From NCBI RefSeq assembly GCF_000591035.1, contig NC_022521.1:1178001-1242000 (forward strand): DNA of 64,000 nucleotides, in the 5' to 3' direction. Under the pieces are notes generated by a model, which was not told where the DNA came from, did not search any database, and saw only the letters and a list, made by a program, of their open reading frames with translations. This DNA is from Aeropyrum camini SY1 = JCM 12091. GTDB lineage: Archaea; Thermoproteota; Thermoprotei_A; Sulfolobales; Acidilobaceae. The position numbers were made by a program, and so were the translations under genes. Shown one piece after another: positions 1 through 64,000 of this stretch. Position 1 is the stretch's first letter. Each line of letters starts with the position of its first letter.

Positions 1-45
1 AATGAGAGAAAAGTTGATTATGGATTTGCAGAGATTGCAATCAGG

Positions 46-576
46 CTACTCAACCTTAACCTCAGTACCCTCCTCAGCGGGCTTAACCTTCCTCAGCTTA
101 ATCTCTAGGACGCCGTTCCTGTAGGACGCTTTAGCGCTCTTGGGATCCACTTTAGCCGGCAGCTCCACCTCTTTATAATATTTCTTCCCGTTCTCCGCCT
201 TTATCACAACCTTATCCTCAGTAGCCCTAACTTTAATCTTATCCTTGCTAGCTCCGGGAATATCGGCTACAATCCATACTTCGTCGTCTCTCTCAATAAC
301 GTCCACCAGCGGCTCCATCTCCTCCCTAATCTGAGGCCTCCCCCTAGCCATCCTTATGTTACCAAACTCCTCAACCTTGGGAACACCGTCTGGGCCTATT
401 GTTATCCTCACTCCGTATATGTAGGGGCCTTTGCCGAGCTCCTCTCCCCCGCTCTGAACCCTTGAAGCCAGCTTCTCGAACTCCTCTTCTAGCTCTCTAA
501 ATTCCTCCTCAAACTCCCTGAATATATCCTCGATTATGTCGAAGAAGCTCTTTCTCCTCCTCCTAAACCAGCTCAT
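46..576 (-). CDS. hsp20: Small heat shock protein, Hsp20/alpha-crystallin family
   Basis: ATP-independent holdase chaperone of the cytosol. The charged N-terminal arm (four Arg, then Glu-rich helix) is followed by an alpha-crystallin domain in the C-terminal half with the typical run of beta strands (VWIVADIPG, NGVLEIKL). About 176 residues is normal for the family. I start at 576 (MSWFRR) because a GGTGGTG ribosome site lies just upstream of it; an in-frame ATG at 588 gives four more residues. The gene stands alone and is divergent from the geranylgeranyl reductase. Family assignment is clear; clients and oligomer size cannot be read from sequence. Confidence 0.93.
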   Translation of the reverse strand: MSWFRRRRKSFFDIIEDIFREFEEEFRELEEEFEKLASRVQSGGEELGKGPYIYGVRITIGPDGVPKVEEFGNIRMARGRPQIREEMEPLVDVIERDDEVWIVADIPGASKDKIKVRATEDKVVIKAENGKKYYKEVELPAKVDPKSAKASYRNGVLEIKLRKVKPAEEGTEVKVE

Positions 577-770
577 ACACACCACCATTTTAATTGATAT
601 ACTCGGCCGAGCTCAATAAAGTCTTGGTCTTGGACTGGAGTGTCTAAAGTTTATCTACGCCGCTCCCAAACATTGGCCAGCGTCTAAACTGTTTATCATA
701 TAATTATATATCAACTCAGATAAATAGAGAGTAAGGTTACGAAATATGTTAATGGCATGGGTGTTCCGGC

Positions 771-2162
771 TTGGCTACAGAGTATAGGTATGATGTTGTT
801 ATAGTTGGTCTTGGACCAGCGGGATCCTCCCTAGCATACCTCCTCAAGGATACCGGGCTTAAAGTAGCGGGATTGGATATAGCAGACTTTAGCAGAGTCT
901 GGGGCAAACCCTGTGGCGACGCTATAGGTAAGGGACACTTCCTAGAGACAGGCCTACCGCTTCCGAAGGGAGAGGCCATGATGCAGATCGTAAACGCGGT
1001 GGATATCTACAGCCCCTCAGAGGAGGTGAAAATCAGGCTCTCCGAGCCGGAAGGAGGGTTCATGATAGATAGGAACAAGTATGGGCTACAGCTTCTAGAG
1101 GAGGCTGAAAAGTCGGGTGTTGACGTCTACCTGAATACACATGCTCTATCACCTATTATCGAGAATGGAAAGCTGGCTGGTGTTTATGCAAAGAAGCATG
1201 GAGAAGACGGAGACGTCTACATAAAGTTCTACTCGAAAATAGTTGTAGATGCCACTGGCAGTGGAGGCGCTATTAAGAGGAAGCTCCCGAGCAGCTGGCC
1301 CGTGGTCGAGCCCTTGAAACCCACCGATAGCGCCGTGGCATATAGGAAGATAGTAGAGCTCGACTATGACATAGAGGAGCCCGACGTTATAAGGATTTAC
1401 ATAAACGCCGATATAGCGCCAGGCGGTTACTGGTGGCTCTTCCCAAAGGGGAGGAGGATAGCCAACATAGGGATAGGCGTTCAGAGGGGCCGGGGGTATC
1501 CACACCCCAGACACCTCTACGAGAAATATCTATCGAGGAGGCCCGACACAGGCAGGGTTGTAAGGCTTCTAAATGAGGCTGGGGCATTATTGCCGACACG
1601 TAGGCCCGCCAACACGATAGTATGGGACAACTTTGTTAGTATAGGGGACAACGCCTACACTGTAAACCCTGTACACGGTGGCGGTATGGGTTATGCCATG
1701 ACCGCCGCTATGTATGCCGCTAGAGGCATCGAAAAAGCTTTTGAGAAGGGCGACTATTCTGTTGAGACTCTCTGGGACGTAAACCTAGGCTACATGAGGA
1801 GTACTGGCGCGAAACAGGCGGGGCTAGACATTCTAAGGATATACCTCCAGACCCTGACCAACGAGGAGGTAGAGTGGGCTATGAGGAATGGGCTGGCAAA
1901 CGTTGATAGCCTCGTGGAGGCTAGCACCCAGGGTGAGATAAGGAGGCTGAACTTAACGCTGCTCGAAAAGGCTAAGGTCCTGGCTAAGCTGCTCGGAAGG
2001 CCTACAAAGCTTATGGAACTGCTGGTAGTGGCAGAATACATGTCTAAGGTCAAGAAGCTATACTACGAATACCCGGAGAATCCTAAGGACCTAGCAAAAT
2101 GGGTAGACAGGGTTGAGAACCTCTACAGGGAATACAAGACTCGTCTCGGCGTCGACTGGTAG
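771..2162 (+). CDS. Geranylgeranyl reductase family FAD-dependent oxidoreductase
   Basis: Flavoprotein of the archaeal geranylgeranyl reductase family, which saturates isoprenoid chains of membrane lipids. The N-terminus carries the dinucleotide-binding glycine motif GLGPAG after a beta strand, followed by the family motif around KPCGDAIGK. A second FAD-binding stretch, GDNAYTVNPVHGGG, lies near residue 300. Length 463 is usual. The start is TTG at 771; upstream ATGs at 752 and 757 are out of frame. AT-rich promoter-like sequence lies near 691-727. Lipid saturation as the role follows from the family; a menaquinone or other prenyl substrate is also possible. Confidence 0.88.
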   Translation: MATEYRYDVVIVGLGPAGSSLAYLLKDTGLKVAGLDIADFSRVWGKPCGDAIGKGHFLETGLPLPKGEAMMQIVNAVDIYSPSEEVKIRLSEPEGGFMIDRNKYGLQLLEEAEKSGVDVYLNTHALSPIIENGKLAGVYAKKHGEDGDVYIKFYSKIVVDATGSGGAIKRKLPSSWPVVEPLKPTDSAVAYRKIVELDYDIEEPDVIRIYINADIAPGGYWWLFPKGRRIANIGIGVQRGRGYPHPRHLYEKYLSRRPDTGRVVRLLNEAGALLPTRRPANTIVWDNFVSIGDNAYTVNPVHGGGMGYAMTAAMYAARGIEKAFEKGDYSVETLWDVNLGYMRSTGAKQAGLDILRIYLQTLTNEEVEWAMRNGLANVDSLVEASTQGEIRRLNLTLLEKAKVLAKLLGRPTKLMELLVVAEYMSKVKKLYYEYPENPKDLAKWVDRVENLYREYKTRLGVDW

Positions 2163-2225
2163 CAGATCCTACGGCTTCAAGCTTTTGATTATCCTTGTCC
2201 CTCCCTCCGGGGACGCCGAACACGC

Positions 2226-2801
2226 TTATATCAGTCTTTTCACCATTACAAACGCGTCCTCGCCATCTCTGTAGTACCCTCTAATCCTCCTAACTTTTCT
2301 AAATCCGAACTTCTCGTAGAGCCTTATTGCAGGGGTGTTCGAAACTCTTACCTCGAGAAATATTGCGTCAACTTTATACACATTTTCCATTACATATATC
2401 GTCTCGCTCAACAGCATAGACCCTATCCCCCGCCCCCGGAATTTGGGTCTCACAGCTATGGACACCAGATGCCCCACCGGCCTTTCCTCGCTCAGCTGAT
2501 TTCTAATCGCGTCCAGTATCTTCTCTATAACACTCTTATCCCCCTCGAGCTCATCCTTCATACCGAGAAGCACTGGATCAGAGGTGTGCTCCACCCTACT
2601 CATAGCGTAGCCTACTATCTCCCCCCTAATCTCAGCTACTAGGAACGCTTCCCCCCAGTTGTCAAGAATGTACTTGTAAAAGCCGTACCAGTAGTTCTCT
2701 GGGAGGCTCTCTAGATTTATCTCCATAACTACAGGTATATCCTGAGCCCTAGCCTTCCTTATTCTCACATCTCCCTGGCTCTCTTGGGCTTCTCGGTTCA
2801 T
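2226..2801 (-). CDS. GNAT N-acetyltransferase, RimI/Ard1-like
   Basis: Acetyl-CoA-dependent N-acetyltransferase resembling the archaeal Ard1/RimI enzyme that acetylates protein N-termini. The acetyl-CoA binding motif A appears as VAVRPKFRGRGIGSML (R/Q-x-x-G-x-G/A), followed by the motif B pattern NTPAIRLYEKFGF. The N-terminal segment with LPENYWYGFY matches the archaeal Ard1 type, where it helps form the peptide site. I use the ATG at 2801; an upstream in-frame GTG at 2807 is also possible. It is divergently arranged with the next gene. Protein substrates are not deducible. Confidence 0.85.
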   Translation of the reverse strand: MNREAQESQGDVRIRKARAQDIPVVMEINLESLPENYWYGFYKYILDNWGEAFLVAEIRGEIVGYAMSRVEHTSDPVLLGMKDELEGDKSVIEKILDAIRNQLSEERPVGHLVSIAVRPKFRGRGIGSMLLSETIYVMENVYKVDAIFLEVRVSNTPAIRLYEKFGFRKVRRIRGYYRDGEDAFVMVKRLI

Positions 2802-2830
2802 CAACACCCTCTACCCTGAGATAGCGCCTT

Positions 2831-3295
2831 TTGCAGGTACTGCACCTCAGGATTATCATAGGAATACAGGGGGTTAAACCCCTAATAAGCCTCCCCTCAA
2901 ATGTTTCAGCGGATATTGTATTAGTCTCGGAGTGGGGGGTGTGTGGGATGGAAGTAGTCTTCTATCCAGGCTCGGCCTCGGGCTCTGAGCTCGCTTTCAA
3001 GGTTTTCGAGGCGCTTAAAATAATCAGGAGTAACTACCTCCTCGAGATCTACATGAGGGTTGAGGGGGGTGTTGAGACGCTCTCATGTATATTCGACTGT
3101 GGACCCCCCTCTATAAAGGTAGGCCGCAAACGAATAAACCTGGAGGATGCATTGAGGACATCAGTAACACCGGAGGATCTAGCGGAGATTATTATGGAGG
3201 CAGTGTCTGCTGGCGGTGAAGATGCTAGCGAGGAGAGCCTAAGCCTCAGCACGCGAAACGACGTGCCAAGGGCTATGGGCTTAGCGGCATCCTGA
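2831..3295 (+). CDS. Hypothetical protein
   Basis: I do not recognise this 154-residue protein. It has an alpha/beta-looking middle (MEVVFYPGSASGSELAF, then LLEIYMRVEGG) and an acidic, Ser-rich tail. The first in-frame TTG is at 2831, only 23 nt from the divergent acetyltransferase. An ATG at 2949 preceded by a G-rich ribosome-site-like stretch is an equally plausible start and would leave room for two promoters; it gives 115 residues. The reading frame has crenarchaeal-type codon use, so I think it is real, but no function is assigned. Confidence 0.55.
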   Translation: MQVLHLRIIIGIQGVKPLISLPSNVSADIVLVSEWGVCGMEVVFYPGSASGSELAFKVFEALKIIRSNYLLEIYMRVEGGVETLSCIFDCGPPSIKVGRKRINLEDALRTSVTPEDLAEIIMEAVSAGGEDASEESLSLSTRNDVPRAMGLAAS

Positions 3296-3299
3296 AATC

Positions 3300-4490
3300 T
3301 TATTGTTGGCAGACTTCTATATCACGCTTCTTCAATATATATTCAATTATCCTGTCTATATCAGCCACTGCGGGGCTCTCGCCAAGCAGCTCTTCAACTT
3401 CCGCTAGCCTCTTCTTTACTAGACCATCGATTAGTATAGTAATCTCTATAGTCCTACCCTTAACCTCCCTACGGTAAACCAGCAGGAGCAGAGGATAGTA
3501 TACAATCCTATATCCCTTCACCCCGCCGAAGGCTGACAGTATCTTAACTATATTGTGCATGCTAACACGGGGCGTCAGCGTGAAACCACAGCCCGGTCTG
3601 CCGACAGCCTTAAACCCCGCAAACTTGGACTCGAGGATCCTCTCTAGCTGAGCCGCCTCCAGGGGCGGCTCGGCCAGGGTAAATATGTCCATGCCTACGG
3701 GCTCGACGAGCCTCTTTTCAACTAGCACCTCTATAATGCTTTCTATATCAACATTGCCGCCGAACTCCTCCTTAAGCTCCGCTATGCTCGCCTCCCCAAG
3801 CTCGGCTATTCTCTTTAGAACCGCCACCGCCTCGTTGCTCAGCAGACCCAGCCCCTTCCACTCCCCCAGGATCCTTAGCCCCTCGTCATAGTGGATTGTG
3901 CTTCCTGTTATGCCGTCGAAGCATAGCACAGCTGTCGCATGCTCAAGAGCCTCCTCCACGAAATCAACCGTGTGGAAATCCACGTCGAAGCAGTAGAGCG
4001 GTATGAATGCTGTCGACGCGCCCACGAACTCCCCCTTCTTTATGATCCTCCCCCTATGTTTTTCAGCAAGCTTCGCGACATCCTCAACACTGACGTTAGG
4101 CCTATAGTATAGAGTCTCAACCCTCTCCGCCTCCACAGTACTTGCAGAAACCATAGCTTCAATCTCATCCCTGAACACAAAGTCTATAAAACCGAACTTG
4201 CCTGCAAGGCTCGCCGGTACGGACTGGTCGGAAATAATAACTACCGCCTTATCTATAACACCGTCTTTCCAAGCAGCATACGCCCTCCCAATACAAGAGT
4301 AGAAGTCGCCACCACAGTCTACGAGGAACCCTATCCTTATCCTGGTAACACCGACGTTAGCCTCCACTATGATATCCATAGCGTGCTCGTTCTCCTTTAC
4401 AGTATAACCTTCTCCACTATAAAACTCCTTAATTACGCTTGCTACACGCGACGCAAAAGGCCTGTCAAGAGGGCCTCCAGACATCACCAT
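3300..4490 (-). CDS. Unknown protein with nuclease-like N-terminus and winged helix
   Basis: A 396-residue protein that I cannot place in a named family. Residues about 15-120 have the order of elements of a restriction-endonuclease-like fold: GYTVKEN, then DIIVEA, RIGFLVD and AVVIIS strands, but no complete D-(E/Q)xK set is evident. Residues about 215-265 look like a winged helix (AELGEASIAELKEEFGG, then IIEVLVEKRLVEP). The C-terminus is another alpha/beta segment. It ends 5 nt after the convergent upstream gene. A DNA-binding or processing role is only a guess from these two regions. Confidence 0.7.
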   Translation of the reverse strand: MVMSGGPLDRPFASRVASVIKEFYSGEGYTVKENEHAMDIIVEANVGVTRIRIGFLVDCGGDFYSCIGRAYAAWKDGVIDKAVVIISDQSVPASLAGKFGFIDFVFRDEIEAMVSASTVEAERVETLYYRPNVSVEDVAKLAEKHRGRIIKKGEFVGASTAFIPLYCFDVDFHTVDFVEEALEHATAVLCFDGITGSTIHYDEGLRILGEWKGLGLLSNEAVAVLKRIAELGEASIAELKEEFGGNVDIESIIEVLVEKRLVEPVGMDIFTLAEPPLEAAQLERILESKFAGFKAVGRPGCGFTLTPRVSMHNIVKILSAFGGVKGYRIVYYPLLLLVYRREVKGRTIEITILIDGLVKKRLAEVEELLGESPAVADIDRIIEYILKKRDIEVCQQ

Positions 4491-4716
4491 CGCCTTCCCA
4501 CACTATAGTCTACCGAATATTTACCCCTAGAAAATTACTGTGAAGCCCTAAGGCTTTATACCGCTATACACACCAGCCTCCAGAGCAGCCCGCGCTCCGC
4601 TCGTGGGCTGCGTATCCAATAGTGGCGGGGGGAGTAAGATTCGCCCCTGGAAACCTGAACACCCTTATAGTATTTCGACCAAAACAGATTGAGGCTGCCA
4701 TCCAGGGTGCCGCACA

Positions 4717-4917
4717 ATGGAGGGTTCAAAAACACAGCGAAAGGGGGATAGAGAAGGTTATAAGACGTTGATAACAGAGGGTTCCCTGTTCCGAGTCGCC
4801 ACGATAGATGGCATGCTGCGATGCCCCCTCTGCGAGGCAATATTTTCCACTCCCCGAGACCTGGAGTACCACATCTCAGCCTACCATGCCTACACACTAG
4901 GTAGGAAAAGCAGGTGA
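4717..4917 (+). CDS. Small C2H2 zinc-finger protein
   Basis: A 66-residue protein with one C2H2 finger: CPLC, twelve residues, then H-x4-H (EYHISAYH). The N-terminus is basic. Single-finger proteins of this size are common in Crenarchaeota and are thought to bind nucleic acid, but this one has no assigned role. A longer antisense frame (4556-4924) covers it and is rejected because only this frame shows a recognisable motif. The gene is followed about 60 nt downstream by the H/ACA RNA candidate. Confidence 0.7.
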   Translation: MEGSKTQRKGDREGYKTLITEGSLFRVATIDGMLRCPLCEAIFSTPRDLEYHISAYHAYTLGRKSR

Positions 4918-4975
4918 TCTTCAACCACTAAGCCAGATATACCCCCAGAAGCACTTCATTATTAAAACTATGGAC

Positions 4976-5051
4976 GCCCCGCCGGTCTCACGTCCGCCGA
5001 GACCCCCAAAGGGGGGATGAAGATGAAGGCGGATCGGTAAGGCGGGGTACA
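4976..5051 (+). ncRNA. Box H/ACA guide sRNA candidate (23S rRNA target)
   Basis: The sequence folds as an archaeal single-hairpin H/ACA RNA. Lower stem CCCCGCC (4977-4983) pairs with GGCGGGG (5041-5047). Upper stem GTCCGCC (4992-4998) pairs with GGCGGAT (5028-5034). An apical stem of five C (5003-5007) and five G (5011-5015) is flanked by GA-rich strands (GAGA and ATGAAGATGA) like a kink-turn. ACA follows at 5049-5051, 14 nt after the upper stem, the canonical spacing. The pocket strands GTCTCAC (4985-4991) and CGGT (5035-5038) are complementary to ACCG-UC-GUGAGAC, which I recall as conserved archaeal 23S rRNA near the peptidyl transferase centre. Fold and spacing are seen; the target is inferred. 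Confidence 0.75.
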
Positions 5052-5458
5052 AAGTAATCCTGGATTGAATTAACGTTACTTCTCTAAGCTTATGGCGAGA
5101 GCATAGCTAGCAGGCTAGAATCCGGTGTCTTGCCTAACTCCCCATATCATCCCCTCGAACTTTCACGTTACGCATTGGCGGTGGCTATCATGGAGCGGTA
5201 GAAACCCTGTTTAAACGGTCATCTAAAACATCATTCCTGTCCAAGTAAACCTGAGAGTATCGTGTTAACTGAATAATGATATAACTGCGTGAGATTTACT
5301 CTTCATCTAGATAGGGAAGTCCCTGGAGATGGGGAGTCCCTAGCCCGGGCACGCGCCGCAGGCCCACATTCCAGGGGCCGATGGGCTTGTCGAGCCGGAT
5401 CCGACTGTTTCCTCCATATCCCCGTGGACTATAGTGGTTGTTGCTTGTCGGCCCCTGC
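5052..5458. other. Gene-free stretch with a long-range inverted repeat
   Basis: No convincing gene is seen between the H/ACA candidate and the end of nadE. The main structure is a perfect 10-bp inverted repeat, CAGGGGCCGA at 5372-5381 and TCGGCCCCTG at 5448-5457, which ends directly after the nadE stop and could be part of a terminator or a structured 3' region of that minus-strand transcript. The first half is AT-richer and shows no ORF of note. Confidence 0.4.
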
Positions 5459-6316
5459 CTACGTGCCGCCGGCCCGCCTGTGATACCTTTTCACTTCCTC
5501 CAGCGAGGGGGAGGCTGGAGGCGAGCGCTTGTGGCTACTGGTTTCATGGAGGAGTCTGACCCTTTCGACTTTGGACCTGTCCAACCCGGTTACCGTGGGG
5601 ATTTCTTCCCATGGCACGTTAAGATCGAACCTGGCATAGAGTATAATATCAATCTCGTTGTACGATAGGCCAAGCTCTGCTTCCGCCTCATGACCCCTCC
5701 ACAGCCTCGGGCTGCTGGGCTTGTAAGCTATATCCCTGGGCACGCCCATAAGCTCTGCGAGCTTCCTGACCTGAGACTTATATAGAACCGTCAGCGGTGC
5801 TATGTCGCATGCAGCATCACCGTACTTTGTGAAGTAGCCTATTAGATACTCGCTCCTATCGCCAGTGCCTAAAACAAGCTTACCCAGCTTGTTTGCATAA
5901 TAATATAGTACGTTGGCGCGTATTCTAGCCCTAAGGTTTCCAACCGGGACTCTATCTTTCTCCTCATACTCGTAGATTGGTATGGTTGAAGTATACACCA
6001 TAACTACGGGTGAGATGTCTATTACCGCATGTTCAACACCAAAACTCCTAGCAAGCCTCAGAGCGTCATTCACATCCTTCTCGGGAGTAACCTCGCGATC
6101 CGGCATTACAAGGGCTGTGACCCTATTGCTTCCTACGGCGTCTACGGCTAGGGCCAGTGCGAGGCTGGAGTCGACACCCCCGCTTATACCGACAACATAG
6201 CCCGAGGCTCCTGAGGCCTCGAGATATGCCTTGAGGAACTTTGTGAGAACATTTCTCACGCCATTGTAATCCATGTCAACGACATCGTCTATACTTACCT
6301 TATAGTTGACAGCCAA
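5459..6316 (-). CDS. nadE: NAD(+) synthetase (ammonia-dependent type)
   Basis: Converts nicotinic acid adenine dinucleotide to NAD with ATP. The PP-loop motif SGGVDSS lies near residue 46, and the NAD synthetase signature LGTGDRSEYLIGYFTKYGDAACD near residues 144-168. At 285 residues it has only the synthetase domain, with no glutaminase domain, so it should use free ammonia or an unlinked amidotransferase. It lies with coaBC on the same strand (85 nt gap), a cofactor-biosynthesis pairing. NadM, the preceding step, is encoded at 24.8 kb in this window. Confidence 0.95.
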   Translation of the reverse strand: MAVNYKVSIDDVVDMDYNGVRNVLTKFLKAYLEASGASGYVVGISGGVDSSLALALAVDAVGSNRVTALVMPDREVTPEKDVNDALRLARSFGVEHAVIDISPVVMVYTSTIPIYEYEEKDRVPVGNLRARIRANVLYYYANKLGKLVLGTGDRSEYLIGYFTKYGDAACDIAPLTVLYKSQVRKLAELMGVPRDIAYKPSSPRLWRGHEAEAELGLSYNEIDIILYARFDLNVPWEEIPTVTGLDRSKVERVRLLHETSSHKRSPPASPSLEEVKRYHRRAGGT

Positions 6317-6400
6317 AACTATTCACACCAGACAAAGCATTCGGTGAGGGGAGCCATAAAATGATAATGAGAACACTAGCTCCAACGCCCTTACCAATTT

Positions 6401-7639
6401 CTATCTAGAAAGCAGCTTTGCTATTGTGTCGGCTATCGCCGCGGCGACAATCTCCTTGTGGAAAGAGCCTTTAAGCAGAGTCCTCCCACTCCTGTCAAGC
6501 ATAAGAACCTCCAACTTGGGGCTGGCGAAGCCCACCCCCTCCACACCCACCCTGTTAGCTACCACCAGGTCAGCGTTATACTTCTCCAACTTCTCCATAG
6601 CAGGGCCGTGAAGACTATCCACACTTTCAACATACTCGGCGGCGAACGCTACTAGAACCCCTGGCTTCCTGGCTATACTATCCAAGACCTTGGGGGTTGG
6701 TTCGAGTTCGAGGACCAGCCTCTGGCCGCTCCTTATCTTACCCTCAAACTTGCCAGCCGGCCTGAAGTCTACCGGAGCGGCTGCGGCCACTACAGCGTCG
6801 TACTCCTTCATGCTAGTCAGCTCCTCTACAGCGGCCGCCATATCCTCTGTCGTGTTCACCCTCACAACTTTGAACAAGTGAGGTATTTCAACGCTTGCGT
6901 GCCCAGCCACTACATCGACCTCAGCCCCCCTAGCGTAGAGTTCTAGAGCCGCTTCCAGCCCCATCACACCGCTGCTAGGGTTTGATATGAATCTGACCCT
7001 GTCAAGCCACTCTCTAGTGGCTCCTAGAGTTACAAGCGCCCTAACCCCCTCAAGATCCCTAGAACCTCTCCTCGCCAGGGCGGCAGCTACTCTACCCACA
7101 GCATGGGTTTCAGGGTACTTAGCCACACCTTTCTCTAGTTTAGGCTCGACCACGAGCACCCCCTGGCTCCTGAGCTTAGCTACAACCTCCCTGGCCTGGG
7201 GACTATCGTACATGTTACCGTGCATAGCTGGCACTGCCACAACAGGTTTCCCGTAGCCCATAATAGATACAGCGGCTAGCGCCACTGGATTATCAGCAAC
7301 ACCGTAGGCTATTTTAGCCAGTGTGGAGAGAGTAGCTGGAGCCACCACCATGGCTGAGGCTTCCCTGGCTGTTGATATGTGCTCCACGCCTCCAGTGAAT
7401 CCCGTGTATACAGGGCTTCCAGCGGCCCAGTGGAACATCTCCGGCGACACCAGCTTGGCCGCCTCCGGCGTCATGATAGTTATAACCCTAGCCCCCCTTC
7501 TCAACATCCAGCGCGCCAGGTCCAGCGACCTGTAGAGAGCAACGCTGGCCGTAACACCCAACACTATAGTCTTTCCTTTAAGGTAATCGTTAACCTCATA
7601 CAGAATATCCATGGAGGGGTGGGCGAGGTCGCCGTCCAA
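6401..7639 (-). CDS. coaBC: Bifunctional phosphopantothenoylcysteine decarboxylase/phosphopantothenate-cysteine ligase
   Basis: Two steps of coenzyme A synthesis in one chain. The N-terminal half is the FMN-dependent decarboxylase CoaC (GVTASVALYRSLDLAR; catalytic-type His in EHISTA; PAMHGNMY substrate segment). The C-terminal half from about residue 190 is the CoaB ligase (TLGATREWLDRVRFISNPSSG). 412 residues is the usual size. The first start is TTG at 7639; an in-frame ATG at 7612 (MDILYEVN) is an alternative. It sits between the aldo/keto reductase and nadE on the minus strand with short gaps, consistent with cotranscription. Confidence 0.95.
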   Translation of the reverse strand: MDGDLAHPSMDILYEVNDYLKGKTIVLGVTASVALYRSLDLARWMLRRGARVITIMTPEAAKLVSPEMFHWAAGSPVYTGFTGGVEHISTAREASAMVVAPATLSTLAKIAYGVADNPVALAAVSIMGYGKPVVAVPAMHGNMYDSPQAREVVAKLRSQGVLVVEPKLEKGVAKYPETHAVGRVAAALARRGSRDLEGVRALVTLGATREWLDRVRFISNPSSGVMGLEAALELYARGAEVDVVAGHASVEIPHLFKVVRVNTTEDMAAAVEELTSMKEYDAVVAAAAPVDFRPAGKFEGKIRSGQRLVLELEPTPKVLDSIARKPGVLVAFAAEYVESVDSLHGPAMEKLEKYNADLVVANRVGVEGVGFASPKLEVLMLDRSGRTLLKGSFHKEIVAAAIADTIAKLLSR

Positions 7640-7667
7640 GCTAGGGCCACCTCTGGGGTCTGGCGGT

Positions 7668-8486
7668 TTACAGCCTCTCCTCTATAAGCTCTATATCTTC
7701 CGGCTTGAGCCTCCACCCGAGCGACCCTAGTATCTCGTCGACATGCTCCATTCTCTCGGCCTTTGGTATGGCTATGAAGTTCGGCCGGGACACTATGAAG
7801 TTAAGCGCTACTTGAACAGGCGTTTTGCCATACTGCCTGCCTATCTTCGCCAGTAGCCTAACCTCGGCTACATGCCCCCTCTCCAGCGGCGAGTATGCCT
7901 CTAACAGTATAGAGTTCTCCACAGCCAGGGGTATGAGGTCCTCGGCACGCCTGTCAAGCACGCTGTACTTAACCTGGTTTACCACAATCTCATGCTTCTT
8001 AGTGGCGGCCAGAGCCTCCTCTAGCTGTTCCTTGGAGAAGTTGCTGACCCCTATATAGCGTGCTAGACCGGCCTCAGCTATGGCTTCTAGACTCCTTATC
8101 TGGTCTTTGATGGGAGTCTGAGGGTCGGGCCAGTGTATGAGGATTATATCTACATAGCCGACCCCCATCCTCTCGGCGCTGGCACGCGCCGCCTTCACAG
8201 CCTCATCAGGATCCCTAAACCTGAAGGGATAAAGCTTAGTCACGACGTAAACCCTATCCCTACCAACGCTCCTTAACACCCTGCCCACAAACCTCTCGGC
8301 CTCGCCAGCCCCGTACATCTCCGCCGTGTCTATATGGTTAATACCCCTTTCTATGGCGTAGACATAGGACTCCAGGGCCGACGAGTAGTCTCTAATAGCC
8401 CAGGTGCCAAGCCCCACTGCAGAGAGCCGCTCTTTAGTCTTACCGATTGGTTTGAAGTCATTGTAGTCAATAGGGAAAAGTGGCAT
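7668..8486 (-). CDS. Aldo/keto reductase
   Basis: NAD(P)H-dependent carbonyl reductase of the AKR superfamily, TIM barrel. The catalytic tetrad is visible: Asp and Tyr in HIDTAEMYG, Lys in VVTKLYP, and His in IILIHWPD. The cofactor-binding end with FIAIPKAERMEHVDE is present. I chose ATG 8486 (MPLFPIDY) since the 18 residues encoded upstream do not resemble the family. It is divergent from glyA. The physiological aldehyde or ketone is not evident from sequence. Confidence 0.88.
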   Translation of the reverse strand: MPLFPIDYNDFKPIGKTKERLSAVGLGTWAIRDYSSALESYVYAIERGINHIDTAEMYGAGEAERFVGRVLRSVGRDRVYVVTKLYPFRFRDPDEAVKAARASAERMGVGYVDIILIHWPDPQTPIKDQIRSLEAIAEAGLARYIGVSNFSKEQLEEALAATKKHEIVVNQVKYSVLDRRAEDLIPLAVENSILLEAYSPLERGHVAEVRLLAKIGRQYGKTPVQVALNFIVSRPNFIAIPKAERMEHVDEILGSLGWRLKPEDIELIEERL

Positions 8487-8569
8487 GACCACAACCCCTA
8501 GTATATTTCGGGTCTCAGTGAACGGTTTTATCGGTAACAAGAATATAGAGTTAACTAGGTGGAGACCTC

Positions 8570-9889
8570 TTGAAGAAACTCGACCTTACAGACCCCCTCT
8601 CCGTGGCGCTTAAGATAGTAGAGTCGACTACCCGGCATAACACGTGGAGGCTCAAGGAGTCTATAAACCTTATAGCCTCGGAGAATATTATGAGCCTCAC
8701 AGCGCTCAAGGCGTATATGAGCGACTTTATGTTCAGGTACGCGGAGGGCAAGCCCTTCAAGCGGTACTACCAGGGAGCCCGCTACATAGACGAGCTTGAG
8801 GTGCTAACCGGGGAGTTAATGGGAAGTATGATGGGCACTAACCTAGTAGAGCTGAGGCCCGTCAGCGGCACTATAGCCAATGCAAGCGTCTTCAGGGTCC
8901 TAGCGGAGCCTGGCGACAAGGCCGTGATAGCTCCTGTACAGGCCGGAGCCCATGTAAGCCACACAAAATTTGGAACTCTAGGCGCCCTAGGGATAGAGCA
9001 GGTTGCCATGCCCTACGACGAGGAGAACATGAATGTTGATGTTGACAAGGCTGTTAAGTTGATAGAAGAGGTTAGGCCGAGGTTCGCTGTGCTGGGAGGC
9101 AGTGTATATCTGTTCCCACATCCTGCTGAGGAGATAGCTAACGCCATACACAGCGTTGGAGGTAAGCTGGTCTACGACGCGGCCCACGTGCTGGGGCTAA
9201 TAATGGGGGGTGCATGGCCCAATCCTCTCGAGAGGGGTGCTGACGCTGTTACAGGCTCAACACACAAAACCTTCCCAGGCCCCCAGGGAGGCGCTGTATT
9301 CTTCAGTGACGAGCAGCTCTACAAGAAGGTATCAAAAACAATCTTCCCCTGGTGGGTAAGCAATCATCACCTCCATAGGATACCAGCCACTGCCATAACT
9401 ACAGTAGAGATGATACTCTACGGGAGAGAATACGCCTCCCAGATTACCAGCAACGCCAGAAAGCTGGCTGAAGCCTTAGCGGCCGAGGGGCTAAAGGTTA
9501 TTGGAGAACACCTAGGATACACACGGAGCCACCAGGTCGTTGTAGACGTGAGAGACCTGGGGGGAGGTGCCAAGTGTGCCACGCTCCTTGAAGAGGCTAA
9601 CATAATAGTGAACAAGAACCTCCTACCCTGGGATCCGCCCGAGGCTGTGAAAGACCCGAGCGGGATCAGGATAGGAGTGCAGGAGGTCACAAGGCTAGGT
9701 ATGAAGCATGGGGAGATGGAGGAAATAGCAAGACTCATACGCAGGGTGCTCGTGGACAAGGAGGATCCAAAGAAGGTGGCAGAGCAGGTGAAAGAGTTCA
9801 GGAAGCAGTTCGTGAAAATACACTACAGCCTCGATGACAAAGACATTAGAATAGAGACCATAGCCGATATAATGAGCCTATCCCGGTAG
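8570..9889 (+). CDS. glyA: Serine hydroxymethyltransferase
   Basis: PLP enzyme interconverting serine and glycine with a pterin one-carbon carrier (in Crenarchaeota a modified pterin instead of folate, from family knowledge). The PLP lysine lies in [13 protein letters not shown] near residue 224, and the N-terminal [13 protein letters not shown] segment is the family signature. At 439 residues it matches archaeal SHMT. Start is TTG 8570 behind an AGGTGG ribosome site. No other one-carbon genes are adjacent; the H/ACA candidate follows 55 nt downstream. Confidence 0.95.
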
Positions 9890-9943
9890 GGCGGGCTTAA
9901 GCCTGCGGAAACGGGGAAAAACGTTGTTGCCCTACATTAGTAC

Positions 9944-10018
9944 CGGGGGCTGCGCCGACCCGTGGGACCAGACCCGCAGACGGGTTAGGGGGTGACCACG
10001 GGTACTTAGCCCCCGACA
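9944..10018 (+). ncRNA. Box H/ACA guide sRNA candidate with kink-turn
   Basis: A second H/ACA-type fold. Lower stem GGGGGCT (9945-9951) pairs with AGCCCCC (10008-10014). Upper stem CCCGTGG (9959-9965) pairs with CCACGGG (9996-10002). Beyond it GA (9966-9967) faces GGTGA (9991-9995), giving a textbook kink-turn with tandem G-A pairs and a three-base bulge ending in U, and an apical hairpin at 9971-9986. ACA is at 10016-10018, 13 nt after the upper stem, one less than usual. Pocket strands are GCGCCGA (9952-9958) and TACTT (10003-10007). They would select AAGUA-UN-UCGGCGC; I could not assign that to a known RNA. Confidence 0.7.
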
Positions 10019-10190
10019 ACCCTAGCAGTATAGCCAGCCAGAGTTGTAGGTGATACTGGTTAATCATTAATCGGTGAGACTCTTTTCTAAAAATTCATGC
10101 TAGGGTACCGTCCCAGCATCTCTAGACGGGTTACAGCGGCAGATTCTAATATAGAGTCTATGTCGAGTATTCCTATCATGGTGCTCCTCT

Positions 10191-11363
10191 ATGGTTGAAT
10201 TTGTCTTCCCCCGCAGGATAGTGTATAGAGAGGACCTCCCCAGAGCTCTTGAAACTCTCTTAGGCGATAGGGGAGTTAAGCGTGTCCTAATTGTGACTGA
10301 TGTTGTCATCGCTGGTATGGACTGGTTCAAGGAGGCTATAGAGCACATCGCTAGTATTGGGATTAAAGCTTGTGTCTTTGACGCGGTCGAGCCGGAGCCT
10401 GGGTTTGAGGTGGGAGACGCTATAGCTTCGGAGGCTAGGAGGTGCCGGGCTGAGGCCATAATAGCTGTTGGCGGGGGTAGTGTTATAGATGCGGCTAAAG
10501 CCGGGTTTGTAAAGACCGCTAGGCCTGATGCGAGCTTAGACGGCCTGGCTCCCTTCGAGCATCTTGGCCTCGAAGACTCAGGCGTAATTTTAGTGGCTGT
10601 CCCAACTACCAGCGGCACAGGCAGCGACGCAAGCTACGGTATTGTACTCACAAGGATTGCTGAGGGACGCAGAGAGAAGGTCGCCGTCGGCAGCTACGAG
10701 GTGGTGCCCTACGCATCAATACTCGACCCTTCCATAACGCTAGGCATGCCCAAGAAGCTATCCGTGGGCACTGGGGTTGACGCTCTGGCGCATAGCGTAG
10801 AAGCCCTGGTGTCTACAAACGCCAACCCACTGTCAGACGCGCTTGCGGTGAAGACTGTCGAGATTGTTTTTAGGAGGCTACCGGAGGTCGTTGAGAACCC
10901 GGGGAACTACGAGGCCAGGGCTGAGATGCATCTCGCAGCCACTATGGCTGGTATGGCTTTCACAAACTCCGGCCTCGGCCTTGCCCACGCAATAGCCCAC
11001 CCACTTGGAGCCAGGCTTGGGACTCACCATGGGGCTACAGTCGGCATGGTGCTTCCACATGTAGTCAGGTTTAACGAGTCGAGGAGTGTATATGCGGGGG
11101 ATAAGTATGGACAGTTGAAGCTTATACTCGAGTCTCTCCTAGGTCTAGAGCCTAGGGATAGCCTGGCCGACCATATAGAGGACCTCTACGCGAAAGTGGG
11201 ACAGCCCGCGAGGGTTAGGGAGCTTGTGGATCTTGGGAGAGAAGAATATGTTGCCCTAGCTGATGAGATAGCTGAAGAGGCTTTCAGGGATCCCGAGCTC
11301 GCCTTCAACCCTGTCATGCCCACCCTGGAAGAAGTAAAAACTCTGCTATACAACATGTACTAG
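10191..11363 (+). CDS. Iron-containing alcohol dehydrogenase
   Basis: Group III metal-dependent alcohol dehydrogenase family (NAD(P)-dependent oxidation of alcohols or reduction of aldehydes). The cofactor motif GGGSVIDAAK is near residue 97 and TTSGTGSD follows. Metal ligands are visible as D and H in VDALAHSVEALVS and His residues in GLGLAHAIAHPLGARLGTHHG. 390 residues is standard. Start ATG 10191 is preceded by an AT-rich promoter-like stretch. The SCP2-domain gene follows after 42 nt on the same strand. The natural substrate is not evident. Confidence 0.9.
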   Translation: MVEFVFPRRIVYREDLPRALETLLGDRGVKRVLIVTDVVIAGMDWFKEAIEHIASIGIKACVFDAVEPEPGFEVGDAIASEARRCRAEAIIAVGGGSVIDAAKAGFVKTARPDASLDGLAPFEHLGLEDSGVILVAVPTTSGTGSDASYGIVLTRIAEGRREKVAVGSYEVVPYASILDPSITLGMPKKLSVGTGVDALAHSVEALVSTNANPLSDALAVKTVEIVFRRLPEVVENPGNYEARAEMHLAATMAGMAFTNSGLGLAHAIAHPLGARLGTHHGATVGMVLPHVVRFNESRSVYAGDKYGQLKLILESLLGLEPRDSLADHIEDLYAKVGQPARVRELVDLGREEYVALADEIAEEAFRDPELAFNPVMPTLEEVKTLLYNMY

Positions 11364-11405
11364 TAGTGACGCCAGCTTCTCGGACGGCTCTCGGGGGTAG
11401 TCGGG

Positions 11406-11804
11406 GTGGCTGGGCCTAGTTTTCCAAGCAGGGAGTGGGCGGAAGAGTTTTGCAAGGCGTTAGACTCCTCGGAGAAATATAGGAGTGCAGCCAGAGGCTG
11501 GAAGCATCCTATACTCTTCAAAATAAGCGACATGGGCCCTGGGTTTATACTAGACCTCAAGGATGGCAGGTGTCTCGGAGTCGAGTGGTTCGACGACGCT
11601 AGCAGGGCCGATGCTCCCGTGATAATCTCTGGTAAGCTGAGCGACTGGCTCGACGTGATAAACGGAAAGGTTAACCCATTAACTGCGCTTCTATCAAGGA
11701 GGCTGAGGATAGAGAAGGGAGACCTCTCCCTAATACTCCGCTATTCAGCAGCCGCCATAGCCATGGTCTCCGTGGCGCAGAGTGTGGGCGTAGCCAGCCA
11801 GTAA
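11406..11804 (+). CDS. SCP2 (sterol carrier) domain protein
   Basis: A 132-residue protein consistent with the SCP2 lipid-binding fold: central beta strands (GPGFILDLKDGRCLGVEWFD, then APVIISGKLSDWLDVING) followed by the family segment NPLTALLSRRLRIEKGDLSLILR and a hydrophobic C-terminal helix. The domain binds lipids or acyl-CoA in other organisms. Start is GTG 11406. It lies 42 nt downstream of the alcohol dehydrogenase and probably shares its transcript. The ligand is unknown. Confidence 0.72.
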   Translation: MAGPSFPSREWAEEFCKALDSSEKYRSAARGWKHPILFKISDMGPGFILDLKDGRCLGVEWFDDASRADAPVIISGKLSDWLDVINGKVNPLTALLSRRLRIEKGDLSLILRYSAAAIAMVSVAQSVGVASQ

Positions 11805-11951
11805 CCCCGCCCCTTGTAGAAACGCACTAGCCAGAGGGTCGCAGGCCTAAAGCCTCATCACAGGCTCAGTAGAGGCCGAGACCTGCCCGCTCATCCCGGA
11901 TTGTAAAATAGTTTACATTCAAAAAATATAGTACTGTCCAAAGCCGTTTGT

Positions 11952-11986
11952 CCCCCACCGCTCCATCTTGTTTAAACCGGTGGGGG
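11952..11986 (-). repeat. Hairpin just downstream of the tnpB relic
   Basis: A 9-bp perfect inverted repeat, CCCCCACCG at 11952-11960 and CGGTGGGGG at 11978-11986, lies 8 nt beyond the stop codon of the tnpB C-terminal fragment. In IS605-type elements the right end carries a hairpin, and the guide RNA of TnpB derives from this end, so I read it as the remaining right-end structure. It could equally be a terminator. Confidence 0.45.
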
Positions 11987-11994
11987 CAGAAACA

Positions 11995-12545
11995 TTAGAC
12001 TGTAACTCTCTGTATCAAAACATGTCTTTCTATGCCACGTAGGGCTATCAGGTAGGCTGATGTTGAATGCCTATCTAAGCCATACCTCCTCATTATTATG
12101 TCATGTTCTCTGGAATGAGTTGTCCCTTTAGGGTTCACATATTCAACCTCAATACTGTACATAGGTGCTTTCATAACTATTCTATCAACTACTCTAGTGT
12201 TATGTTTCTACATGGATGCTCCCCCTCACTCTGCTGAAATAATAGCCAGTTCCCGAACTCTACTTCGTTAAATGGTACATTCAGCGCCTGAGCGGATTCA
12301 TAGATAGAGTAGACTAGGGTGATAGCTCCATCAACATATCTACGATTAGGCAGTATTTTCTGCAAACGCCTCCTATACATTCTCTTCAAAGCTATGAGCG
12401 ATGTTATTAGAGTCTTCTCCTCTAGGATAAGCTCGTGTAGATGAAGAACGGCGCGTCTAAACAAACAGGCAGTAGCCAATAGCAGTCTAGCTCCACTACA
12501 ACATGCATCAAACGGTAACCTTAGCGCAAGACACATTTCACTCAA
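11995..12545 (-). pseudogene. tnpB: Relic IS605-type tnpB, core deleted
   Basis: Two tnpB fragments lie in order on the minus strand. 12189-12545 encodes an N-terminal part (LILEEKTLITSLIALKRMY, RRYVDGAITLVYS, EFGNWLLFQQSEG, RNITLE) and ends at TAG. Reading on in another frame, 11995-12185 encodes a C-terminal part (VDRIVMKAPMYSIEVEYVNP, GTTHSREHDIIMRRYGLDRH, SAYLIALRG). The RuvC-like core expected between them (roughly 200 residues) is absent, and the zinc-finger cysteines are not seen. The element is therefore an internally deleted, frameshifted relic. No tnpA is nearby. Confidence 0.8.
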
Positions 12546-12870
12546 GGGGCTTAAGCCCCATAAAACTTAAAGTTTAATGAATGTGTTGGTGCCCCTCGGA
12601 TGGGTGAGGGGAGCACAGCTCCCATAGCTTGCCCAAGGGAGACCATGATGACCCCACCCATGCCTAATACAGTGATATAGTTTCATAACCTGATATATGA
12701 TAACACGGCTCGGGTGAACGGCTACCAGCCTCCCACAACCCTTACCTGAGGGTTATGAGGGATGAAGCTGTGGAGGCCAAAGGCATAGGCATCCCATCCA
12801 CACCAGGCCCCTCTTGGGGGCTCGAGGCACGGCCTCCAACGCCCCCGAAGAACGCTGCAGCCCACAACAC
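12546..12870. other. Gene-free stretch upstream of the tnpB relic, rich in inverted repeats
   Basis: Directly beside the tnpB start are two palindromes, GGGGCTTAAGCCCC (12546-12559) and AAACTT-A-AAGTTT (12562-12574), which may be the left end of the insertion element. Further on, ATGGGT near 12600 can pair with ACCCAT near 12657, with an inner CTCCC/GGGAG stem. A hairpin AACCCT/AGGGTT lies near 12735-12755. The distant pair TGGAGGCC/GGCCTCCA spans about 12773-12839. No protein-coding frame is convincing. A structured RNA is possible but unproven. Confidence 0.4.
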
Positions 12871-13236
12871 TTAAACGTCTCTGCCCCTGTCACCGCAGAG
12901 CCTCGAAACAAAACCCCTAACAGCAGCGAGGCTTCCCCTAAGCGAGCTACCTATAGCGTCGTTCTCATCCAGGCTGATAATCCTAGCGTTCACCAGCCTC
13001 TCCACCTCGCACGCTTCACTCGACGCGGATATGTATCTCCCCTCCTCAAGCTTCTCGGCTATGCTCTTCAAACCCTCCCTTATATAGGCGAAGGTGAATA
13101 TCCACTTGTTAACCTGCCCTGAATACTGGTCGCCCAGTCTTCGCTTGAGCTTCTCAAGCTTCAATATGACGTCTTCCACCACATCAATCAAAGCCTCAAC
13201 CTCTACAGGAGTAATCCCAGCCACTACCGCCGGCAC
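12871..13236 (-). CDS. Hypothetical helical protein
   Basis: Unrecognised 121-residue protein, mostly predicted helix by eye (VEALIDVVEDVILKLEKLKRRL, then IREGLKSIAEKLEEG and further helices). Two Cys are near the C-terminus. The opposite-strand frame at 12814-13122 is Pro- and Thr-rich and looks like its shadow. No partner genes suggest a role. Confidence 0.55.
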   Translation of the reverse strand: MPAVVAGITPVEVEALIDVVEDVILKLEKLKRRLGDQYSGQVNKWIFTFAYIREGLKSIAEKLEEGRYISASSEACEVERLVNARIISLDENDAIGSSLRGSLAAVRGFVSRLCGDRGRDV

Positions 13237-13403
13237 CTCCTCCAGCCGAGGGCGCCTACAAGGGGCCGGTGCTGAAGGCTATCCTCGTAAATAACGATTC
13301 CACAAGCTCAGGCTAATAATGTGGAAGGGAGGGCTAGGCTTGGGTATATGCTAAAAACTCCGGGAAACAGGCTGAATTATCTACCCCCCAGCGGGACGCC
13401 TGG

Positions 13404-13733
13404 CTACATTAGGAGGAAAACCTGGTTCACAAGGTCCTGGAAGTCCCTCGGCAATACTTTCTTCCTGCGGGTGTACGTGTCGTAGGCGTTCTCGAGGAAC
13501 TTTATGAAGATCGGACAGTTCTCATACCTACCCTCCCTATCGCACTTGCCAAGCCCCCCAACAACAGTGGGGTAGAGGAGGCACTGGCCCGTCTTCTTGT
13601 CGAAGTATGGGCAGAGCTTATGATACCTCCTAGCACTCTTAATCATCTTCACAACCCACTGTTTCTTAGGAGACTCCTCGCCCTTCTCAACACCCTCGAA
13701 CTCCTCCTGCCCAGTACCAGCCCCGTTCGACAT
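13404..13733 (-). CDS. Hypothetical four-cysteine protein
   Basis: I do not know a function. The start at 13733 (MSNGAG) is favoured by a GGGGGTGGAG ribosome site directly upstream; a start at 13793 would add 20 residues. The core has four Cys in the order C-P-Y-F ... C, then C-D-R-E-G ... C-P-I-F, which could bind a metal or iron-sulfur cluster. The protein at 24073-24348 has the same order (CEYF...C...KCE...CPF), so the two may be distant relatives. The C-terminus is helical and ends in hydrophobic residues. Confidence 0.65.
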   Translation of the reverse strand: MSNGAGTGQEEFEGVEKGEESPKKQWVVKMIKSARRYHKLCPYFDKKTGQCLLYPTVVGGLGKCDREGRYENCPIFIKFLENAYDTYTRRKKVLPRDFQDLVNQVFLLM

Positions 13734-13866
13734 ATATACTCCACCCCCAGGCCCTACTCGTCTAAATATTCTGTTTTCCAATCGAAATATCAATTATTTG
13801 TTTATACCTATCCTCAAAAATAGAGTGTTAAGCCCCGCTGGACACGCCCGGCTGCCGCTGGCGGGT

Positions 13867-14460
13867 CTACAGGGCTAGCAGCAGTATAGAGGAGACTAGC
13901 ATAACCACCCACCAAGTGGGGGTTACCCTGAATATCCTGCTACCATCCAGTGGGGGCACCGGTAGCAGGTTGAAGAAGGCGAACCAAGCGTTAAGGTCCA
14001 AAATCGCCCTCAGGTAGGCTGCCATATAGGCTGGTGAGAACTGAAGAATGATAGCGGCGCCGAGGGCTATGGCTATATTGACCGCCGGCCCCGCCGCCAC
14101 AGAATATAGGAAGCCCTTAGGGTGCGTCCAGCCAGTGTGTATGCTCCTCACATAGCCAGGCGCAAGCACTATTATAAAGGGCACGAGCCCCGAGAGAAAC
14201 GTTATCAGCAGGCCTGGCCCGTAGGCTATGAACTCTGACTTCATGCCCATTCTTATCGCCACCAGCTTGTGGGCAGCCTCGTGGAGCACGAAGCCCAGGA
14301 ACACGGCTACAAAGTCTGGCGAGACGAAGAACCGAGGGTTCAGAATATCCCAGCTACCCCACGCAAAGGCTACTGCAGCCAGCCCGAGTACCCATGAAAG
14401 GGGCTCTTCAATCTCGATGCTGAGCATCCTGTCAAAACTCCTAAAGCCGCCATAACCCAA
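13867..14460 (-). CDS. Site-2 protease family membrane metalloprotease (M50)
   Basis: Integral membrane zinc protease of the S2P/SpoIVFB-like group. The HExxH motif appears as HEAAHKLVA near residue 84 inside a membrane segment. The third metal ligand is in NLLPVPPLDGSRI near residue 165, the usual (N/D)xxPxxxxDG motif. About five hydrophobic segments are visible, which fits the minimal 197-residue S2P core without a PDZ domain. Substrates are unknown; no anti-sigma-like partner is adjacent. Confidence 0.9.
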   Translation of the reverse strand: MGYGGFRSFDRMLSIEIEEPLSWVLGLAAVAFAWGSWDILNPRFFVSPDFVAVFLGFVLHEAAHKLVAIRMGMKSEFIAYGPGLLITFLSGLVPFIIVLAPGYVRSIHTGWTHPKGFLYSVAAGPAVNIAIALGAAIILQFSPAYMAAYLRAILDLNAWFAFFNLLPVPPLDGSRIFRVTPTWWVVMLVSSILLLAL

Positions 14461-14612
14461 GTCCTAGCCACCTCCACAGCCGTGATGCACAAACACGAAA
14501 TATCCAGCTCCAAAACATCCAGGGGCCAGCAGACATATCTGGAGTTTATGCTGCAAGACGCTGCTACGCCCGCTCCTCTCCGGCCCTCTATCCCTTGTCT
14601 GCAGCGGGTTTA

Positions 14613-15560
14613 TTATGGTGTCACTATAGTGCCGGCCTCTAGAGTGAGGACCCGGCGGGCCTCTTCCAGGCTCCCGATGACGGCCGGCTTCCCAGTAGAC
14701 TCGACGAAGCTTATGGCGGCCTCGACTTTGGGTCCCATACTCCCCGGTGGAAAGTGGCCCTCGCTATGATACCTCTTCAGCTCATGCACCCTCACCCTTC
14801 TAAGCCACCTCACGTCTTCCCGGCCATAGTTCACGGCGACTCCGGGCACATCCGTCAATATGGCTAGCAGATCGGCGTTGATCTGGGTCGCGAGCAGGCT
14901 GGAGGCCAGGTCCTTGTCCACAACTGCTTCAACCGGCGCCAGGGAACCTCCAGGCCCCTTCACCACCGGTATACCGCCTCCACCCAGAGCCACCACCGTC
15001 GGAGACTCTGCGCTGGCTTTGGCGATAAGGTTTATGTCGACTATTGACAGCGGCTTGGGGCTGGGCACTACTCTCCTGAAGCCGCCTCGCGGGTCCTTCT
15101 TAAACACCCAGCCATACATCCTAGAGAGTTCCTCGGCCTCCTCCCTGCTGTAGATAGGGCCTACGGGTTTGGAGGGGTTTTTGAAGGAGGGGTCGCCTGC
15201 ATCGACCAGTACCCTAGAGATCACCACCGGCACCAGCGCTTCCATACCCCTCGCTCTTAGCTCTTCCTCGAGAGAGTGTTTAAGCAGAAACCCTATCCAT
15301 GCCTGCGTCATGGCTGTTGCTATGTAGAGGGGTTGCCTGGGCTTCTCGGGTGGGAGAGCCTCGAAAGCCTCTGACAGGTAACCAACCTGGGGCCCGTTAC
15401 CGTGCGTTATGATAGCCTGCCACCCGCTAGAAAGGGTGTCTGCTATTATTGAAGAGGCCCTCTTAACCGCTGACCTCTGGCCCTCCACGCTCACATCCAT
15501 TCCGGGGCCGGCTATGGCGTTGCCACCCAGGGCTATAACAGCCAGGTTACCTCCGCCCAC
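14613..15560 (-). CDS. arcC: Carbamate kinase
   Basis: Amino-acid kinase fold enzyme interconverting carbamoyl phosphate plus ADP with carbamate plus ATP. Diagnostic segments are ALGGNAIAGPG at the N-terminus, THGNGPQVGYLSEA near residue 58, VALGGGGIPVV, DKDLASSLLATQI and GSMGPKVEAAI near residue 275. 315 residues is typical. It follows the GTPase gene at 15590 by 29 nt on the same strand. An ornithine carbamoyltransferase is present at 26.9 kb, so it may supply or remove carbamoyl phosphate, but the direction in vivo is not deducible. Confidence 0.94.
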   Translation of the reverse strand: MGGGNLAVIALGGNAIAGPGMDVSVEGQRSAVKRASSIIADTLSSGWQAIITHGNGPQVGYLSEAFEALPPEKPRQPLYIATAMTQAWIGFLLKHSLEEELRARGMEALVPVVISRVLVDAGDPSFKNPSKPVGPIYSREEAEELSRMYGWVFKKDPRGGFRRVVPSPKPLSIVDINLIAKASAESPTVVALGGGGIPVVKGPGGSLAPVEAVVDKDLASSLLATQINADLLAILTDVPGVAVNYGREDVRWLRRVRVHELKRYHSEGHFPPGSMGPKVEAAISFVESTGKPAVIGSLEEARRVLTLEAGTIVTP

Positions 15561-15589
15561 AGAGGCCCACCTATCTTGGAGCCCCTCTG

Positions 15590-16942
15590 CTATCTCGCGG
15601 GCAGTCTATCCTTCACCCTCTCCAGGAACATATCGACTAGCTCCTCTAGAGTGGGTCCCTCCACTATCTTAACCGCGAATCTAACCTTAACGACGGGCTT
15701 GTTAAGGTTCAGCAGTCTCTCCAGGTCTATGGGCGTGCCCGAAACTATAACGTCTGCAGGCACGCTGTTGAGAGTCTCCTCTAGATCCCTGAGCTGGCTC
15801 GGGGTATAGCCTGTGCTCGGCACGACGGGGCCCATGTGGGGGTACTCATTGTACATCTCTGCTATAACCCCCTTAGCGTAGGGGCGGGGGTCTACTATCT
15901 CGGCTGCAGAGTACTTTTCCGCCGCAACGTATCCGGCGCCGTAGGGGGCCCCGCCGTGGGTGACTGTGGGGGAGTCCTCCACCACTACAACCCTCTTCCC
16001 GCTTATCAAGTCAGGATTGTCGACCTCCACCTCGCTCACAGCCTTTGATATGAGAGCCTTAGGGTTAACGCTCCTTATGTTCTCCTCAACCCTCCGGACA
16101 CTCTCCTCAGGGGCTCTGTCGACCTTGTTTATTATAACCGCGTCTGCAAGCCTTACGTTAACCTCTCCAGGGAAACTCCCAACCTCCTGGCCTGGTCTCA
16201 GGGCGTCGGCGACAGTTATCATGAAGTCGGGCTTGAAGAAGGGTAGGTCGTTGTTGCCCCCGTCCCACAGTATTATGTCGGACTCTTTCTCCACCTCCCT
16301 AAGTACGGCGCCGTAATCTACGCCAGCGTAGACCGTGAAGCCCATCTTAATGTAAGCCTCATACTCCTCCCTCTCCTCAACAGTAACACCGTACCTATCG
16401 AGGTCCTCCAGCGACTCGAACCTCTGAACAGCTATATCAGGGGTTATGGCAACATATACCATGGGGTGTCTCACGGGCACTATGCGATAGCCCCTCTCCC
16501 TAGCAATCCTGGCTATAGCCCTGGAGACACTGCTCTTCCCAGCCCCGGTCCTCACGGCAGTCACGGCTATAACGGGCTTAGACGTGAGAAGCATAGTCTC
16601 CCGGGGTCCGATGATCTTGAAGCTAGCCCCCGCGGATAGCACCCTGCTTGCTATCCTACCCACATCCTCATAGCTCAGATCGCTGTAGGCCAGTACAGCC
16701 AGGTCTACAGCCTGGTCTCTAATAATCTCCTCCAGATCATCCTCTGGGAGGATCGGTATGCCGGAGGGGTAGAGGCTGCCAGCAAGCTCCGGCGGGTATC
16801 GCCTCCCAGCAACCCCGGGGATCTGGGCGGCTGTGAATGCGACGACCCTGTATGAAGGGTTGTCCCTGAACATAACGTTGAAGTTGTGGAAGTCCCTCCC
16901 ACCAGCTCCTAGTATGACAACCCTAGTGGGCGAGCCGGGCAT
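15590..16942 (-). CDS. Cyclic 2,3-diphosphoglycerate synthetase-like P-loop protein
   Basis: P-loop protein related to the archaeal cDPG synthetase group. An N-terminal Rossmann-like part (VVILGAGGRDFHNFNVMF) precedes a Walker A near residue 130 (AVRTGAGKSSVSR), then DIILWDGGNNDLPF and a NKxD motif in VIINKVDRAP. 16942 (MPGSPTR) is chosen over 16972 because the family begins there. It is upstream of arcC by 29 nt, a pairing that suggests carbamoyl-phosphate or phosphoryl-transfer metabolism. Whether it makes cyclic 2,3-DPG is unproven. Confidence 0.78.
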   Translation of the reverse strand: MPGSPTRVVILGAGGRDFHNFNVMFRDNPSYRVVAFTAAQIPGVAGRRYPPELAGSLYPSGIPILPEDDLEEIIRDQAVDLAVLAYSDLSYEDVGRIASRVLSAGASFKIIGPRETMLLTSKPVIAVTAVRTGAGKSSVSRAIARIARERGYRIVPVRHPMVYVAITPDIAVQRFESLEDLDRYGVTVEEREEYEAYIKMGFTVYAGVDYGAVLREVEKESDIILWDGGNNDLPFFKPDFMITVADALRPGQEVGSFPGEVNVRLADAVIINKVDRAPEESVRRVEENIRSVNPKALISKAVSEVEVDNPDLISGKRVVVVEDSPTVTHGGAPYGAGYVAAEKYSAAEIVDPRPYAKGVIAEMYNEYPHMGPVVPSTGYTPSQLRDLEETLNSVPADVIVSGTPIDLERLLNLNKPVVKVRFAVKIVEGPTLEELVDMFLERVKDRLPAR

Positions 16943-17004
16943 CGTAAACACCAGCCTGGAGTTTTGATACAACAGTATCCAAGCTCTTATATTCTAGAAA
17001 CAGT

Positions 17005-17023
17005 TGTAACAGTAACAGTTACA
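17005..17023. promoter_or_regulatory. Operator-like palindrome
   Basis: TGTAAC (17005-17010) and GTTACA (17018-17023) form a perfect 6-bp dyad around a 7-base centre that itself contains AGTAACA. It lies in the divergent promoter region between the cDPGS-like gene and the membrane protein gene. The size fits a dimeric winged-helix repressor site, but no cognate regulator is apparent. Confidence 0.35.
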
Positions 17024-17107
17024 CAAGTGTCCAAGTCGCACGCCTGGGAGTTCTAGGTCAAGCCCAAGTAATTTAAGAACCCGCCTTGAACCCGATTCCC
17101 AGATTAG

Positions 17108-19234
17108 GTGCGGAGATTGAGCACAACCCCTCGGAGCCTTCTCAGCAGGTTGGAGCGCCGTACAGCAGAGCTTATGCCCCTCATAGCATCCCTGGTAATA
17201 GGCGTTCTAGGCGGAGTAGGGCTCCTAGCCAGGGTTTCCCCGTCGCTAGAGGTTGTAACTAGCCCGGGCACGGGGGATGGATGGAGGCTTGTGGCGGCGG
17301 CCCGCGGTGTAGAGGAGTTCAGCAACGCCGCCCTCCCAGAGCTGGTATCCATGCTTGAGCCCCTCGTCGAGGCTAAACTCCTCGCCTCCCTGCTGCCGCC
17401 CATCCTCTGGCTGGCCGGCCTTATACCCGTGGCCTACGTGGGTTATGTGGCCGCGGGTAGGAGCCCCGTCGGCGCTATACTAGCCTCGATACTGTACACC
17501 CTATCCCCCACCATATATGCCGTGACCGTCGCTGGCCGGCTATACGATGGGACCCTCGCAATGCTGGGGCTCTCCCTCGCCCTCACAGCCGTTGCACTAG
17601 CTATCCAGGGTAGGGCTGTTGCATCAGGCGCCACAGCCCTAGCAGCGGGCCTTGTATGGCCAGCTAACGGATACTCGGCCGCCGCCACCGCGGCTCTTCT
17701 TACCGCAACAGCAGTATCCCGCGATGCTAGAGCTGCTAGGGGGACGTTTGCCGCGGCGGGAGGCCTCCTCGTAGGCGGCCTCCTCTCCGGAAGTCTCTGG
17801 GAGTACGGCCTAACATTCGACTTGGCAATGCTTATCCTGGCGGCTCTTGTAACGGCCGCGGCCGCAGCAGGGTTAGCCAAGCCCCCCATGGGGTTCTGGG
17901 CCTCTACAGCAGCCATCACAATGTCTATCTTCGCCCTCCTGGCAGGAGTTGCTGGAGCGCCTCCAGAGGTTGAGGCCGCTTTGAATCTAGCCCCCCCGGC
18001 GGCCGACACCATACTAGGTGCGACGGCCAGTCCGGCTAGTCTTGAAGGGCTTCTCAGGGAGTCCGCGCTCTGGACAGTCCTCGCAGCCGCCGGAATGTTA
18101 TACGTTGCCTACAGACTCTACTCCTCGGGCGTTCTCGGCGGCGAGGAGGTCCTGGCTGTTTCGCTTCTGGCATCGCTGGCGGCAGCCGTCATCTACTCCC
18201 GCTTCAACAGCGAGATGGCCCCCCAGGCGGTGGTGGCCCTAGCCGCCCTCTCCGCCTATGCTGTAAACGCTCTAAAACGCGTCGGGCTCTCGAGCAGGGA
18301 GGATGAGATGGGGAGAGTAATAATACTCTCGCTTCTCATAGCGCTTATACTCTCCACCGCATACCTAGGCCATAGCGTTTACGCCGCGTTCCAGAGCTAC
18401 CAGCCGACTTCGCTAAGCATAACAACCAGCGCCCCGAGCCCATGGCCCCCAGTAATCGAGGCCCTCAACAGCTCGGGGGGCGGTGCAACAGTAATAGCCA
18501 ACCCTATCTACAGGCCCCTCATAGAATCGGGTGCTAACGTCCGCTTCGTAGATAGTGCGTTCGACGTCGCGAGAGTTCTGGCTGGAACGGAGGGTGGGGC
18601 TAACTATATTCTGAGGGACGTCCTATCCCTGGAGCCGGGTAGCGTGTACATAGTGGTGTTCGAGGGGTTCCTGGGTATTTACGACATCAACAACAACCTG
18701 CTTGCCCTTTACCCGAGGCCGGTGGCGCAGTCCTTCCAAGAGGCGGGGGTATACTTCATAGTTAACGGAGTCTACGACATGAACAGCCTCTTCACCCTTC
18801 TAAAGGCTGGCGAGATGGTTGACGAGAGCGTTGCCTCGCCCTTCCAGACGCCATGGGCCTCGAGAATAGTGTCCCCGGGGCTCAGAGTCGAAATGTTCCC
18901 AGGCCTCACAGGCGAGCCAGCGGAGAACGTTCAAAGGGTACAGAAAACACTCCTGGTCAAGCTGCTTGCGGACGCGGTCTCCAGGCTAGGGGGAGAGGAG
19001 ACAGTGTTCGGCAGCGGCTGCGGATTCATAGCCGGAACACCCTCACCCCTACTAGCAGTGTTCACTCCAACTCCAACAGGGGGAGGCCAGCTCCAGCCAG
19101 TCTTCACAGCGGAGCGCCCCTACTCCTTCACCCCCAAGGTCATCTCCATGGTGTGCCCCCAGATACTATCCGAGACGGCCGAAAGGATAGAGTTCTACGC
19201 TGAAATAGCGGCTGTTTATGTATGGACCGGCTAG
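17108..19234 (+). CDS. Polytopic membrane protein with STT3/GT-C-like layout
   Basis: A 708-residue membrane protein. About twelve hydrophobic segments fill residues 20-435, followed by a roughly 270-residue soluble domain expected outside the cell. This is the general layout of GT-C glycosyltransferases such as AglB/STT3, and the soluble part (VIANPIYRPLIESGANVRF, YILRDVLSL) loosely recalls the region after the STT3 WWDYG motif, but that motif itself is absent. The stop overlaps the start of the ESCRT-III-like gene by 13 nt, so the two are probably translationally coupled. The function is unknown; GT-C membership is a hypothesis. Confidence 0.8.
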   Translation: MRRLSTTPRSLLSRLERRTAELMPLIASLVIGVLGGVGLLARVSPSLEVVTSPGTGDGWRLVAAARGVEEFSNAALPELVSMLEPLVEAKLLASLLPPILWLAGLIPVAYVGYVAAGRSPVGAILASILYTLSPTIYAVTVAGRLYDGTLAMLGLSLALTAVALAIQGRAVASGATALAAGLVWPANGYSAAATAALLTATAVSRDARAARGTFAAAGGLLVGGLLSGSLWEYGLTFDLAMLILAALVTAAAAAGLAKPPMGFWASTAAITMSIFALLAGVAGAPPEVEAALNLAPPAADTILGATASPASLEGLLRESALWTVLAAAGMLYVAYRLYSSGVLGGEEVLAVSLLASLAAAVIYSRFNSEMAPQAVVALAALSAYAVNALKRVGLSSREDEMGRVIILSLLIALILSTAYLGHSVYAAFQSYQPTSLSITTSAPSPWPPVIEALNSSGGGATVIANPIYRPLIESGANVRFVDSAFDVARVLAGTEGGANYILRDVLSLEPGSVYIVVFEGFLGIYDINNNLLALYPRPVAQSFQEAGVYFIVNGVYDMNSLFTLLKAGEMVDESVASPFQTPWASRIVSPGLRVEMFPGLTGEPAENVQRVQKTLLVKLLADAVSRLGGEETVFGSGCGFIAGTPSPLLAVFTPTPTGGGQLQPVFTAERPYSFTPKVISMVCPQILSETAERIEFYAEIAAVYVWTG

Positions 19235-19806
19235 GGCTCCAGGGGAGAGGTATTACACGTTTTAACCTCGACACAACAAACACCACCCCCGGGGCTACCT
19301 CTACCTTGCGGTTCTGGCTTGGAAGGGGGCGCAGGAGGAGTAGTGGAAGGAGGGAAATAGTTGAGGCTCTAGCCACTGTAAGGCAGGCTAGGTTAAAGCT
19401 GAGAGTCTACAAGAGCAGGCTATACATGCTAGACAGCGAGGACGCTGGCAAGCTGGCTTCAAGGCTGGAATATATAGATTATATACTGGAGGCCATAGGG
19501 CTCAGGCTAGAGACCATACTAACACTACAACCCTCCATAGAGGCGGTTGAGGACCTCATGAAACTGCCTTACGAGCTTGTTAAACAGGCTGTGAAACAGG
19601 CGCAAGACCTCCCTCCCGACGTCACATCCCTCCTCACAACCATAGAGCAGAGCCTAGCCCAGGCAATCCCCCAAGATACGATCGTGGAGTCGAGCCTGGG
19701 TTCGGAGAAGCTCTCACCCCAGGCCAGAGAGATCCTCAGAGAGGCGGAGAAGCGGGCTGGCGACACCGCCTCAAGGAGGATGGGAGAGAGGCAGGGCTTA
19801 CAGTAG
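19222..19806 (+). CDS. ESCRT-III/CdvB-like protein
   Basis: Coiled-coil protein resembling the crenarchaeal Cdv division paralogues. A basic N-terminal stretch (GRGRRR) is followed by long helices (REIVEALATVRQARLKLRVYK) and the family-like block RLEYIDYILEAIGLRLET with a following hydrophobic helix and PPDVTSLLTTIEQSL, as in CdvB1-3. The tail has no obvious winged helix, so it is a short paralogue. ATG 19222 lies inside the end of the upstream membrane protein gene. The link to that membrane protein is the interesting point. Assignment rests on pattern, not alignment. Confidence 0.68.
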   Translation: MDRLGLQGRGITRFNLDTTNTTPGATSTLRFWLGRGRRRSSGRREIVEALATVRQARLKLRVYKSRLYMLDSEDAGKLASRLEYIDYILEAIGLRLETILTLQPSIEAVEDLMKLPYELVKQAVKQAQDLPPDVTSLLTTIEQSLAQAIPQDTIVESSLGSEKLSPQAREILREAEKRAGDTASRRMGERQGLQ

Positions 19807-19970
19807 CAAGGCGTCGGACTGTGGTCCACCGTTCACGAGCCCCCGCTGAGGGCCTCCCCCTGGCTAGGAGTCCTCATCCACCACCCTAGACTCTAGTGCG
19901 GCCGGAGGCTATAGAACTGCCTACGGGGTTGGGGGGGTTTCCCGTGTTCTAATAATGGTTTTAATTCCCC

Positions 19971-21383
19971 ATGTGTAGACCCTCCTCTCGGGTGTATGGG
20001 GTGGCTGGCTGGAGTATTCTCGAGCTACTCAGGAGCAACCCTGAGGCTCTTAAGGAGCACGTCCGCAAGAGGCTTATGGACCCTGCTATAGTTGACAGGG
20101 CCTATAGCCTGGACGTTGAGTGGAGGAGGCTGCTCACAAGGGTTAACGAGGTTAGGAGGAGGCATAATGAGATAACCAGGATGATTGCGAAGGCGGGTAG
20201 CAGGGAGGAGAGGGAGAGGCTGATAGCCGAGGCTAAGAGCCTTTTGAGGGAGAGGGAGGAGCTTGAGGAGATGTTGAAAAAGGTTGAGAGGGAGAGGGAG
20301 GAGGCTCTACTGAGCCTCCCCAACATAGTGGCCCTGGACGTCCCCGTGGGCGATGAGACTGCTACGCGGCCTGTGGAGTTCTGGGGGAGGCCTAGGGTGT
20401 GGAGGGGCCATCTCGACTCTTTTAGGGAGCAGACGGAGGCCTATGGCTTCAATGTGGAATACGAGGTGATAGACTGGAGGCCGCGTGGGCATGCTGACAT
20501 GATGGAGGAGGTGCTGAGGCTAGGGGACACGTTGAGGGCTGCCAAGGTGGCCGGCTCTAGGTTCTACTACCTTTTCGAGGACCTAGTGTTCCTAGACCTC
20601 GCCCTGCTGATGTATGCGATAGACTTTATGACTAGCAGAGGCTACATACTGGTTCTACCCCCCTACATGCTTAGGTATAACGTGATGAGCAGGGTCATCG
20701 ACCTGGAGACGTTCAAGGACGCGATATACGAGATCGCGGGCGAGGACCTCTACCTTATAGCCACGGCTGAGCACCCCCTGGCCGCCCTATACTACAACTC
20801 AGAGATATACGATGAAGACCTCCCCCTCAAGCTTGTAGGGGTCAGCCCCTGCTTCAGGAAGGAGGCGGGCGCTGGCAACAGGGATCTGAAGGGTATATTC
20901 CGGGTGCACCAGTTCCACAAGGTAGAGCAGTTCGTCTACAGCCTCCCCGAGGAGAGTAGCAGGCTGCATGAGGAGTTGATAGGAAATGCGAAAGAAATCT
21001 TCATGGGGCTTGAGATCCCGTTCAGGATTGTCAACATAGCCTCGGGAGACCTCGGGGCCTGCGCCATAAAGAAGTACGACCTCGAAGCCTGGATGCCCGC
21101 CCAGGGTAGGTATAGGGAGATGGTTAGCGCCAGCAACTGCACAGACTGGCAGGCCTACAGGCTCGGCATCAGGCTGGTTAGGAGGAAGGGGATGGAGAGG
21201 GGTTACGTTCACACCCTCAACGCGACGGCGGTAGCCAGCACCCGCACTATAACAGCTATACTGGAGAACTTCCAGGATGAGGATGGTGTTGTCGCTATAC
21301 CTAAGGTCCTGAGGCGCTACCTAGAGGTGTTTAAGAGGGCGCCCACAGACGCGATACACCCTAGGAAGAGGCCGCCCGCCTAG
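19971..21383 (+). CDS. serS: Serine-tRNA ligase
   Basis: Class II aminoacyl-tRNA synthetase charging tRNA-Ser. An N-terminal coiled-coil arm (residues about 40-115, with many Arg/Glu) is followed by the catalytic core: motif 2 in [29 protein letters not shown] and motif 3 near [23 protein letters not shown]. It is the ordinary (bacterial-like) SerS type rather than the rare methanogen type. A GTG at 20001 (AGWSILELL) agrees better with the usual SerS N-terminus than the ATG at 19971. It is convergent with the next gene, overlapping by 4 nt. Confidence 0.95.
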
Positions 21384-21703
21384 TCGAGGCCCAGAAGCCT
21401 CCTGATAAACCTCGCCAGGCTGAGGCCCTCGTCACTTCCAGCTATCCTACCGTAGGCTATCATCTGCAGCTCAGCCTCAGACATGGAGGCGTACTTCACT
21501 GCCGCCCTCTCCAGGTCCTCAAGCTCCTCCCTCGTCGCATAGTCTATAGGCATCCCCTGCCTCCCGGCTGACTCCCAGGCTTCAAACAGCCTCTCCAGAA
21601 TAGCCGACACCTTGGGGTCGCCGTAGAATGCGGCCTTCAGCCAGGTGTTCTCGCTGTCGTCTATAAGCCTCAGTATACGCTCTTTAACGTCGCCGCCCGA
21701 CAC
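21380..21703 (-). CDS. Hypothetical protein
   Basis: Unrecognised 107-residue, mostly helical and acidic protein ([21 protein letters not shown], then [22 protein letters not shown]). It is the last gene of a minus-strand cluster cinA-like, small membrane protein, MIP18-like, this gene, with a 44-nt gap to the MIP18-like gene. No motif suggests a function. Confidence 0.65.
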
Positions 21704-21747
21704 GCGGCTCTACCCCTCTCTACTGGTGTGTTTGGCGGCGTTTAACC

Positions 21748-22185
21748 TCAATACTGCTGCTGGGCGGCCCTCTTCCACTGCTCCACAATATCGTAGCCGT
21801 ATATAGTCTTTAAGAGCTCCCTACCCTCGGGGGTGACCCTCTCCGGCGTCCACGGCGGGTCGAAGACCACCTCGACCTCGACGTCCTCAGCCTCCGGCAC
21901 GGCCTCCCTTATGGCGTCCTCAACATACGCCGGGAGGGCTACGCTGACGGGGCATCCTATCGCGGTAAGGCTCATCTTAACCTTGATCCTCGGCCTCTCC
22001 CTGGGCCCCTCAACCCTCACCTCATATATGAGGCCAAGGTCATACACGTTAACCGGTATCTCAGGGTCGTAGACCTCCTTCAAGGCTTCGACGATCCTGT
22101 CGAGCAGCTCCTTAGGCCCCTCTAAAACTATCCTGGGCTGGCCGCCCCCCTCCTCTGCCGACATTTCAAACACCCATTTTAACAA
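21748..22185 (-). CDS. MIP18/PaaD/SufT family (DUF59) iron-sulfur assembly protein
   Basis: Small protein of the DUF59 family, which takes part in iron-sulfur cluster maturation. The signature is VYDPEIPVNVYDLGLIYEV near residues 38-56, then MSLTAIGCPVSVALP with the conserved Cys and VEVVFDPPWTPERVTPEG near the C-terminus. A start at 22164 (MSAEEGG) is also possible. It lies in a cluster with a cinA-like gene; sufS is elsewhere in this window (44.2 kb). The client proteins cannot be told from sequence. Confidence 0.9.
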   Translation of the reverse strand: MLKWVFEMSAEEGGGQPRIVLEGPKELLDRIVEALKEVYDPEIPVNVYDLGLIYEVRVEGPRERPRIKVKMSLTAIGCPVSVALPAYVEDAIREAVPEAEDVEVEVVFDPPWTPERVTPEGRELLKTIYGYDIVEQWKRAAQQQY

Positions 22186-22202
22186 CTGTTAAAAAGCGGG
22201 GG

Positions 22203-22445
22203 TTATCCCCTTTTCCCTCCCCGAACAACCCTCCTAAACCTCGCCACCACTATAGCCAGGCTCAGGAAGGGTGCTAACGCTATCACAACAAGCCCCAGGA
22301 CCATGAGCAGCAGCGACTCCCTAGAGTCAGCCACTAACACTATAGCTAGCCCCGCCACGACTATAGCCGCGGTGAGCAGGAGCTTCTCAGCAACTATCCT
22401 CCTCGGAGATAATCCCGCCAAGCTCCTCAACCCCCCTCCTAACAT
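22203..22445 (-). CDS. Small membrane protein with two TM helices
   Basis: An 80-residue frame with two clear hydrophobic segments (LLLTAAIVVAGLAIVLVA and LLLMVLGLVVIALAPFLSLAIVVA) and a basic C-terminus. Its start overlaps the end of the cinA-like gene by 59 nt, so an internal start is possible. The position between two genes of the same strand with no space left over supports it being real. The function is unknown. Confidence 0.6.
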   Translation of the reverse strand: MLGGGLRSLAGLSPRRIVAEKLLLTAAIVVAGLAIVLVADSRESLLLMVLGLVVIALAPFLSLAIVVARFRRVVRGGKRG

Positions 22446-23208
22446 GTTCCAGGGCCCTCAAAGCCTCCGCCCTCGCCTCCTCCTCAGTAGCTCCCCTAGC
22501 CAGCACCCTAACCCTCACCACGGGCTCCCCAAGCTCCGACCCCTGGGGGTGGCTCTTAACATACACCATCCTGGAAACCCTCGAAGCCCGTTTTATATAG
22601 GGGGCTAGGGACGACTCGGGCACGCCCCTCACCGTTAGACCGCACTCAACCACAGCGCCGGGCGGGGCTATGCCCTCTAGAAGCGGCCTCAGAGACCTGT
22701 CAAACATCGCCTCCATCTCCCTCGGTACACCGGGGAGGGAGGCGACTAGAGTGCCCCTGGCCTCAACAACCGCGCCGGGCGCAGCGCCAACAGGGTTATC
22801 CAGAGGCTCGGCTCCCTCGGGTAGCATAGCCATCTTAACTCTATCCTCGGTAAGCCCGAGCCCCCTCCTAGAGTAGAAGCTCCGCACCATCTCCAGAGCC
22901 CTCGGATGGAGCTTGAGCCCCCGGCCCAGAGCCCTGGCCACGCCCTCGAGCGTCACGTCATCATAGGTCGGCCCCAGCCCGCCGGTTGTTATCACAACCC
23001 TCGCCCGGCCCAGAGCCCTCTCAACCTCCTCCGCTATATCCTCAACCCTATCCGGCACAGTCACAACCCTCTCCACGTCGAAGCCCAGTAGCGTTAGCCT
23101 GCTGCCCAGCCACGCGGCGTTCGTGTTCACAGTCCTCCCTATGAGAAGCTCGTTACCCACAGACACTATCCAAGCCCTAGGATACTCCCCCAAACCCTGC
23201 ACCACCAA
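22387..23208 (-). CDS. CinA-like molybdopterin-binding domain protein
   Basis: COG1058-type protein of the MoCF biosynthesis fold, related to the N-terminal half of CinA. The GNELLIGRTVNTNAAWLG segment and TTGGLGPTYDDVT near residue 75 are the family signatures, followed by NPVGAAPGAVVE and SLPGVPREMEAMFD. At 273 residues it lacks the C-terminal NMN deamidase domain. In other organisms related proteins are pyrophosphatases or pterin-binding proteins; the activity here is not known. It heads the minus-strand cluster ending at 21380. Confidence 0.88.
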   Translation of the reverse strand: MVVQGLGEYPRAWIVSVGNELLIGRTVNTNAAWLGSRLTLLGFDVERVVTVPDRVEDIAEEVERALGRARVVITTGGLGPTYDDVTLEGVARALGRGLKLHPRALEMVRSFYSRRGLGLTEDRVKMAMLPEGAEPLDNPVGAAPGAVVEARGTLVASLPGVPREMEAMFDRSLRPLLEGIAPPGAVVECGLTVRGVPESSLAPYIKRASRVSRMVYVKSHPQGSELGEPVVRVRVLARGATEEEARAEALRALEHVRRGVEELGGIISEEDSC

Positions 23209-23305
23209 GCACTATATTAAGCATTCCACCCACAAACGTTCAAATAACGTTGGAGAGCAGCTTAACCCGTCGAAAGCTGTTCACACCTTAGAAACTCCGC
23301 TGTTA

Positions 23306-23386
23306 GGGCTCAGGATATGGAGGCTCCCCGCATAGGGCTATACATGCCGGGAGCCCCTGTCTCCCAAGGAGGGTCTCTAAAGCCCG
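23306..23386. other. Structured intergenic sequence
   Basis: Between two divergent genes a strong hairpin is seen: GGCTCCC (23322-23328), C, GCAT pairs with ATGC, C, GGGAGCC (23349-23355), with a 10-nt loop. It is followed by a smaller CTCC/GGAG hairpin, and GGGCT at 23306-23310 can pair with a downstream AGCCC near 23382, giving a possible three-way junction. It lacks an ACA box at the right place and C/D boxes. It may be an unknown RNA, a 5' leader or chance GC pairing. Confidence 0.3.
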
Positions 23387-23432
23387 GTGGCTGGAGAGTT
23401 GATGTTTGGCGTTGGAGATCGGGTGATTAGCA

Positions 23433-24017
23433 GTGGCCGGTGTAGAAGTGGTTGAGGATCCCGGCCTGGCCGCCGATATAGTGTCGAGGGTTATGGGCCG
23501 ATATCATGGATACTACGCGAGGGCGGCTCTCGAGAGGCTGAAGGGGGCGGTGGGGCTTGTCGCTAGGCTAGGCGGCGAGGAGGCGGGGGCTGTGGTCTGC
23601 TACAGGGCTGAGGCCAGGGTTGAGCTGGGTGTCATATACTACGTAGTAGTCCTGCCGAGGGCTAGGGGGAGGGGGCTGGGCAAGCTGCTGGTGTCGTCCT
23701 GCGAGGAGAAGCTCGGCACCCCCCACTTCTACGTGGCCACCATAGAGCTGCGCAACACAGCCAGCGCTAGAATGTTCCAGAGCCTAGGCTATAGGGTTAT
23801 GGCCGACTACGAGCTAGCCGACATCGTAGGGTGGGAGGCTGTGGCGGCCATCCACCACGCCACCTGCAGCTACGAGGAGGACCTCATAGCCCTCAAAGAG
23901 GGGAGGGAGTGGGTAACCCTGGAGACCCTGTCAAAAGCTGTGCCCGACGACTACAAGGACGTGTGGTGGGAGATCTGCTACAAGCCGTGGATGGAGAGGA
24001 AATACAGGCTAGCCTAG
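23433..24017 (+). CDS. GNAT family acetyltransferase
   Basis: 194-residue N-acetyltransferase. Motif A for acetyl-CoA is VVVLPRARGRGLGKLLVSS near residues 72-90, followed by ELRNTASARMFQSLGY. The last 60 residues, rich in Trp and acidic groups, are an extra C-terminal piece. Start is GTG 23433. It lies downstream of a divergent, structured intergenic region and upstream of the small four-Cys protein. The substrate is unknown. Confidence 0.82.
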   Translation: MAGVEVVEDPGLAADIVSRVMGRYHGYYARAALERLKGAVGLVARLGGEEAGAVVCYRAEARVELGVIYYVVVLPRARGRGLGKLLVSSCEEKLGTPHFYVATIELRNTASARMFQSLGYRVMADYELADIVGWEAVAAIHHATCSYEEDLIALKEGREWVTLETLSKAVPDDYKDVWWEICYKPWMERKYRLA

Positions 24018-24072
24018 CCCAGCCATCTCCGGCTGACACCCAGGTTTAGAGGCCTATAACTCCCCAGAAGCC

Positions 24073-24348
24073 ATGTATAACTGTGGGGTGTCCACGGGGG
24101 TCTGGCTAGGGGTGAGCGAGAAGATAGTTTATCCCCGCATATACGTCCTAAGGAGGAGGCCGAGAAGCGGCTGCGAGTATTTCGAGGTGCGGGAGAGAGG
24201 GGGAGAGTACATTGCTTTCTGCAAGGTACTGGGGAGGCCCCTCCCCTCGGTGTCGGTGGAGAAGTGTGAGAGGCACTGGGAGGACTGTCCCTTCAGGAGG
24301 ATGGCTGCTAAGATGGAGGGCAGGGACTGGGGTCCAGGAGGCTTATGA
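24073..24348 (+). CDS. Hypothetical four-cysteine protein
   Basis: A 91-residue protein with Cys in the order CEYF ... FC ... KCE ... DCPF, like the one at 13404-13733, which suggests a metal site. The rest is basic. It overlaps the convergent nuclease-like gene by 6 nt. No function is known to me. Confidence 0.6.
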   Translation: MYNCGVSTGVWLGVSEKIVYPRIYVLRRRPRSGCEYFEVRERGGEYIAFCKVLGRPLPSVSVEKCERHWEDCPFRRMAAKMEGRDWGPGGL

Positions 24349-24699
24349 CCTGAACCTCCTTATGCTGACCCCCAGCTCCCTAGCCTTCTCCAGGACCTCG
24401 GAGGTTAGCTTGGGCCCGGACCCGTAGAGAACTAGAACGGGTTTAGAGTCTCCAGAGGCTGAGGCAAGCTCCTCCACCACGGATATGGGCACCCTACCAC
24501 TCTTCTGATACACCTTAACGACCAGGCTCTCCCCGCGGCGCCACGCCTTGAAGTGCGCTGGGGCCTCTGCACTACCGTCCATCACGTCCACCTCATACCC
24601 CGCCATCCTATAGCTTGCGGCCACTTTACCGACTATGCCGTACCTAGCCGCCAGCTTCTTAGCCTCGAACGCCTCTCTAGCCGTAGCCAAGTCTTCCAC
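24343..24699 (-). CDS. Small restriction-endonuclease-like protein
   Basis: About 118 residues from GTG 24699. The pattern AREAFEAKKLAARYGIVGKVAASYRMAGYEVDV, then SLVVKVYQKSG and PVLVLYGSGPKLTSEVLEKARELGVSIRRF, resembles PD-(D/E)xK-like proteins, but the acidic-lysine catalytic pair is not clear. A longer frame to 24819 would overlap the divergent nadM gene; the GTG leaves 79 nt for divergent promoters. A DNA-related role is only a suggestion. Confidence 0.6.
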   Translation of the reverse strand: MEDLATAREAFEAKKLAARYGIVGKVAASYRMAGYEVDVMDGSAEAPAHFKAWRRGESLVVKVYQKSGRVPISVVEELASASGDSKPVLVLYGSGPKLTSEVLEKARELGVSIRRFRS

Positions 24700-24778
24700 C
24701 CCCTGAGGGTTATCGGGTTTGCGGGGTAAATAGTGTTTGTCGAGCGCCAGGCATGGGGCGTTGGAGGGTGTGGCGCTG

Positions 24779-25297
24779 TTGAGGGCTCTTATATTCGGGA
24801 GGTTCCAGCCCTTCCACAAGGGACACCTGTCTATAGTTAAGTGGGCCTTCGAGAGGGGTTACGAGGAGATAGTGTTCCTCGTCGGCATGGCCTCAGAGAA
24901 CTACACGCCCAGGAACCCCTTCACAGCGGGGGAGAGGATTGAGATGATCAGGCTCTCATTCCTCGACGCGGGCCTCCCGCTCGAGAAGGCTATAACAGCG
25001 ACAATCAGAACCCTAGAGACAAGTATAGGCAGCGTCTACTACGTCCTATCCTACGTCCCCCGGGTTGACACTATACTCACGAGGAACCCGGTTATAGCCA
25101 AGATATTCCTAGACGCGGGGGTCAACGTGGAGAGGCCGCCCCTATTCAACCGCGACGAGTGGAGGGGGGAGAAGATCAGGATGTGGATAGCAAGGGGCGA
25201 CGAGAGGTGGAGGAGCACTGTAACCCCTTCTACGGCGAGGTTTATAGAGGAGATAGGCGGCGTGGAGAGGATAAGGTGGTCCCTCGCCTCCGACTAG
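24779..25297 (+). CDS. nadM: Nicotinamide-nucleotide adenylyltransferase
   Basis: Archaeal NMN adenylyltransferase, forming NAD or its deamido form from the mononucleotide and ATP. The nucleotidyltransferase motif GRFQPFHKGHLS is at the N-terminus and the ISS/T-type end motif is near the C-terminus (RSTVTPSTARFIEE). TTG 24779 is chosen since it sits 8 nt after a GGAGGGTG ribosome site and gives MRALIFGRFQPFHKGH, the usual family start; an earlier frame opening exists at 24737. Together with nadE this gives the last two steps to NAD. Confidence 0.93.
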   Translation: MRALIFGRFQPFHKGHLSIVKWAFERGYEEIVFLVGMASENYTPRNPFTAGERIEMIRLSFLDAGLPLEKAITATIRTLETSIGSVYYVLSYVPRVDTILTRNPVIAKIFLDAGVNVERPPLFNRDEWRGEKIRMWIARGDERWRSTVTPSTARFIEEIGGVERIRWSLASD

Positions 25298-26415
25298 ACC
25301 GTCGATATCCTGAACCTCAGGATGCCGGCCAGGCCGCCGAAGGTCTTTAGGAACCACTCGGCCTCCGCCAGGCTCTCCGGCACCACTATGACCTGTGCCC
25401 CCGAGCTCTTAGCCTTCTCCGCCCACTCCTCCAGGTCCTCCCTAGACTCGTGTATGAGGAGCGTCTTCACCGCCCCCATCTCTAGCGCCGCCTCGACATC
25501 CTTCTCCCCATATACTATCATGCCCGTCCCCTTGGCTAGGTGCAGCTTGAACTCTTCCATAGCGTTGACAGCGTCCCTATACATCTGCGCCTCTACAACC
25601 TTCTCAGCCTTCATGACAGCCTCTTTAAGCCCCTGCAGCCCCTGGTAGGCCACGTCCACCAGCTCCGGGGCCAGTATCTTCTTGAGCCTGTAGTCCAGGT
25701 AGTTGCCCTCAACAAACTCCTGCTTAGCCAGACCCGGCCCCGCAACTATCACGCCTTTCAACACTCCCTTCTCAACCAGGGGGACTAGGAGGTTGCTGGC
25801 CTCCTCGCCAACCTTCTTGAAGAACTCGTCTACCATCTGCTCTATAATCCTCTCATACCTCCTCTGGCTCTGCCCGCCCATCTTGTGCTTGCCCGGCACG
25901 AAACCCTCCAGCTCCTTGAGGACCTCGAGCCTGGCTCCCTTCAACAGGCCTATAGTGGCCTGGTCCCTCTCCACAATTATTATGCCGACGGCGTTGTTAT
26001 CCTCCACCATATCCTCGAGAAAGTCTGTTATAAACCTCTTGTCGGTCCTGTAGTAGAAGACCCTTATAGGCTCTGGGGGGCTGAACATGAAGCACTCGAA
26101 CTTGCCGGTCGACATGTCCTCCCCGCAGAAGATCACCAGGCCGTTGGGCGGGGTCGAGGTCAGCATCTGCAGCCTGTCCATAGCGGCGGAGAGGGCCCTC
26201 TTAACCGCCTGCCTGGTCCTCTTCAGCTTTATGTTATCCGTTATACTATACTCCTGCCTCAGCAGCGTCATCACGTCGCTGAGAGGCCTGCCCGGCGGTA
26301 TGTAGAGGCTCAGGAGCACGGTGGCGGGGGCGCTCCATTTTTTAAGCTCCCTCAACAGCCTCGCCAGCTCCCTCTTAGATATGGTGAGCCTCTCCTCAAG
26401 CCTACCCTGACTCAA
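25294..26415 (-). CDS. prf1: Peptide chain release factor aRF1
   Basis: Archaeal class 1 release factor recognising all stop codons. Domain 1 contains the NIKS-loop equivalent as NIKLKRTR near residue 57, domain 2 has GKHKMGGQSQRR with the universal GGQ near residue 180, and domain 3 has the pelota-like C-terminus with IVVPESL. 373 residues is normal. The Ser of NIKS is Leu here, which I recall only loosely in other crenarchaea. The gene is convergent with nadM, overlapping by 4 nt. Confidence 0.95.
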   Translation of the reverse strand: MSQGRLEERLTISKRELARLLRELKKWSAPATVLLSLYIPPGRPLSDVMTLLRQEYSITDNIKLKRTRQAVKRALSAAMDRLQMLTSTPPNGLVIFCGEDMSTGKFECFMFSPPEPIRVFYYRTDKRFITDFLEDMVEDNNAVGIIIVERDQATIGLLKGARLEVLKELEGFVPGKHKMGGQSQRRYERIIEQMVDEFFKKVGEEASNLLVPLVEKGVLKGVIVAGPGLAKQEFVEGNYLDYRLKKILAPELVDVAYQGLQGLKEAVMKAEKVVEAQMYRDAVNAMEEFKLHLAKGTGMIVYGEKDVEAALEMGAVKTLLIHESREDLEEWAEKAKSSGAQVIVVPESLAEAEWFLKTFGGLAGILRFRISTV

Positions 26416-26546
26416 CCTGATACCCCTAAACCTAAAGTGTTGGCTTAGAGATTCTTAAACACCAGCGGCGCCCCAGGGTTGCATGTGTATTACAGCGGCA
26501 CACCCTGCTTAACGGGGTGCAGAGTTATATATCCTCGGGGTCGGGC

Positions 26547-26882
26547 ATGGTAGAGGCGACCATCTACGTGGGTATAGACTGGAGGGGGAGGCTGGCGGAG
26601 AGGGTTGTGAGGGAGGCCGCCGCGATACTCGCTAGGGAGTATGGAGTCCCCCTTGAGGTTAGCGTTGTGGAGATACCCTCCGACAGCCTAGAGTCCCAGT
26701 CCCGGGGGCTGCCTGTGCTGATTGTCGACGGCGTCGTCCTGGCGGAGGGCAGGGTTCCGAGTATAGAGGAGGTTGTCGACGGCGTGTTCAGGATGCTGGA
26801 GGCCGCTGGAGGGTTGGGGCCAGCCGGGTTCCCCGTGTTCGACGACGCCGTGTGGGATGTCGTCGAGGAGGCCCTAGCATAG
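26547..26882 (+). CDS. Small thioredoxin-fold-like hypothetical protein
   Basis: Start ATG 26547 (MVEATIYVGIDW); a longer frame begins at 26517. The 111-residue chain has the strand-helix-strand order of thioredoxin or glutaredoxin folds (EATIYVGIDW, VREAAAILAREYG, EVSVVEIPSD, GLPVLIVDGVVLAEGRVPSIEEVVDGVF), with the cis-Pro-type segment GLPVLIVDG. No CxxC is present, so a redox role is unlikely. The function is not known. Confidence 0.6.
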   Translation: MVEATIYVGIDWRGRLAERVVREAAAILAREYGVPLEVSVVEIPSDSLESQSRGLPVLIVDGVVLAEGRVPSIEEVVDGVFRMLEAAGGLGPAGFPVFDDAVWDVVEEALA

Positions 26883-26887
26883 GGCCA

Positions 26888-27841
26888 CTAGGGTATTAGC
26901 AGGGAGAGCACAGCCTTATGGGCGTGCAGCCTGTTCTCGGCCTGGTCCCACACAACGCTCCAGGGGCCGTCTATGACCTCGTCAGTCACCTCCTGGCCCC
27001 TCTTGGCGGGGAGGCAGTGCATGAATATAGCCCCGCCGCCAGCCGCCTCCATAAGCCTCGCGTCGACCTGGTACGGCTTGAGCAGCTTAACCTTCTCCTC
27101 CGCAACGCTCTCCTGCCCCATGCTGACCCACACGTCGGTGTAGACGACGTCAGCCTCCCTGACGGCCTCGTAAGGGTCGCTCACAATCTCCACAGACCCG
27201 CCGCTCTCCCGGGCGGCCTCTAGGGCTTTGGAGAGTATCCTCTCGTCCGGCCTTATCTCGGGTGGTGTGGCTACTGATATGTGGAGCCCCAGCTTCGAGC
27301 CTGCGAGGAGGAGGCTGTGTAGCACGTTGTCAGCCCCGTCCCCGACGAACGCGAGCTTAACCCCAGCGAGCCTACCTTTCTTCTCCAGTATGGTAGCCAT
27401 ATCCGCTATAGCCTGGAGGGGGTGGGTGAGGTCGCTAAGCCCGTTTATAACCGGTATTGAGGCGTGCCTCGCCAGCTCCTCCAGGGTGGCATGGCTCCTA
27501 ACCCTTGCAACTATCGCGTCCAGATACCTCGAGAGTACCCTGGCTGTGTCGGCTATAGTCTCCCCCCTGCCGAGCTGGGTCTCACCCGGCGTCATATAGA
27601 CCGTGTGACCCCCTAGCTGGGCGACGGCCACCTCCAGGCTTATCCTTGTCCTCGTGCTCGGCTTCTCGAACAGCAGGCCGACGCTCCTCCCCCGGAGAGC
27701 TGGTATGACCCTTTCACCCGAGTAGTAGCGGCGCTTCATCTCCAGCGTCAACTCTATCATATGCATTATCTCCTCGCCAGTGTAGTCCGCCAGCCAGAGG
27801 AGGTGCCTGCCCTTAAGCCTGTGAAGGCTCAACCCTTCCAC
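26888..27841 (-). CDS. argF: Ornithine carbamoyltransferase
   Basis: Forms citrulline from ornithine and carbamoyl phosphate. The carbamoyl phosphate motif STRTR (in [13 protein letters not shown]) is near residue 57, HPLQ occurs in [11 protein letters not shown], and HCLPAKRG is near residue 274, all diagnostic for OTC rather than aspartate transcarbamoylase. 317 residues. It stands between the thioredoxin-like gene and small unknown genes. Carbamate kinase is encoded at 14.6 kb. Confidence 0.96.
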
Positions 27842-27949
27842 ACCACAATGGCCTAAGTACCCCTCCGGAGGTTATGTTGGTGCCCCGCGGCCGGGCCGCT
27901 CTGGATAAGGGGGCCGAGCACCGCCTCTACAATACTGGGATGCGAGGGG

Positions 27950-28189
27950 TTGGCGCCTAGCGAGAGGGTTGTGAAGGAGAGGCTTGTCAAGAGGCTGGAG
28001 GAGTGGGGGGTCGAGCCCCGGATAGTGGCTGAGTGGCTGTGGGAGGAGTTCGGGATAAGGGTAACCCCGAGGTGGGAGAGGGTTAGGCAGGCCCTCCTCA
28101 GGAGGGACGTCTCCCCCCAGGACCTCGTCTCTCTCCTCGACGAGCTGGGGTTCGAGCTGGAGGCTGTTGAGGATGCTTGGGAGGAGTGA
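27950..28189 (+). CDS. Small hypothetical helical protein
   Basis: A 79-residue, highly charged and helical protein from TTG 27950 (VVKERLVKRLEEWGVEPRIV, then RDVSPQDLVSLLDELGFELEAV). Its end overlaps the start of the DUF4443-like gene by about 17 nt, which suggests a shared transcript. I do not recognise the family. Confidence 0.6.
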   Translation: MAPSERVVKERLVKRLEEWGVEPRIVAEWLWEEFGIRVTPRWERVRQALLRRDVSPQDLVSLLDELGFELEAVEDAWEE

Positions 28190-28791
28190 GTGTATACTCC
28201 TCAAATCGCTGCTAGAGATGGCCAGGCCCAGGAAGGGAGGCACCCCGACGTTCACAGCCTACCACGCCGCCAGGGCCCTCGGCCTACTCGAGGGCGAGAG
28301 GATGGGGAGGCAGAGGCTCGCTAGGCTCCTGGGCCTGGGCGAGGCCTCCACCAGGACCCTCCTGGAGATAATGTCCGAGCTGGGGCTAGTGGAGAAGGCT
28401 GGCCGGGGCTTCCAGACGACAGGCAGGGGGAGGGAGCTCGCCGCCACGCTCTCCAGAGTCTTAAAGGTCCACACAGGGACGGCGAACCCCATACCCGGGG
28501 GGGGCGGCCATAGTACTCCCGAACATAGACCCCCCCGAGGACCTGACGTCCGTGTACAAGATAAGAGACTACCTGGTGGAGGAGGGCTGCAAAGTAGCGG
28601 TGATAGGGGGCACCCAGAATGGGAGGCCCCTCTTCCCCGGGGTAGAGGGCCCGCCGGTGGCCTACATAGTAGAGGCCGTAGAGGACCTCGCCATAACAGG
28701 CAGCTCCACAATCATATTCGTCCCCCAGAACTGCCTACCCCAAGCCTACAACGCCGCCTTAAGGATAGTTGTCGAGAGGCTATGCAGGTAG
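28173..28791 (+). pseudogene. DUF4443-like winged-helix protein interrupted by a frameshift
   Basis: The N-terminal half (ATG 28173) is a winged helix: TAYHAARALGLLE, GRQRLARLLGLGEASTRTLLEIM, GLVEKAGRGFQTTGRGREL. At 28497-28504 there are eight G in a row. In the reading frame the chain then becomes low-complexity and out of pattern, while the +1 frame from 28498 gives a coherent domain (AAIVLPNIDPPEDLTSVYKI, EEGCKVAVIGG, SSTIIFVPQN) up to TAG 28789-28791. Seven G would restore one 206-residue protein. A sequencing error, a real mutation or slippage are all possible. Confidence 0.75.
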
Positions 28792-29060
28792 CCGGTCGTG
28801 GCACACGTATTTCCCCTCTTTCACCACATAGCCACCGTTAACCCCCCGGTATACACAATTCCACGATACAATATACAACCACACCCGGCAAAGGAGTCCT
28901 CCCCAGGCGCAAGCTTATCTAGAGGTTTTCTTGTCTAGGTAATACAGATATAATGATACAAAAGGTAATACTGTAGGTTGTAATACAAACAATCACACAG
29001 CCAGAACCCCCCGGACCATAATATGGGGGGTGTAATGTAGTAGGTACTGGTGTCTAGGGG
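28792..29060. other. AT-rich intergenic region beside the WhiP-like gene
   Basis: No gene seen. The right part is AT-rich and carries three short repeats: GGTAATAC near 28938 and 28965 and TGTAATAC near 28980. It lies between the convergent DUF4443-like gene and the WhiP-like initiator gene. It could include an origin unwinding region, but no clear ORB element is present. Confidence 0.3.
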
Positions 29061-29840
29061 CTAGGCTTCGAGGCCGGCGCTGCACGCCTCCACCACGTCC
29101 TTTGTTTTCTTGGACATGCCGACCCTCATGCCCAGGCGGGGGTCTCGGTATATGTATATGAAGCCCTTGGTCTGCAGGCTCCTCAGGTTCTTCACCAGCC
29201 ATTGGAAGTCGGCCTGCATTCCCTCTTGCAGCTGGTCTAGGTAAATGTATGTTGTTCCCCATTTTGCGTAGTGGTCTAGGAGGAACCTCATTATCTCGGC
29301 CTCTTCTTCGTCTATCTCCTCGCTTATCACGTCGAAGGCGCAGGAGGCTGCGAGACCCCTGTTTTGCTGTTTATTGCCTGGTTTACCTTTTAACCCGGCA
29401 ATGAATGGCAAGGGAGGGCCAGCCTGCCTCCGCGGCGGGGCTTCTCTCTTGCTGTTTATTGCCCTCTTATCAGGTAAACTGTTTAGTATACGCTGCGCCA
29501 CGGCGGCGAACTCGTTAAACCTGTCCCTACTCTCCCTGTCGAGGACCTCCCGGGCATACTCCTCGCCAAGGGTGGTGAGGTACCAGAGGCCGGACTCGTA
29601 CTCTACATAGCCCCTCGTCTTCCAGTAGCTGAGGTAGCTGGATATGTAGCGGGTGCTGTAGCCGAGTATACCCGCTATCTCGGCGGCCCTCATAGGCTTG
29701 GCCAGGAGCATGACTAAAATTGCGTCGACAAGCCTGCTCCTAGGCCCCCTCCTACCACGGGCTTTAGCCCTAGCCTCCTCATGCTGCTCCAGATACTCTC
29801 TAACAGCCTTCCAGATGTCGTCAGACACTACCAACCCCAC
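29061..29840 (-). CDS. whiP: WhiP-like winged-helix replication initiator
   Basis: A 259-residue protein with two DNA-binding regions. The N-terminal winged helix spans about residues 35-95 (SRLVDAILVMLLAKPMRAAEIAGILGYSTRYISSYLSYWK, then GYVEYESGLWYLTTLGE). A second helical domain with a wing-like GFIYIYRDPRLGMRVGM occupies residues about 180-245. A Gly/Pro/Arg-rich linker lies between them. The pattern agrees with my memory of crenarchaeal WhiP, a Cdt1-related candidate initiator described for Aeropyrum and Sulfolobus. If right, an origin may be nearby. Confidence 0.62.
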   Translation of the reverse strand: MGLVVSDDIWKAVREYLEQHEEARAKARGRRGPRSRLVDAILVMLLAKPMRAAEIAGILGYSTRYISSYLSYWKTRGYVEYESGLWYLTTLGEEYAREVLDRESRDRFNEFAAVAQRILNSLPDKRAINSKREAPPRRQAGPPLPFIAGLKGKPGNKQQNRGLAASCAFDVISEEIDEEEAEIMRFLLDHYAKWGTTYIYLDQLQEGMQADFQWLVKNLRSLQTKGFIYIYRDPRLGMRVGMSKKTKDVVEACSAGLEA

Positions 29841-29993
29841 AGTAATAATGTGCTCCTAACAGGGTGTGGATTGTGAGGGGTGGTAGTACCGGGGCCTCCG
29901 GCCGTGTAAACCGGGGGGTTAACACGTTTAGGACACTGAGGGAAACATAAAACCCGCAACCCGCCGTGTCCGGGGCTGTTGAGTGGGGATAGG
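29841..29993. other. Intergenic region upstream of WhiP-like gene, G-runs
   Basis: No gene seen. Between the WhiP-like gene and nreA lies a stretch with GTGTAAACC followed by six G at about 29907-29921 and GAGGGAAAC near 29939. These vaguely recall the G-string plus AAAC part of ORB sites, but the full dyad is missing. An origin role is only a possibility. Confidence 0.25.
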
Positions 29994-31226
29994 CTAGGCC
30001 ATGTAGTCCTCCAAGGTTCTCCTGGGTTTCATGAGGTGCGAGAGCTTCTTAGCGAGGCTCCACTCGCCTATTAGCCTCGCGGCTAGGGCGTCGAGCTCGC
30101 CTGGCTGGGGGTTTCTGGCGAGCGGTTTTTGGGATAGCGCGTGTTTGACCGTCTCCCTTATATGCCAGTTGCCCACGGGGGCGTAGTACTGTGGGAGGAC
30201 CTCCCTCACTATTATCACGTCAGCCCTCCTGCCCCGGGAGTATAGGTGCTCTAGCACCGGCAGCTTGGCGGCGCTGAAGCCCCCGTCCTCCATGCTCTTC
30301 CTGCCCAGGGGGTCCTCGCGCACCACTGAGGCTATGGGCACGCCTGCGCCGGGGGTCCAGACGGTGTGTGGATGCCATATCTCTATCCACTCCATCCAGC
30401 CGGGCCCCGGTTTTAGTATTACTAGGAACCTGTTGTGGAGGTACTCGGAGTAGTAGACCTCCACCCCACCTATCTCGGGGGCGTGTTTGAGGAGCCTCCT
30501 AAGCCTCCTGGACAGCATCTCGTCCACAGCTGTTATGGCCCACCTCGTGGGGACTAGCCTCCTAGCCTTCAGCCTGCCTAGGAACCCTATCGAGAGGGCT
30601 CTCTGTATCGTGTAGACGTTAACCCCCCGGTTATACAGCTCCCAGGCGAGGACCTCGGCCTTCTCATCCTCCCATATAGCCCTCTCCAGGGGCTTCTCTA
30701 GCCTAGGGTTCCCCTCCACCTCGACCCTGCGCGCGGGGGCTGTGGGGCCCACGGGCTTGGTGTAGCCGTCGAAGGAGACCCTGGGCACGGGTCGGCGGGC
30801 TAGCTCTAGGAGGCTGTCGACAGGCCTGGTGGAGAGGGCTGCGGGGCCTATCTCCCTCTCGTACAGGAGTTCGTGGGGCCTCCGGGCGTCGGCCTTTAAG
30901 ACGCCGGCGACAAGCTCGCTCCTGAGCCTGACTATAGCCCCTATGGGGGTGCGGGAGGTCCTCCAGCCCGCCGGGTCCTCGTACCTCCTGGCCTCGAGGC
31001 CTGTGACGCCCGGGGGGAGCATGTAGTAGAGTCTAACGCCGGGGTAGCCCCTCTCCCCCACGAGTATGGAGGGGGGTGTGGAGCCGTGGAGCTCCTGTGA
31101 CCAGCCAGCCCTCTCAAGGCTCCTGGCCTGGCTCCTCAGCCTGTCTAGTATGGGGCAGGAGGGTAGGCCGCATAGGAGCCTGTACCCCTTGCACCTCGTA
31201 CACAGCTCGGGAGGTATCCTGGGCAA
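29994..31226 (-). CDS. nreA: DNA repair protein NreA
   Basis: Archaeal Nre protein, implicated in DNA damage repair. The N-terminus has a Cys cluster (CTRCKGYRLLCGLPSCP) that likely binds zinc. Characteristic conserved segments include YMLPPG, WRTSRTPIGAIVRL, EIGPAALSTRPVD, FDGYTKPVGPTAP and EVYYSEYLHNRFLVIL. The extreme C-terminus RRTLEDYMA resembles a degenerate PIP box for the sliding clamp. It is the last gene of the long operon, 18 nt after the PhoU/TrkA_C gene. 410 residues fits the family. Confidence 0.92.
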   Translation of the reverse strand: MPRIPPELCTRCKGYRLLCGLPSCPILDRLRSQARSLERAGWSQELHGSTPPSILVGERGYPGVRLYYMLPPGVTGLEARRYEDPAGWRTSRTPIGAIVRLRSELVAGVLKADARRPHELLYEREIGPAALSTRPVDSLLELARRPVPRVSFDGYTKPVGPTAPARRVEVEGNPRLEKPLERAIWEDEKAEVLAWELYNRGVNVYTIQRALSIGFLGRLKARRLVPTRWAITAVDEMLSRRLRRLLKHAPEIGGVEVYYSEYLHNRFLVILKPGPGWMEWIEIWHPHTVWTPGAGVPIASVVREDPLGRKSMEDGGFSAAKLPVLEHLYSRGRRADVIIVREVLPQYYAPVGNWHIRETVKHALSQKPLARNPQPGELDALAARLIGEWSLAKKLSHLMKPRRTLEDYMA

Positions 31227-31244
31227 CTATGGGCGCCCCTTGGA

Positions 31245-32375
31245 CTACTGGTTCTTAACCACGAATCCTCTAGACTCAACCAGCTCCTTAAGGGTGGCGG
31301 CCTGGCCGGCGTAGATCTTTGCTAGAACGGTGTCGCCCCGCCCTATCTCCGGGTCCTCTAGGAAGGGTATGATCCACTTGCCGCCGACCTTGGCAGCAAC
31401 AATAACAAGACCCTCCTCGTCGAGGCCAAGCTCCGAGAGCCTCCTCCTCTCCCCCCTGTACTCGAGCGCCAGGTACGACTCCCACGGGTCCTCTATCGTC
31501 CTCTCCAGCACCCTGCTCGGGAGCTCGGTCTCAACTAGCCCTGCGGCCCGGGCAGCCGCGTCGGAGAAGTCCTCCAGGCTCCTGAGGAAGAGTATGAGGG
31601 TCAGCGTCTGGGGGCCAGTGAGCACCTGGGACACTATATCCTCCATGAGGCTTATTATATCGTTGTCGAGCATCTCCTCCATATCAAGAACAGTCCGGGC
31701 TAGCCCTGCATCACCCACCAGCAGGCTGTAGAGGGAGGCGTCGAACCCCGCCCTCGCGAGGACCTTGGCCCTAGCCACCCCCCGGGCGGTGTCGTCGGCC
31801 ATTAGCGTCTCCAGGTCGGCCGGGGGGCTGGGGGGCCTGGCGCCTATAGCCTCGGCAGTCTCGAGCAGCGCCTCCAGGCTCCCCCTCACTATAAGGACGT
31901 CCCCCTCCCTTATGGAGAAACCCTCGGGGCTCAGCACAGCCCTGCCACCCCTCCTCAGTATAAGGACGTCGACCATGTCCAGCCTCTCCAGCGGCCTCCC
32001 CGCCTTCAGGGCCGCCACGACCTCGCCGCAGCATATGGCGGCGGCCGTTATGTACTTGTGGGGAGGGTAGCCCCTGAGGACGAGCTGCGCTAGGTCGCCT
32101 GCTGCGTCGCTAGCCCTGTCGAACGCGGCAGCCAGCTCCACTATACCCTTAGCAAGCCCCGTGTGGCCGGGCCCCCTCACAGCTAGGCTGAGCAGGCCGA
32201 CAGCCTCCCTTATAATCTCGTCCACATCGTCCTCAAGCATCAAGGTCTCCAGGGCGGCTAGGCGGTCTCCGAAGGCGACGCTGTATATGGAGAGGTCTAT
32301 CATTATGCTTGTTAGACGCCTGGCCTCGCTCAGGAGCCCTACTATACCCCCCTTAAGCCTATCCTCTCCCATCAC
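31245..32375 (-). CDS. PhoU plus TrkA_C domain protein (two repeats)
   Basis: A 376-residue protein made of two similar halves. Each has a PhoU-like helical region (EARRLTSIMIDLSIYSVAF; VARAKVLARAGFDASLYSLLV) followed by a TrkA C-terminal (RCK_C) beta domain (MVDVLILRRGG...SIREGDVLIVRGS; EEGLVIVAAKVGGKWIIPFLEDPEIGRGDTVLAKI). TrkA_C domains usually regulate potassium channels, so it may be a soluble ion-transport regulator; no channel gene is next to it. It overlaps the COG4080 gene by 17 nt in the operon. Confidence 0.82.
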   Translation of the reverse strand: MMGEDRLKGGIVGLLSEARRLTSIMIDLSIYSVAFGDRLAALETLMLEDDVDEIIREAVGLLSLAVRGPGHTGLAKGIVELAAAFDRASDAAGDLAQLVLRGYPPHKYITAAAICCGEVVAALKAGRPLERLDMVDVLILRRGGRAVLSPEGFSIREGDVLIVRGSLEALLETAEAIGARPPSPPADLETLMADDTARGVARAKVLARAGFDASLYSLLVGDAGLARTVLDMEEMLDNDIISLMEDIVSQVLTGPQTLTLILFLRSLEDFSDAAARAAGLVETELPSRVLERTIEDPWESYLALEYRGERRRLSELGLDEEGLVIVAAKVGGKWIIPFLEDPEIGRGDTVLAKIYAGQAATLKELVESRGFVVKNQ

Positions 32376-32829
32376 CGCCTCCCCGGAGGAGGAAGTAGAG
32401 GATGAGGGCCGCCTCCGCTATGGGGCCGACCTTACCCTCAACACCCTCTATATAAACCCTCACGGCCCCCGCGGCCTCGCTGGGGTCGAACTCCGGCTCC
32501 CCACCGCTGAATACCACAAGCACCCTCCCCTCCAGCCCCTCGAGCCCCCGGGGGCCCACCATCCTATCGGCCCTCGAGGGCGTCACCGCCAGGACCTGGC
32601 TGGGGGACAGGAGGTTGACGGCGTCCCGCAGCTCCGGCAGGACGACGAGGCTCTTGCCCAGCTTCAGAGCCAGCCTCATAGCCTCTGGGACGCCGGACTG
32701 GGCCGCCCCTCCGTAGGCCTTAGTGACCACCAGGGTGTCGAGGCCGAGGCTGTAGGATAGCCTGGCCATATCCACAACCCTCTGGACGCTGGAGACGTTG
32801 TGGAGCACCGGTATAACTTCCAGGCGCAA
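32359..32829 (-). CDS. COG4080 SPOUT/RecB-like archaeal protein
   Basis: 156-residue protein of the archaeal group COG4080, related to SpoU methylases. The N-terminus VIPVLHNVSSVQRVVDMARLSYSLG and TLVVTKAYGGAAQSGVPEAMRLALKLGKSLVVLPELRDAV are the family's typical segments. No catalytic residues are assigned. It follows the C5 methyltransferase by 5 nt and overlaps the next gene, so it belongs to the operon. RNA methylation is a guess from fold. Confidence 0.78.
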   Translation of the reverse strand: MRLEVIPVLHNVSSVQRVVDMARLSYSLGLDTLVVTKAYGGAAQSGVPEAMRLALKLGKSLVVLPELRDAVNLLSPSQVLAVTPSRADRMVGPRGLEGLEGRVLVVFSGGEPEFDPSEAAGAVRVYIEGVEGKVGPIAEAALILYFLLRGGGDGRG

Positions 32830-32834
32830 CCCTA

Positions 32835-33818
32835 CTACACACCCCTCCCCTCTTCGAGTAGGGCTGCGAGGTATTCAGCTATAGCCCTCGCCAGGGGTGG
32901 GGGGACAGCCTCACCCACCATATTATACTGGGCGTCCCTGCTGCCCAGGAATATGTGGTAGTCCGGGAACCCCATCAGCCTCGCCTGCTCCCTCACAGTC
33001 AGGAGCCTGTCCTGCCAGGGGTGTATGAACCTCCGAGACCCCATTACCGTGGGGGCGGGGGCGCTGGGGTCGAGCCTTATGAAGTTGGGTATCCTCCTTC
33101 CCCCGGCCCCCTGGAACTCTATGAGCCCCTCCCCCGCCCTGAGCCTGGAGGCCCTCCTCATCTTCCTGGCTGGGAGGCTGGGGGGCGCCTCGTGGTTCGG
33201 CGGCCACGCCGCCCCGGGGTCTGGGAGGTCCCTGAGGACCTCGCCAACGCTGGGCCCCCTCCTCCGCGGGGGGTTCAGCCTTGCGTTGGAGACGAAGACC
33301 CTGAGCCTCCTGCTTGGAGTCCCATGCTCCTCGGCCCTCAGAAGGTTGAAGTACACCCTCCTATAGCCAGCCCTCGACAGCTCTATCCTCACAGCCCTCT
33401 CTATCTCCGGGTGGGCTACGCCTGGAACATTCTCTATGACGAAGAACCTGGGCTTCAGCAGGCCTATGAGCCTTATCGCGTGTAGGAAGAGCTGTCCGGC
33501 AGGGTCTCTGTAGAGCCTGTCGAGCGGCCTCTCCATCCTCCTGGGGTTGGCCCCCGTGAAGGGCTCGCACGGGGGGCTGGCTATGACGACGTCAACCTCC
33601 CCCGGCCTCAGGCCAGAGACACCGGCTATCTCGTCCAAACCCACCTCCTTCACGTCGTCGGCTATGAATGCCGTGTGGGGGAAGTTTGCCTTGTAAGTCC
33701 TGGCCGCGGGTGGGTAGTTGTCTATAGCCACCCTTACCCTGAAGCCAGCCTCCTCGAAGCCCCTGGAGAAGCCTCCCCCGCCGGCGAAGATGTCAGCCGC
33801 GGTAAATCCTCGACTCAT
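32835..33818 (-). CDS. C5-cytosine methyltransferase
   Basis: Complete C5-cytosine methyltransferase of 327 residues. Motif I is FAGGGGFSRGFEEAGF, motif IV ASPPCEPFTG with the catalytic PC, motif VI FVIENVPG, motif VIII SRRLRVF, and motif X VGEAVPPPLARAIAEYL. No restriction enzyme is nearby, so it is an orphan DNA methyltransferase or possibly an RNA enzyme. Its start overlaps the tfe stop by 26 nt in the same operon. C5-methylcytosine deaminates fast at high temperature, which makes it unusual in a hyperthermophile. Confidence 0.92.
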   Translation of the reverse strand: MSRGFTAADIFAGGGGFSRGFEEAGFRVRVAIDNYPPAARTYKANFPHTAFIADDVKEVGLDEIAGVSGLRPGEVDVVIASPPCEPFTGANPRRMERPLDRLYRDPAGQLFLHAIRLIGLLKPRFFVIENVPGVAHPEIERAVRIELSRAGYRRVYFNLLRAEEHGTPSRRLRVFVSNARLNPPRRRGPSVGEVLRDLPDPGAAWPPNHEAPPSLPARKMRRASRLRAGEGLIEFQGAGGRRIPNFIRLDPSAPAPTVMGSRRFIHPWQDRLLTVREQARLMGFPDYHIFLGSRDAQYNMVGEAVPPPLARAIAEYLAALLEEGRGV

Positions 33819-34362
33819 CCCTTGCTATCTCCTCCCTCAGATCGTCTATCGTGCGCCTGAGCCTCTCCAGCCCCTCACTGCTGTCAGCCTCCTCCAGGAC
33901 CTCGCCGCATCTGGGGCAGGTGAAGTCTATGGTGAAGGCCTCGTCGAAGCTGTACTTGGAGCCGCATCTGGGGCAGGTGTAGTAGGAGTTGCCGCTGTCG
34001 TGCGCCTCCTTAATCACGAGCTTCTCGAGAACCTTCTTCTTCAGGGTTAGGAGGGACACGTTTATAGTGTCGCTGTCTATCCTCCAGAAATAGCGTGTCG
34101 CCTCCTTCCTCGGGTGCCTCCCCTTCCTACTCACTATAATCCTCTTATCACCCAGAAGCCTGAGTATCCTCCTTATGTCGCTCTGCTTGTAGCCTGTGAG
34201 GCTCTCCAGGTCGTCGTCGCTTATCCCACCGTTTGGGGTCTCCTCGTATATCAAGTGGAATATGTGGGCCGCCATCTCAGGCTTTATCCCGTTCGCCTGG
34301 GCCAGCTTCCTAACGTATATCTCCAGGCTCTTGACAGCCCTGTTCCTACCCTTTCCTTTCAA
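33793..34362 (-). CDS. tfe: Transcription initiation factor E subunit alpha
   Basis: Archaeal TFE alpha, which stabilises open complex formation by RNA polymerase. N-terminal extended winged helix (residues about 15-105: [36 protein letters not shown]), then a four-Cys zinc ribbon ([22 protein letters not shown]) and a C-terminal helix. 189 residues is normal. It overlaps trm56 by 17 nt and the methyltransferase by 26 nt. Confidence 0.96.
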
Positions 34363-34909
34363 CCCTCTTACCCCTCGGGCTCTCCATAACCCTTAAAAAC
34401 CCTCCACTATAATCTATAAACCTCCACTCACCCCTAAATAACCTGTCCAGGAATATGGCCAGCGCCGCCACCTCGCTGTGAGGCTGCGTCCCCACGGAGA
34501 CATTCCAGTCTGCCTCATCGTAGTAGAACCTCTCAACCTTCTCAGCACCTACAACAACGAGCTTCCTCCTGGGGCTAGCGGCGATAGCAGGGACAGCATC
34601 GTCAACGTTAACCCCGTACATGGTGAGGTGCACAACCTCACCCCCACCCTCCCTCCACATCCTCACGTACCGCCTCCCCGAGACGCCGCACTCAACCGTG
34701 AAGGGGCCGCCCCACCTCGCCACAACCCCCTTAACACTCTCCACCACCCCCTCGTCGCACACGCCCTCGAGGACGAAGCCGGTGGCCCCGAAGGCCCTGG
34801 CGACTAGGGCCACGTGGGTTGTCACCCTCTTATCCCTCTCCCGCCTGTGGCCCAGCCTCAGAACGTAGACGTCACCGTATGGCCCGCCGGGCTTCAAACC
34901 GCGAATCAC
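34346..34909 (-). CDS. tRNA (cytidine(56)-2'-O)-methyltransferase Trm56
   Basis: SPOUT-class enzyme methylating the 2'-O of C56 in the T loop of archaeal tRNAs. [32 protein letters not shown] at the N-terminus and [73 protein letters not shown] are characteristic Trm56 segments. 187 residues. It lies between hflX and tfe in the operon with an overlap into tfe. Confidence 0.93.
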
Positions 34910-34942
34910 CCCCCGGGTTGTTAGGAGGGTTTGAGGGCTGTG

Positions 34943-36061
34943 CTAGTCTCTGAGCCCCGGTTCGGGGAGGTTCTCTAGCCTCCTCCCGTTGACTATTGTT
35001 GAGATGCTCCTCACAAGCCTGTCTACCCCCCAGCCGGTCTTGGCTGATATAGGTATAACGGGGGGTTTGTGGGGGAGTATGCTGGCCTCCCTCTCTATAA
35101 ATGCGAGTCTCTCGCCGAGATCAGGGGGCTGCAGGGCGTCGACCTTGTTCGCCGCTATTATCATTGGTGCTGAGAGGGCTCCTATGCGGGCCAGGGTGTC
35201 TATGCCAGCGTGCAGCTTCTCCTCTATATCGCTTAGGGGCTCCGCGGCGTCTATCACGAAGATTATGGCGTCGGAGTGTTTAACCTCCGCCAGCGTCGCG
35301 TGGAACGCCTCCACTATCTCGGGCGGCACGTCGCGTATGAAGCCTACAGTGTCAGCCGCTAGAACCCCCTCCACACCCCCCCATGTTATCCTGCTGTGCT
35401 TGGGCTGGAGAGTTGTGAAGTACTCTGGCCCCACAGGCTTGTCCTCCCCCGTCAGGAGGTTGAAGAGGCTGGTCTTGCCTGCGGAGGCGTAGCCTACTAT
35501 GCTGACCTGCCGGAGGCCGCTTCTAGCCCGGGTGGAGAGCCTGCGCTCCCTGGTGCTCCTTATCTTCTCCAGCTCCCTCCTTATCTTGACCAGCCTCCTC
35601 CTAAGGTGCCTGAGGTACTGGTCGGCCGCGTACATGCCCGGGCCCAGGAAGCCGGGGTACTCGCCCATCTTGCTCCGCCTCACGAACTCCCTGGCGAGGG
35701 GTATCTCGTGCTTTATCCTAGCCGCCTCTATCTGGAGCAACGCCTCCCTGGAGGAGGCGTGTAGCGCGAATATTTCCAGTATGAGTAGGACCCTGTCGAC
35801 GATATTCAGGCCCGTCTCCTTCATTACGGTGAACTTGGAGGATGGCTGGAGGTCGCCGTAGTATATGAGGGCCTCGGCACCCGAGGACCTCGCCTCCTCC
35901 TTTATAACGTCTAGGAGCCCAGTCTTGATTATCCTGGGGTGCCTGTTTCTCCAGAGCCTGGCGACTTCGTAGCCCGCAGTCTCGGCAAGGGCCAGGGCCT
36001 CGTCTAGATGCCTCTCCAGAAGCTTGGGTATAACCATTAGAGCCTTCCTTCTACTCTTCAT
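34943..36061 (-). CDS. hflX: GTPase HflX
   Basis: Ribosome-associated GTPase. The N-terminal glycine-poor HflX domain and the helical stretch with RRRLVKIRRELEKIRSTRERR precede the G domain: G1 GYASAGKTSLFN near residue 193, G3 DTVGFIRDVP, G4 NKVD, and a C-terminal SAKTGWGVDRL. 372 residues. It overlaps mbf1 by 11 nt and precedes trm56 by 33 nt. Substrates are ribosomes under stress in bacteria; the archaeal role is less clear. Confidence 0.95.
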   Translation of the reverse strand: MKSRRKALMVIPKLLERHLDEALALAETAGYEVARLWRNRHPRIIKTGLLDVIKEEARSSGAEALIYYGDLQPSSKFTVMKETGLNIVDRVLLILEIFALHASSREALLQIEAARIKHEIPLAREFVRRSKMGEYPGFLGPGMYAADQYLRHLRRRLVKIRRELEKIRSTRERRLSTRARSGLRQVSIVGYASAGKTSLFNLLTGEDKPVGPEYFTTLQPKHSRITWGGVEGVLAADTVGFIRDVPPEIVEAFHATLAEVKHSDAIIFVIDAAEPLSDIEEKLHAGIDTLARIGALSAPMIIAANKVDALQPPDLGERLAFIEREASILPHKPPVIPISAKTGWGVDRLVRSISTIVNGRRLENLPEPGLRD

Positions 36062-36566
36062 CCCTGTCTACCACCACTATATCCCCCAGCGTTATATAGT
36101 CTCTCCCATACTCCTCGTCGTAGTATGCCTCCTCGTCAACCACAGGCTCGAGAAGCTTGACACCCAGCATCTTCTCCATCCTCCTGGCTAGATCTAGGCT
36201 CGGCTTCAGCTTGCCAGACTCTATCCTCCTGAGCATAGTCTCGCTTATCCTGAGCTTCTGAGCCAGAACAGCCGTGCTCCATCCCCTCGCCTCCCTCGCC
36301 TCCCTAATCCTCTCCGGATAATCCTCCACCAGGTCGTACATGTCAATCGGGACCCTCCGGTGCCTCCGAACGCCTCCAGAGCCCCCTCTACCCCCGCCCC
36401 GCCTGCCGGGCTTCGCCTCCTTCAACAGCTGGGCCCTGCCGCTCCTGGCTAGCTTCATGTAGCAGCTTAGGCACAGGTCCATCTCAACCCCTTCAACGCT
36501 AACTCTATAGGGCCTACCCCTTATCTCAGCACCGCACAGCTCGCAGTAGGCGCTGGCCTGCTTCAA
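36051..36566 (-). CDS. mbf1: Multiprotein-bridging factor 1 (MBF1)
   Basis: Archaeal MBF1: an N-terminal four-Cys zinc ribbon (CELCGAEIRG, LCLSCYMKLA) is followed by a basic Gly-rich linker and a cro-like helix-turn-helix (RIREAREARGWSTAVLAQKLRISETMLRRIESGKLKPSLDLARRMEKMLG). The acidic tail is short. 171 residues. It is the first gene of the eight-gene operon that ends with nreA. It interacts with TBP and the ribosome in other archaea. Confidence 0.95.
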   Translation of the reverse strand: MKQASAYCELCGAEIRGRPYRVSVEGVEMDLCLSCYMKLARSGRAQLLKEAKPGRRGGGRGGSGGVRRHRRVPIDMYDLVEDYPERIREAREARGWSTAVLAQKLRISETMLRRIESGKLKPSLDLARRMEKMLGVKLLEPVVDEEAYYDEEYGRDYITLGDIVVVDRDEE

Positions 36567-36663
36567 ACCGCTGGAGCACCTATAGTAATACTAAGGCGCC
36601 GTCTGGACCTAAATACCCAAGTGCAGGCGGCGTCTTAAACTTTTTGATATAGGCCCTCACGCC

Positions 36664-36700
36664 TTTTAAACACCGTTAGCTTTAAATTGGTTTACGGGGG
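36664..36700 (+). promoter_or_regulatory. pan promoter and ribosome site
   Basis: TTTTAAA at 36664-36670 and TTTAAA at 36681-36686 are TATA-box candidates upstream of ATG 36706. The first would place transcription start near 36692-36695, giving a short leader with the GGGGG ribosome site at 36696-36700. The second would make a leaderless transcript. The motifs are seen; which one is used is inference. Confidence 0.45.
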
Positions 36701-36705
36701 ATTAG

Positions 36706-37935
36706 ATGACTTTAAGCAGCGCAGGGAGTAGCAGGAGCCATAAACATAACGGGGGGCACGGCGAGAGGGATGTTGAGATAAGGATACTCAAGGATAAGGT
36801 GCGCAGCCTGACTAAGGAGAAGATAAGCCTCCAGAAGGAGCTAGAGTATTATAAGAACGAGATAACCAAGCTCCTCTCGCCGCCCTACATAGAGGCGGTC
36901 GTCCTTGAGGTCATAGACGATAACAGGGTGGTGGTGAAGAGCAGCACGGGCCCCAACCTTATAGTTAACGTTGCAGCCGGCGTGGACACCCGGTCCCTCA
37001 AGCCCGGGTCTATAGTAGCCCTCAACAACAGGGGGTCGACCATCGTCGACGTGCTGCCGGGGAGGTATGATCCGCTGGTTAAGGCTATGGAGGTTGAGGA
37101 GAGGCCGAAGGTGTTCTTCAAGGACGTCGGGGGGCTGGAGGAGCAGATAAGGGAGATATACGAGGCTGTTGTTCTCCCCATAAAGAGCCCTGAACTCTTT
37201 AGGGAACTCGGGATAGACCCTCCCAAGGGGGTTCTACTCCACGGCCCCCCGGGGACGGGGAAGACTCTGCTGGCTAAGGCTGTGGCGGGGGAGACGGAGG
37301 CAACTTTCATTAGGGTTGTTGGTAGCGAGCTTGTCAACAAGTTTATCGGGGAGGGGGCGAGGCTCGTGAGGGAGATATTCAGGCTGGCCAGGGAGAAGGC
37401 CCCCTCAATACTGTTCATCGACGAGATAGATGCCATCGCATCCCGCAGAGTCGACATAGGGACTAGCGGGGATAGGGAGGTGCAGAGGACCATGCTCCAG
37501 CTGCTGGCCGAGCTAGACGGCTTCAACCCCCTGGACAACGTCAAGATCATAGCCGCGACAAACAGGCTAGACCTCATAGACCCGGCCGTCCTAAGGCCCG
37601 GCAGGTTCGATAGGATAATAGAAGTCCCCCTACCAAGCCTTAAGGGGAGGCTTGAGATACTTAGCATCCACACTAGGAGGGCGAAGCTAGCCCCAGACGT
37701 CAACCTGGAGGCCATAGCAAGGCTTACCGAGGGCTTCAGCGGCGCCGACCTCAAGGCGGTCGTGGTAGAGGCGGGCTACAACGCTATAAGACGGGGATCA
37801 AGGGTCATAACCATGGACGATATGGTCAGGGCGGTGGAGAAGGTTAAGGCGGCGCTGGAGAAGAGGGGCGGTGGAGACCCCTTCATGAGAGCCCCGCAGA
37901 GCAGCGGGGACGACACCATAGCCACCGTTATATAG
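36706..37935 (+). CDS. pan: Proteasome-activating nucleotidase PAN
   Basis: AAA+ unfoldase feeding the 20S proteasome. An N-terminal coiled coil ([25 protein letters not shown]) and OB region precede the ATPase: Walker A GPPGTGKT near residue 180, Walker B FIDEIDAI, and an arginine-finger region with [12 protein letters not shown]. The C-terminus TIATVI lacks the HbYX motif (hydrophobic-Tyr-any) that docks PAN to the proteasome in other archaea. Length 409 is typical. Transcribed alone, divergent from mbf1. Confidence 0.95.
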
Positions 37936-37969
37936 CCTCCTATCCCGACCCCCACGAGCCGCCGGGGGG

Positions 37970-37988
37970 GCGCGCTCTACTGGCGCGC
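37970..37988. terminator. GC hairpin between convergent pan and rpo8
   Basis: GCGCGC (37970-37975) and GCGCGC (37983-37988) can pair around a 7-nt loop, in the 77-bp space between the ends of pan and rpo8. It could help terminate both transcripts. No U-run follows directly on either strand, so the call is weak. Confidence 0.3.
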
Positions 37989-38012
37989 TACTCCCGGGTT
38001 TCCATGGTTCGC

Positions 38013-38381
38013 TTAGGCGGTCTTCTTCCTAGCCCTCCTCTTCTGCTCCCTCTTGTAAATGCATATATAATACTTCTTCTCTGCCTGGAGATCTATAGGC
38101 GGCTCGAAGACAAATATTATGCCCCACACCGACAGTATGTCAACACCATCCTTCTCCGAGGGCACCTTGTAGCCGTGGCCGCAGAAGACGTATTTGTCAA
38201 GGCTCGAGGGCTTCTCCTCTCGAACCTCGATAACGATCCTATCCCCCTTGGAGAGTGGTATGAGGTCCTCTATCACGTCAAACTTTACAGTGGCCTTTCT
38301 CGACTTAGCCGTCGCTATCAGCTGTCCCTGCAGCCTCCCGGGCTCTATCTCCTCGATCTTGAGATCCAGCTTGGCAGCCAA
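38013..38381 (-). CDS. rpo8: RNA polymerase subunit Rpo8 (RpoG)
   Basis: Crenarchaeal homologue of eukaryotic Rpb8. 122 residues with an OB-like beta pattern (LQGQLIATAKSRKATVKFDVIEDLIPLSKGDRIVIEV, then YVFCGHGYKV and VWGIIFVFEPPI) and a basic tail. The presence of Rpo8 supports a crenarchaeal or TACK origin. The gene lies on the minus strand between pan and tgtA, both on plus. Confidence 0.88.
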   Translation of the reverse strand: MAAKLDLKIEEIEPGRLQGQLIATAKSRKATVKFDVIEDLIPLSKGDRIVIEVREEKPSSLDKYVFCGHGYKVPSEKDGVDILSVWGIIFVFEPPIDLQAEKKYYICIYKREQKRRARKKTA

Positions 38382-38448
38382 AAGCCGTCCACCCTCAAAC
38401 CGGGGCTTGGATTCCGGGGCTATTAACGTTGGCCGCCTTGCTGGATGA

Positions 38449-39951
38449 ATGGGTGTGGCCCTGGCGGTGTTTGAGATTAGGGATGTGGATTTGGCTGGCA
38501 GGATAGGCAGGATCTACACGGCCCACGGTGCCGTAGAGACTCCAGCCTTCTTCCCGGTGATAGACGTTTATAGGCAGGAGGTTAGTGTGGAGGAGGTTAG
38601 GGCCGCCGGGTTCGGCCAGGTTATAACCAACGCCTACCTCCTGTGGAAGCGCTTCGGCCGGGAGGCGGCCGAGAAGGGTGTCCACGGCATCCTGGGCTTC
38701 CAGGGTGTTGTAATGACGGACTCCGGGGCCTACCAGATACTCGAGTACGGCGGGGTCGAGCTGAGCCAGGAGGAGGCTATAGAGTATCAGAAGAGGCTGG
38801 GGAGCGACATAGCTGTGATACTCGATATACCCACGGGGGATGTTGGGAGGAGGGAGGCTGAGGAGAGTGTTAGGGAGACTATAAGGAGGGCCGTGGAGGC
38901 TCGGGGCATGATAGAGGGTGACGAGAGGATATGGGTCTACCCGGTCCAGGGGGGCCGGTATTTCGACCTGGTGGAGGAGAGCGCCAGGGTGGGGAGCAGG
39001 CTGGGCTATTACAGGATGTACGGCATAGGGAGCCCCACAGTATTCCTAGAGCGCTATATGTACCACGTGGTTGTCGAGGCTGTGTACCGGGCTAAGAAAC
39101 ACCTACCCTGGGGCAGGCCCGTCCACCTGTTCGGCGCGGGCCACCCCCTGGTATTACCCTACGCTGTAGCCCTTGGTGTCGACACTTTCGACTCCGCCTC
39201 CTACATACTCTACGCTAGGGAGGGCCGCTACATAACCGAGCATGGGGTGTACAGGATTGAGGACCTCGACTACCTACCCTGCTCATGCCCCGTCTGCAGC
39301 AGGTACACACCCCAGGAGCTCAGGGAGATGGATAGGGGGGAGAGGACGAGGCTCCTGGCGCTCCACAACCTCTACGTGATAGCGGCGTCGCTGAGGAGGG
39401 TGAAGCAGGCTATACGCGAGGGGAGGCTCTGGGAGCTGCTTGAGGAGACCTCCAGGAAACACCCCTCCACGGCGAGGGTTATGGCTAGGATGGGCAGGTA
39501 TGTGGACATGCTGGAGAGAGGGTCGGCGAGGGGTAGGGGTGTTGTGAGGGGTGTTAGGGCGTACGGGGTTGAGAGCCTAAGCAACCCACGGCTCAGGAGG
39601 TTCTATGGGGATGCGGCGAGGCTGGTTGAGGCGGTAGCCGAGAGGTGGGGTGGCGGGAGGGCTGTTTTGAAGCCTCTGGACCCGAAGCCCGAGCCTGGGG
39701 AGTGCGAGTCTATGGTGGGCGGGGAGGAGTGGATTCTTTTTTACCAGCCGTTCCTGGGCGTGATTCCTGTGGAGGCCTGCGGCGCCTACCCCTCCCTCCA
39801 GATGGACTACCCGCAGGAGGGGCTGCCGGAGGAGGTCATAGAAGACCTAGCCTCTAAGATAGTCTCCACGGTGTCGACGCTAAGGGCCAGGGGGTTCCAG
39901 GTTAGGCTGGAGTACTGCGGCAGGGTTGAGTGGCAGGCCCGGACTGTTTAG
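38449..39951 (+). CDS. tgtA: Archaeosine tRNA-guanine transglycosylase
   Basis: Exchanges guanine 15 in the tRNA D-loop for preQ0, first step to archaeosine. Catalytic TIM barrel with FFPVIDVYRQEV, GVVMTDSGAYQILEYGG (nucleophilic Asp region), GDVGRR and VYPVQGGRYFDL. The zinc site is CSCPVCSRYTPQEL near residue 278. 500 residues cover the catalytic part and about two C-terminal domains, but the usual terminal PUA domain (full-length archaeal enzymes near 580) is missing. A separate PUA protein is encoded at 40780-41235. Confidence 0.94.
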   Translation: MGVALAVFEIRDVDLAGRIGRIYTAHGAVETPAFFPVIDVYRQEVSVEEVRAAGFGQVITNAYLLWKRFGREAAEKGVHGILGFQGVVMTDSGAYQILEYGGVELSQEEAIEYQKRLGSDIAVILDIPTGDVGRREAEESVRETIRRAVEARGMIEGDERIWVYPVQGGRYFDLVEESARVGSRLGYYRMYGIGSPTVFLERYMYHVVVEAVYRAKKHLPWGRPVHLFGAGHPLVLPYAVALGVDTFDSASYILYAREGRYITEHGVYRIEDLDYLPCSCPVCSRYTPQELREMDRGERTRLLALHNLYVIAASLRRVKQAIREGRLWELLEETSRKHPSTARVMARMGRYVDMLERGSARGRGVVRGVRAYGVESLSNPRLRRFYGDAARLVEAVAERWGGGRAVLKPLDPKPEPGECESMVGGEEWILFYQPFLGVIPVEACGAYPSLQMDYPQEGLPEEVIEDLASKIVSTVSTLRARGFQVRLEYCGRVEWQARTV

Positions 39952-40027
39952 GCGCTTAGGTCTTTGGCGGGAGTGGATCTGGAGGTCGATGAGGCCTGCG
40001 CTAGCCCATAGCACGCCTAACGCCCGA

Positions 40028-40762
40028 CTACATGTATATACCGCCGCTCTCCCTCTCCTCCTCACCCTCTATCATACGGCTGAGCGTCTCCAATATCTCA
40101 CGCTGCATGGAGGCCATCTTCTCTATCTCGTCCGTGGGTATCTCAACCCCTATTATACTGCCGCCTATAACCTTCAAACCCCTTATTGCTGCCTCGTAGT
40201 CGACTCTCTCCGCCACGCTGTAGGGGAGCACCATGGCGGCGGGGACGCCTAGATAGTCTAGGTACATGTAGAGTAGGGCTAGGGGGCCCACCACGCCAAG
40301 CCCCGCCTCCATAGTTGGGGCCTCGAGCTGGGGCCCCTTGTAGTGCCTGTTGGCCAGCCACCTGTACCCGTGCTTCTCCTCGCGCGGCATGAACTCCATG
40401 TTAAGCCCTCCCACGAGTATAACCTTCCCAACACCCATCTCCCTCAGCCAGAGGGCCAGCGTGTAGAGGTACTCGTCCTGGACCTCCCTCTCGGGGTTGG
40501 CCCTGTGGACGATGGTTAGCACCCTCTTGTCCCGCGAGTAGTAGATGTCGAACGGGTATCCCGGGCCGTCGTCCTCAACTATGACTACCGGGGGCATGAC
40601 CGGGGAGAGTATATAGCCCCTCTTGCTGGAGCCCAGGGAGAGGGCTAGGTGCTTGGAGACGAGGTAGCCCACCAGGCCGAAGCCGCGGAAGCCCGTTACG
40701 GCAGTGGCGCCCTCAAGCTCGTCCTTGGACAGGTCGCTGACAACCTTAATCTCCTCAACCAA
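40028..40762 (-). CDS. PAC2/proteasome assembly chaperone family protein
   Basis: 244-residue protein of the archaeal PAC2 family (COG1938-like). Typical segments are TAVTGFRGFGLVGYLVSKHLAL, VIVEDDGPGYPFDIYYSRD, VGKVILVGGLNMEFM and TMEAGLGVVGPLALLYMYLDYLGVPAAMVLPYSVAERVDYEAAIR. Eukaryotic relatives chaperone proteasome assembly; for archaeal members this is an inference. pan is 2 kb upstream. The PUA protein gene precedes it by 17 nt on the same strand. Confidence 0.86.
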   Translation of the reverse strand: MVEEIKVVSDLSKDELEGATAVTGFRGFGLVGYLVSKHLALSLGSSKRGYILSPVMPPVVIVEDDGPGYPFDIYYSRDKRVLTIVHRANPEREVQDEYLYTLALWLREMGVGKVILVGGLNMEFMPREEKHGYRWLANRHYKGPQLEAPTMEAGLGVVGPLALLYMYLDYLGVPAAMVLPYSVAERVDYEAAIRGLKVIGGSIIGVEIPTDEIEKMASMQREILETLSRMIEGEEERESGGIYM

Positions 40763-40779
40763 ACCCTAGAACCCCCCGT

Positions 40780-41235
40780 TCACCTAAGCCTAACAACCTC
40801 TCCCCTGTCAAGCCCCCTTATAAAAACTAGGGGTATCCTAACCCTGCCCACACCCAGCAGCCTATCGTCCTCGTCGACAACTACAGCCTCGTCCCCAGGC
40901 CTCAAACCATCGTCACCACCCACAACCTGCCTGGCGAACACGGAGCCCACCAGCTCGACACCCCTCCCCACTACAACCCTGAAACGAGGCCTAGCTACAG
41001 CCCTCCTGAGGACCTCGCCCGCCCTCCGAGAGAGGCTGAAATACCCGTCCCCAGCCCTAAGCGTGAGATACGGCTCACCCCCCGCCCAAACCTGCCTCAC
41101 ACGCCCTCCAGCACCAAAGCTCACCTCAAGCCCCCCAACACTCAGTAGGGCATCAGCAGCCTCGGGCGAGAACTGGAGGGCCAGCCTGCCCCAGAGCAGC
41201 CTGAAGAGGCGGCTGTCAACAGGCCTCCTACCCAA
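40780..41235 (-). CDS. Stand-alone PUA domain protein
   Basis: 151 residues with a C-terminal PUA domain (RFRVVVGRGVELVGSVFARQVVGGDDGLRPGDEAVVVDEDDRLLGVGRVRIPLVFI) and an N-terminal small domain (LFRLLWGRLALQFSPEAADAL). The order is like the C-terminal domains of archaeosine TGT, which the nearby 500-residue TgtA lacks, so it may be the detached RNA-binding part. Alternatively it is another PUA RNA-modification accessory protein. Confidence 0.78.
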   Translation of the reverse strand: MGRRPVDSRLFRLLWGRLALQFSPEAADALLSVGGLEVSFGAGGRVRQVWAGGEPYLTLRAGDGYFSLSRRAGEVLRRAVARPRFRVVVGRGVELVGSVFARQVVGGDDGLRPGDEAVVVDEDDRLLGVGRVRIPLVFIRGLDRGEVVRLR

Positions 41236-41369
41236 GACGGCTACCCCCCGCAGTACTACCCGCTGGTGGGCCTCTGAGACGCTAGACGTAAATATGTTGT
41301 TATAAAGACCGTGGAGGCCAGAGGATATTTAAGGGACACGCTGCAGAGCCTGGGCTGGCCGCCCCCGAG

Positions 41370-41801
41370 GTGGACGGTGTGGACGATAAGCAGCTGTACC
41401 AGGTCCTCAACATGATTAGGAAAAGGGGTATGAGGCTCACCCCCCAGAGGGTGGCTCTCGTAAAGTACGTCCTCGGTAACGTGGAAAAGCACGAGAGCTT
41501 GAGGGAGATCCACGAGAAGATCTCCAGGGATATGCCCGGTATAAGCGTGTCCACAGTCTATCACACACTCAAGCTGCTGGAGGAGCTGGGCTTCATAAAG
41601 ACGTTCGAGATAAACGGGAAGATACATATAGACAGGCCCCACTTCCACATAAACCTCCACTGCCTCGACACAGGCAAGATAACAGACATGGACGTCGACC
41701 TGGGGGGGATAGCTGAGAAGCTGGGGGAATCAGGGCTGAAGATAAGGAACATAATAGTGGAGGTGGAGAACTGTGACCAAAGCCAGGGCAAGCATGAATA
41801 G
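41370..41801 (+). CDS. Fur/PerR family metal-dependent regulator
   Basis: 143-residue Fur-type regulator: winged helix (RGMRLTPQRVALVKYVLGNVEKHESLREIHEKIS, VSTVYHTLKLLEELGFIKTFEINGKIHI) followed by a dimerisation domain with HFHINLHC, a metal-ligand segment. The structural Cys4 site typical of many Fur proteins is missing. ATG 41370 is preceded by a promoter-like AT stretch. The metal or peroxide signal is not deducible. Confidence 0.9.
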   Translation: MDGVDDKQLYQVLNMIRKRGMRLTPQRVALVKYVLGNVEKHESLREIHEKISRDMPGISVSTVYHTLKLLEELGFIKTFEINGKIHIDRPHFHINLHCLDTGKITDMDVDLGGIAEKLGESGLKIRNIIVEVENCDQSQGKHE

Positions 41802-41871
41802 TATGGAGGGGCTGGGCCTCAACTATAAACCTGTAGTGTGGTAAGAGAATACTGTAGTAGGTGCCGCCGCC

Positions 41872-42150
41872 ATGCCCAGGAAAGTGGAGAAGAGCTACCG
41901 CTGCGACAACCCGCCGTGTATACATGTGGTTGTAGATAGCAGGAGGAAAATATTCAAGATTTTCCTGGAGGACTACAACCTCATAGCCCCCATACCCTTT
42001 GAGCGGGCTATAGCTGCCTGCGAGGATATCAAGAGCCTGAAGAGCTTGGCAGAGAATGAGGGGTTCAGAGAGGCTGTGGACGAGGAGGTAGACATGCTTG
42101 CAAGGAAATATCTCGGGGCAGAGCCGTTCGAGGAGGAAATAGAAACCTAG
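41872..42150 (+). CDS. Hypothetical protein
   Basis: 92-residue protein, unrecognised. An N-terminal CDNPPC motif is followed by strands (IHVVVDSRRKIFKIFLEDYN) and helices with an acidic tail. It lies 70 nt after the Fur gene on the same strand and may share its transcript. Confidence 0.6.
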   Translation: MPRKVEKSYRCDNPPCIHVVVDSRRKIFKIFLEDYNLIAPIPFERAIAACEDIKSLKSLAENEGFREAVDEEVDMLARKYLGAEPFEEEIET

Positions 42151-42325
42151 TATGATTTATCTTTTGAAGTGGAGAACACTGTTCCTAAAAATTCTCAGCT
42201 CGTGGCATATATAAATACATACTGGATAACCTTTAAACCCTCTAAACTATTGCTAAAACTCTAAATTACTATAACCACATAAATGCGCTTTAACTTAATA
42301 CTCCAATAATTCTGGGAGATCAAAA

Positions 42326-43507
42326 GTGCTTGAAGATGAATTGAGGCGCCAGATGTTCGACAGGGAGGAGTGGCATAGCTTCTGGAACCTCCTAGCCCGC
42401 CTCTACACCCATGCCAGCGGCTTTCTAAGACTCTACAGAGAACTGGAGGGTAGGCTTGCTGGGAAGAGTGTTGAAGAGCTTTTGGCTGGCGAGAGTGAGA
42501 GTGCTAGGAAGATGGTGCTCGGCGGTTTTAAGGTCGACGAGCAAAGGTATAGCCATAGGGCTCTAGGGCTTTTCACCAGCGAGGCCCTGGGCATAAGGAT
42601 TTCTGGAGACGATTTAAGGAAGCTCGCTTCTAGGGTGCTTGGCGGGGTGGGGCCGCGGGAGGCTGGCCGGGATATAGTGGTGGCGGGTGAGGGTAGCGTT
42701 GTGGTCGACGCTATAGCGAGCATAGCCTCAACGCTGGAGCAGCTGCTTAGGAGTAGAGGCTATAACGTGGAGGAATTGGCGGCGGGTAGGGTGTATGATG
42801 TTGAAGACCCGCTTTCCGCCGTCTACGCCCTGAGGGACGTGCTGGACTCGAGCAGGAGAATACTCCCCCTGTACAACCCGGTGTCCTTCATGCTGAACAG
42901 CTTCTTCTCCACACCCATATACTACCTGGAGGAAGTCTATGGCTTCGGTTTCCAGAGGAGGGATGACATGCTTGTTCCCGAGGACGAGGATGCTAGAGGG
43001 GTTTTCGAGGTGAACGGGGTTAGACTGCGCGTTCTACTCGACCCAGGCAAAGCCGGGGATTGGCGTGTCACTGCTATAGTGGGTCACGAGCCCGGTAGCA
43101 CAGGGTTCGAGATACACCGCCTCAACTGCATCATATACGCCCTCCACAGCTACATATCCTCGACAAAGGAGGGCGGGGAGGGAGTCCTCAAGAGATTCTT
43201 CCACGGCATAAGAAACGAGTACGAATACTACATTGAGGTGTATAGGCCGCTTCTAGAGAACGCTGTGGACATAGACAACGCTGTAAGCCTGCTAGAGTCT
43301 TGCAGCAGGGAGAAAGCATCGACATGTGGGGCGGTGCATGGTATTGAGGTGTACTGCAATTACCAGCTCGAAGAATGCAGCCTCAAAAAGCTACTAACAG
43401 GGTCTAGGAGGAGAGAGCTCAGGAGTTTTCTGCTCAATGTAGGCCTACTGTCCTTCCTCGGCCTGGCAGCTTTCCACGAGGATAAGGTCTATTTACAGAG
43501 ATTCTAG
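42326..43507 (+). CDS. Hypothetical protein
   Basis: A 393-residue protein not recognised by me. Mostly helical with an alpha/beta stretch at residues about 225-260 (FEVNGVRLRVLLDPGKAGDWRVTAIVGHEPG) and four Cys in the last quarter (ESCSREKASTCGAVHGIEVYC, EECSLKK). No catalytic motif is clear. Start TTG 42326 follows a GGGAG ribosome site and an AT-rich region (42151-42310) with a TATA-like CTTTAAC near 42289. It appears to be a single-gene unit. Confidence 0.7.
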   Translation: MLEDELRRQMFDREEWHSFWNLLARLYTHASGFLRLYRELEGRLAGKSVEELLAGESESARKMVLGGFKVDEQRYSHRALGLFTSEALGIRISGDDLRKLASRVLGGVGPREAGRDIVVAGEGSVVVDAIASIASTLEQLLRSRGYNVEELAAGRVYDVEDPLSAVYALRDVLDSSRRILPLYNPVSFMLNSFFSTPIYYLEEVYGFGFQRRDDMLVPEDEDARGVFEVNGVRLRVLLDPGKAGDWRVTAIVGHEPGSTGFEIHRLNCIIYALHSYISSTKEGGEGVLKRFFHGIRNEYEYYIEVYRPLLENAVDIDNAVSLLESCSREKASTCGAVHGIEVYCNYQLEECSLKKLLTGSRRRELRSFLLNVGLLSFLGLAAFHEDKVYLQRF

Positions 43508-43589
43508 ACTTGTAAATAATAGTAGGACTCTCTAAATACAAAATATAACATGTCATATATCTAGTCTAGTAGTTAAGGAGGTTAACATT

Positions 43590-43943
43590 TTGTCTGGTAG
43601 TGGAGAGAAGAAGGGGGAAGAGGCCAGGCGGAGGGAGCCCGTCGAGATTGAAGAGCAGGGTGAGATGGGCGCGGAGCATCGGGTAGAAACCTTCGCAGGC
43701 GAGAGAGCAAGCCCGGGCAAGGGAGGTATTGAAGTCCGCAAGCCCGGGCAAGTAGATGTTGCCATGCCCGAGCAGGGCATGGACCCCAGTATTGAGTCGG
43801 AGGCGAGGCGCGGGATACTGGGGAGACCCATATTTCTTCTTAAGGCCGATAAGGTTGAGGTGAAGGACGCTATAAACCATGAGATAAGCCACAGGCTCGC
43901 CAGAGAGAGGAAGCCTAGGGAGGAGACGGGGAGTCAACGCTAG
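43590..43943 (+). CDS. Hypothetical charged protein
   Basis: 117 residues, low in hydrophobic residues except for a short segment near residue 79 (GILGRPIFLLKADKVEVKDAINHEISHRLARERK). Start TTG 43590 has a strong AAGGAGGT ribosome site about 9 nt upstream, the main reason to trust the frame. The opposite frame 43566-43937 is less likely. Function unknown. Confidence 0.55.
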   Translation: MSGSGEKKGEEARRREPVEIEEQGEMGAEHRVETFAGERASPGKGGIEVRKPGQVDVAMPEQGMDPSIESEARRGILGRPIFLLKADKVEVKDAINHEISHRLARERKPREETGSQR

Positions 43944-44047
43944 TGGTAGTACGGATAATTTAAGTTACGCGCTAAAGACCTGAGCTATCTCGACGCCTCT
44001 ACCCAAGGCATATGAGTTAGGAGCCCCAGCCCTTTCCCTGGTGGTGT

Positions 44048-44125
<78 letters not shown>

Positions 44126-44181
44126 CTCTCCTTCGCCTCCTGGATCCTCTTTCGTTTTATCTCCTGCTGTGGCTAAAAGCG

Positions 44182-45417
44182 TTACCTCCTCGTGGTGAGT
44201 ATCTCCTCTAGGGCTTCTGCGAGCCTCTCGGCATCCTCCTTGCAGTTGTAGATGTAGAAGCTGGCCCTCACGCTCCCCGTGCTGGCGCCTACATGGTCGT
44301 GTAGTATGTGGGCGCAGTGCAGGCCTGTCCTGACTGCTATCCCCTTCCTGTCCAGGAGGAGGCCCAGCTCGTCGGGGCTTTTCAGGTGTGTGGTTATAGA
44401 GACTATACCGTGCCTCTCCCCCGGATTGTCGGGGCCTACGTAGCGTATGAGGCCCTCCCTGTAGAGGGGCTCCAGCAGCTTCATAGTGTATCCTGTGAGC
44501 TCGTCCTCATGCTCCGCCACCCGCTCCATACCTATCTCCATGAGCATCTCAGCCGCCTCTGCAAGGCCGACGGCCTCTATGATAGGCGGTGTCCCGGCTT
44601 CGAACTTCCACGGAGGCTCCTCCCACTCTATCTCGACCGAGCCCCCCTTAAGCCTAACCCTAGATACAGTTCCTCCCCCGCCTAGCGGCGGCTCCAGCTC
44701 CTCTAGTAGATCTCTCCTGGCCCAAAGCACCCCTATACCGGTTGGCCCCAGCATCTTGTGCCCGCTGAAGGCCGCCATATCAACCCCCATCCTCCTGAAG
44801 TCTACTGGCAGGTGGGGGACTCCCTGGGCTGAGTCTAGGACGACGAGGGCGCTCACCCTCCTTGCGGCCCTCACTACGTCCTCCACGGGTGCTACAGCCC
44901 CGGTCACGTTGGACACATGCCCAACCGCCACAACCCTTGTATCCTCTGTTACATAGTCGTCTAGCAGATCCCACCTGGGCACCCCCCTGCCGTCCAGGGG
45001 TAGTATCCTGGCCCTTCCACCCCCTAGCCTGGCGGCCCTGACCCAGGGAAGCAGTGTGGAGTGGTGGTCGCCAGCTGTCACCAGGACCTCGCCGCCCCTG
45101 AGGAGGCCGTTGTAGGCCAGCGTTAGGGCGGCTAGCTGCATAGCCTCGGTAGTGTTGCGGGTGAAGACAACCTCGTCCCAGCTGCCCCCCACGAGCCTGG
45201 CCACAACGTCTTGCGCCTCCTCGTAAGCCTTACTAGCCTCTATGCTAAGCCTGTGGACGCCGCGGTGAACATTGGCGTAGCTCCTATAAGAGAACTCTCT
45301 CATAGCCTCTACAACACGCCGGGGCTTAAGGGTGCTCGCAGCATTATCCAGATAAACAACCCCCCTCTCCAGCTCAGGAAACTCTGAGCGAAGCTCATAG
45401 CAGCTAAGCCCGGGCAT
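44182..45417 (-). CDS. sufS: Cysteine desulfurase, SufS/CsdA type
   Basis: PLP enzyme mobilising sulfur from cysteine for Fe-S clusters and thio-modification. YLDNAASTLKPRRVVEAM at the N-terminus, the PLP lysine in SGHKMLGPTGIGVLW near residue 224, and the catalytic Cys in RTGLHCAHILHDHVG near residue 365 with the following RASFYIYN. This is the SufS (group II) arrangement. 411 residues. No other suf genes are adjacent. Confidence 0.92.
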   Translation of the reverse strand: MPGLSCYELRSEFPELERGVVYLDNAASTLKPRRVVEAMREFSYRSYANVHRGVHRLSIEASKAYEEAQDVVARLVGGSWDEVVFTRNTTEAMQLAALTLAYNGLLRGGEVLVTAGDHHSTLLPWVRAARLGGGRARILPLDGRGVPRWDLLDDYVTEDTRVVAVGHVSNVTGAVAPVEDVVRAARRVSALVVLDSAQGVPHLPVDFRRMGVDMAAFSGHKMLGPTGIGVLWARRDLLEELEPPLGGGGTVSRVRLKGGSVEIEWEEPPWKFEAGTPPIIEAVGLAEAAEMLMEIGMERVAEHEDELTGYTMKLLEPLYREGLIRYVGPDNPGERHGIVSITTHLKSPDELGLLLDRKGIAVRTGLHCAHILHDHVGASTGSVRASFYIYNCKEDAERLAEALEEILTTRR

Positions 45418-45513
45418 AAGCCTAAAGACACCTCCAAGATAGAGGTCCTCTAATACCCAGTTAAGGTATAGTGCGAACCACAGGGTAAAACTTGAAGCAT
45501 AGAAGGCGGAAAC

Positions 45514-45520
45514 CTATAAG
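45514..45520 (+). promoter_or_regulatory. TATA-box candidate for tRNA-Val
   Basis: CTATAAG lies about 40 nt before the first base of tRNA-Val; with the usual 25-nt TATA-to-start spacing, transcription would begin near 45540-45545, giving a short leader. Confidence 0.4.
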
Positions 45521-45558
45521 ACCCCGCCCCGATAAGAACTGTTACCACTGGGGCCCAA

Positions 45559-45636
45559 GGGCCCGTCGTCTAGCCTGGTTAGGACGCCGCCCTGACGCGG
45601 CGGAGGTCCGGGGTTCAAATCCCCGCGGGCCCACCA
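45559..45636 (+). tRNA. tRNA-Val(GAC)
   Basis: Acceptor stem GGGCCCG (45559-45565) pairs with CGGGCCC (45626-45632), discriminator A and encoded CCA to 45636. Anticodon stem CCGCC/GGCGG with loop CTGACGC gives anticodon GAC (reads GUC, GUU). D loop TCGTCTAG...GG and T loop GGTTCAAATCC are canonical. No intron. Confidence 0.95.
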
Positions 45637-46280
45637 AAACTCCACCATAAACAATATAAACAGTCTAAACTCTATCTCCCTCCCTATAACGCTTTCACTA
45701 TCTCGAAAAATCGCCTGTGTTATACCCCTTGCAACTCTATCCAGTAGAAACCATAAACCACAACCAGAAGACCGTCCCCTAACCCTTCTGGCTAAAACTT
45801 CCAGGCTACCATTAAGAATACTAATCCGAATACACCTCCCAATATTAGCTAGATAACACATAAGAAAATAAGACCCCAACAATGCATACACCTAAAAGAC
45901 AGCACCCAAATCTTTTCCCCTTTTCTGGAGGGATGTATATACGTTTAGATTGGGGTTATGTTTATTAGGTTTGGTTGGACCTCCCTCCTTGTTTGTATAT
46001 ATTTTTGTGTGTGGTTGTTTTTGTACCTCAATGTTTTCCCCTCCGGCTGGGGGAGTATATACTCTTATCTCGTTGGTAAGGGTTATTAGGCTCCGTGTGG
46101 ACCCCCCATATGGCGAGGCCCCCGGGCTAGGGCTGGGGGCCGTGCAATAAACCCCCGGGGGCCGGGGGTTTATCTATGTGATAGAGTTGACTAGCCTCCC
46201 GCCCCCGGGATGGCAGGGTGGAAAATAGAATATAGTATCGGCTGTAGACACTACAACGCACACCAACAAAACCATGTGCA
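45637..46280. other. Gene-free stretch between tRNA-Val and the CRISPR array; probable leader
   Basis: No credible gene. An AT-rich part (45637-45900) is followed by a T/G-rich segment (45945-46070) that differs from flanking sequence in composition and includes the palindrome GAGTATATACTC (46053-46064). A strong hairpin lies at 46147-46173. The last 100 bases before the first CRISPR repeat hold an AT-rich stretch near 46222-46240 and probably include the array leader, as the degenerate repeat is at the far end. Confidence 0.4.
46147..46173. terminator. Perfect 10-bp hairpin
   Basis: ATAAACCCCC (46147-46156) and GGGGGTTTAT (46164-46173) form a perfect stem with loop GGGGGCC. It lies about 110 bp ahead of the CRISPR array. 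It may end transcription from the left or be an insulator; neither is shown. Confidence 0.4.
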
Positions 46281-46496
46281 GAATCTTCGAGATAGAATTG
46301 CAAGCACGTCTGCAGCCAGCCCCAATCCCCGACATAACGGTTTATGAATCTTCGAGATAGAATTGCAAGGTAGGCCCTCCGGGTTTGCAATAGCACCCTT
46401 GTCCTTTGAATCTTCGAGATAGAATTGCAAGCTGCATTTCGTTGTCGCCGCGATGGCGGGGCTACTGGTCGTGAATCTTCGAGATAGAATTGCAGG
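46281..46496 (+). CRISPR. Short CRISPR array, four repeats, three spacers
   Basis: 24-nt repeats start at 46281, 46346, 46408 and 46473, beginning GAATCTTCGAGA and ending ATTGCAAG. Spacers are 41, 38 and 41 nt. The last repeat ends GCAGG instead of GCAAG, so the leader should be on the left and transcription rightwards. The 3' end of the repeat matches the crRNA tag pattern of type I-A repeats in Sulfolobales. No cas gene lies within the window except a lone Cas4-like gene at 54.2 kb. Confidence 0.92.
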
Positions 46497-46542
46497 AGTG
46501 TCGAAGGTTTATATAGGGAGGGCTGGAGGAGCCTGTGCGAGG

Positions 46543-47580
46543 TTAGCCTGAGCCTGTAGAGCCGTGGAGCCTTGCGATCTCGTCCATAGGAGGCTCCCTA
46601 AACGTCTTGACCCCGTTGCTCGTGACCAGCCTTAGAGCCGGCTCTCCTGACCTGCCGGACACTCTGCCTATGAACGAGTACTCCACTCCCATCTCCTCGA
46701 GGACACGACTCGCCTCGCCAGCCTTCTCTGGAGGCACTGTGGCGAGGAGGGTGCCGCTGCTTATAAGCCGTAAGGGGTCTATGCCTAGGGTGCTAGCCAC
46801 TATCCTAGTCGCCTCTCCTAGTATTATCTTGTCCTCCTCAACCTCGATAACAGTCCTGGAGGCCAGGGCCATCTCCACGAGGCCTCCTATAACACCTCCC
46901 TCGGTGGGGTCGTGCATGGCGCTGACAACACCCGCCTCGGCAAGCTCTATAGCCTCTTCAACTATACTTACCCTAGAAGCAAGCAGCCTAGCCCCGGCTA
47001 TAACATCCTCGCCCACAGCACGGCTCCTGAGCATGTCGGCGAAGTCTGTCGCTATTATGGCTGTACCCTCGAGGGCGGCGGGTTTGACCTGGAGGACCAG
47101 GTCCCCGGGCCTAGCGGCGCTGGTGGGCGTTGTACATCCTCCGCAAGTTATTCCAGCTGCAGCCGCCACTATGATGGGCCTGGTAACCCCGGGCGCCGCC
47201 TCAGTGTGGCCACCCACTATCTCGACGCCTATTTCCTCAGCCGCCCTAACAGCATCGCCGAGCAGGGAGGCGAGGCTATCTTCGCTGGAGCCCGGGGGCA
47301 TGAGGACAGCGAGCATCTCCCACCTGGGGCGGGCTCCCGTCACGGCTATGTCATTGGCGGCCACGTGAACAGCGAGCCAGCCGGCGAGGGTGCCCGCCTC
47401 TGTTATTGGATCTAGATGCATAACCAGGTCTATAGGGCCTAGGCTTACTATGGCCGCGTCCTCGCCCACTGAGGGGCCTACCCGGGTGGATCCGGCCCGT
47501 CTCCTGCCAGCCTGCTGGAGTACTTTAGCCAGGTTTGAGAGGGGAAGCTTCCCTATCCAGTCACCACTCTTCCCGTGCAA
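46543..47580 (-). CDS. HypE-like/AIR synthase family protein (COG0309)
   Basis: ATP-binding protein of the AIR synthase/HypE fold. Segments [57 protein letters not shown] and [17 protein letters not shown] are typical of COG0309. HypE ends in a conserved Cys that is carbamoylated; here the chain ends GSTGSG, so it is not a genuine hydrogenase-maturation HypE. It overlaps the MetE gene by 20 nt, suggesting a link to methionine synthesis. Exact role unknown. Confidence 0.85.
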
Positions 47581-48559
47581 TCCTTGCTGCCTCCACCATG
47601 TTCCTCAGCTTGGCCCTAGCCACCTCTCTGGGCAGCCTCTTCAGGCCGCAGTCCGGGTCTACGTAGACCTTCTCGGGCCCCACAATATCAGCTTTCATGA
47701 GCTTGTCTATAGCGTCCTTCACCTCCTCCACGCTCTCTATCTGGAAACTGTGGACGTCGATAACGCCGTAGCCTATCTCCTTGTCGTACCCATACTCCTT
47801 AAGGTATGGAAGCAGCCTGAAGTTGCTGTTCTTCATCTCTAGGTCGAACTGGTCGACGGGATAGTCGAGTATGTAGGGCAGTATCCTCTCCAGTTCCCCG
47901 TAGCATATGTGAACTATCCTCTTGGCGCCGACTCCTTTGAAGACTATTTCTAGTGCTTCCTTCAACAGCTCGGCCTCCTCCCTGAAGGGTCTGGTTGAGA
48001 GGGCCGGCTCGTCGACCTGAATATACTCGGCTCCCCGGCTGAGCGCCTCGTCTATCTCCCTCCTTATCGCCTTGGCGAGGTCGAATATCAACTCCCTCCT
48101 GTCGCCATAGTGTAGGTCGAAGCTCCACTCCAGCATTGTGTAAGGGCCTGTTATTATGAACTTCACGGGCCTTCCAGCGCTTATGCTCCTCGCGTACTCC
48201 CAGTCATCTATTATCATCGGCTTAACCCACCTCACCTTCCCCGCTACTATGGGTTTTCTAAAGTATACGTTGTCGAATACCCTAACCCAGTCGCCCTCCC
48301 TATAGCCCTTGAGCCTCTCGGCGAAATACACTACCATATCCTCCCTAGTCTGCTCGCCGTCGCTTATGATGTCGACGCCGGCCCAGAGGTAGTCCTCCAC
48401 CACCATCCTTATAGACTCTCTCGCAATCCCGTGGAACTCCTCCTCGCTAATCTCGCCTGACCTCCTCTTCTTTATAGCCTCGGCAGCGGGCCCTATCTTC
48501 GGGTAGCTGCCCACAACTGTTGTGGGGAATTTTCTGGGTACGGAGTAGCCGTTAGACAC
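47561..48559 (-). CDS. Methionine synthase, MetE C-terminal (core) type
   Basis: Cobalamin-independent methyltransferase core of 332 residues. It has [15 protein letters not shown] at the start, the zinc ligands in [11 protein letters not shown] (His, Cys), a Glu in the middle and Cys in [16 protein letters not shown] near the C-terminus, and [11 protein letters not shown]. Unlike bacterial MetE it lacks the N-terminal half. The neighbouring gene 2 nt upstream is a MetE-like partner. The methyl donor (folate, H4MPT or methylcobamide) in crenarchaea is not known from sequence. Confidence 0.9.
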
Positions 48560-48561
48560 CC

Positions 48562-49572
48562 CTATTCACCCCCTGCGATAGCTATTTGGGCGCCGAGCTT
48601 TTCTGCTAGAGCGTGTGTGTAGCGTCCTAGGAGCGCGGTCTTCCTGATTGCATACCGGTATGGTATGAGGTCCAGCCATGTCGATGTCGTTAGTATGAGC
48701 TTCTCGGGCTTCACACTCTCCACAACCCTCCTCACCACAGCCTCCACCTTCTCGAAGCTCTCGCTGTATATACTGCGCGCGTCTATAACCCCCAGCGCCA
48801 GCCCCTCTCCCGATCCCTTGCTGGCCACAACCTCTACCCCCCTAGACCCTGCTGCGACGAGATCCACCATCACATAGTCTACCCTAGCGTCTAGAAGGGC
48901 CTCGTAAACCTCAGGCCTGGGCGGGTAGAAGTATACTGAAACCATAGTCTCCGCACCCCCAGCCCTAGAAGCTATAACCCCGGCCAGCTCCGCCGCCAGC
49001 ACAGCATGGTCCCTCGTCGACTTCGGCTCTGAGAGGATGGGCTCGTCTATCTGGACGAAACCAGCCCCCGCTTTAACAGCCCGCTCGGCCTCGTCAGCCA
49101 GGAGGTTGGCTATAGCCTCAGCCAGCTCCTCGTCCGAGATACCGGACTCGTTCCTCGACATCAGGGTGAAGGTCACTGGCCCTGGCACCACAACCTTGAG
49201 CCTAGCGGGCTCTGCGACATGGGAGTAGGATAGGACCCTGGGCGCCAGCACGGGGTCCGTAGGCTCCGGCTCGCCGGTGAAAAGCGGTATACGGTAGAAG
49301 AAGTTATTGTCAAAATACCTCAAGAGACTTGTGGGGGTAACGTTCCTCCAAGCCTTGGAGAACGGCCTGAATATGTCGTGCCAGTCGAGCATACCGTCGA
49401 CCACATAGGGGAAACCCTGGGAGACCTGGGCTCCTATGACAGCCGAGGAGGCCTGGTTCAGCACCCCCGCCAGCTCTACATTGGAGATCTCGCCCTGCTC
49501 CAGCCTCCTCAAAGCCCTCCTAACATACCTGCTCCTAGGATACCCCCCCAGAACCTGTCCTTGGATAAGCAA
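48562..49572 (-). CDS. MetE-like protein, N-terminal-domain type
   Basis: 336-residue homologue resembling the N-terminal barrel of MetE ([68 protein letters not shown]). The His and Cys zinc ligands of the core are not present, so it is likely the non-catalytic or substrate-positioning half. It lies 2 nt upstream of the core gene, forming a split MetE operon, with the COG0309 gene last. Confidence 0.82.
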
Positions 49573-49777
49573 TACTCACAACACCCCGCCGCATGTCTGA
49601 GAGTAGATGTTTTGCCTGTGCAGGGATAAAGATATAAACTATACACTATGTCCCCCAGGAGGGATGCGGTGGAGCGTAAACCACGAAACCCGGGTTATAT
49701 AGCGGTAAGTCTCATTAGCCCAGCCTCTGTCTAATAGAGATAACTTGGATCTAGGGCTGGAGGGTGCTGTCTAGGGG

Positions 49778-50947
49778 TTGCCAGCGAATCTGCCTCCCGA
49801 GGCTAAGGCTAAGCTCGCTAAATACAGTGACGCAAAGAGCGTGGAGGAGAAGATACAGGCTCTAGAAGAGTTTATAAGCGCAGTGCCGAAGCATAAGGGG
49901 ACAGAGAACCTCCTCCTCTGGGCCCGAAGGAGGCTGGCCGAGCTTAGGGAGGAGCTTGAGGAGAGGAAGAAGAGGCGTGTAGGCGGTGGCCCGAGCTTCT
50001 TCGTCGAGAAGAGCGGTGCTGGCCAGGCCGTCCTCATAGGCCCTCCCAACTCGGGGAAGAGTAGCATACTCGCCGCCCTGACGAACGCCAAGCCCGAGAT
50101 AGCCGACTACCCCTTCACCACACGCATGCCACGGGCTGGCATGCTCCCCTTCGAGGATATACAGTTTCAAATAGTAGATACGCCACCTCTGCTGCCGGGA
50201 AGCGGCTCATCGGTCAACAACAGGGTTCTAGGCTTGGCTAGGAACGCTGACGCTATAATACTGGTCTTCTCGCTTGACGATACAAACATTGTTGAGACTA
50301 TCGATGCTGTTGTTCGGGAGGTTGAGGATAGGGGGATAGTCATAACTGGTAGGAGGGGGCTGGCGAGGATTATGAAGTCGAGGGAGGTTACCGGCGTAAG
50401 GATAGAGGGGCCTGGGCGCCTCACCGACGCTACGGAGGACGATGTTAGGAGGCTGCTGTCACAGTATAGGATATACAATGCCATAGTTTATATAGAGGGC
50501 GACGTAAGCCTTGACGACGTCGAGGCCGCTGTCTACATAAACCTTGTCAGGAAACCAGCACTAGCAATACTGAATAAGGTCGACCTGCCCGGGGCTCGTG
50601 AAACCGTTAAACCGGCTCTCAAGAGGCTGGGCGAGATGGGCATAGAGGCCATAGTAGCCTCGGCAGTAAGGGGGGATGGGCTCGGGGAGGTCGCACCCAG
50701 GCTTTTCAGGATGCTAAATATAGTGAGGGTGTACACTAAGCAGCCTAACAAGGAGCCTGACAAGGACCCGCTGGTGCTACCCCGGGGGTCCACTGTTATG
50801 GATGTTGCCAGGCATATACATAAGGACCTGGTTAGGAGGTTTAAATACGCCAGGGTGTGGGGAAAGAGCGCTAAGTACCCTGGCCAGAGGGTAGGGCCGG
50901 AGCATGTAGTGGAGGATGGGGATATAGTTGAGATACATGTGAGGTGA
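49778..50947 (+). CDS. Obg/Drg-type GTPase with TGS domain
   Basis: GTP-binding protein of the Drg/Obg superfamily. N-terminal helical region, then G1 GPPNSGKSSILAAL near residue 86, the G2/G3 segment DYPFTTRMPRAGMLPFEDIQFQIVDTPPLLPG, G4 NKVD in AILNKVDLPG and a C-terminal TGS domain (VYTKQPNKEPDKDPLVLPRGSTVMDVARHIH). TTG 49778 is the start. The dolichol-kinase-like gene overlaps its stop by 4 nt. Ribosome-related function is likely from the family. Confidence 0.92.
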   Translation: MPANLPPEAKAKLAKYSDAKSVEEKIQALEEFISAVPKHKGTENLLLWARRRLAELREELEERKKRRVGGGPSFFVEKSGAGQAVLIGPPNSGKSSILAALTNAKPEIADYPFTTRMPRAGMLPFEDIQFQIVDTPPLLPGSGSSVNNRVLGLARNADAIILVFSLDDTNIVETIDAVVREVEDRGIVITGRRGLARIMKSREVTGVRIEGPGRLTDATEDDVRRLLSQYRIYNAIVYIEGDVSLDDVEAAVYINLVRKPALAILNKVDLPGARETVKPALKRLGEMGIEAIVASAVRGDGLGEVAPRLFRMLNIVRVYTKQPNKEPDKDPLVLPRGSTVMDVARHIHKDLVRRFKYARVWGKSAKYPGQRVGPEHVVEDGDIVEIHVR

Positions 50948-51633
50948 AACATCTAATGCAGGGCTGCAGCCTCCTGCCCGCCAGCCCCCTCAGGGAGGCG
51001 GCAGCCATAACCGTGCTTGCCTTATATGTGATGCTCGTTGTCATACCGGTATCGAGGCGCCTCCACTCAGCGCTGGTGAAGAGAGGTGTAGGCGAGGAGT
51101 CTAGCCGGTATTATGTGAGGAAGTTTATACACGTAGCCGCTGGGGGTGTTGTCGCCCTCCTAGTACCAGTGCTCTTCACCAGCCCACTACTACCTACGCT
51201 CGCAGCACTAACGCTAGCTGCACTACTGCTAGCCTTACATGGCAGGCTCTCGTGGTTCCAGGTTTCGGATAACATGTATGACGTCAACTTCAACATAGCC
51301 TGGGGAGCCTCCATGGCTGCTCTATGGTGCTACACCGGCGACCCCTGGATAGCCGTGCTACCAGCCCTCTTCATAAGCTTTGGAGACGCCGCCACAGGTA
51401 TAGTTAGGAACTTGCTGTTCGGCCGCCGCACTAAACACTGGCTAGGTAACGTAGCTATGGCGGCTGTTTCGATACCCATAGGCGTGGCTATAGCGGGCTG
51501 GATAGGCCTGGCGGCTGCCCTGGTCTCCTCGGCGGTGGAGAGGGTTGAGGCCGGGGCAATAGACGACAACATACTAATCGCCCTCTCCTCGAGCCTAGTT
51601 ATACTCGCGGCCGCAGCTACAGGCCAGCTCTAG
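50944..51633 (+). CDS. Dolichol kinase/CTP-transferase-like membrane protein
   Basis: 229-residue integral membrane protein with about six hydrophobic segments. The motifs RKFIHVAAG, SFGDAATGIVRN and KHWLGNVAMAAVSIP belong to the dolichol/phytol kinase and phosphatidate cytidylyltransferase-like family, which uses CTP to phosphorylate polyprenols. ATG 50944 overlaps the GTPase stop by 4 nt. It may act in dolichyl phosphate supply for protein glycosylation, by family knowledge. Confidence 0.84.
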   Translation: MKHLMQGCSLLPASPLREAAAITVLALYVMLVVIPVSRRLHSALVKRGVGEESSRYYVRKFIHVAAGGVVALLVPVLFTSPLLPTLAALTLAALLLALHGRLSWFQVSDNMYDVNFNIAWGASMAALWCYTGDPWIAVLPALFISFGDAATGIVRNLLFGRRTKHWLGNVAMAAVSIPIGVAIAGWIGLAAALVSSAVERVEAGAIDDNILIALSSSLVILAAAATGQL

Positions 51634-51678
51634 AAGGATCCTAAACTGCACATCCCTGTCTAGGGTTGACAGTAAGCT

Positions 51679-52578
51679 TCACACTAAAGACTCCCTAGCC
51701 GGGCGCGGCTGCCGGGCGTCTATGATGGAGGCCGCTCTATGCCTACTCCTAGCCTCCCTCAACCACTCATCAAGATCCACACCCCTCATACGCCTCCACC
51801 AATCCCTCCTCAGGCTTGAGACCCCCTGGACGTCTATACTGTAAACACCCATCTCCTCCCCACTGCCCAGCTTAAGCCTAACCCACCCGTCTGTACTGCT
51901 GGCCCCGGACGCCCACCAGGCGCTGGCCTCCTCGCCTGTCGAGGGAGGTACTATAACGTGGCTGAGACCCCCACCGCGGAAAGTGTAGCGCTTGGTGAAT
52001 AGAGGGAACGAGGCCATGTCAACCCCTACTACCGGCGTGTAGAAGTCTAGGGCTCTAGAGAGGTTAGCCTTCACCCAGTGCTGCTCCATGCTGAACATGT
52101 ATGAAGGGTTTATGAAAACGTCAGCACCCCCGAGGAAAAGCTCAAGGGCGGCCTCAGGAAAGCTCCAGAAGTCGGCGCATACAGCAACACCAAGCCTGGC
52201 CCTGCCTATATCCACCACCGCATAGTCGCCCCTCCATCTATCGAAGCCCCAGAGCCTCCTCTCAAGCCTGCCAACATACCTCTTCCTCTGCCTGTACAGC
52301 GGCTGCCCATCCGGCGAGTAAATAGTCGCCGTGTTGTACAGCCTACCGCCCTCCCTATAAGCCACCCCAGCGACCACGTAAACCCCTGAATCGGCGACAG
52401 CATCGAGGAGACTCCTCGATTCGTGGAATGGAAAGTACTCGGGAAAAACAACAATATCCGGCTCGAGACGGGAGGCTCTTGAGATAAGCTCTGCTGCTTT
52501 CGCAGGGTTTCCAGGATGCGAAGGATCGTTATTCACAGGCACTGGCTGTACAACAGCAACCCTAAGCACACCCTGCAC
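51679..52578 (-). CDS. Carbon-nitrogen hydrolase (nitrilase family)
   Basis: Amidase or nitrilase superfamily member. The catalytic Glu is in VVFPEYFP near residue 41, the Lys in RQRKRYVG and the Cys in GVAVCADFWSFPE near residue 134. 299 residues. The substrate amide is not deducible and neighbours give no hint. Confidence 0.85.
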   Translation of the reverse strand: MQGVLRVAVVQPVPVNNDPSHPGNPAKAAELISRASRLEPDIVVFPEYFPFHESRSLLDAVADSGVYVVAGVAYREGGRLYNTATIYSPDGQPLYRQRKRYVGRLERRLWGFDRWRGDYAVVDIGRARLGVAVCADFWSFPEAALELFLGGADVFINPSYMFSMEQHWVKANLSRALDFYTPVVGVDMASFPLFTKRYTFRGGGLSHVIVPPSTGEEASAWWASGASSTDGWVRLKLGSGEEMGVYSIDVQGVSSLRRDWWRRMRGVDLDEWLREARSRHRAASIIDARQPRPARESLV

Positions 52579-52810
52579 AGGTGAACACCCTCAAGCCCCT
52601 TTCCTCATTAACATTCGTTACCTAAACTCTCACTTAACTCACTTAATACCTGATACCACCATCCTCAGGTTCTATTGATGGGTTCTCCGTGACGGAGCGC
52701 CCCTCGGTGGGGGGCGAGTGTGGCTGGCGGTTTTGTGAATTGCTAGCGGTTATGGGCCTTGGGCTTGGAGTTTAGGTAGAGTGGGGGTTTGACGAGGAAT
52801 CCGGGAAACG

Positions 52811-52844
52811 ATCCCCCGGGAGGCTTGGTGCTTCCCGGGGGGAT
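52811..52844. terminator. Strong GC hairpin downstream of Nudix gene
   Basis: ATCCCCCGGGA (52811-52821) and TCCCGGGGGGAT (52833-52844) pair with one bulged G around an 11-nt loop. It lies 25 bp past the stop of the minus-strand Nudix gene and could end that transcript. Further hairpins CTCCG-TGA-CGGAG (52688-52700) and CGCCCC/GGGGCG (to about 52720) are close by. Confidence 0.4.
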
Positions 52845-52869
52845 GAGTGGGGCGAACTTCTCCGACCCC

Positions 52870-53388
52870 CTAGAGGCTTTTTATGAACGTTATCTTCCCG
52901 TTCACTATGACGAGGTAGTACGGCTTTGCCGATTCACTCTGCTTAGCCAAGACCTCGGCAAGGCTTTGTGGCCATAGCTTCTCTATAAACTCGTCTAGCC
53001 TCCGCCACTCTAGCTGGACGAACTTGCTACGGCTCCTCGGGTTTCCTTTGTAGTTGCATGTGAAGTAGAAGAGTATCTCGTGGAAAGGTTGATCCGTCTC
53101 TAGCACCTCCACTATGTACATAAGCTTATCGGGCTCAACTATAATCCCCGCCTCCTCCTTCATCTCCCTCACGAGACATAGAGGTATACTCTCGCTATAC
53201 TCAACCCTACCTCCCGGGAATACGTAGGCCTCTTTCTTAGGGTCCCACTGAACGAGGAGCCGGCCGTCCCTCCTCTCTATTATGCATCTGGCCCTCACCA
53301 CAGGCGTCCTCCTATGCCTCGGCACTATACAGTACACCCCCCGGAGGTGGTAATATCGGGTTGTCATCCAGTTATTCTTTAAACACAC
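52870..53388 (-). CDS. Nudix hydrolase
   Basis: 172-residue Nudix pyrophosphohydrolase. The Nudix box is complete: G-R-V-E-Y-S-E, then seven residues and R-E-M-K-E-E-A-G. An N-terminal helix-strand region with RCIIERRDGRLLVQWDPKK precedes it. The frame opens at 53388 (MCLKNNW); a later start is possible. Substrate could be a nucleotide or dinucleotide; not deducible. Confidence 0.88.
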   Translation of the reverse strand: MCLKNNWMTTRYYHLRGVYCIVPRHRRTPVVRARCIIERRDGRLLVQWDPKKEAYVFPGGRVEYSESIPLCLVREMKEEAGIIVEPDKLMYIVEVLETDQPFHEILFYFTCNYKGNPRSRSKFVQLEWRRLDEFIEKLWPQSLAEVLAKQSESAKPYYLVIVNGKITFIKSL

Positions 53389-53413
53389 CTACCCTCTACT
53401 GGGGGACTACCGC

Positions 53414-53737
53414 TTGGAAGGGCTCATATATACAGTGTTGAAGGCTATAGGTGAAAACGGCGTCCTCACTCCGGGCGATGCTGTTAGGGTTGTCAGCGCC
53501 CCTCGCTATAAAATTCTGGCGGCGTTCCAGATGCTAGAGGAGCTCGGGCTCGCAGAGACTATATATAGTAGGGGGAGCCATAAGGTGTTCACACTGACAA
53601 GCCTGGGAAGGAAGGTCCTCATTGCTATAGAAAGCGGGCTAACACTCAGGGGGCTGCTGGAGGAGGGTGTTGAGAGGACTCAGCCCACGATTTCCGAGGC
53701 AGCGTCGGCGGATCAAGTAATATCATCCGGAACATAG
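53414..53737 (+). CDS. Winged-helix regulator
   Basis: 107-residue protein with one winged helix: YTVLKAIGENGVLTPGDAVRVV, RYKILAAFQMLEELGLAETIYSRGSHKVFTLTSLGRKVL. This resembles small archaeal MarR/ArsR-type regulators. Start TTG 53414. Divergent from the Nudix gene and convergent (25-bp overlap) with the next gene. Its target is unknown. Confidence 0.72.
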   Translation: MEGLIYTVLKAIGENGVLTPGDAVRVVSAPRYKILAAFQMLEELGLAETIYSRGSHKVFTLTSLGRKVLIAIESGLTLRGLLEEGVERTQPTISEAASADQVISSGT

Positions 53738-54093
53738 GCTGGCTTGCCTTCGAGGTTGACTACGGGTATTGCAAGCCATCCCGGCTTGACTCTATTACCG
53801 AGCTCCACATTCTCCCCGTTCTCGTCAACCTTGACCAGCACATAGCCAGGAGCATTGTCCTCCCCATCATCGAGGGTTTCGCTGTAATAATATATTATGG
53901 GCACTCCATATTGTTTATAGTAATCCTTATAGACGGTCTGCACCATGTAGAAGGCCTTGCCACCATGTTTAAACCTATATATCGGGCTTACCGACATCCT
54001 GACCGCGTTCACCGAGGCGAGCCTAACGAGGTCGTTAAGTCTTGAAACCTTAACAGCCACTGCCACCGGTATCTCAGGCGAGCTTTCCTCCAT
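53713..54093 (-). CDS. Conserved crenarchaeal hypothetical protein
   Basis: 126-residue protein with beta-rich pattern (VAVKVSRLNDLVRLASVNAVRMSVSPIYRFKHGGKAFYMVQTVYKDYYKQYGVPIIYYY). I recall similar proteins in Sulfolobales but no function. It overlaps the end of the winged-helix gene by 25 nt. Confidence 0.7.
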   Translation of the reverse strand: MEESSPEIPVAVAVKVSRLNDLVRLASVNAVRMSVSPIYRFKHGGKAFYMVQTVYKDYYKQYGVPIIYYYSETLDDGEDNAPGYVLVKVDENGENVELGNRVKPGWLAIPVVNLEGKPAYVPDDIT

Positions 54094-54227
54094 ATCACTA
54101 CACCAACTATTATCTGTATGAAGCTAGAGTAATTTAGAGGTGGCCAGGGCGCCGGAGTACTCTCTACCCCCTCGATACTACGACTCATAGAGTAGTACCA
54201 GCCTTCAGCTATCTAGGGTGTCGGAGT

Positions 54228-54860
54228 GTGGTGTCTCCCGCAGGGAAGCTTGGTCTGGTGCCCGCGTCAATGGTCGCGGGGCAATTATACTGTGAGTATA
54301 GGGTTCACCTAGACTTAGGCCGGAGCCGCGCTCCTACACAGGGGCTAGCGAGACGTGTTGCCAGGAGGGTTATTGTGGAGGAGTCTGAGAGAGGCCTCGC
54401 AAGGGTTACAGTGTATGGAGAGGTTATGGGGGTGCCGCTGGTGGCCAGCCCCGACTTCGTGTTTTTTGACGGTGGGAAGGCGGCTGTAGTGGGGAAGACA
54501 GCTATAAGGGAGCCGCCCAGGAGACTTGCGGCAGACGTGGTGTATCTCTACATATCGACAGCTCTTCTCGAGGACAACGGGCTAGCTGGCGATGGAAGCG
54601 TAATTGCGGTTGTTGTAGGGCGGGGCGAAAAGTGCCTGGAAGACCTTCTAAGACAGGGAGTGCAGGAGGGCTTCAAGCCTCGGAAGACTGGCTGCGGCGT
54701 AATCTACACCGAGATATATAGTCGAATGGAGGCTTTGAGAAGGCTCCGCAGTCTGTTAGAGTACTGGAGGGGAGAACGGCCGCCGGTGCCCAGCCCATCG
54801 CCCCACCGCTGCTCAAAGTGCAGATACCGGGATACCTGTGAGCACAGTACCAGGGCCTAA
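54228..54860 (+). CDS. Cas4/RecB-like protein with four-Cys site, stand-alone
   Basis: 210 residues with the Cas4 layout: an N-terminal Cys in GQLYCEYRVHLDL, and three clustered C-terminal Cys in CSKCRYRDTC that in Cas4 hold an iron-sulfur cluster. The nuclease core has ASPDFVFFDGGKAAVVGK, where the expected E-x-K acidic residue is Gly, so nuclease activity may be lost. Start GTG 54228. No cas gene is adjacent; the nearest CRISPR array is 7.7 kb away. Could also be a RecB-like repair protein. Confidence 0.7.
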   Translation: MVSPAGKLGLVPASMVAGQLYCEYRVHLDLGRSRAPTQGLARRVARRVIVEESERGLARVTVYGEVMGVPLVASPDFVFFDGGKAAVVGKTAIREPPRRLAADVVYLYISTALLEDNGLAGDGSVIAVVVGRGEKCLEDLLRQGVQEGFKPRKTGCGVIYTEIYSRMEALRRLRSLLEYWRGERPPVPSPSPHRCSKCRYRDTCEHSTRA

Positions 54861-54981
54861 GACTAGCTAGGGCTTGGTAGCCGCCTGCCCAGGGCTCTAG
54901 ACTCCACCTTCTTAAATCGTCCTATGTCACCGTCCTCAGGGAGAGTCCCTCTACTCGAATCTCCATACCATGTTCTCCGGA

Positions 54982-56184
54982 CTACCCCTCCTCCATATCC
55001 TGTTTTCTGGGCGTGTGCATGGGCTCTGCTATGGCCTCTTCCATTCCAGGGGCTTCGAGGTATTCTATATTGATCTCCGTCTTGGGGTCGAAGTACATAA
55101 CCTTATCCTCCTCTATACTAATATAGATCCTGCTGCCAGGCTTGGGCTCGACAACCGGCGGGACTATTGCCTTAACCTGGCTGTTGCCAACTATCAGGGT
55201 GACTATGTTTTCTCGCCCTAGCGTCTCAACCGTATACACCTCAGCCTCTATAGACACGTAGTCACCTAAGGGGCTTTCAGACAGGACTACTGATTCCGGC
55301 CGGAATCCCAGTATTATGGAGTCAGAATCCACGGCCGCCAGCTTCTCTGCAATATGCCTCGGCGGGCAGTAGCGGCCGCCGCCGGGTAGTAGCAGGCACT
55401 TTCTACTCCTGTCAAGATTTACTGTCACAAGATTCGCGGGGGGAGTGCCTATGAAGCTGGCGACGAAGACATTCCTCGGCTTATGGTAGATCTCCCACGG
55501 TTTCCCTACTTGCTGTATAACACCCGAGGCTATTACGGCGATCCTATCGGCCATAGCAAGAGCCTCACTCTGATCGTGGGTTACATATATAGCGGTTATC
55601 CCCAGCTCCTTCTGCAGCTTCTTCAGTTCACTCCTTATCTTTATCCTAAGAAGTGCGTCTAGGTTGCTAAGGGGCTCGTCGAGAAGAAGGACCTCGGGCT
55701 CCTTAACCAGGGCTCTCGCCAAGGCCACCCTCTGCTGTTGGCCCCCGCTGAGCTGTGAGGGATACCTGTCCAGGAGCCCTTCTATGCCGAGTAGCTTGGC
55801 GGCGCTAGACACCTTCTCCTTTATAGTGTCTTCGCCGAGGTTCCTTAGCCTAAGAGGGAAGGCTATGTTCTCATACACCGTCATGTGGGGGTATAGGGCG
55901 TAGTTCTGGAAGACGAGGCCTATATTCCTCTTGTTAGGGGGCAAGTCGGTGACGTCTCTATCGTTAAAGTAGATCCTACCCCTGCTAGGCTTGTAAATAC
56001 CTGCTATAAGGTAAAGCAAAGTAGTTTTGCCGGAGCCGCTGGGACCCAGTATAGACACGAACTCCTTATCCTCTATATAGAGGTTAACATCCCTGACGGC
56101 AACAACGTTGCCAAAAACCTTCCAAACGCCGTCAAGCCTTACACTAGCCAAGGCCAATAACACCCCTCGATCCCAGCCCCCCAA
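54982..56184 (-). CDS. ABC transporter ATP-binding protein, MalK/UgpC type
   Basis: 400-residue ATPase of the sugar-importer type. Walker A GPSGSGKTTLLYL near residue 51, signature LSGGQQQRVALARAL, Walker B VLLLDEPLSNLD, and H-loop VTHDQSEALAMADR. The C-terminal 130 residues form the TOBE/OB domain (FIGTPPANLVTV, IILGFRPESV). No permease or binding-protein genes are adjacent, so it may serve several transporters. The frame opens at 56184; starts near residue 11 or 15 are possible. Confidence 0.92.
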   Translation of the reverse strand: MGGWDRGVLLALASVRLDGVWKVFGNVVAVRDVNLYIEDKEFVSILGPSGSGKTTLLYLIAGIYKPSRGRIYFNDRDVTDLPPNKRNIGLVFQNYALYPHMTVYENIAFPLRLRNLGEDTIKEKVSSAAKLLGIEGLLDRYPSQLSGGQQQRVALARALVKEPEVLLLDEPLSNLDALLRIKIRSELKKLQKELGITAIYVTHDQSEALAMADRIAVIASGVIQQVGKPWEIYHKPRNVFVASFIGTPPANLVTVNLDRSRKCLLLPGGGRYCPPRHIAEKLAAVDSDSIILGFRPESVVLSESPLGDYVSIEAEVYTVETLGRENIVTLIVGNSQVKAIVPPVVEPKPGSRIYISIEEDKVMYFDPKTEINIEYLEAPGMEEAIAEPMHTPRKQDMEEG

Positions 56185-56456
56185 CTATGAGCCAGCGTAA
56201 CTCAAGAGAGGCCGTGGGCCTTCGGAGGCCATTGAAAGCACACGGCGCCTAGTAAATAAAGTAGTGTTTTTGGCACCAAATTTAAGCTCACAGCATTGGA
56301 AACACTATAACAGTTAACAGAGGGTCCCGGGCCTCGCACCATTAAAACCGCGTGTAAACACGCGCTACCAGTATGTACGTTGACAAGCCAGACACTTGCG
56401 AGCTAGTTATCCTACCAGATAAGGTACTGTTGTAAAGACTGTGGTCACTCGCTAAG

Positions 56457-56544
56457 TGGTGCGGGGGGTGGGATTTGAACCCACGCAGGCCTACGCCATC
56501 GGGTCCTGAGCCCGACCCCTTTGGCCAGGCTCGGGCACCCCCGC
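56457..56544 (-). tRNA. tRNA-Leu(CAG)
   Basis: Minus strand: acceptor stem GCGGGGG pairs with CCCCCGC, discriminator A, encoded CCA at 56457-56459. Anticodon stem TCGGG/CCCGA with loop CTCAGGA gives anticodon CAG. A long variable arm typical of tRNA-Leu (about GATGGCGTAGGCCTGC) lies before the T arm. No intron. Confidence 0.94.
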
Positions 56545-56863
56545 ACCGATAATCAGGATTTTCGATACGCGGCCTTTAAACGCTTTGGACTCTTAGGCTT
56601 CACTGGCTGGCGATTCCTTGCCTCTTCTTGCCGTCTGTTAACCAAAGGTTAACACAGTTCGTATAAACCCCGGAAATCATGGATTAGGCTATACGCATGT
56701 TTAAACCATCTGTATTATTGGCTTCCCTTTTATGATAATACCATTCAACTGCTAAAACGGTGGTCCCTACATGAACAAAATTTGTTGCCGCTTTAACAGC
56801 GTTGGATTCGAATAACAGTAGCTAAGCCACAATACCTTAGGTTTAGCGGGGGTGATTAATAGA
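56545..56863. other. Long intergenic region before nrdJ with several inverted repeats
   Basis: No gene. It holds the palindrome at 56636-56654, a TATA-like GTATAAAC near 56660, a GTATTAT/ATAATAC pair (56711-56740) and a stem GCTAAGCC (56821-56828) with GGTTTAGC (56840-56847) directly before the nrdJ ribosome site. These suggest a regulated leader; no B12 riboswitch consensus is known for archaea and none is claimed here. Confidence 0.45.
56636..56654. promoter_or_regulatory. Perfect 19-bp operator-like palindrome upstream of nrdJ
   Basis: TGTTAACC (56636-56643), AAA, GGTTAACA (56647-56654) is a perfect dyad of 8-bp arms. It is just upstream of the TATA-like GTATAAAC near 56660 and about 210 bp before nrdJ. 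It looks like the site of a dimeric regulator, possibly for the ribonucleotide reductase and thyX genes. Confidence 0.5.
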
Positions 56864-59803
56864 ATGAGCGACGAGATAGAGCTTAAGCTTATTCAAGAGT
56901 CTGTTTACGACCCCTCCAAAGAGCTTGAAGCCCGCAGGAGCCTCTTGAAGAGGATTTACAGTCAGGTCGTCGATGCACGGCGTGGCAGGGAGAGGGCTCT
57001 CAACAACGGCCTCCTCACTCCCACACCCAGCTGTGTTGGAGAGGGGGGCTTGTGCAGCGACGACTTAGGCTTCACCTATAACGCCATAAGGGTTCTTATG
57101 GCCAGGTACATGGTTAAGGATGAGCTGGGCAGGTTTCTCGAGACGCCTAGCATGGTCATGAGGAGGGTGGCGCTGGGCTTTAGGGAGAGGGTGGACCCAG
57201 AGAGGCTGTATAGGCTTCTGGTTGAGAGGAGGTTCATGTTCAACTCGCCCACGCTATTTAACATGTTTGTAGATGGTGCAAGAGGCACCCTCTCAGCATG
57301 CTACGTCACTCCCGTCTACGACGACATGGAGTCTATTATGGATGCAGCCACCGTCCAGGCCAAGACATTCAAATGGGGCGGTGGCCAGGGCTTCAGCTTC
57401 TCCGAGTTGAGGCCTAGGTGGGATGTGGTTAGGGGCACCAGCGGCTACAGCAGCGGTCCAATGAGCTTCATGAGACTCTATGACACAGTGACGGAGCTTG
57501 TTAAACAGGGTGGCAAGCGTAGAGGTGCCAACATGGGTATAATGCATGTGTGGCATCCCGACATTTACACACCTGGCTTCGACCCTGCGGTAGCCCTGAG
57601 GAACAGTCTTCCACCGCAGGTGCAGGAGCTGATTGACGCTTTCTCCAGGGTTATCAAGGAGCTGGGCGATGAGGGCTATGAAGTTCCCAGCGAGCTTGTG
57701 GAGCTTGTGGAGGGCCTGTCCCGGCATGGATGGTGGACTATAGAGGATGCAGGGTTCATACAAGCCAAGAAGCCTCCGCTTCAGGATGCAAACTTAACCA
57801 ACTTCAACATAAGCGTTGGGGCTAACGATGCATTCATGCAGGCGGTTATCGAGGGCGGAGACTGGTGGATGGTCAACCCTAGGTACACCGCTAGCGATAA
57901 GACAGGTATCTATAGGATACATTACAGCGTATCAAGGGCCACAGGCCTTGGAAGACTCGGCAACCTAATAGAGAAGCACCCGTGGCTGCTGGACAACCCC
58001 TATCTTAACCTGTATGAAGACGTTGTTAGGGAAGCCCTCCCCCGAGCCCTGGAGATGCTTGAGGAGCAGGCTAGGAAGTCTGGAATGCCCGCTGACCCGA
58101 GGCAGAAGAACGTGCACGCTTGGGTGGTGCCTGCAAGAGAGATATGGAAGGAGATAGTGGAAGCCGCCTGGGGCGGTGGAGACCCGGGTCTAGTGTATTT
58201 TGACAACCACAACAAGTGGAGCCCTACACCGTGGCTGGGCGCTGTGAACGCTACAAACCCCTGCTCAGAGCAGACTCTATACCCCTTCGAACCTTGCAAC
58301 CTGGGCAGCATATCGGTTGACAAGTACGTAGCCGAGGGTAGGTTCGACCTAGAGAGGTTCGCCGGCGACGTCGAATTCCTGACGGAGGCTATGGACGCCG
58401 TCATAGATTTGAACAGGCATCCGGACGAGAGGCAGGACAGGGCTAACAAGTTCACACGCAAGATAGGCCTCGGCATAATGGGCCTGGCTGACGCTCTGGC
58501 GGGCCTCGGCTACCCTTACGATTCTGAGGAGGCAGTCGCGTTCACAACAATACTGATGGCTGGTCTGGAGGTTTTCAGCTGGAAGCGAAGCTGGGAGATG
58601 GGTGCAAGGCTAGGCCATGCACCGGCCTTCGAGTGCAGTGTATTCGACTGGAGGAGCCTGGAGTGTAGAGAGAAGGGTAGCCCAGAGGTGCTTGCAGATC
58701 TCCACACCCCAGCACTGGTTAAAGCTGGTATGGTTGCTAGGTTTGAGGGGGAGTGGTTTAAGGTTAGGTATCATAGCCTTGACCTGACCAGGCCCTCCGC
58801 AGAGGTGCTGGAGAGGGTTTTCGGGGCTAGGTTCGAGAGAGACGGTAGTGTAAGGCTTGTCACCAGGGAGGCTCTCGAGAGTGTTGCAAGAAAGGTCTTC
58901 GGCATCTCTGAGGCTATGGCGGTAGAAGCGGTTGAGATGGGTATCGAGGCTGTGGGAAGCCCGAGGCACCTGCTGGCTCTAGCAGTCTATAAGCCCCTGG
59001 AGGCGTGGAGGCTGCTTAGGGAGTACGGTAGAAGGCTCGGGGCTAAGGCCCCGAGGAATACTGTGACTACAACAATAGCTCCAACCGGCACCATAAGTAT
59101 ATTGGCGGGCACTAGCAGCGGGATAGAACCCTACTTCGCCCTGGTCTACAAGAGGCAGGTGGCTGTGGGGACCTTCCTAGAGGTTGTATCGCGGTTTAGG
59201 GAGGACCTGCTGAAGGCGGCGGAGAGGTATGGCGTGGGCAGGGATGCGCTGGAGCTTGTTTACGAGGAGGTTAGAAGGCATAAAGGTAGCCTGAGGTGGG
59301 CTCTAAACGTTGTGGCGGAGAAGCTCGAGGGGAAGGTGAGCGAGGGCTTCCTCGAGGAGCTGGCCAGGCTAGCTAGAAAATACGCGACCAGCATGGACTT
59401 CCCCCTATGGTACCACCTGGCACACCAGATAGCCGCCCAGCTCTACGTAGACCAGGCTATAAGCAAGACTGTCAACCTACCGAAGACCGCCACGCCGGAA
59501 GATGTGGAGGCCTCATACCTGGCGGCATGGCTAGGCGGTCTGAAAGGCTTCACCGTCTACAGGGACGAGAGCAAGGGCAGACAGGTCATAGTATTCGGAG
59601 CCCAGGAAGGCGGTCTGAAGGGCAGGATACTGAGGAGGGTGCGCAAGGCGAGGATGGCACTTCCGAGGAGGAGGCTCAACCCTAGAGAGGCTGAGCGCGA
59701 CCCTAGGCTGGCTCAGGTGTTTGAGGTGAAGACTGTGGAGGGCGATGAGGGGGTGACGGTAGAGTTAACCGAGAACTCTACCTGTAAGACGTGCCACCTC
59801 TAG
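56864..59803 (+). CDS. nrdJ: Adenosylcobalamin-dependent ribonucleotide reductase, class II
   Basis: Reduces ribonucleotides to deoxyribonucleotides. FNSPTLFN and GTLSACYVTP near residue 140 hold one redox Cys; NPCSEQTLYPFEPCNLGSI near residue 468 holds the thiyl Cys, Glu and second redox Cys; APTGTISILAGTSSGIEP is near residue 740. The C-terminus ends CKTCHL, the CxxC electron relay. About 979 residues. ATG 56864 is chosen as it follows GGGGGTG by 9 nt; GTG 56852 is in frame. thyX follows after 83 nt, so dNTP genes are paired. Confidence 0.95.
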   Translation: MSDEIELKLIQESVYDPSKELEARRSLLKRIYSQVVDARRGRERALNNGLLTPTPSCVGEGGLCSDDLGFTYNAIRVLMARYMVKDELGRFLETPSMVMRRVALGFRERVDPERLYRLLVERRFMFNSPTLFNMFVDGARGTLSACYVTPVYDDMESIMDAATVQAKTFKWGGGQGFSFSELRPRWDVVRGTSGYSSGPMSFMRLYDTVTELVKQGGKRRGANMGIMHVWHPDIYTPGFDPAVALRNSLPPQVQELIDAFSRVIKELGDEGYEVPSELVELVEGLSRHGWWTIEDAGFIQAKKPPLQDANLTNFNISVGANDAFMQAVIEGGDWWMVNPRYTASDKTGIYRIHYSVSRATGLGRLGNLIEKHPWLLDNPYLNLYEDVVREALPRALEMLEEQARKSGMPADPRQKNVHAWVVPAREIWKEIVEAAWGGGDPGLVYFDNHNKWSPTPWLGAVNATNPCSEQTLYPFEPCNLGSISVDKYVAEGRFDLERFAGDVEFLTEAMDAVIDLNRHPDERQDRANKFTRKIGLGIMGLADALAGLGYPYDSEEAVAFTTILMAGLEVFSWKRSWEMGARLGHAPAFECSVFDWRSLECREKGSPEVLADLHTPALVKAGMVARFEGEWFKVRYHSLDLTRPSAEVLERVFGARFERDGSVRLVTREALESVARKVFGISEAMAVEAVEMGIEAVGSPRHLLALAVYKPLEAWRLLREYGRRLGAKAPRNTVTTTIAPTGTISILAGTSSGIEPYFALVYKRQVAVGTFLEVVSRFREDLLKAAERYGVGRDALELVYEEVRRHKGSLRWALNVVAEKLEGKVSEGFLEELARLARKYATSMDFPLWYHLAHQIAAQLYVDQAISKTVNLPKTATPEDVEASYLAAWLGGLKGFTVYRDESKGRQVIVFGAQEGGLKGRILRRVRKARMALPRRRLNPREAERDPRLAQVFEVKTVEGDEGVTVELTENSTCKTCHL

Positions 59804-59814
59804 GCTCCTAGAGT

Positions 59815-59836
59815 TTTTATGGTTAGCGCCATAAAA
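59815..59836. terminator. 8-bp hairpin between nrdJ and thyX
   Basis: TTTTATGG (59815-59822) and CCATAAAA (59829-59836) form a perfect stem with loop TTAGCG, 11 nt after the nrdJ stop. It could be a terminator for nrdJ or a regulatory element for thyX; a TATA-like AT-rich arm is part of it. Confidence 0.4.
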
Positions 59837-59886
59837 CGTCTACACCCCCCCTCTCCCACCTCATCTCCTCATCCACCACACATGCC

Positions 59887-60882
59887 ATGAAGTCTCACGG
59901 GGCGTCGTTGGCATCCTACAGGGTTGAAGCCAGCCTAGGCATCTCCGTCAGGCTCCTAGAGTACACTGTCGAAGGAGAGCGTATTGTGGCCGTGGCTAGT
60001 AAGGTTAGCCTCTCCCGCAGTCCCGCGGAAAGGCTTCTGAGCATAGGAGAAGAGGAGGTGGAGAAGTGGATACTCGAGACTTTTAGGAGACAACACTTCA
60101 GCCCGTGGGAGCACAGCGTCTACACATTCATGGTGGAAGGGCTCTCGAGAGTGGCCAGCCACCAGCTGGTTAGACACAGGGTGGCTAGCTATACACAGCT
60201 GAGTCACAGGTACAGCGAGGGCTACCTCAGGGAAGCAGCTCTCAAAGCCTGCGAGTACCTAGGTCTAAACTGTCCCCCTAAACCGTCAGAGACCGAGGGA
60301 GGGCGGAAGGCTGCGTACATGCTGTATTCACAAGCCCTTGAGAGAGCTGCTGGCGAACTGTCGGATAGTGAGAAGCTTGGGGTAGTGGCAAAGGCCTTCG
60401 TCATGCCGCCCAGCGTGCTGGCTAGGAACGGTGGAGGGGGGGTTGTTGATGCGTACCTAAAAGCAACGGCAGCCTATTACAGGCTACTCTCGCAGGGTAT
60501 AAGACGGGAGGACGCCCGTTACATCCTTCCCGACGCGCTGAGGACTAGAATAGTAGTCACTATGAACGCTAGGGAGCTTATACAAGTATTCTTCCCCTTA
60601 AGGATGTGCACCAGGGCCCAGTGGGAGATACGCCACATAGCCTGGCTTCTCTGGCGAGAACTATCCAGGGTTCACCCCAGACTGTTCAGGTGGGCAGGCC
60701 CCAGCTGCGTCCTACGGGAGAACACCCTCAGGACAGAGCCCGCCAGCCTCAACAGCTATCTGGAGGGGAGAGAGGGCTTCACCCAGCCAAGATGTCCCGA
60801 ACTCGTGGAGAACAAGGCTATACCCGGGTGCCTAAGGCAAGCGGCATCTGTCGCCCCTCAGGGAGACGGGGAATACGAGTAG
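59887..60882 (+). CDS. thyX: Flavin-dependent thymidylate synthase
   Basis: Makes dTMP from dUMP using FAD and a pterin methylene donor. The ThyX motif RHRVASYTQLSHRYS (RHRxxSxxxxSxR) is near residue 97. PPSVLARNGGG and RTRIVVTMNARELIQVFFPLRMC follow, with HxxR-type residues. 331 residues, somewhat longer than many ThyX. Starts ATG 59887, 83 nt after nrdJ. Confidence 0.95.
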   Translation: MKSHGASLASYRVEASLGISVRLLEYTVEGERIVAVASKVSLSRSPAERLLSIGEEEVEKWILETFRRQHFSPWEHSVYTFMVEGLSRVASHQLVRHRVASYTQLSHRYSEGYLREAALKACEYLGLNCPPKPSETEGGRKAAYMLYSQALERAAGELSDSEKLGVVAKAFVMPPSVLARNGGGGVVDAYLKATAAYYRLLSQGIRREDARYILPDALRTRIVVTMNARELIQVFFPLRMCTRAQWEIRHIAWLLWRELSRVHPRLFRWAGPSCVLRENTLRTEPASLNSYLEGREGFTQPRCPELVENKAIPGCLRQAASVAPQGDGEYE

Positions 60883-60883
60883 C

Positions 60884-60988
60884 ATGGCTCAGGAGAAGTT
60901 GGGGAGTATCGAGGGCCTGAGCACTTTGATAACCGAGGCGCCGCTGCTCCTCCACGCAGGAAATACTACGCTAACCCCAAACACATAG
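60884..60988 (+). CDS. Possible short ORF after thyX
   Basis: A 34-codon frame beginning ATGGCTCAGGAG, 2 nt after the thyX stop, with a GGGAG-like ribosome site near 60861. It encodes a mixed sequence ending NTTLTPNT. It may be chance; its only support is position. Confidence 0.2.
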   Translation: MAQEKLGSIEGLSTLITEAPLLLHAGNTTLTPNT

Positions 60989-61011
60989 CCCTAGTTTATA
61001 CAACGGGGTCT

Positions 61012-62187
61012 TCAACGCCTCGCACTCATGTAGTAGCCGTAGACTTTGAGAATCTTTGGCACCACTTTCCTCCAGTCATAATGCTCGAGAACGGTTTTCC
61101 TGGCCTCCTCGCCCATTTTCCTTCTGAGCCCGCTGTCTTGGAGCAGTGTTATTAGTGCTTTGGCAAGCTCTCTCGAGGAGCCCGGTTTTACTAGTAATCC
61201 GGTCTTGCCATGCTTTACCACGTCTTTAAGTCCTCCCTGCCTCGAGGCTACTACTGGCGTCCCGGAGGAGAGGGATTCTAAGGCTACTATACCGAAGCTC
61301 TCGTTCACTATGCTGGGCACAGCTGTTACCCAGGCGAGGGAGTATAGCCTCGGCTTCTCCGACTCGGGGACGACTCCAAGCATCTTAACATTACCCTCTA
61401 GGCCGTAGCGCGCTATTAGTAGTCTTATTATCGGCTCGAACTCGCCCTTACCACCTATGTACAGCTGCGCGTCTCTAATCTCGTCTACCACCTGCCTGAA
61501 AGCCCTGACGAGGACGTGGGCTCCCTTCCTCCAGACAAGCCTACCGAGGAAAAGGACCAGAGGATAGTCGGACTTGGGCGTCGATGGCTTGAACCTCTCG
61601 ACGTCAACACCGTTAGGTATTATGTAGCGGTCAACGCTATCGCCAACTATACCCTCTACCATCCTGTCCGCGGCACTGCTCACACTTATGACGGCCTGCG
61701 CATTGGGTAGGAGGTATCTGGTCGGTAGCACTATAGAAGCTATCCTCCAGAGGGCTACTTTGTCGTATGCGAGGAAGATGGAGTGGTTGGTGGCAACCCT
61801 GGGCAGGCCTAGGTCCCGGGCTGACTTGAGGGCTAGTAGGCTGGTTAGGGTGTATATGTGGTGTGAATGTACTATGTCGGGACCCAGCGTCTTGATCTCC
61901 CTCTTAAGGTCGAAAGGGTCGGGTGGGACGAAGATAATCTCCAGGGGGAAGAGGGGCTTTACTATGTAGTGGCCCTCGGCCTCAAGATCCTTTACATCGC
62001 CCTTCCCCAGAGCCCTCGATACTATAATTACCTCGTAACCGAGATCTTGGAGGAGGCGTGTAAGATCCCTTACATGCGACTGCACCCCTCCCACTGAGCT
62101 AGGGTGGAAGTCCATAACCATGGCTATCCTAGAGCCCCTGGGGGGAGGGCTGCTCTCGAGGTCCTCGACCCTTTTTAGACCGCCCAA
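61012..62187 (-). CDS. Glycosyltransferase family 4 (GT-B)
   Basis: 391-residue GT4 enzyme. N-terminal acceptor domain opens with MVMDFHPSSVGGVQSHVRDLTRLL (GG-x-x-x-H motif as in PIG-A-like enzymes) and the donor domain holds LFLGRLVWRKGAHVLVRAF and the E-x7-E motif NESFGIVALESLSSGTPVVASRQGG. It probably transfers a sugar to a lipid or protein glycan. No other glycan genes are close, except the dolichol-kinase-like gene at 50.9 kb. Confidence 0.9.
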   Translation of the reverse strand: MGGLKRVEDLESSPPPRGSRIAMVMDFHPSSVGGVQSHVRDLTRLLQDLGYEVIIVSRALGKGDVKDLEAEGHYIVKPLFPLEIIFVPPDPFDLKREIKTLGPDIVHSHHIYTLTSLLALKSARDLGLPRVATNHSIFLAYDKVALWRIASIVLPTRYLLPNAQAVISVSSAADRMVEGIVGDSVDRYIIPNGVDVERFKPSTPKSDYPLVLFLGRLVWRKGAHVLVRAFRQVVDEIRDAQLYIGGKGEFEPIIRLLIARYGLEGNVKMLGVVPESEKPRLYSLAWVTAVPSIVNESFGIVALESLSSGTPVVASRQGGLKDVVKHGKTGLLVKPGSSRELAKALITLLQDSGLRRKMGEEARKTVLEHYDWRKVVPKILKVYGYYMSARR

Positions 62188-62321
62188 CGCTGTTCACCGT
62201 TAACCAGTAGGTTGTTGAGCTTTAGATTGGGCTGCGGAAAGCGTGTTGCCAGGGGTAATCTTTATATTGTCAAGAGGTATTATCAAAACCCCTTAGAAAG
62301 CCGTGGGGGTGTCTAGATGCT

Positions 62322-63266
62322 TTGGCCTGCTCCAGAGCTAGGGCTAGGGCTTACTCCTCCGCAGCCAACCTAGGCCCCGGCTTCGACGCTCTAGCGGTGG
62401 CTTTGAATGCTTACTACGACGAGGTTGAGGCTAAAATCTGCACCGGCCGTGGAGGCGGCGTTTATGTGGATAGGGTGGAGGGCAAGTTCTCGGTAGGCGT
62501 CTCGCCAGGTTCCAACACAGCCGCAGAAGCAGTTCGGGAGCTACTTAATAGCGAGGGTGTTGAGGCCGAGGTCGAGATTAGGATATACAAGGGCGTGCCG
62601 CCTGGCAGAGGGCTAGGCAGCAGCGGGGCTTCTGCTGCTGCAGCGGTTGTTGCAGTGTCTCACGCTCTAGACATGGAACTCGCCAAGGAGAAGCTAGTAT
62701 TCTATGCAGGGGCGGGCGAGAGGGCGGCGGCTGGGCAGCCCCATTTCGACAATGCAGCCGCCAGTATACTCGGCGGGCTTGCTATAGTAGCCAGCGACTC
62801 TGCGGGCAGGCTCCGCGTCTTCACTGTCCCGTTGGAGGCTTGGTTCTCGGTGGTGACGCCGATGAACCCTGTCCCGGAGGGTAAGACGGGTGTGATGAGG
62901 AGTGTGCTACCGGAGAGAGTCGGTTTCGGCGAGGCAGTGAGGAACTTCTCGAGGGCGGCAGGCATTGTAGCGGCCGCGGTTAACGGCGATCTAGAGTCGA
63001 TGGGGGCTCTCATGATGTCTGACGAGATAGTGGAGCCTCGTAGAAGGAGTTACGTGCCGTGCTATAGCCAGGTGAGAAAGGCAGCCCTCCATGCGGGCGC
63101 ACTAGGCTTCACACTAAGCGGAGCTGGCCCCTCCATGGTAGCTCTGGCTGCTAGCAGGGAGGCGGCGGTTGAGATAGCGTCTGCCATGGAGGAGGCCTGC
63201 GCATGCTGCGAGAACCCTCTGGCTACCGTTGCTGAGCCCGGCCCAGGAGCCTATCTAGTAGGGTGA
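62322..63266 (+). CDS. thrB: Homoserine kinase
   Basis: GHMP-family kinase phosphorylating homoserine for threonine synthesis. Motif 1 AYSSAANLGPGFDALAVAL at the N-terminus, motif 2 GVPPGRGLGSSGASAAAAVVA near residue 90 and motif 3 GFTLSGAGPSMVAL near residue 265 are all present. 314 residues. TTG 62322 lies 10 nt after GGGGGTG. It is followed 6 nt later by the trans-sulfuration enzyme on the same strand, so the product O-phosphohomoserine could feed it. Confidence 0.94.
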   Translation: MACSRARARAYSSAANLGPGFDALAVALNAYYDEVEAKICTGRGGGVYVDRVEGKFSVGVSPGSNTAAEAVRELLNSEGVEAEVEIRIYKGVPPGRGLGSSGASAAAAVVAVSHALDMELAKEKLVFYAGAGERAAAGQPHFDNAAASILGGLAIVASDSAGRLRVFTVPLEAWFSVVTPMNPVPEGKTGVMRSVLPERVGFGEAVRNFSRAAGIVAAAVNGDLESMGALMMSDEIVEPRRRSYVPCYSQVRKAALHAGALGFTLSGAGPSMVALAASREAAVEIASAMEEACACCENPLATVAEPGPGAYLVG

Positions 63267-63272
63267 TGTGCT

Positions 63273-64000
63273 GTGGGTTGGGTTACAAGGTGGGTTAGAG
63301 GCGGCTGGAGGCCTTCGAAAGACCCGGCTAGAGAGCCTGTGGTGCCTCCCGTGAGCGTATCAGCTATCTACGTCCACCCTCCCGGCAGCTTTGAGCGCGA
63401 GTATCCTAGAGTAGGCGATCTTAAGTATGGGCGGGAGAACAACCCTACAGTGCTAGGCTTCGAGGAGGCCCTGGCTAGCCTGGAGGAAGGCCGCTGGGCA
63501 CTTGCCTTCAACAGTGGGATGGCTGCACTCTCTACACTAGTATTCTACGAGATAGCCAGAGGGGCTCGGAGGATTCTTCTTGAACGGCTAACTTACGGCT
63601 CCACGAGAAGCCTTCTAGAAATGGTTTCCTCGATAACCGGGGTCGAGGTTAGGCTGGCTGGCCCCCCATGGGAGAGCCTCCTAGACCTCGTCTGCTGGTC
63701 TGACCTGGTTATAGTGGAGTCGATGGCCAACCCAACACTCAGAGTACCGCCTCTGAGCGAGGTCTATGGGGAGGCGAGAAGCTGTGGTGCTAGGGTTGTA
63801 GTAGACAATACATTCGCGACGCCAGTAGCATATAGGCCGCTGGAGGGGGGGGCTCGCTATTCCCTTGAGAGCCTTACCAAATACATCTCAGGGCATAACG
63901 ACGTTGTCGGCGGCTCCATATCGGGCGGTTTTGATGACGATCTTGAACCGCTTTGGAACATGAGAAAGATCATGGGAACTATTATGCAGCCTATAGACGC
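63273..64000 (+). CDS. Trans-sulfuration enzyme, Cys/Met PLP family (partial)
   Basis: Cystathionine gamma-synthase/lyase or O-acyl/phosphohomoserine sulfhydrylase family, cut by the window end at residue 242. PLP-family segments seen: YGRENNPTVLGFEEALASLE, AFNSGMAALSTL, DNTFATPVAYRPLE (Asp binding the pyridine) and SLTKYISGHNDVVGG with the PLP lysine. Start GTG 63273, 6 nt after thrB. Coupling to thrB suggests O-phosphohomoserine as substrate, an inference. Confidence 0.88.
   Translation, partial: MGWVTRWVRGGWRPSKDPAREPVVPPVSVSAIYVHPPGSFEREYPRVGDLKYGRENNPTVLGFEEALASLEEGRWALAFNSGMAALSTLVFYEIARGARRILLERLTYGSTRSLLEMVSSITGVEVRLAGPPWESLLDLVCWSDLVIVESMANPTLRVPPLSEVYGEARSCGARVVVDNTFATPVAYRPLEGGARYSLESLTKYISGHNDVVGGSISGGFDDDLEPLWNMRKIMGTIMQPID

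Follow-up and report, generated by a model that had tools for sequence, protein, structure and literature searches.

A conserved RNA of Aeropyrum camini that is very probably a box H/ACA guide for position U2593 of 23S rRNA

The DNA analysed here, the window, is a stretch of 64,000 nucleotides, bases 1178001-1242000 of the single-contig, 1,595,994-bp genome of Aeropyrum camini. At window positions 4976-5051 of the plus strand, in the intergenic space between two open reading frames on opposite strands, lies a segment that an earlier reading of the sequence alone had called a box H/ACA sRNA; the letters and the coordinates are as that reading had them. The upstream neighbour is a 66-aa zinc-finger-like frame (4717-4917, plus strand), which ends at 4917, and the downstream neighbour is an NAD synthetase-like frame on the opposite strand (5459-6316). 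The zinc-finger-like frame recurs near the segment in several Acidilobaceae, and a 396-aa frame at 3300-4490 on the minus strand remains near it in many relatives.

When positions 4976-5051 are folded as RNA, a free energy of -40 kcal/mol is obtained (z = -3.55; one of 200 dinucleotide shuffles is equally stable), and the predicted fold recovers the lower, upper and apical stems. These had been proposed as nested, and their pairs are supported by the covariation described below. The hairpin is of the type stem, internal loop, stem, with a terminal ACA. Its lower stem pairs 4976-4983 with 5041-5048, and its 8 bp are within the 7-9 bp expected for archaeal box H/ACA guides. The internal loop contains two pocket strands, GUCUCAC on the 5' side (4985-4991) and CGGU on the 3' side (5035-5038), and above it the upper stem pairs 4992-4998 with 5028-5034, with an outermost pair, G4992.U5034, that becomes G.A in many relatives. 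There follow GAGA (4999-5002), which is the non-bulged side of a k-turn region, the apical stem-loop CCCCC-AAA-GGGGG (5003-5015), where 5003-5007 pairs with 5011-5015, and the 3' strand of the k-turn region (5016-5027). The ACA box, at 5049-5051, stands 14 nt past the upper stem, as had been claimed (15 nt if G4992.U5034 is left uncounted), inside the distance of 14-16 nt that archaeal H/ACA RNAs by rule have between the closing pair of the upper stem and the ANA box (PMC4652768), and an ANA is present in nearly all homologues.

Clear blastn matches occur in about 40 genomes from a search of 60 relatives, and these matches start and stop at 4976-5051. For 22 homologues, a hand-specified structure was tested on an alignment made from sequence only: 98% of the cells are paired, 10 of the 18 pairs change on both sides, the covariation was reached by none of 500 shuffles, and sliding the partners abolishes the signal. 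The full homologue set has 87 places in Thermoproteota, 84 of them clear. Conservation of the stems in related genomes had been set beforehand as one of three points on which the claim could fail, and it was found: the 87 sequences have compensatory changes in 15 of the 18 pairs (226 cells), in an alignment that leans towards the structure because it was fitted to the covariance model. By stem, such changes occur in five of the eight pairs of the lower stem (98% of its cells paired), in all six inner pairs of the upper stem and in all four modelled pairs of the apical stem. Fold, ACA spacing and covariation all agree with the box H/ACA assignment.

A covariance-model search, which had been proposed as a check, came out differently for existing and for new models. 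The archaeal H/ACA models of Rfam gave no match, and neither did any other model of Rfam 15, at the gathering score or with E up to 5. In the class, a model built from the 22 aligned homologues, R1, has matches in 108 of 165 genomes, and its match in the A. camini genome, 1182975-1183052, corresponds to window positions 4975-5052. A second model, R2, from which the loci L105, L106 and L107 were left out, matched 63 of the 397 genomes from the phylum, almost all of them from the same order and a few from other lineages. When the pocket and stems were written as an exact pattern with two gaps, 83 stretches were found among 84,980 prokaryote species genomes, with titles that are all archaeal and all from hyperthermophilic groups (Aeropyrum, Acidilobaceae, Caldisphaera, Pyrodictium, Staphylothermus, Thermosphaera, Thermogladius, Ignisphaera, Geothermarchaeota, Methanomethylicota and others). 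A chance hairpin in a G+C-rich spacer could be suspected from the GC-rich sequence and from a fold z-score that by itself is moderate, but it is already refuted by the covariation, the family-wide conservation and the archaea-only pattern matches, which leave it a negligible probability. The segment is a conserved RNA, beyond chance.

The pocket had been predicted to pair on both sides with ACCG-UC-GUGAGAC, placed near E. coli position 2593 of 23S rRNA and close to the peptidyl transferase centre, and an alignment with the species' own 23S rRNA had been asked for. The 23S gene of A. camini holds GACCGUCGUGAGACAGGUCG, with the target core GACCG-UC-GUGAGAC, and both pocket strands fit it, with 7+4 Watson-Crick pairs flanking an unpaired UC. 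Counted directly along rrlB of E. coli K-12, the U of GUCGUGAG is position 2593; the target U itself is at genome position 1161293 on the minus strand. When every uridine of the organism's 23S and 16S rRNA is scanned, the U2593 equivalent is the sole one with at least 3+3 pairs. The 7+4 pairing at this site has an energy of -21.8 kcal/mol; nowhere in 128 kb of window DNA, counting both strands, is a value better than -16.3 kcal/mol reached. Among 3000 shuffled pockets, 14 were equally good.

The core CUCAC of the 5' pocket strand is present in 75 of the 84 clear homologues, and CUCAC together with CGGU in 70; across these 84 the pocket letters are kept while the adjoining stems are rewritten. 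In some relatives the fit of the right strand is extended, CGGUCU with AGACCG, and the 23S target is present in nearly all relatives that have the guide.

Apparent 23S introns adjoin the target site in three relatives, G059, G029 and G085 (L053 near 4772, L054 near 4624 and L159 near 1515, respectively), and in G085 it seems that two introns leave the guide target itself as a mini-exon of about 13 nt. As ACCGUCGUGAGAC is intact in the precursors of all three, the guide could act there before splicing.

From the structure, the conservation and the two-sided fit, we consider it very probable that 4976-5051 is a box H/ACA sRNA that guides pseudouridylation of 23S U2593, and that it is the functional counterpart of Pab91 of Pyrococcus abyssi. 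Natural changes of target and pocket bear on this assignment. In the three Sulfolobaceae genera examined, the 23S rRNA has GUCGCGAGAC at the target, which breaks the guide-target duplex, and no guide with the present pocket was found in any Sulfolobaceae genome scanned with R1 and R2. A compensated guide, sought there as TCTCGC...CGGT...ACA, gave 5 matches in 3 genomes, and the reversed control gave 18; judged by eye, none of the 5 has H/ACA stems. As far as the genome sequences tell, this is a pattern of co-loss of guide and target, not of compensation.

Mismatched pockets, with CCCAC, CACAC, CUCGC or an altered right strand, occur in 14 of the 84 homologues, and the 23S target is unchanged in these where it was checked. 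CCCAC occurs in some Desulfurococcaceae and one other family, and CACAC in family f2; members in which CACAC or CCCAC stands for CUCAC are L109, L114, L118 and L131 (all f2) and L128, L132, L144 and L067. When compensated rRNA targets were sought for the drifted pockets of f2 and f9, with partial coverage of 16S, no better rRNA site was found. The drifted-pocket homologues may be retargeted or decaying. In family f6 and part of f2 the 23S target is present and the guide is undetected by the models, which may reflect insensitivity of the models.

These drifted pockets, opposite an unchanged 23S site, are what would be expected if the RNA were an H/ACA guide with another main target, such as a tRNA, 5S rRNA or an mRNA, and if its match at U2593 were secondary; archaeal H/ACA guides for tRNA are also known (PMC4652768). 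Yet in most homologues both pocket strands are fully complementary to the 23S site, the same uridine is a proven pseudouridine in Pyrococcus, and the guide is absent where the target has changed, as in Sulfolobaceae, so that another main target is highly improbable. The Sulfolobaceae co-loss and the drifted pockets make the link between guide and target testable by rRNA mapping alone.

Three weak model matches (L106 201-278, L107 201-273 and L105 301-373) share the GC lower stem and ACA of the family but have different pockets, and judging from these features they are probable H/ACA guides for other targets. The Sulfolobaceae match among them, L105, was tried as a candidate and rejected: it is H/ACA-like, but its pocket is another one and has no good site in its own rRNA stretch.

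For a guide of this class, the genome should encode the protein partners. Cbf5, Nop10 and L7Ae all have matches above the curated cut-offs, and Gar1 has a match slightly below its cut-off (E 3.9e-6; 27.3 bits versus 29.3). Cbf5 is matched across two neighbouring open frames, in agreement with the report of an intron in the Cbf5 gene of Aeropyrum pernix (PMC2738675). Upstream of the RNA, 83 homologous regions aligned at its first base pair have an A+T content of about 80% at about 28-37 nt, with a second rise at 4-12 nt. An archaeal TATA box with its initiator region would be expected to give such peaks, and in the window they point to a probable TATA-type promoter element at 4938-4948 (plus strand), which precedes the lower stem by about 28-38 nt. 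The profile suggests an independent gene on the sense strand.

Transcription, RNP assembly and modification of U2593 are what we infer from these features, in the following order. The locus would be transcribed as a one-hairpin box H/ACA sRNA, L7Ae would bind its k-turn, and Cbf5-Nop10, possibly with Gar1, would bind the lower stem, the ACA and the upper stem. The internal-loop pocket would then capture 23S rRNA through duplexes of GUCUCAC with GUGAGAC (7 bp) and of CGGU with ACCG (4 bp). The U-C between these duplexes would stay unpaired in the pocket, and Cbf5 would isomerise that U, the equivalent of E. coli U2593, to pseudouridine, giving a modified base that adjoins the peptidyl transferase centre.

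The GA-rich strands had been described as kink-turn-like, and the features above the pocket are compatible with this: a three-nucleotide bulge, GAU, is followed by a GA that faces another GA, next to a covarying stem. The 3' strand, GAUGAAGAUGAA (5016-5027), contains the motif of a three-nucleotide bulge, GA and A twice, as two overlapping half-motifs (GAU-GA-A) opposite GAGA. By a loose pattern, this tandem GAUGAA form is found in 77 of the 84 homologues, and GA(G/A)A on the opposite side is conserved in most of them; a single copy is found in Pyrodictiaceae (L066, L068, L121) and in contigs labelled Geothermarchaeota. Read with the first copy, the k-turn sits directly against the covarying apical stem, at 11 layers from the pocket (10 without the outer G.U or G.A pair), and read with the second it is at 9 layers. 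Counted by hand, the one copy in Pyrodictiaceae lies at 9 and that in the Geothermarchaeota-labelled contigs, for example L182, at exactly 10. For Pyrococcus guides, 10 layers between pocket and k-turn are reported to be needed for activity (PMC4652768); the Aeropyrum stem below the k-turn has 9 or 11 layers when the outer G.U is counted and 10 only without it. It is possible, but rather unlikely, that the doubled k-turn (GAUGAA-GAUGAA opposite GA-GA), which the family has in most lineages of the order, allows L7Ae two binding registers or room for a second copy. If it does, archaeal H/ACA RNPs have a variant architecture here. The k-turn region is the only part of the RNA that could be a new variant.

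A k-turn may also serve other purposes, since L7Ae binds k-turns in mRNA leaders too (PMC6298567), and the locus could then encode a conserved L7Ae-binding RNA that is no pseudouridine guide, such as the leader of an mRNA or a sponge for L7Ae. Against this, no ORF of at least 50 aa begins close downstream on the same strand, the flanking genes vary between relatives, the ACA is at the correct distance and the pocket fits its target. Such a role is less probable still than another main target, and the guide for U2593 remains the preferred reading.

The target site has a precedent. When the P. abyssi pseudouridine sites 2585, 2588, 2603, 2672 and 2685 are laid on the A. camini 23S rRNA by their spacing, there is a single solution, in which 2685 is the guide's target U; among seven 23S genes tried, 2685 falls on the target U in five, and the remaining two have no such placement. 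The Pab91 H/ACA RNP targets P. abyssi U2685 in vivo and modifies it in vitro as well (PMC6138745). With 2685 as the equivalent of E. coli U2593, the site is already known as an H/ACA target in another archaeal phylum. Pab91 and the present RNA are of the same class, share the 23S uridine (by spacing; PMC6138745) and are both single hairpins with an ACA. Pab91 differs in its apical K-loop (PMC3726423), in the place of which the present RNA has a closed apical stem and, internally, a k-turn region in which GAUGAA is doubled. In Archaeoglobus fulgidus the H/ACA sRNA Af46 is listed as guide for L2639 (PMC4652768), and the spacing of 38 between its L2601 and L2639 would fit E. coli U2555 and U2593 by position. 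The Pyrobaculum RNAs sR201-sR210 are likewise Thermoproteota guides with an internal k-turn. Of these, sR201 and sR202 are canonical and have a lower stem of 8 bp (PMC4652768), but most of the Pyrobaculum H/ACA-like sRNAs have no lower stem, whereas that of the present RNA is GC-paired and very stable; in Thermoproteales no counterpart of the present family was identified.

The Rfam families HgcE (RF00060), HgcF (RF00058), HgcG (RF00064) and snoR9 (RF00065) are archaeal H/ACA guides as well, and Pab91 is named without an Rfam entry in PMC4652768. The present RNA is a real but ordinary member of the H/ACA class that is absent from Rfam, and it leaves the understanding of the H/ACA system unchanged. 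Archaeal genomes were reportedly screened for H/ACA RNAs by Mueller et al. in 2008, and earlier computational screens of this kind may already have listed this RNA, including its A. pernix copy. Few guides have been tested in Thermoproteota and Rfam has none for the U2593 site; what is added here is a guide, with a model supported by covariation, for a predicted pseudouridine close to the peptidyl transferase centre in much of that phylum.

A C/D box-like sRNA lies 270 bp downstream of the H/ACA RNA, at window positions 5325-5407 on the plus strand; a search of it in Rfam gave no match. Its two guides, CCCUAGCCCG (5338-5347) and CUUGUCGAGCCGG (5386-5398), exactly complement two sites in the organism's own 16S rRNA, GGGCUAGGG at about 613 and CCGGCUCGAC at about 550. 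Its box D is CCGA, and its box C, GAUGGGG, is degenerate here and reads AUGAGGA in the relative G004. In about 20 relatives the C/D box-like sRNA adjoins the H/ACA RNA, in either orientation.
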